Source of the DNA: an uncultured Prevotellaceae bacterium
GTDB lineage: Bacteria > Bacteroidota > Bacteroidia > Bacteroidales > Bacteroidaceae
Direction of reading: 5' to 3'
Assembly: GCA_902775075.1 (NCBI GenBank)
Contig: CACYKX010000099.1
Coordinates: 1 to 11,033, forward strand
DNA length: 11,033 bases
A program made the translations under genes and the position numbers. Shown here one piece after another: positions 1-11,033 of the stretch. The notes below the pieces were generated by a model. That model searched no databases. It was not told where the DNA came from and saw nothing but the letters and a program-made list of their open reading frames with translations. The number at the start of each line of letters is the position of its first letter. The stretch's first letter is position 1.

Positions 1-965
1 CAGTAATCCTAGTACGAGTAAACAATCGTGCCAACAGATAACACACGATAACCGTTATCACTCCTACTACAGGTGCCACCACATACTGTTGCACGTCAGA
101 CGAACAAATATTCTCATCGATGCTCCAAATTCTTTCCACCACATTTTGCAGCAACACACCTTGCAAGCCATAGATAGCCAACGTATATCGTCCTATGTCA
201 GCCAACCAACCTTTCCAATTGCAAGAAAGCACCCGGCAGATCAACATCATCAGCGTGATGCTCAGTATCGACCCCGCCAGTCCACCGATAAACTGCACTG
301 GCAACTGCAATGGATCGTGAAAGAGCACATCATAGGTGAGCACTGCCGGACCATGCCACGGCACAAGCAGGAAGATGATGAGCGAGACCGCTAATGCCCC
401 CCCCCAGGTGTGAATGCAGCCATCCGTCATGTCCCTTCATCACATAGCCCAACCAAAAGAAGATAATCATATAGTTGAACTGCAGGAAATATCCATGCGG
501 GAAGAGCAGCGCAAAGACAATGCTCCCAATAATCCTCAGCCACAACGTCCCCGGCAACCTTAGCACCAGCCACGCAAAGAAATAGCAGGCAAATAGCGTC
601 CGCAGGAACCACATGCCACCGATAGCCTCATCACGTATGAAGCCCGTCGGACAATTACCCGTCACCACCCAAGTAGCCAGCAAATTCAGCCCCACATACA
701 CCGCCGTCGGCACAAGCAACTGCAATGCCTTTTTCTTGACAAATGGACCAAACGGCATTGACAAAGCATGGTGGCTAAAATAACCGCACATCAGCATGAA
801 CAACGCCATGTGGAAAGTATAAAGCATCCCAAATACCTGCGCTTGATAACCTACCGACAGCATCGTGAAGGCATGCCCCATGCATACCAAGAATATAGCC
901 CACAGCTTAGTGAGGTCGAGATAAGCGATTCGCTTCTTCCCTGCCATATCATTACTATTTAACAT
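1..965 (-). CDS. Membrane acyltransferase, acyltransferase-3 family; frameshifted at a G9 tract and cut by the window start
   Basis: This is a multi-pass inner-membrane protein that probably transfers an acetyl or other acyl group to a sugar of the polysaccharide. Family hallmarks are visible: a first helix with YLDLTKLWAIF and MGH (His31), then FHMALFMLMCGYF (residues 51-63), then GGMWFLRTLF (117-125), with further hydrophobic helices. The uninterrupted frame ends at a stop at 330-332, after only 211 residues. The homology does not end there: after the G9 tract at 397-405 another frame continues openly to position 1 with more hydrophobic segments (ALAVSLIIFLLVPW, then GGLAGSILSITLMML). Removing one G joins the two into about 321 visible residues; the C-terminus lies outside the window. 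The chosen ATG at 965 overlaps the upstream GT2 gene by 11 nt; a second ATG at residue 7 (position 947) is equally plausible. The family assignment is firm; the acceptor sugar is unknown. Confidence 0.88.
397..405 (-). repeat. Homopolymeric G9 tract (C9 on the + strand) in the acyltransferase gene
   Basis: Nine consecutive C on the plus strand read as nine G in the coding strand, starting in codon 187. With nine G the frame runs into a stop at 330-332. With eight (or eleven) G it continues into the open frame that reaches the window start. It is the longest homopolymer I see in the window. The position and the consequence are read directly; a role as a slippage switch is inference. Confidence 0.9.
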
Positions 966-1824
966 CTCTCCAATGCATCAACCACCCTAATGGTTTCGTC
1001 CATCGCCACGACAACGGAACTGTCGGGATATTACAACTCACCTCACGAGCATGTTCCACCGTCAAGCACGCTTTGAATCGATAATAGTTGATCGCTGCTT
1101 TCATCTTTTGACTCCAAGGCATCTCTATGTCGAGCATCTCGGTGTAGGTCATCATTGAAGCAACGGGACTGTCCATCCGTATTCTCACGATGTTATCTGT
1201 CAGTCCTCCATCAAGATAGTCACGCAGATAGACAACCTTTGGGAAAACATGTAAACGATATTTCCGAGCAATGCGATTCCATACAAGGCTTTCCGGACAG
1301 AAGCGTTCTCCTTTCAACTCCGGAAATGGAAAGTCACGCAACACTTCTGTTCTGAACACCTCGCACATGTCCCCACAGACATGATATTTATATCTCAAGT
1401 CTATCTCAGAAGCGTCAACCCCTATAAGAGGATGTCCGATCACCTGTCCATCTCTATGTGCCATATATCCGCACACTCCGGCAAAGTCTCGCTTTCCCTT
1501 TATCGGCTGATATTCATCTAATATCTTAGCAATCGCGTCCTCCGGCAACTCATCATCACTGTCCAAGATCAGCGTCAGCTCGCCCTTTGCCTCCCTAATA
1601 CCCAAATTCACGGCCGTATGCTTGCCTCCATTCACCTTTTGGTAGAGCTTAACGTCAAAGCCTTCACCGGTGAATTTCTCTACAGCCCCACGTACATCAT
1701 CCTCAGAACCATCATCCACAATGATCCACTCAAACTCTTTGCTCGTCTGATGGTTCAGGCTTTCAAACAGACTGGGCAAGAATGAAGCCCTATTATAAAT
1801 AGGTGTAATGACAGAAACCTTCAT
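955..1824 (-). CDS. Glycosyltransferase family 2 (GT-A fold)
   Basis: Cytoplasmic or membrane-associated transferase of 289 residues that adds one sugar from a nucleotide-sugar donor to the growing lipid-linked repeat unit. The N-terminal GT-A domain is typical: VSVITPIYNR at residues 3-12, the nucleotide-binding acidic pair VDDGS (36-40), NGGKHTAVNLGI (65-76), and the DxD-type metal motif DSDDE (88-92). The C-terminal half has no transmembrane anchor that I can see. The start ATG overlaps the stop of the upstream EpsG gene as ATGA (1821-1824), and the stop overlaps the first codons of the acyltransferase gene, so translational coupling on both sides is likely. Donor, acceptor and linkage cannot be read from the sequence. 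Confidence 0.93.
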   Translation of the reverse strand: MKVSVITPIYNRASFLPSLFESLNHQTSKEFEWIIVDDGSEDDVRGAVEKFTGEGFDVKLYQKVNGGKHTAVNLGIREAKGELTLILDSDDELPEDAIAKILDEYQPIKGKRDFAGVCGYMAHRDGQVIGHPLIGVDASEIDLRYKYHVCGDMCEVFRTEVLRDFPFPELKGERFCPESLVWNRIARKYRLHVFPKVVYLRDYLDGGLTDNIVRIRMDSPVASMMTYTEMLDIEMPWSQKMKAAINYYRFKACLTVEHAREVSCNIPTVPLSWRWTKPLGWLMHWRDVK

Positions 1825-2999
1825 TTACTTGGCTTACCGAGTTTAAAGACAGTACGATAGAATTTGTCTCTATCATAGTTATGGTCATATTCATATTTAG
1901 CTTCTATTTCGTCACCTTTCCTAAAGCCATCGGTAAAGAAAGTTTTATAAGGGTAAAGCATCATACCCCACTGGTTCACGATTCTTAAGAACAAGAAGAA
2001 GCTAACGACAACCATCATATTAGCTAACTTTGTATTTCGCCACGTATAGGTACAAAGGTAGGTGATTGTTGAAATCACACCGATCATATAATACCAGCTC
2101 AAACGTCCACCATTTTCATTTTTGATAAAGAATAATAAGACAAGGCAAAATGTCAAAGCCATATTCAGTAAAACAATATTCACCCTTTTATTAGGTATCT
2201 CCTTATAGCGTGACAAGATAATGTACAAGAAGAACACCGCTTCCACCAAATAGGCTATTCGGAATCCCGTTTCATTTCCTGCTACATCTGCACGCTCACT
2301 GTCCACCTCCCCGTATGCCGAGAAAATTGCAGTTGGCCCTCCTGTCATTCCAAGTAAGAATGCAGCGATCATCACATAGATCACCTTTTGCTTATCAAAC
2401 TTCCTCACAGGCACCCAATACATTGGCAAGAGCACAAGAGCGGAATTATGAAATGACCATGCTATGAACCACACTAACAAGAAACGTTTTAGATCACGCT
2501 TGATGATATATCTCACAGATAACCAGGCGATCGTAGCCCCCATTACCTGTCGCAGATAGGTAAAGGAGAAGAAGAACCACAAACCTAAGAAAAGAATGAC
2601 TGCAAAAGGATAGTTAATGCAATAATCCCTAATGGATTTATACAATAGTACATATATAATGCACGTAGTGATAAAGATAAAGATATATCGATTATCAGTG
2701 ATTGCACCTAGCAACACATTATAAATCTGATATCCATATTCCTTGGGATATTGTTCAGCCACACGGGATAATCTGAAATTATAGATACCGTCTGACACCA
2801 TATCCGCTGTATCATCAAACAACTCGCCATAGATATATCGGTCATAGCCTCCAAGCATATCCGCACTACCTACTAACAAAGCCAAGAAAACGAACGTTGC
2901 TACAAGTGCTAATTTCTGCTTATCTGTCTGGTAGCCATGTCCAAACGAGGAGTAGTAGGTAACAATTGCAACTAAAAATATAATTAGATATAGAAACAT
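1821..2999 (-). CDS. EpsG-family polysaccharide polymerase (Wzy-like)
   Basis: A 392-residue polytopic membrane protein and the candidate polymerase that joins lipid-linked repeat units at the periplasmic face. Its N-terminal signal-anchor helix (FLYLIIFLVAIVTYYSS) is followed by a short conserved region with GGYDRYIYGELF (residues 50-61) and then many hydrophobic helices. The diagnostic central block of EpsG proteins is present: FTYLRQVMGATIAWLSVRYI (146-165), a short basic segment, then SFHNSALVLLP (182-192). The length fits the family. It starts 6 nt after the upstream GT2 stop; AAAGGAG lies only 1 nt before the ATG, too close for an ordinary Shine-Dalgarno. Its base composition is visibly more AT-rich than the acyltransferase and ATPase genes, as often seen for polymerases. 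Family known, specific linkage unknown. Confidence 0.88.
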   Translation of the reverse strand: MFLYLIIFLVAIVTYYSSFGHGYQTDKQKLALVATFVFLALLVGSADMLGGYDRYIYGELFDDTADMVSDGIYNFRLSRVAEQYPKEYGYQIYNVLLGAITDNRYIFIFITTCIIYVLLYKSIRDYCINYPFAVILFLGLWFFFSFTYLRQVMGATIAWLSVRYIIKRDLKRFLLVWFIAWSFHNSALVLLPMYWVPVRKFDKQKVIYVMIAAFLLGMTGGPTAIFSAYGEVDSERADVAGNETGFRIAYLVEAVFFLYIILSRYKEIPNKRVNIVLLNMALTFCLVLLFFIKNENGGRLSWYYMIGVISTITYLCTYTWRNTKLANMMVVVSFFLFLRIVNQWGMMLYPYKTFFTDGFRKGDEIEAKYEYDHNYDRDKFYRTVFKLGKPSK

Positions 3000-3005
3000 G
3001 CTCCT

Positions 3006-3959
3006 TTAAAAAAGATTAATAATTCTACTAACGAGTAACAGAAGTGTTTTATTGTTTGCAAACCGTCGAAAAAGATTTTTTCTTGCATCTCCACACTTGC
3101 CAAGTGGGTAAAGTCCCAAGTTGCCATAGTCCTTGATCGCTTTTTTCAAACGGTTATAACCATACCAACGCAGAATGATGTAGAAGTGATTGATAACACA
3201 CAGATTGTCTATCTCCATCAGCTGATGTCGGAGCTGACCATCTTCAATAGAATCTGCCATCCGCTTAATGCTACCCTGGATGAGCACCGAGTCCTGGTAG
3301 TTCTTGACATAGTGGCGCAGGCTGGTGCAGCGGGTAGTAGATGTACTGCTTGTGCAATCGTAAAGATATCCAAACAGATTAACGCCCTGTACATAGCGCG
3401 TCTTCACAAGCACCTGCAAACAGAAGAACATATCCTCCTGGTTCACCGTACCGTCGACAAAGCGCACATCACCGATAACCGACCGTCGGAAAAGTTTATT
3501 CCAAAGATAAAGGTTATAAGTCTTCATCTGCTCCAGACCCGTCAGAGCCTTGTCGGCATCATAAATGACGTTCTTCTCTTCTTTTCCGTCAGCCGCCAGC
3601 CGAATGTAGTTAAAGGCTATGATTTCAGCATCGGGATATTGATTTATCAATTCTATGGGCTGAACATCGGGGAGTACCTTGTCGTCAGCATCAACAAACC
3701 AAACATATTCGCCCCGGGCAAGTTCAAGCCCTCTGTTGCGTGCTGACGAGGCACCACGGTTCGGTTGACTGACGAGACGCACTTGCCGGTGCCCGGTAGC
3801 AATCCTTTGCACCACCTTGGGTCCATCATCCTTGCTGCCGTCGTCGACAACGATAATCTCATAGCTGCCGGGAGGCATACTGAGTGAGAATATACTCGTC
3901 AAGCATCGCTCAATAGTCGAGGCGCAATTATATAGAGGTATGATAAAACTAATCTGCAT
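3006..3959 (-). CDS. Glycosyltransferase family 2 (GT-A fold)
   Basis: A 317-residue family 2 glycosyltransferase. The GT-A domain shows ISFIIPLYNC (residues 3-12), the acidic pair VVDDGSKDD (37-45), QPNRGASSARNRGLELARG (65-83) and the DxD motif VDADD (89-93). Further on, LWNKLFRRS (152-160) and NQEDMFF (173-179) supply the usual acceptor-side elements, including the acidic ED pair that normally holds the catalytic base. It is the first gene after the AAA-ATPase gene and has 213 nt of non-coding DNA upstream, so it starts the distal part of the operon and may need either read-through or a promoter in that gap. It is followed after 6 nt by the EpsG-like polymerase gene. Family certain, sugar specificity unknown. 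Confidence 0.93.
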   Translation of the reverse strand: MQISFIIPLYNCASTIERCLTSIFSLSMPPGSYEIIVVDDGSKDDGPKVVQRIATGHRQVRLVSQPNRGASSARNRGLELARGEYVWFVDADDKVLPDVQPIELINQYPDAEIIAFNYIRLAADGKEEKNVIYDADKALTGLEQMKTYNLYLWNKLFRRSVIGDVRFVDGTVNQEDMFFCLQVLVKTRYVQGVNLFGYLYDCTSSTSTTRCTSLRHYVKNYQDSVLIQGSIKRMADSIEDGQLRHQLMEIDNLCVINHFYIILRWYGYNRLKKAIKDYGNLGLYPLGKCGDARKNLFRRFANNKTLLLLVSRIINLF

Positions 3960-3994
3960 ATCCGTTGTAAATCAAGTGTTTATATCACTTAACA

Positions 3995-4102
3995 GAGATT
4001 TATCCACAATTATAACATAAATTCCCATTAACCACCCACAAATTTCTCTCTAATGAATTATGAGCATCCGTGGAGACAAACGAAGATTCGTGGATAAATC
4101 TC
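3995..4102. repeat. 13-bp perfect inverted repeat flanking 82 bp
   Basis: GAGATTTATCCAC at 3995-4007 is the exact reverse complement of GTGGATAAATCTC at 4090-4102. The 82-nt spacer is too long for a terminator hairpin. The pair lies directly upstream of the distal GT2-polymerase-GT2-acyltransferase block. It could be a relic of a mobile repeat, a recombination site pair, or chance in AT-rich DNA. Confidence 0.6.
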
Positions 4103-4155
4103 CAACACAAAATTAATTGACTAATTCATGGATAATTCCTGGCCATTCGTGTGAA
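4066..4155 (+). repeat. Four degenerate ATTCGTGGATA-like boxes
   Basis: Similar 10-11 bp boxes occur at 4066-4076 (ATCCGTGGAGA), 4086-4096 (ATTCGTGGATA), 4124-4134 (ATTCATGGATA) and 4145-4155 (ATTCGTGTGAA). The second box overlaps the right arm of the inverted repeat. Offsets between copies are 20, 38 and 21 nt, close to multiples of two helical turns. Function unknown; an eroded intergenic repeat family is the simplest reading. Confidence 0.4.
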
Positions 4156-4172
4156 AGAGTTTTTCGATTTAC

Positions 4173-5738
4173 TTACTCTACAGCCTCTATCCTCCAATCG
4201 TCAATGCTGCGCTGATCATCCGAGAAGTTAATAGCCACCTTAAACTTACGGCGCTTGTCATCGGCAAAAGCCTTGGGATAGTTCTTGGCGTTGATCTGTT
4301 CCATGGCCGTTTCCGCGTCCTTCTTGTATTTCAGCTCGAAGACATAGATGCTCTGCTTGGTCTTCATCACCATATCGATGCGGCCGTCAGAAGTAGGAAC
4401 CTCAGGATAGACATCGGCACCGACCAACTTCAGTATGGTAAAGAACACAGCCTGATAGTGCCGCTCATTATTATTGACCAATGTATAAGGAAATTTGTCG
4501 TAAAACCTCTTTAACGCAGCAATGAACTTCTCCATATTCTCCTCACGCAGGACGTTGTCGACGTAAGCAATATATACGGCATCGCGGAAACCGGGGTCTT
4601 TCGGCGTGTAATACTGTACAAGATTATTGGCAAAGCCGCGCGTGACTTCTCTGTTAGGGAACGACAAGCGATAGAGTCTGCTCAAGGAATCATAGCTCTT
4701 TATGGTCAGATAGCCAGCCTGATACAGCACTGGTACCGGATCGCCCACGCGCTCCGTCGGCGTGTTGAAACGCGACTCGGTAGCTTGTATGTTGGTCAGC
4801 TGAAGCATATCCATATTCTCGCGCTGAAGGAGCTCAACGAGGAATGTTGGTGTTCCGGTGGTGTACCAGTAATCACTGAATTTCTTCTTATACAACACAT
4901 TCAACAGGCTGAAAGGATTAAAGATATCGGGTGAGTCTGCCGAGAAATGATAGCCGTCATATTCAGCCTCTAATTCAACCACGGCCTCATCGTATGTCAT
5001 ATTATTATTGTCAGCCAACGCCTGAATATCATCTTTCAGACATGTCAGCACCTCCTTCTTGGTGAATCCGCAGACCGCAGCATACTCATCGTCCATGCTG
5101 AAGTTGTTCAGGTTGTTCAACTCGCTAAAAATGCTCAGTTGGGAGAACTTCGTGATACCCGTCAGAAAGACGAAACGCAGCAGTTCGCTCTGGGCCTTCA
5201 AAGGAGAAAAAAAGTCGCGCATACGATTCCTTATCTCAGCCTGCAATGTCTCGTCGGAGTTGCTGTCCAACATCGGGGCATCATACTCATCAACGAGCAC
5301 CACCACCTGCTGGTGGTTCTTATCGCAGGCTGCTTTTATGATTCGCGTCAGTCGGACGCCAAACGTGTCTTCCAAAGCAGACCGAAGATGATATTTCTCC
5401 TCATAATCGGACAATATATTGTTGATAGTAGACTTCAGCGCATCCAAGCTGTAATACTTGCCGCTGCTAAGGTCAAGTCTGATCACCGGGTACACGGTCC
5501 AGTCCTTTTCCAACTTTTCTATAGCTAACCCCTTAAACAGTTCTTTCTTTCCCTCGAAGTAGGCCTGCAGAGTAGTCACCAGCAAAGATTTGCCGAAACG
5601 GCGAGGGCGGCTCAGAAAGTTGTTCTTTGTGCCGTGCGCCATCCTGTAGACGAGCACCGTCTTGTCCATATAGAAGAGATTCTTCTCCCTTATCTCCTGG
5701 AAGGTCTGTATGCCAATTGGAAAGTTCTTATGTTGCAT
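4173..5738 (-). CDS. AAA-ATPase-like protein with C-terminal PD-(D/E)XK nuclease-like domain (DUF1703)
   Basis: A 521-residue cytoplasmic protein of the AAA-ATPase-like/DUF1703 family, which is abundant and multi-copy in Bacteroidales and whose biological role is not established. The N-terminal P-loop reads SRPRRFGKS (residues 43-51), a divergent Walker A with Lys50 and Ser51. Walker B is VVVLVDEYDAP (145-155). FLTGITKFSQLSIFSELNNL (191-210) is a family signature. The C-terminal nuclease-like core is intact: GRIDMV (Asp455), VFELKYKK (Glu468 and Lys470) and EQINAKNY (480-487). It has no evident part in sugar chemistry and sits as an insertion within the polysaccharide operon. It has its own promoter, 150 nt of upstream and 213 nt of downstream non-coding DNA, and a composition closer to core genes than to the AT-rich genes nearby. 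Family certain; function unknown. Confidence 0.93.
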   Translation of the reverse strand: MQHKNFPIGIQTFQEIREKNLFYMDKTVLVYRMAHGTKNNFLSRPRRFGKSLLVTTLQAYFEGKKELFKGLAIEKLEKDWTVYPVIRLDLSSGKYYSLDALKSTINNILSDYEEKYHLRSALEDTFGVRLTRIIKAACDKNHQQVVVLVDEYDAPMLDSNSDETLQAEIRNRMRDFFSPLKAQSELLRFVFLTGITKFSQLSIFSELNNLNNFSMDDEYAAVCGFTKKEVLTCLKDDIQALADNNNMTYDEAVVELEAEYDGYHFSADSPDIFNPFSLLNVLYKKKFSDYWYTTGTPTFLVELLQRENMDMLQLTNIQATESRFNTPTERVGDPVPVLYQAGYLTIKSYDSLSRLYRLSFPNREVTRGFANNLVQYYTPKDPGFRDAVYIAYVDNVLREENMEKFIAALKRFYDKFPYTLVNNNERHYQAVFFTILKLVGADVYPEVPTSDGRIDMVMKTKQSIYVFELKYKKDAETAMEQINAKNYPKAFADDKRRKFKVAINFSDDQRSIDDWRIEAVE

Positions 5739-5805
5739 AGTTTTCTAGTTAGTTATCGTGAGCCCATAGCCATTTATGTTCAAAATTCAATATTACGCTC
5801 CTCCA

Positions 5806-5837
5806 CAAAGGTACTCAAAAGATAATATCCAAACAAA
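5806..5837 (-). promoter_or_regulatory. Bacteroidales-type promoter for the AAA-ATPase gene
   Basis: On the minus strand TACCTTTG (5806-5813) matches the -7 element TAnnTTTG. Two overlapping choices of the -33 TTTG lie upstream, at 5834-5837 (20-nt spacing, close to the usual 19) and 5830-5833 (16-nt spacing). The predicted transcript would start near 5799, giving a leader of about 60 nt before the ATG at 5738. The match is by consensus only. Confidence 0.6.
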
Positions 5838-5888
5838 TAATTCAGCCTAAAATGACAAAATCCGAAGAAATAATCGAATGTAGCTGAT

Positions 5889-6819
5889 CTATCTTCCGCC
5901 TGCCGGAATCTTTATGAAACTCTCATCAAGCATTAAAGACGGCTTTTGCTCATGTGCGAACCATCTGTCCGGAGCTATAACAACTTTTTCCTCGTTGGTG
6001 CTCAGATACTGTCCCCACCAACTGAACGTGCTGTTGCAGATGATGAAATGGCGGCACGACGACATCAATCTAATCTCTTCAACTGGTGAACATTCCTGAG
6101 GAACGAACGTGACATCACATTCATCAGCAAAGAAGGACCGTGCCTTCGTAATTTCATCAGAGAACACGAAGAAGTGGGCATCAGGGAACTTTGCGCGCAT
6201 CACCGACAAGGCATTATCATAATAGCCTTTGTCACAAATAAAATAAGCATTGCGGAATCTGTTGCTCAAGTAGTCGCCCAAACGTACATTGACGCATATC
6301 GAGTTACATCCGTTTATCTCAGTAAGGACTTTGGCAGCCACATCGCTCAGCGGCTCCACAGGCTGGAGCTCTTCCTGGAGTATGGTTCTTATCGGCTCAA
6401 AACATTCAGGAGCCTCACATATCCCGAGAAAGAACACATTCTTGTATTTGTTCAGGTATTCCCGTCTTAGAAGACTATTAGTATTGAAGTAGATTCCATA
6501 CTTCTCAAGTCTGTCCCTACTCTCTTGTATGTCACCACCCCTGCACAGTATCCGTTGCAGTTTGTCATAGCCATAAGCAACGATTTGGCTCATTGCCCCG
6601 TCCGCGACAAAAAGATTTTTATCAGTTACCTCGTAGGGCAAGACCTTGAAATGTCGGAGAGAGTCTTCCCATCCATCTTCAGGTTTACCCCCCCCTATAA
6701 ACAGGCTGGAAATTTAACTTTATTGTTTCCTTGTCGCCTCGCATCCACCTCAGCATGCGTATCATCGCATACTCTAACAGCTGATTGCCGAGCCGGCCGC
6801 CAATATAACCTTCTATCAT
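5889..6819 (-). CDS. Alpha-1,2-fucosyltransferase, GT11 family; frameshifted at a G8 tract near the N-terminus
   Basis: Transfers fucose from GDP-fucose, in this family usually in an alpha-1,2 linkage. The true N-terminus starts at ATG 6819, only 2 nt after the upstream stop, and carries the GT11 signature YIGGRLGNQLLEYAMIRML (residues 5-23). That frame hits the G8 tract (6688-6695) and stops at 6685-6687, after 44 residues. The remainder lies open in another frame from the tract to 5889. Without one G the two join as VYRGGKPEDGWEDSLRHFKV, giving a 309-residue protein, normal for GT11. Downstream motifs are VNVRLGDY (176-183; canonical proteins have His where Asn177 is), VFSDE (218-222), CNSTFSWWG (261-269) and KVVIAPDRWF (278-287). 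An in-frame TTG at 6641 would give a 250-residue product lacking the GNQ motif, which I do not believe functional. As sequenced, the gene is OFF. Confidence 0.9.
6688..6695 (-). repeat. Homopolymeric G8 tract (C8 on the + strand) in the GT11 gene
   Basis: Eight consecutive C on the plus strand read as eight G over codons 42-44 of the fucosyltransferase. Eight G places a TAA at 6685-6687 directly after the tract. Seven (or ten) G keeps the frame open into the rest of the enzyme. It is the second-longest homopolymer I see in the window and, like the first, sits exactly at a reading-frame break. Confidence 0.9.
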
Positions 6820-6821
6820 GT

Positions 6822-7880
6822 TTACAACAAATTAATTTCTTTGTATCTTGCTCCTCCTAACAATGCCGACCTGTAGGGGAAGCCGCTGTGATACATCAGC
6901 TTATCGCGGACAAGACATACAGTGTCGGCAAAGCTAATCATATACATATCGAGGAACGACTTAAGGTAAGTGGCATGGTTGGCATCGAACGTAAAACCTA
7001 TATGCACGACTTTCCCCGGCATAATGTAAACGTAGGGCAGGGAGCGCTCTTGCAATTCCGAAAGGAACGTAGAGCTGTCGGCAGTCACAAGAATCGTCTT
7101 TCCGGGATATTGCTCATGAAGACTGTTAACAGTCTCTATGCATCTTTCCATATATGGCCCACGTTGCTCTGTCGGCAGAGTGTCGCCACCCTCCTTGAAG
7201 TCGCCAAGCAACTGGCGGAACCTGAAAGTGCAGGATATATAGCTTCGCCTGCCTCCAAGCTTATCCAAATGATAATCTATCTGTTGCTGCAGCTCTTCCG
7301 TTGGCTTGAAAAGCTCATGAAAAAGAGGTCCGTATTCCTTGTCGCGGCAAATCATATTGGAGTAAACATGTATTTGTTCATATGGTTTGCGTATGTAACT
7401 CTTCAGTATAGAGCTTTGTACCCAATGCTGGTATCGGTTGCGCGTACTGGCGTGGTAGGTGAGCAGCGTGCAAGGATAGACCTTTCTCGTATCCCAGCAG
7501 ATCTCATCACCCGATATTCTCCAATCGTATTCGTTGGGCTGGAGATAGTCTTCCAAATGTAACGGTTCAAAGACAATCCGAAATGGCAGTTCTTTCCGCT
7601 TGCATTCTTTGTAGATAGCCACAATGCCACGTAGACGGTCACTAAGGCCTCCAGAGAAAGTTGTCTCGGGCAGGACCATGTAGACAACTGTCTTATGATC
7701 ATTGTCTTTTTTCTCGCCCTGACGGTCACCATTCTTTTGCTTTCCGCTATAGAGCGGCAGCAAAAGAATCCGCCGGAAACGGATGTTGCTCATCAGTATG
7801 GGCTGAAAATAGAATATGCTATTAAGCATCCGGTAGAGCAACTTGCCCAATCCCCTCTGCCGAAACTTATTGTCTTCCAT
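6822..7880 (-). CDS. O-fucosyltransferase / NodZ-like glycosyltransferase (tentative)
   Basis: A 352-residue protein, usually annotated as hypothetical in related loci. Visible motifs resemble the GT-B O-fucosyltransferase/NodZ superfamily: an N-terminal FSGGLSDRLRGIVAIYK (residues 75-91), a basic loop FRFRQLLGDF (219-228) at the place of the HxRxGD donor-binding motif, a strand ending in ILVTADSSTFLSEL (263-276), and a C-terminal SGFPYRSALLGGARY (332-346) like the serine/glycine-rich end of the family. The first 60 residues are basic, with a Lys/Asp-rich linker at 48-63 and no signal peptide I can support. It lies between a GT4 gene (21-nt gap) and the GT11 fucosyltransferase (2-nt gap), so a second fucosyl or related deoxyhexosyl transfer is a reasonable guess. 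The superfamily is inferred from motifs; donor and acceptor are unknown. Confidence 0.68.
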   Translation of the reverse strand: MEDNKFRQRGLGKLLYRMLNSIFYFQPILMSNIRFRRILLLPLYSGKQKNGDRQGEKKDNDHKTVVYMVLPETTFSGGLSDRLRGIVAIYKECKRKELPFRIVFEPLHLEDYLQPNEYDWRISGDEICWDTRKVYPCTLLTYHASTRNRYQHWVQSSILKSYIRKPYEQIHVYSNMICRDKEYGPLFHELFKPTEELQQQIDYHLDKLGGRRSYISCTFRFRQLLGDFKEGGDTLPTEQRGPYMERCIETVNSLHEQYPGKTILVTADSSTFLSELQERSLPYVYIMPGKVVHIGFTFDANHATYLKSFLDMYMISFADTVCLVRDKLMYHSGFPYRSALLGGARYKEINLL

Positions 7881-7901
7881 AAGCAGTCAATATCACAAGA
7901 A

Positions 7902-9020
7902 TCATGGTTGTTTGAAAATGCCCTTTTTCAGGTTGTTAAATAGAGTGACCCACTTCTCCATAATGACCGGCACGTCAAAACGACGAACATTCACACGCGC
8001 TTTAGCACCCATCTGCTTGCGGATGTCCGGATGTTCGATCAGATAATTAATTTTTTCTGCCATATCATCCCCATCCAAATACTTTGCGAGGAAGCCATCT
8101 TCCTCATCCCTAATTATATCCGAAGGACCAAAGGGACAATCATAAGCCACACAAGGTACACCCAATGACATACTTTCGATCAAAGTAAGTCCCCAACCTT
8201 CAAATATCGACGGCAATATCATTATAGAAGAATTCAAATAGACTGATTCTATATCATTAGTATATGGATAGATCTTGACATTCTTAAGCCCTTGCGCCTG
8301 AATTGTTCTCCTGATTCTTGCCTCTTCCGGACCACATCCATAAATATTTAAATGCCAATCAGGATGACTTACTTCAACCTGTTTCCAAGAAGGAAGGAAA
8401 TCCGCGATTCCTTTTTCGTAAGATAAACGAGATACAATCAAAACATTCTTCTCTATACATTGCGATTGAAGGTCAGACCGCATATAGTTGGCGTTGTTAA
8501 CGTATAAGGAGTGGCAACCAGTCAGTTCTTCTACATGTTTTGCCTCTCTGGATGTAAGCGACACGATACGACATATACGATACTTCGTAAGCGAATACCA
8601 CTTACCGAGCCTGCTGAGCTGTCCTATTCGAGTTCCACAATACAAGCCCTGAAATTCTATGATCCGTTTTATCCAAATAGTAAGATAAATCACAGCCAGG
8701 GGTTCCAACGTTGGCATGGTACTGACTATGATGTCTGGCCGTACCTTGCAATATACTCTAAGAAAACAAAAACGAACATAGATATACTGCAACAGCCGAC
8801 CAATAATCGGGATAGCAAGTAGTCTGTCCCGTTTCTCCTTATATATATAGTGAAAATGTATCTTGTCGGAATACATCGATTCCTTAGGTATAATCAATTC
8901 CTCGGCAGTATTCAAGTTATGCACCTCAAATCCATGCTCTACCAGATAGTTTTCCTTAACCGATGTGATTCGGTTGATACCACCTACATCAAATTTATCT
9001 TGCAAATAGAGAATTCTCAT
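7902..9020 (-). CDS. Glycosyltransferase family 4 (GT-B fold)
   Basis: A 372-residue retaining-type GT-B glycosyltransferase that adds one sugar to the lipid-linked chain on the cytoplasmic side. The N-terminal domain opens with MRILYLQDKFDVGGINR (residues 1-17), whose GG loop contacts donor and acceptor in this family. The C-terminal GT4 domain shows VSRLSYEKGI (196-205), LNIYGCGPEEARI (224-236) and the EX7E motif EGWGLTLIE (Glu274 and Glu282), followed by GVPCVAYDCPFGPSDII (287-303), which closes the donor site. The length is normal and both domains are complete. It sits 21 nt after the upstream GT2 gene and 21 nt before the O-fucosyltransferase-like gene, in line with one transcript. Sugar specificity cannot be read. 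Confidence 0.93.
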   Translation of the reverse strand: MRILYLQDKFDVGGINRITSVKENYLVEHGFEVHNLNTAEELIIPKESMYSDKIHFHYIYKEKRDRLLAIPIIGRLLQYIYVRFCFLRVYCKVRPDIIVSTMPTLEPLAVIYLTIWIKRIIEFQGLYCGTRIGQLSRLGKWYSLTKYRICRIVSLTSREAKHVEELTGCHSLYVNNANYMRSDLQSQCIEKNVLIVSRLSYEKGIADFLPSWKQVEVSHPDWHLNIYGCGPEEARIRRTIQAQGLKNVKIYPYTNDIESVYLNSSIMILPSIFEGWGLTLIESMSLGVPCVAYDCPFGPSDIIRDEEDGFLAKYLDGDDMAEKINYLIEHPDIRKQMGAKARVNVRRFDVPVIMEKWVTLFNNLKKGIFKQP

Positions 9021-9041
9021 AATTATACTTACAATTTTTGA

Positions 9042-9959
9042 TTAGAGTGATTTCCAAATGATAGACAACTTGTCTCTGAAAGGAAAAGCGTCACCTCTGA
9101 CAACTCTAAAAAAACACTTTACCTTGTTGAGAATAGAAGCTGGCGAGATCTGATGGATGATGAGCAGTTTTCCATAGACAGGAAGGAACCCGACTGTATT
9201 TCGATAAAGATAGTTGGTATATGCATCTGAGCCAGATATTCTGTTCCGTATAAAGCTGCAGAGCCATTTATAATACTCCATCGCAGCTCCAATTTTCCCC
9301 GGCAACAACTTTTGGTTGCTCGTAATGTTGATTCCACTGCTATAGCGAAACTTCACCATACATTTATCAGAAACAACAACGCCATTCTCAGCCATCATAA
9401 TGGCTGACGCATCATCAGAAGCCCACGCAAATGGGAAACTTACAAACCCGCCCTTCCTCAACAATGCGTCTCTCTTAAAGATATACTGTGGTATACCGCT
9501 TTTCATCCCATGCATCATGGAATAGACATACTCCGCAAACGACAGATGTTCTTTATAATAGCCATCCATGCCTAATATCTCTCCATCATCAGTAACTTGC
9601 ACGATGCGAGAGCGAAGCAAGTCTGCTTCAGGATATTTATCTATCATTTTCGAGAAGTAGTCGAGAAAGTCCGGCTCATAGAGATCGTCGTCTGTAGCCA
9701 AAATCACGTAGTCTCCATGAGCATATTGCAAACAGTGGTTCCACTGGGCCACCAAATCCTTGCCACCAATATTCTCTTTATTACGGTAATAGGAAATACG
9801 AGCGTCATGAAACGAACTGACTATTTGTTTTAAATTCTCAGGCGAGTGATCATCGACAATCACCAACTCAAAATCTGTACACGACTGTGCAAGGATGCTA
9901 GACACAGATTCACTTAGATATTTTCCCTTCCACGCTGGAAGAATGAACGAAAAACGCAT
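9042..9959 (-). CDS. Glycosyltransferase family 2 (GT-A fold)
   Basis: A 305-residue family 2 glycosyltransferase. It has FSFILPAWKGKYL (residues 3-15) in place of the usual IPxYN, the acidic pair IVDDHS (34-39), NIGGKDLVAQWNHCL (63-77) and the DxD motif ATDDDLYEPDF (88-98). A second acidic pair in FAWASDDASAIMMAENG (177-193) is where the catalytic base normally sits. No membrane anchor is evident. It begins 26 nt after the hexapeptide acyltransferase gene and is followed by the GT4 gene after 21 nt. It is divergent from the two other GT2 proteins in the window, so it is not a recent duplicate of them. Donor and acceptor are unknown. Confidence 0.93.
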   Translation of the reverse strand: MRFSFILPAWKGKYLSESVSSILAQSCTDFELVIVDDHSPENLKQIVSSFHDARISYYRNKENIGGKDLVAQWNHCLQYAHGDYVILATDDDLYEPDFLDYFSKMIDKYPEADLLRSRIVQVTDDGEILGMDGYYKEHLSFAEYVYSMMHGMKSGIPQYIFKRDALLRKGGFVSFPFAWASDDASAIMMAENGVVVSDKCMVKFRYSSGINITSNQKLLPGKIGAAMEYYKWLCSFIRNRISGSDAYTNYLYRNTVGFLPVYGKLLIIHQISPASILNKVKCFFRVVRGDAFPFRDKLSIIWKSL

Positions 9960-9985
9960 AAGTATTTATTTCCCCAATAAAATTA

Positions 9986-10600
9986 CTACTTTAAACTTTC
10001 AATGACCGTTGCAGGTACGCCTACAGCTAAAGAATGTGCAGGAATGCTCTTTGTCACCACAGCATTGGCACCAATGATACTTCCCTCACCAATGCTTACA
10101 CCGGAAAGAATGCAGACGTGCTCACCTATCCAAACATTATCTTCTATAACAACAGCCCCTTTTGATACGAGCTCCCGATCTGCAACAGGAATATCGCTAT
10201 CAGCTAATGTTCCATGCTGATGATCGGTGATCAGCACTCCACTTCCTATCATCACGTTGTTGCCGATAACTATCTTGTTAATACACCCAATATGGCAGTA
10301 GCTATTAATAAAGACATTGTCGCCAACAGAAAGGCACGGATGATATTGCTTACCTGCATATCTGTTTATACATTCCATTTTTAGTCCGGGCTGGGATATA
10401 AAGTTTCTGCCTATACAAATCGGTTTCCCCTCCCCTACAACAATCGTATAAGGTTCGGAAAAGATAGGACGACTATCATTTTGAAAGCAGATCATTTCAT
10501 CGACAGCTTTTCTCTTTTTTCGCTGACCATAGGCCATACCTATAATATAAATCCAATAGCAAATACTGCGAAAGACATTAGCCACAAAATTCATTTTCAT
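9986..10600 (-). CDS. Hexapeptide-repeat O-acetyltransferase (left-handed beta-helix)
   Basis: A 204-residue soluble acyltransferase that probably acetylates a sugar of the repeat unit with acetyl-CoA. From about residue 90 it shows the imperfect [LIV]-G-x4 hexapeptide periodicity of a left-handed beta-helix: SVGDNVFINSYCHIG (91-105), KIVIGNNVMIGSGVLITD (109-126), then VIEDNVWIGEHVCILSG (151-167) and VSIGEGSIIGANAVVTKSIP (168-187), ending in the usual AVGVPA (192-197). The external loop holds DHQH (126-129), with the catalytic-type histidine. The N-terminal 60 residues are less typical and include a hydrophobic stretch (residues 8-23) that may be a membrane-associating helix. The start ATG overlaps the upstream stop as ATGA (10597-10600), which indicates coupling. 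Family firm; acetylation of glycan rather than another substrate is inferred from context. Confidence 0.9.
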   Translation of the reverse strand: MKMNFVANVFRSICYWIYIIGMAYGQRKKRKAVDEMICFQNDSRPIFSEPYTIVVGEGKPICIGRNFISQPGLKMECINRYAGKQYHPCLSVGDNVFINSYCHIGCINKIVIGNNVMIGSGVLITDHQHGTLADSDIPVADRELVSKGAVVIEDNVWIGEHVCILSGVSIGEGSIIGANAVVTKSIPAHSLAVGVPATVIESLK

Positions 10601-11031
10601 CTTATATTCAACAATTTAGATGTAAGGTATCTGTTATAATCCATCCATTTAGAAGTGAACATCATATCTTCTTTCAGTAGCTTACGGAAACAGAATTCGA
10701 AATATTTTCCTTTCCCTCTTAAGAAGGGTATGAAAGACCAAGCGTATAGTAAACAATATATCTTTTTGTTACTTTTTATCCACTTGTTATCTATCAGTTT
10801 CCTGACTGAAGCCCCATTCAAAATCATAAACTGAGCGAAATAAAGGACATAAGACAGCAGATCATCTTTATACTTTTCTCTGGAGCTACTGCTCATGCTG
10901 TCAATCACCTTATGAACCAAGTATATGTTGCTGCCAAAGCTATCCGCACTACTTAACTTCTGGCTCACGCTTTTACTGTTTACATTGCTTCGATAGTAAT
11001 AGTCAGCCCTTATCTTACCCTCTTCCTTGTC
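10597..11031 (-). CDS. C-terminal part of a probable glycosyltransferase, cut by the window edge
   Basis: An open frame runs from the window edge to a TGA at 10597-10599, so the gene starts beyond position 11033. A GTG at 10968 is only an internal codon: the frame reads on upstream without a stop (GKIRADYYYRSNVNSKSVSQ spans it). The visible part is about 144 residues. The block ADYYYRSNVNSKS resembles the segment of family 2 glycosyltransferases just after the catalytic domain, where an aromatic-rich strand precedes an Arg-x-x-x-Ser element. The rest is helical and rich in Lys, Tyr and Phe, ending NRYLTSKLLNIR, which resembles a GT2 C-terminal tail. The catalytic domain is outside the window, so the family call rests on this tail and on operon context only. 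Confidence 0.5.
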   Translation of the reverse strand, partial: DKEEGKIRADYYYRSNVNSKSVSQKLSSADSFGSNIYLVHKVIDSMSSSSREKYKDDLLSYVLYFAQFMILNGASVRKLIDNKWIKSNKKIYCLLYAWSFIPFLRGKGKYFEFCFRKLLKEDMMFTSKWMDYNRYLTSKLLNIR

Positions 11032-11033
11032 AA

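Follow-up and report, generated by a model that had tools for sequence, protein, structure and literature searches.

Frame switching by slippage at homopolymer runs is a mechanism already known from Helicobacter pylori and Akkermansia; what is new in the locus described here is the Prevotella lineage and the pairing of two candidate switches. The futC gene of H. pylori reportedly belongs to the GT11 class and is said to carry a poly-C run. In the same species, futA and futB are described as having a 5' C run whose length sets the reading frame, and futC as encoding the alpha-1,2 enzyme (PMC2583950). The sequence-only reading of the window (the whole stretch of 11,033 nucleotides analysed here, from an uncultured Prevotellaceae bacterium) had drawn a parallel with futC, and this parallel holds in kind, that is, in the combination of a fucosyltransferase gene and a frame-setting homopolymer run as described in the available text of PMC2583950. 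Like futA, futB and futC, a fucosyltransferase-like gene of the window has a homopolymer run at a frame break; unlike them, it belongs to another phylum and another type of locus and has an atypical GT11 motif I, and its switching and its product are presumed. In Akkermansia muciniphila, the G9 run of the EPS gene Amuc_1413 slipped in culture, with G8, G9 and G10 forms reported among public genomes (PMC13055324), and the acyltransferase gene amuc_2098 is described as having mononucleotide repeats (PMC13343947). These cases share with the window a gut-commensal setting, surface-polysaccharide genes, G runs of 8-10 and natural length forms, whereas the phylum is a different one and the change was seen there in culture and in reads, and here only across records.

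Within the Bacteroidales, one surplus C in a run of four C disrupts an acetyltransferase gene of Bacteroides fragilis 638R, and the authors raise slipped-strand variation as an explanation (PMC3090145). The likeness lies in the Bacteroidales polysaccharide locus, the acetyltransferase and the homopolymer frameshift; the difference lies in the very short run and the single strain comparison, with no recurrence given in the available text of that paper (PMC3090145). Phase variation in Bacteroides is described as DNA inversion in the accessible part of a 2025 review, which also asks for rate and reversibility before a change is called phase variation (PMC11868660). The invertible capsule switching of Bacteroides and the switching proposed here concern the same order and, in both cases, surface polysaccharides, but recombinase-driven DNA inversion in the former contrasts with a change in run length in the latter. 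Homopolymer phase variation in Prevotella was found in none of the titles and abstract openings of the matches listed for open-licence papers, which argues only weakly that the phenomenon is unpublished.

In the window, two genes contain a long homopolymer run inside the coding frame, each at a frame break, namely a GT11 gene and an Acyl_transf_3 gene. We consider it probable that slipped-strand phase variation acts on both genes, that both were recorded in the OFF state, and that they belong to an exopolysaccharide or capsule locus. According to this mechanism, slipped-strand mispairing in replication would change the length of the run, and the gene would be intact in part of the cells and cut short in the rest. 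Two decorating enzymes, one fucosyltransferase-like (GT11) and one acetyltransferase-like (Acyl_transf_3), would each carry a poly-G contingency tract, and the present sequence would have caught both genes OFF. Two independent switches would yield up to four surface types per population, and, since the backbone genes (GT2, GT4 and EpsG) are whole, switching would alter the decorations of the glycan and would not abolish it.

Read on the minus strand, the locus comprises, in order, an incomplete ORF, a hexapeptide O-acetyltransferase gene (9986..10600; PF00132, and 135.8 bits with the WbbJ model NF007240, below its cut-off of 243), a GT2 glycosyltransferase gene (9042..9959; PF00535), a GT4 glycosyltransferase gene (7902..9020; PF00534), the gene of a 352-aa protein (6822..7880) for which no Pfam family was listed at E up to 1, the GT11 gene, which the preceding gene adjoins upstream, an AAA-ATPase_like/PDDEXK_9 gene (4173-5738), a second GT2 gene (3006..3959; PF00535), the gene of an EpsG-family polymerase (1821..2999; PF14897, 140 bits), a third GT2 gene (955..1824; PF00535) and the acyltransferase gene, the start of which overlaps the latter. 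The 352-aa protein contains a GLSDRLRG stretch, which we take to recall fucosyltransferase-like enzymes. Among named species, the locus is most closely related to that of Prevotella lacticifex. In one region of this species (L273), identity to the window is 79% for EpsG, 67% for the GT2 encoded at 955..1824, 66% for the 352-aa protein and 84% for the N-terminal part of the acyltransferase, and genome G990 possesses relatives of the same four genes; the identity of the 352-aa protein across P. lacticifex and G990 is 66-69%. Given these similarities, a relative of Prevotella is the most likely origin of the window. No GT11 gene was found at the syntenic place in P. lacticifex, where a GT2 gene follows the relative of the 352-aa gene, and the one GT11 match in this species is located elsewhere in its genome, with 38% identity. 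Because of this absence, GT11 is most likely a variable part of the polysaccharide locus. The AAA-ATPase_like/PDDEXK_9 gene and the GT11 gene separate genes whose relatives lie nearer to each other in P. lacticifex, and both may therefore be a later insertion. Human blood-group mimicry via GT11 was set aside, as neither host nor linkage supports it; the nearest named relative of the locus presumably originates from the rumen.

The GT11 gene starts with an ATG at position 6819 of the minus strand, 2 nt past the preceding gene. Its N-terminal part (6688..6819, minus strand) consists of 44 codons with the GRLGNQ signature and runs into a G8 run (6688..6695, minus strand) at the frame break, with a TAA at 6685-6687 directly after it. 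The catalytic part (5889..6692, minus strand, stop included) lies in another frame, where 265 codons are open. All of these details agree with the sequence-only reading, and its estimate of about 309 residues for the intact enzyme is borne out by whole natural relatives of 309-310 aa (P0001, P0002 and P0003). The match of 5889-6641 to PF01531 (97.1 bits against a cut-off of 23.9) assigns the gene to the GT11 family; the whole relative P0001 reaches 102.1 bits. Over the C-terminal part, P0001, P0002 and P0003 are 92%, 80% and 68% identical to the window, and all three are whole. P0001 and P0002 hardly differ over their first half but diverge over the second, a pattern like that left by allelic recombination. 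A further record, P0004, comprises a piece of 178 aa with exactly the sequence of the C-terminal part of the window gene; it begins downstream of the run, a form that matches the gene-caller output expected from a broken copy. Apart from the broken gene of the window itself, the close relatives found are these three whole clusters and the one piece, all of them protein records. The longest contig listed is 47,770 bases for P0003 and also for the whole acyltransferase P0141, which suggests, without proving it, one strain with both genes whole.

The alignment with intact GT11 orthologues, which had been proposed as a check, places P0001-P0003 whole across the run, with Arg-Gly-Gly-Lys/Arg at its position. 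The codons of the tract fall in columns that are gapped in 23-26 of the 53 aligned GT11 proteins, and in a model of P0001 (mean pLDDT 90.8) they are located at and after the end of helix 38-43; the run therefore lies in a tolerant loop. The statement that the restored enzyme would have all motifs was too strong. Motif I, with the consensus H-x-R-R-G-D, takes the form VNVRLGDY in the window, as it does in the three closest relatives. The first Arg (53/53) and the Asp (52/53) are kept among the aligned proteins, including the window group, whereas the His found in 43/53 and the second Arg found in 46/53 are replaced there by Asn and Leu. With this atypical motif I, the activity and the alpha-1,2 linkage of the fucosyltransferase-like product are putative, and H-antigen synthesis and host mimicry by it are hypothetical. 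GT11 had no match in NCBIfam at E up to 0.001, and a sequence search of solved structures at E 0.01 yielded no match for P0001 or for the acyltransferase P0123.

The Acyl_transf_3 gene is broken at a G9 run (397..405, minus strand), which is longer than the GT11 run and had not been mentioned in the sequence-only reading. Its N-terminal part (330..965, minus strand; 211 aa as broken) matches PF01757 with 56.9 bits, and the C-terminal part (2..403, minus strand), which lies in another frame and runs off the window, with 31.9 bits for 2-430, barely above the cut-off of 31 bits. Both parts matching PF01757, the gene belongs to the Acyl_transf_3 family in general; a fucose acetylase of the NolL type was set aside, the N-terminal part scoring 47.8 bits against an equivalog cut-off of 425 (NF042426).

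These two are the only G/C runs of at least 6 in the window, and both are at frame breaks. Dinucleotide shuffles led to an expectation of 0.59 G7 matches, compared with 5 overlapping matches found, and 5 were reached in one of 200 shuffles. With the window as training sequence, Markov models of orders 1, 2 and 3 predicted 0.11, 0.03 and 0.18 runs of at least 8, and two or more such runs were obtained in 0, 0 and 3 of 300 simulations; when the models were trained on a run-trimmed copy, the expectations were 0.11, 0.02 and 0.04, and the simulations with two or more runs numbered 3, 0 and 0 of 300.

With the 211-aa N-terminal part of the broken acyltransferase as a query, 121 protein matches were obtained, and the top 53 of the 120 listed, each 63-100% identical to a whole reference, were classified. 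Fifty of the 53 cover the run; the frame is whole in 42 of these and broken exactly at the run in 8. The clusters that fall short of the run are P0168 and P0171, with a frame change elsewhere, and P0172, which is cut. Seven broken forms (P0121, P0122, P0124, P0128, P0131, P0138 and P0166) continue in one wrong frame and one (P0159) in the other, and each broken cluster has 1 to 56 member sequences (56 in P0138, 15 each in P0121 and P0122). Among the 42 whole clusters, three (P0125, P0127 and P0170) stop short as if a contig ended there, the glycine count at the run is lower by one in P0132 and higher by one in P0161, and five (P0163, P0167, P0169, P0170 and P0173) lack the Gly-Gly pair, which indicates that not all members of the family have the tract. 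Frame breaks in the 53 clusters thus number 8 at the run and 2 elsewhere (P0168 and P0171), a comparison that is a partial stand-in for a tract-free control gene, since a long run also attracts errors. Of the 67 listed beyond the top 53, three were inspected by eye (P0176, P0191 and P0227); P0176, 65% identical and outside all counts, looks broken at the run.

Five of the eight broken forms have whole near-copies, 95.6-98.0% identical over the N-terminal part (P0138/P0158, P0166/P0146, P0121/P0123, P0122/P0133 and P0124/P0135), and these pairs fall in different lineages. For the other three, the nearest whole form is 84.7-93.9% identical, and for the window gene, it is 93.9% identical. In a tree of the N-terminal parts (50 rows including the window, with the run and P0170 excluded), the broken label changes 8 times, a value that is constant (8-8) across 200 bootstrap trees, and well-supported branches force at least 5 of the changes. 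The label is not more clustered than when shuffled (mean of 8.3 changes; 285 of 500 shuffles as low). Judging from these proteins, the broken state of the acyltransferase is apparently labile and not the result of one old loss, a pattern seen between records and not inside one culture. Among the acyltransferase sequences, the run thus varies naturally in length, with both whole and truncated products, and for the locus there is good support for an ON/OFF switch that depends on a tract, mainly through the acyltransferase tract, at which 8 of 50 clusters are broken; for the GT11 tract, on which the sequence-only reading had placed the switch, the evidence consists of the three whole relatives, the broken window copy and the one piece.

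At the DNA level, the acyltransferase P0123 has a match in 1 of 399 family genomes at E 1e-45, in 0 of 393 order-level genomes at 1e-42, and in 5 of 378 genus genomes at 1e-45, the close ones being G990 (77%) and P. lacticifex G004 (75%). Viral contigs yielded no match to the acyltransferase or to the tract flanks. In P. lacticifex (L269 and L273), the gene is whole and has a G8 run at codons aligned with the run of the window; in G990, it is whole and the run is interrupted. GGG accounts for 24 of 174 glycine codons in nine ORFs of the window and, in the P. lacticifex region, for 19 of 130 across six genes. Since it is a minor glycine codon, codon use does not explain the repeated GGG at the acyltransferase run.

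For GT11, a scan of genome contigs with the C-terminal part alone revealed no relative, and a scan with a five-sequence alignment revealed 109, of which the best 80 have at most 40% identity, so no close orthologue is present among them. P0001 matched 13 of 399 family genomes at E 1e-30, with 40% identity at best, and among the best 80 of 555 matches in viral contigs, only distant GT11 sequences were found. A G/C run of at least 7 lies in or near the matched gene in three of the best 80 genome-contig loci, and a run of at least 8 in L051 only. In this locus (27% GC), from a Bacilli MAG, a G11 run (9775-9785) breaks the GT11 gene near its N-terminus: a GRLGNQLFQYA start is followed by the run and then by the catalytic part in another frame (PF01531, 154.8 bits). 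It is an independent parallel to the GT11 gene of the window. In L010 (Fibrobacterales), an Acyl_transf_3 gene is split at a G15 run (4437-4451), the N-terminal part scoring 79.1 bits and the C-terminal part 22.7, with a cut-off of 31.

G9 runs are present in 16/16 related genomes tested. For a survey of 13 Prevotella-family genomes, which omits G008, G002 and G129, the listed G9 matches were merged by hand into 81 runs; 76 were analysed, five near contig starts having been dropped and three within 450 bases of a contig end (L190, L234 and L254) kept. Of the 76 runs, 14 coincide with a frame break, 29 fall within an open frame and 33 belong to neither class; the corresponding numbers for 4027 random positions in the same loci are 106, 3239 and 682. 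Among coding places, 14 of 43 runs and 106 of 3345 random positions are thus at frame breaks (Fisher p 7.5e-11), an excess to which homopolymer sequencing errors could add. The frame-break rule was revised once, after its first version had labelled the acyltransferase run of the window as open; that version gave 14 breaks, 28 open and 34 other among the 76 runs and 59, 1523 and 442 among 2024 control positions. A switch cannot be deduced from a long G run by itself, as most of the runs are in open frames or outside, ordinary genes among them: the 20 scanned of the 29 open-frame runs include two in Acyl_transf_3 genes and one in a Hexapep gene, the rest being mostly in ordinary genes (GH43, ApbE, POR) or in genes without a match (4).

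In the 14 genes broken at such runs, matches of at least one piece comprise Acyl_transf_3 (2), Branch (2), DUF1919 (1), GT4 (1) and MFS (1), and seven genes have none. One of the 14 (L263) possibly represents two tandem GT4 genes and not one broken gene, and in another (L196), the run is late in an MFS gene. In P. lacticifex G004, five of 11 distinct fetched runs are at frame breaks (L240, L241, L246, L186 and L239), in a Branch (GT14-type), a DUF1919 and an Acyl_transf_3 gene and in two genes without a Pfam match. The two broken Acyl_transf_3 genes are those of L246 (P. lacticifex) and of L188, the single G9 match in the genome of Prevotella sp. MA2016. On the Acyl_transf_3 profile, the tract is at about position 65 in L188, about 97-119 in L246 and about 212-218 in the window; these different positions suggest that tracts in such genes arose repeatedly and independently.

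Another question is whether the two breaks are real. If they were sequencing or assembly errors in homopolymers, both genes would in reality be whole. They do occur at the two longest G/C runs of the window, where indel errors are commonest, and the excess of frame breaks at G runs in related genomes could partly consist of errors as well; yet an artefact accounts poorly for eight broken acyltransferase clusters with 1 to 56 members, from different lineages and in both wrong frames, and the whole forms P0161 and P0132, differing by one glycine codon, represent real length variation. We regard errors as quite unlikely to be the source of the breaks. Constitutive production of some full-length enzyme, through programmed ribosomal frameshifting or through slippage of transcription at the run, seems very improbable. 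G runs can slip, the GT11 run abuts a stop codon, and a 1999 paper is said to have described translational frameshifting in H. pylori futC. Against this, whole single-frame relatives exist for both genes, and the broken acyltransferases use two different frames, so that no direction of shift is conserved.

Ordinary pseudogenes, arising by one-way loss at a slippage-prone run with no useful switching, require closer consideration. A review holds, in its accessible part, that the term phase variation should be withheld from homopolymer indels for which reversal has not been demonstrated (PMC11868660), and the reversibility of the run-length change is presumed here. An acyltransferase relative (L003) looks, by eye, decayed around a G8 run. 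In addition, P. lacticifex and G990 both have MutS domains; H. pylori and C. jejuni are not known to have them, and the slippage rate in this lineage may be low because of the domains found. Set against these points, each gene of the window has one lesion and is otherwise open and conserved, broken acyltransferases stand beside whole near-copies on several branches, and the run is kept in the whole P. lacticifex orthologue although GGG is a minor glycine codon. Simple loss is thus unlikely in our estimation. Slipped-strand switching of both genes is supported by the restriction of runs of at least 6 in the window to the two breaks, the recurrent broken acyltransferases, the G8 run in the whole P. 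lacticifex orthologue, the excess of frame breaks at G9+ runs in 13 genomes, the gapped columns at the GT11 tract, the G11 break of L051 and the slippage of a G9 run in Akkermansia. Switching within one strain, its reversibility and rate, the chemistry of the sugars and a benefit in phage or host recognition are what we infer beyond these observations.

More tentatively, and with less confidence than we attach to the two genes themselves, it is conceivable that rumen and gut Prevotella possess a combinatorial poly-G contingency system acting on decorating enzymes (GT11, Acyl_transf_3, GT14-type Branch and DUF1919), parallel to the DNA inversions of Bacteroides. In the present locus, switches of fucosylation and acylation, possibly on the same residue, would create four surface types from one clone under phage pressure. 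If Prevotella uses G-run slippage, short reads spanning the runs would reveal the surface state in metagenomes from rumen and gut at little cost, and slippage in decorating enzymes would bear on phage susceptibility. Some of the "pseudogenes" in Prevotella glycan loci may then be OFF states.
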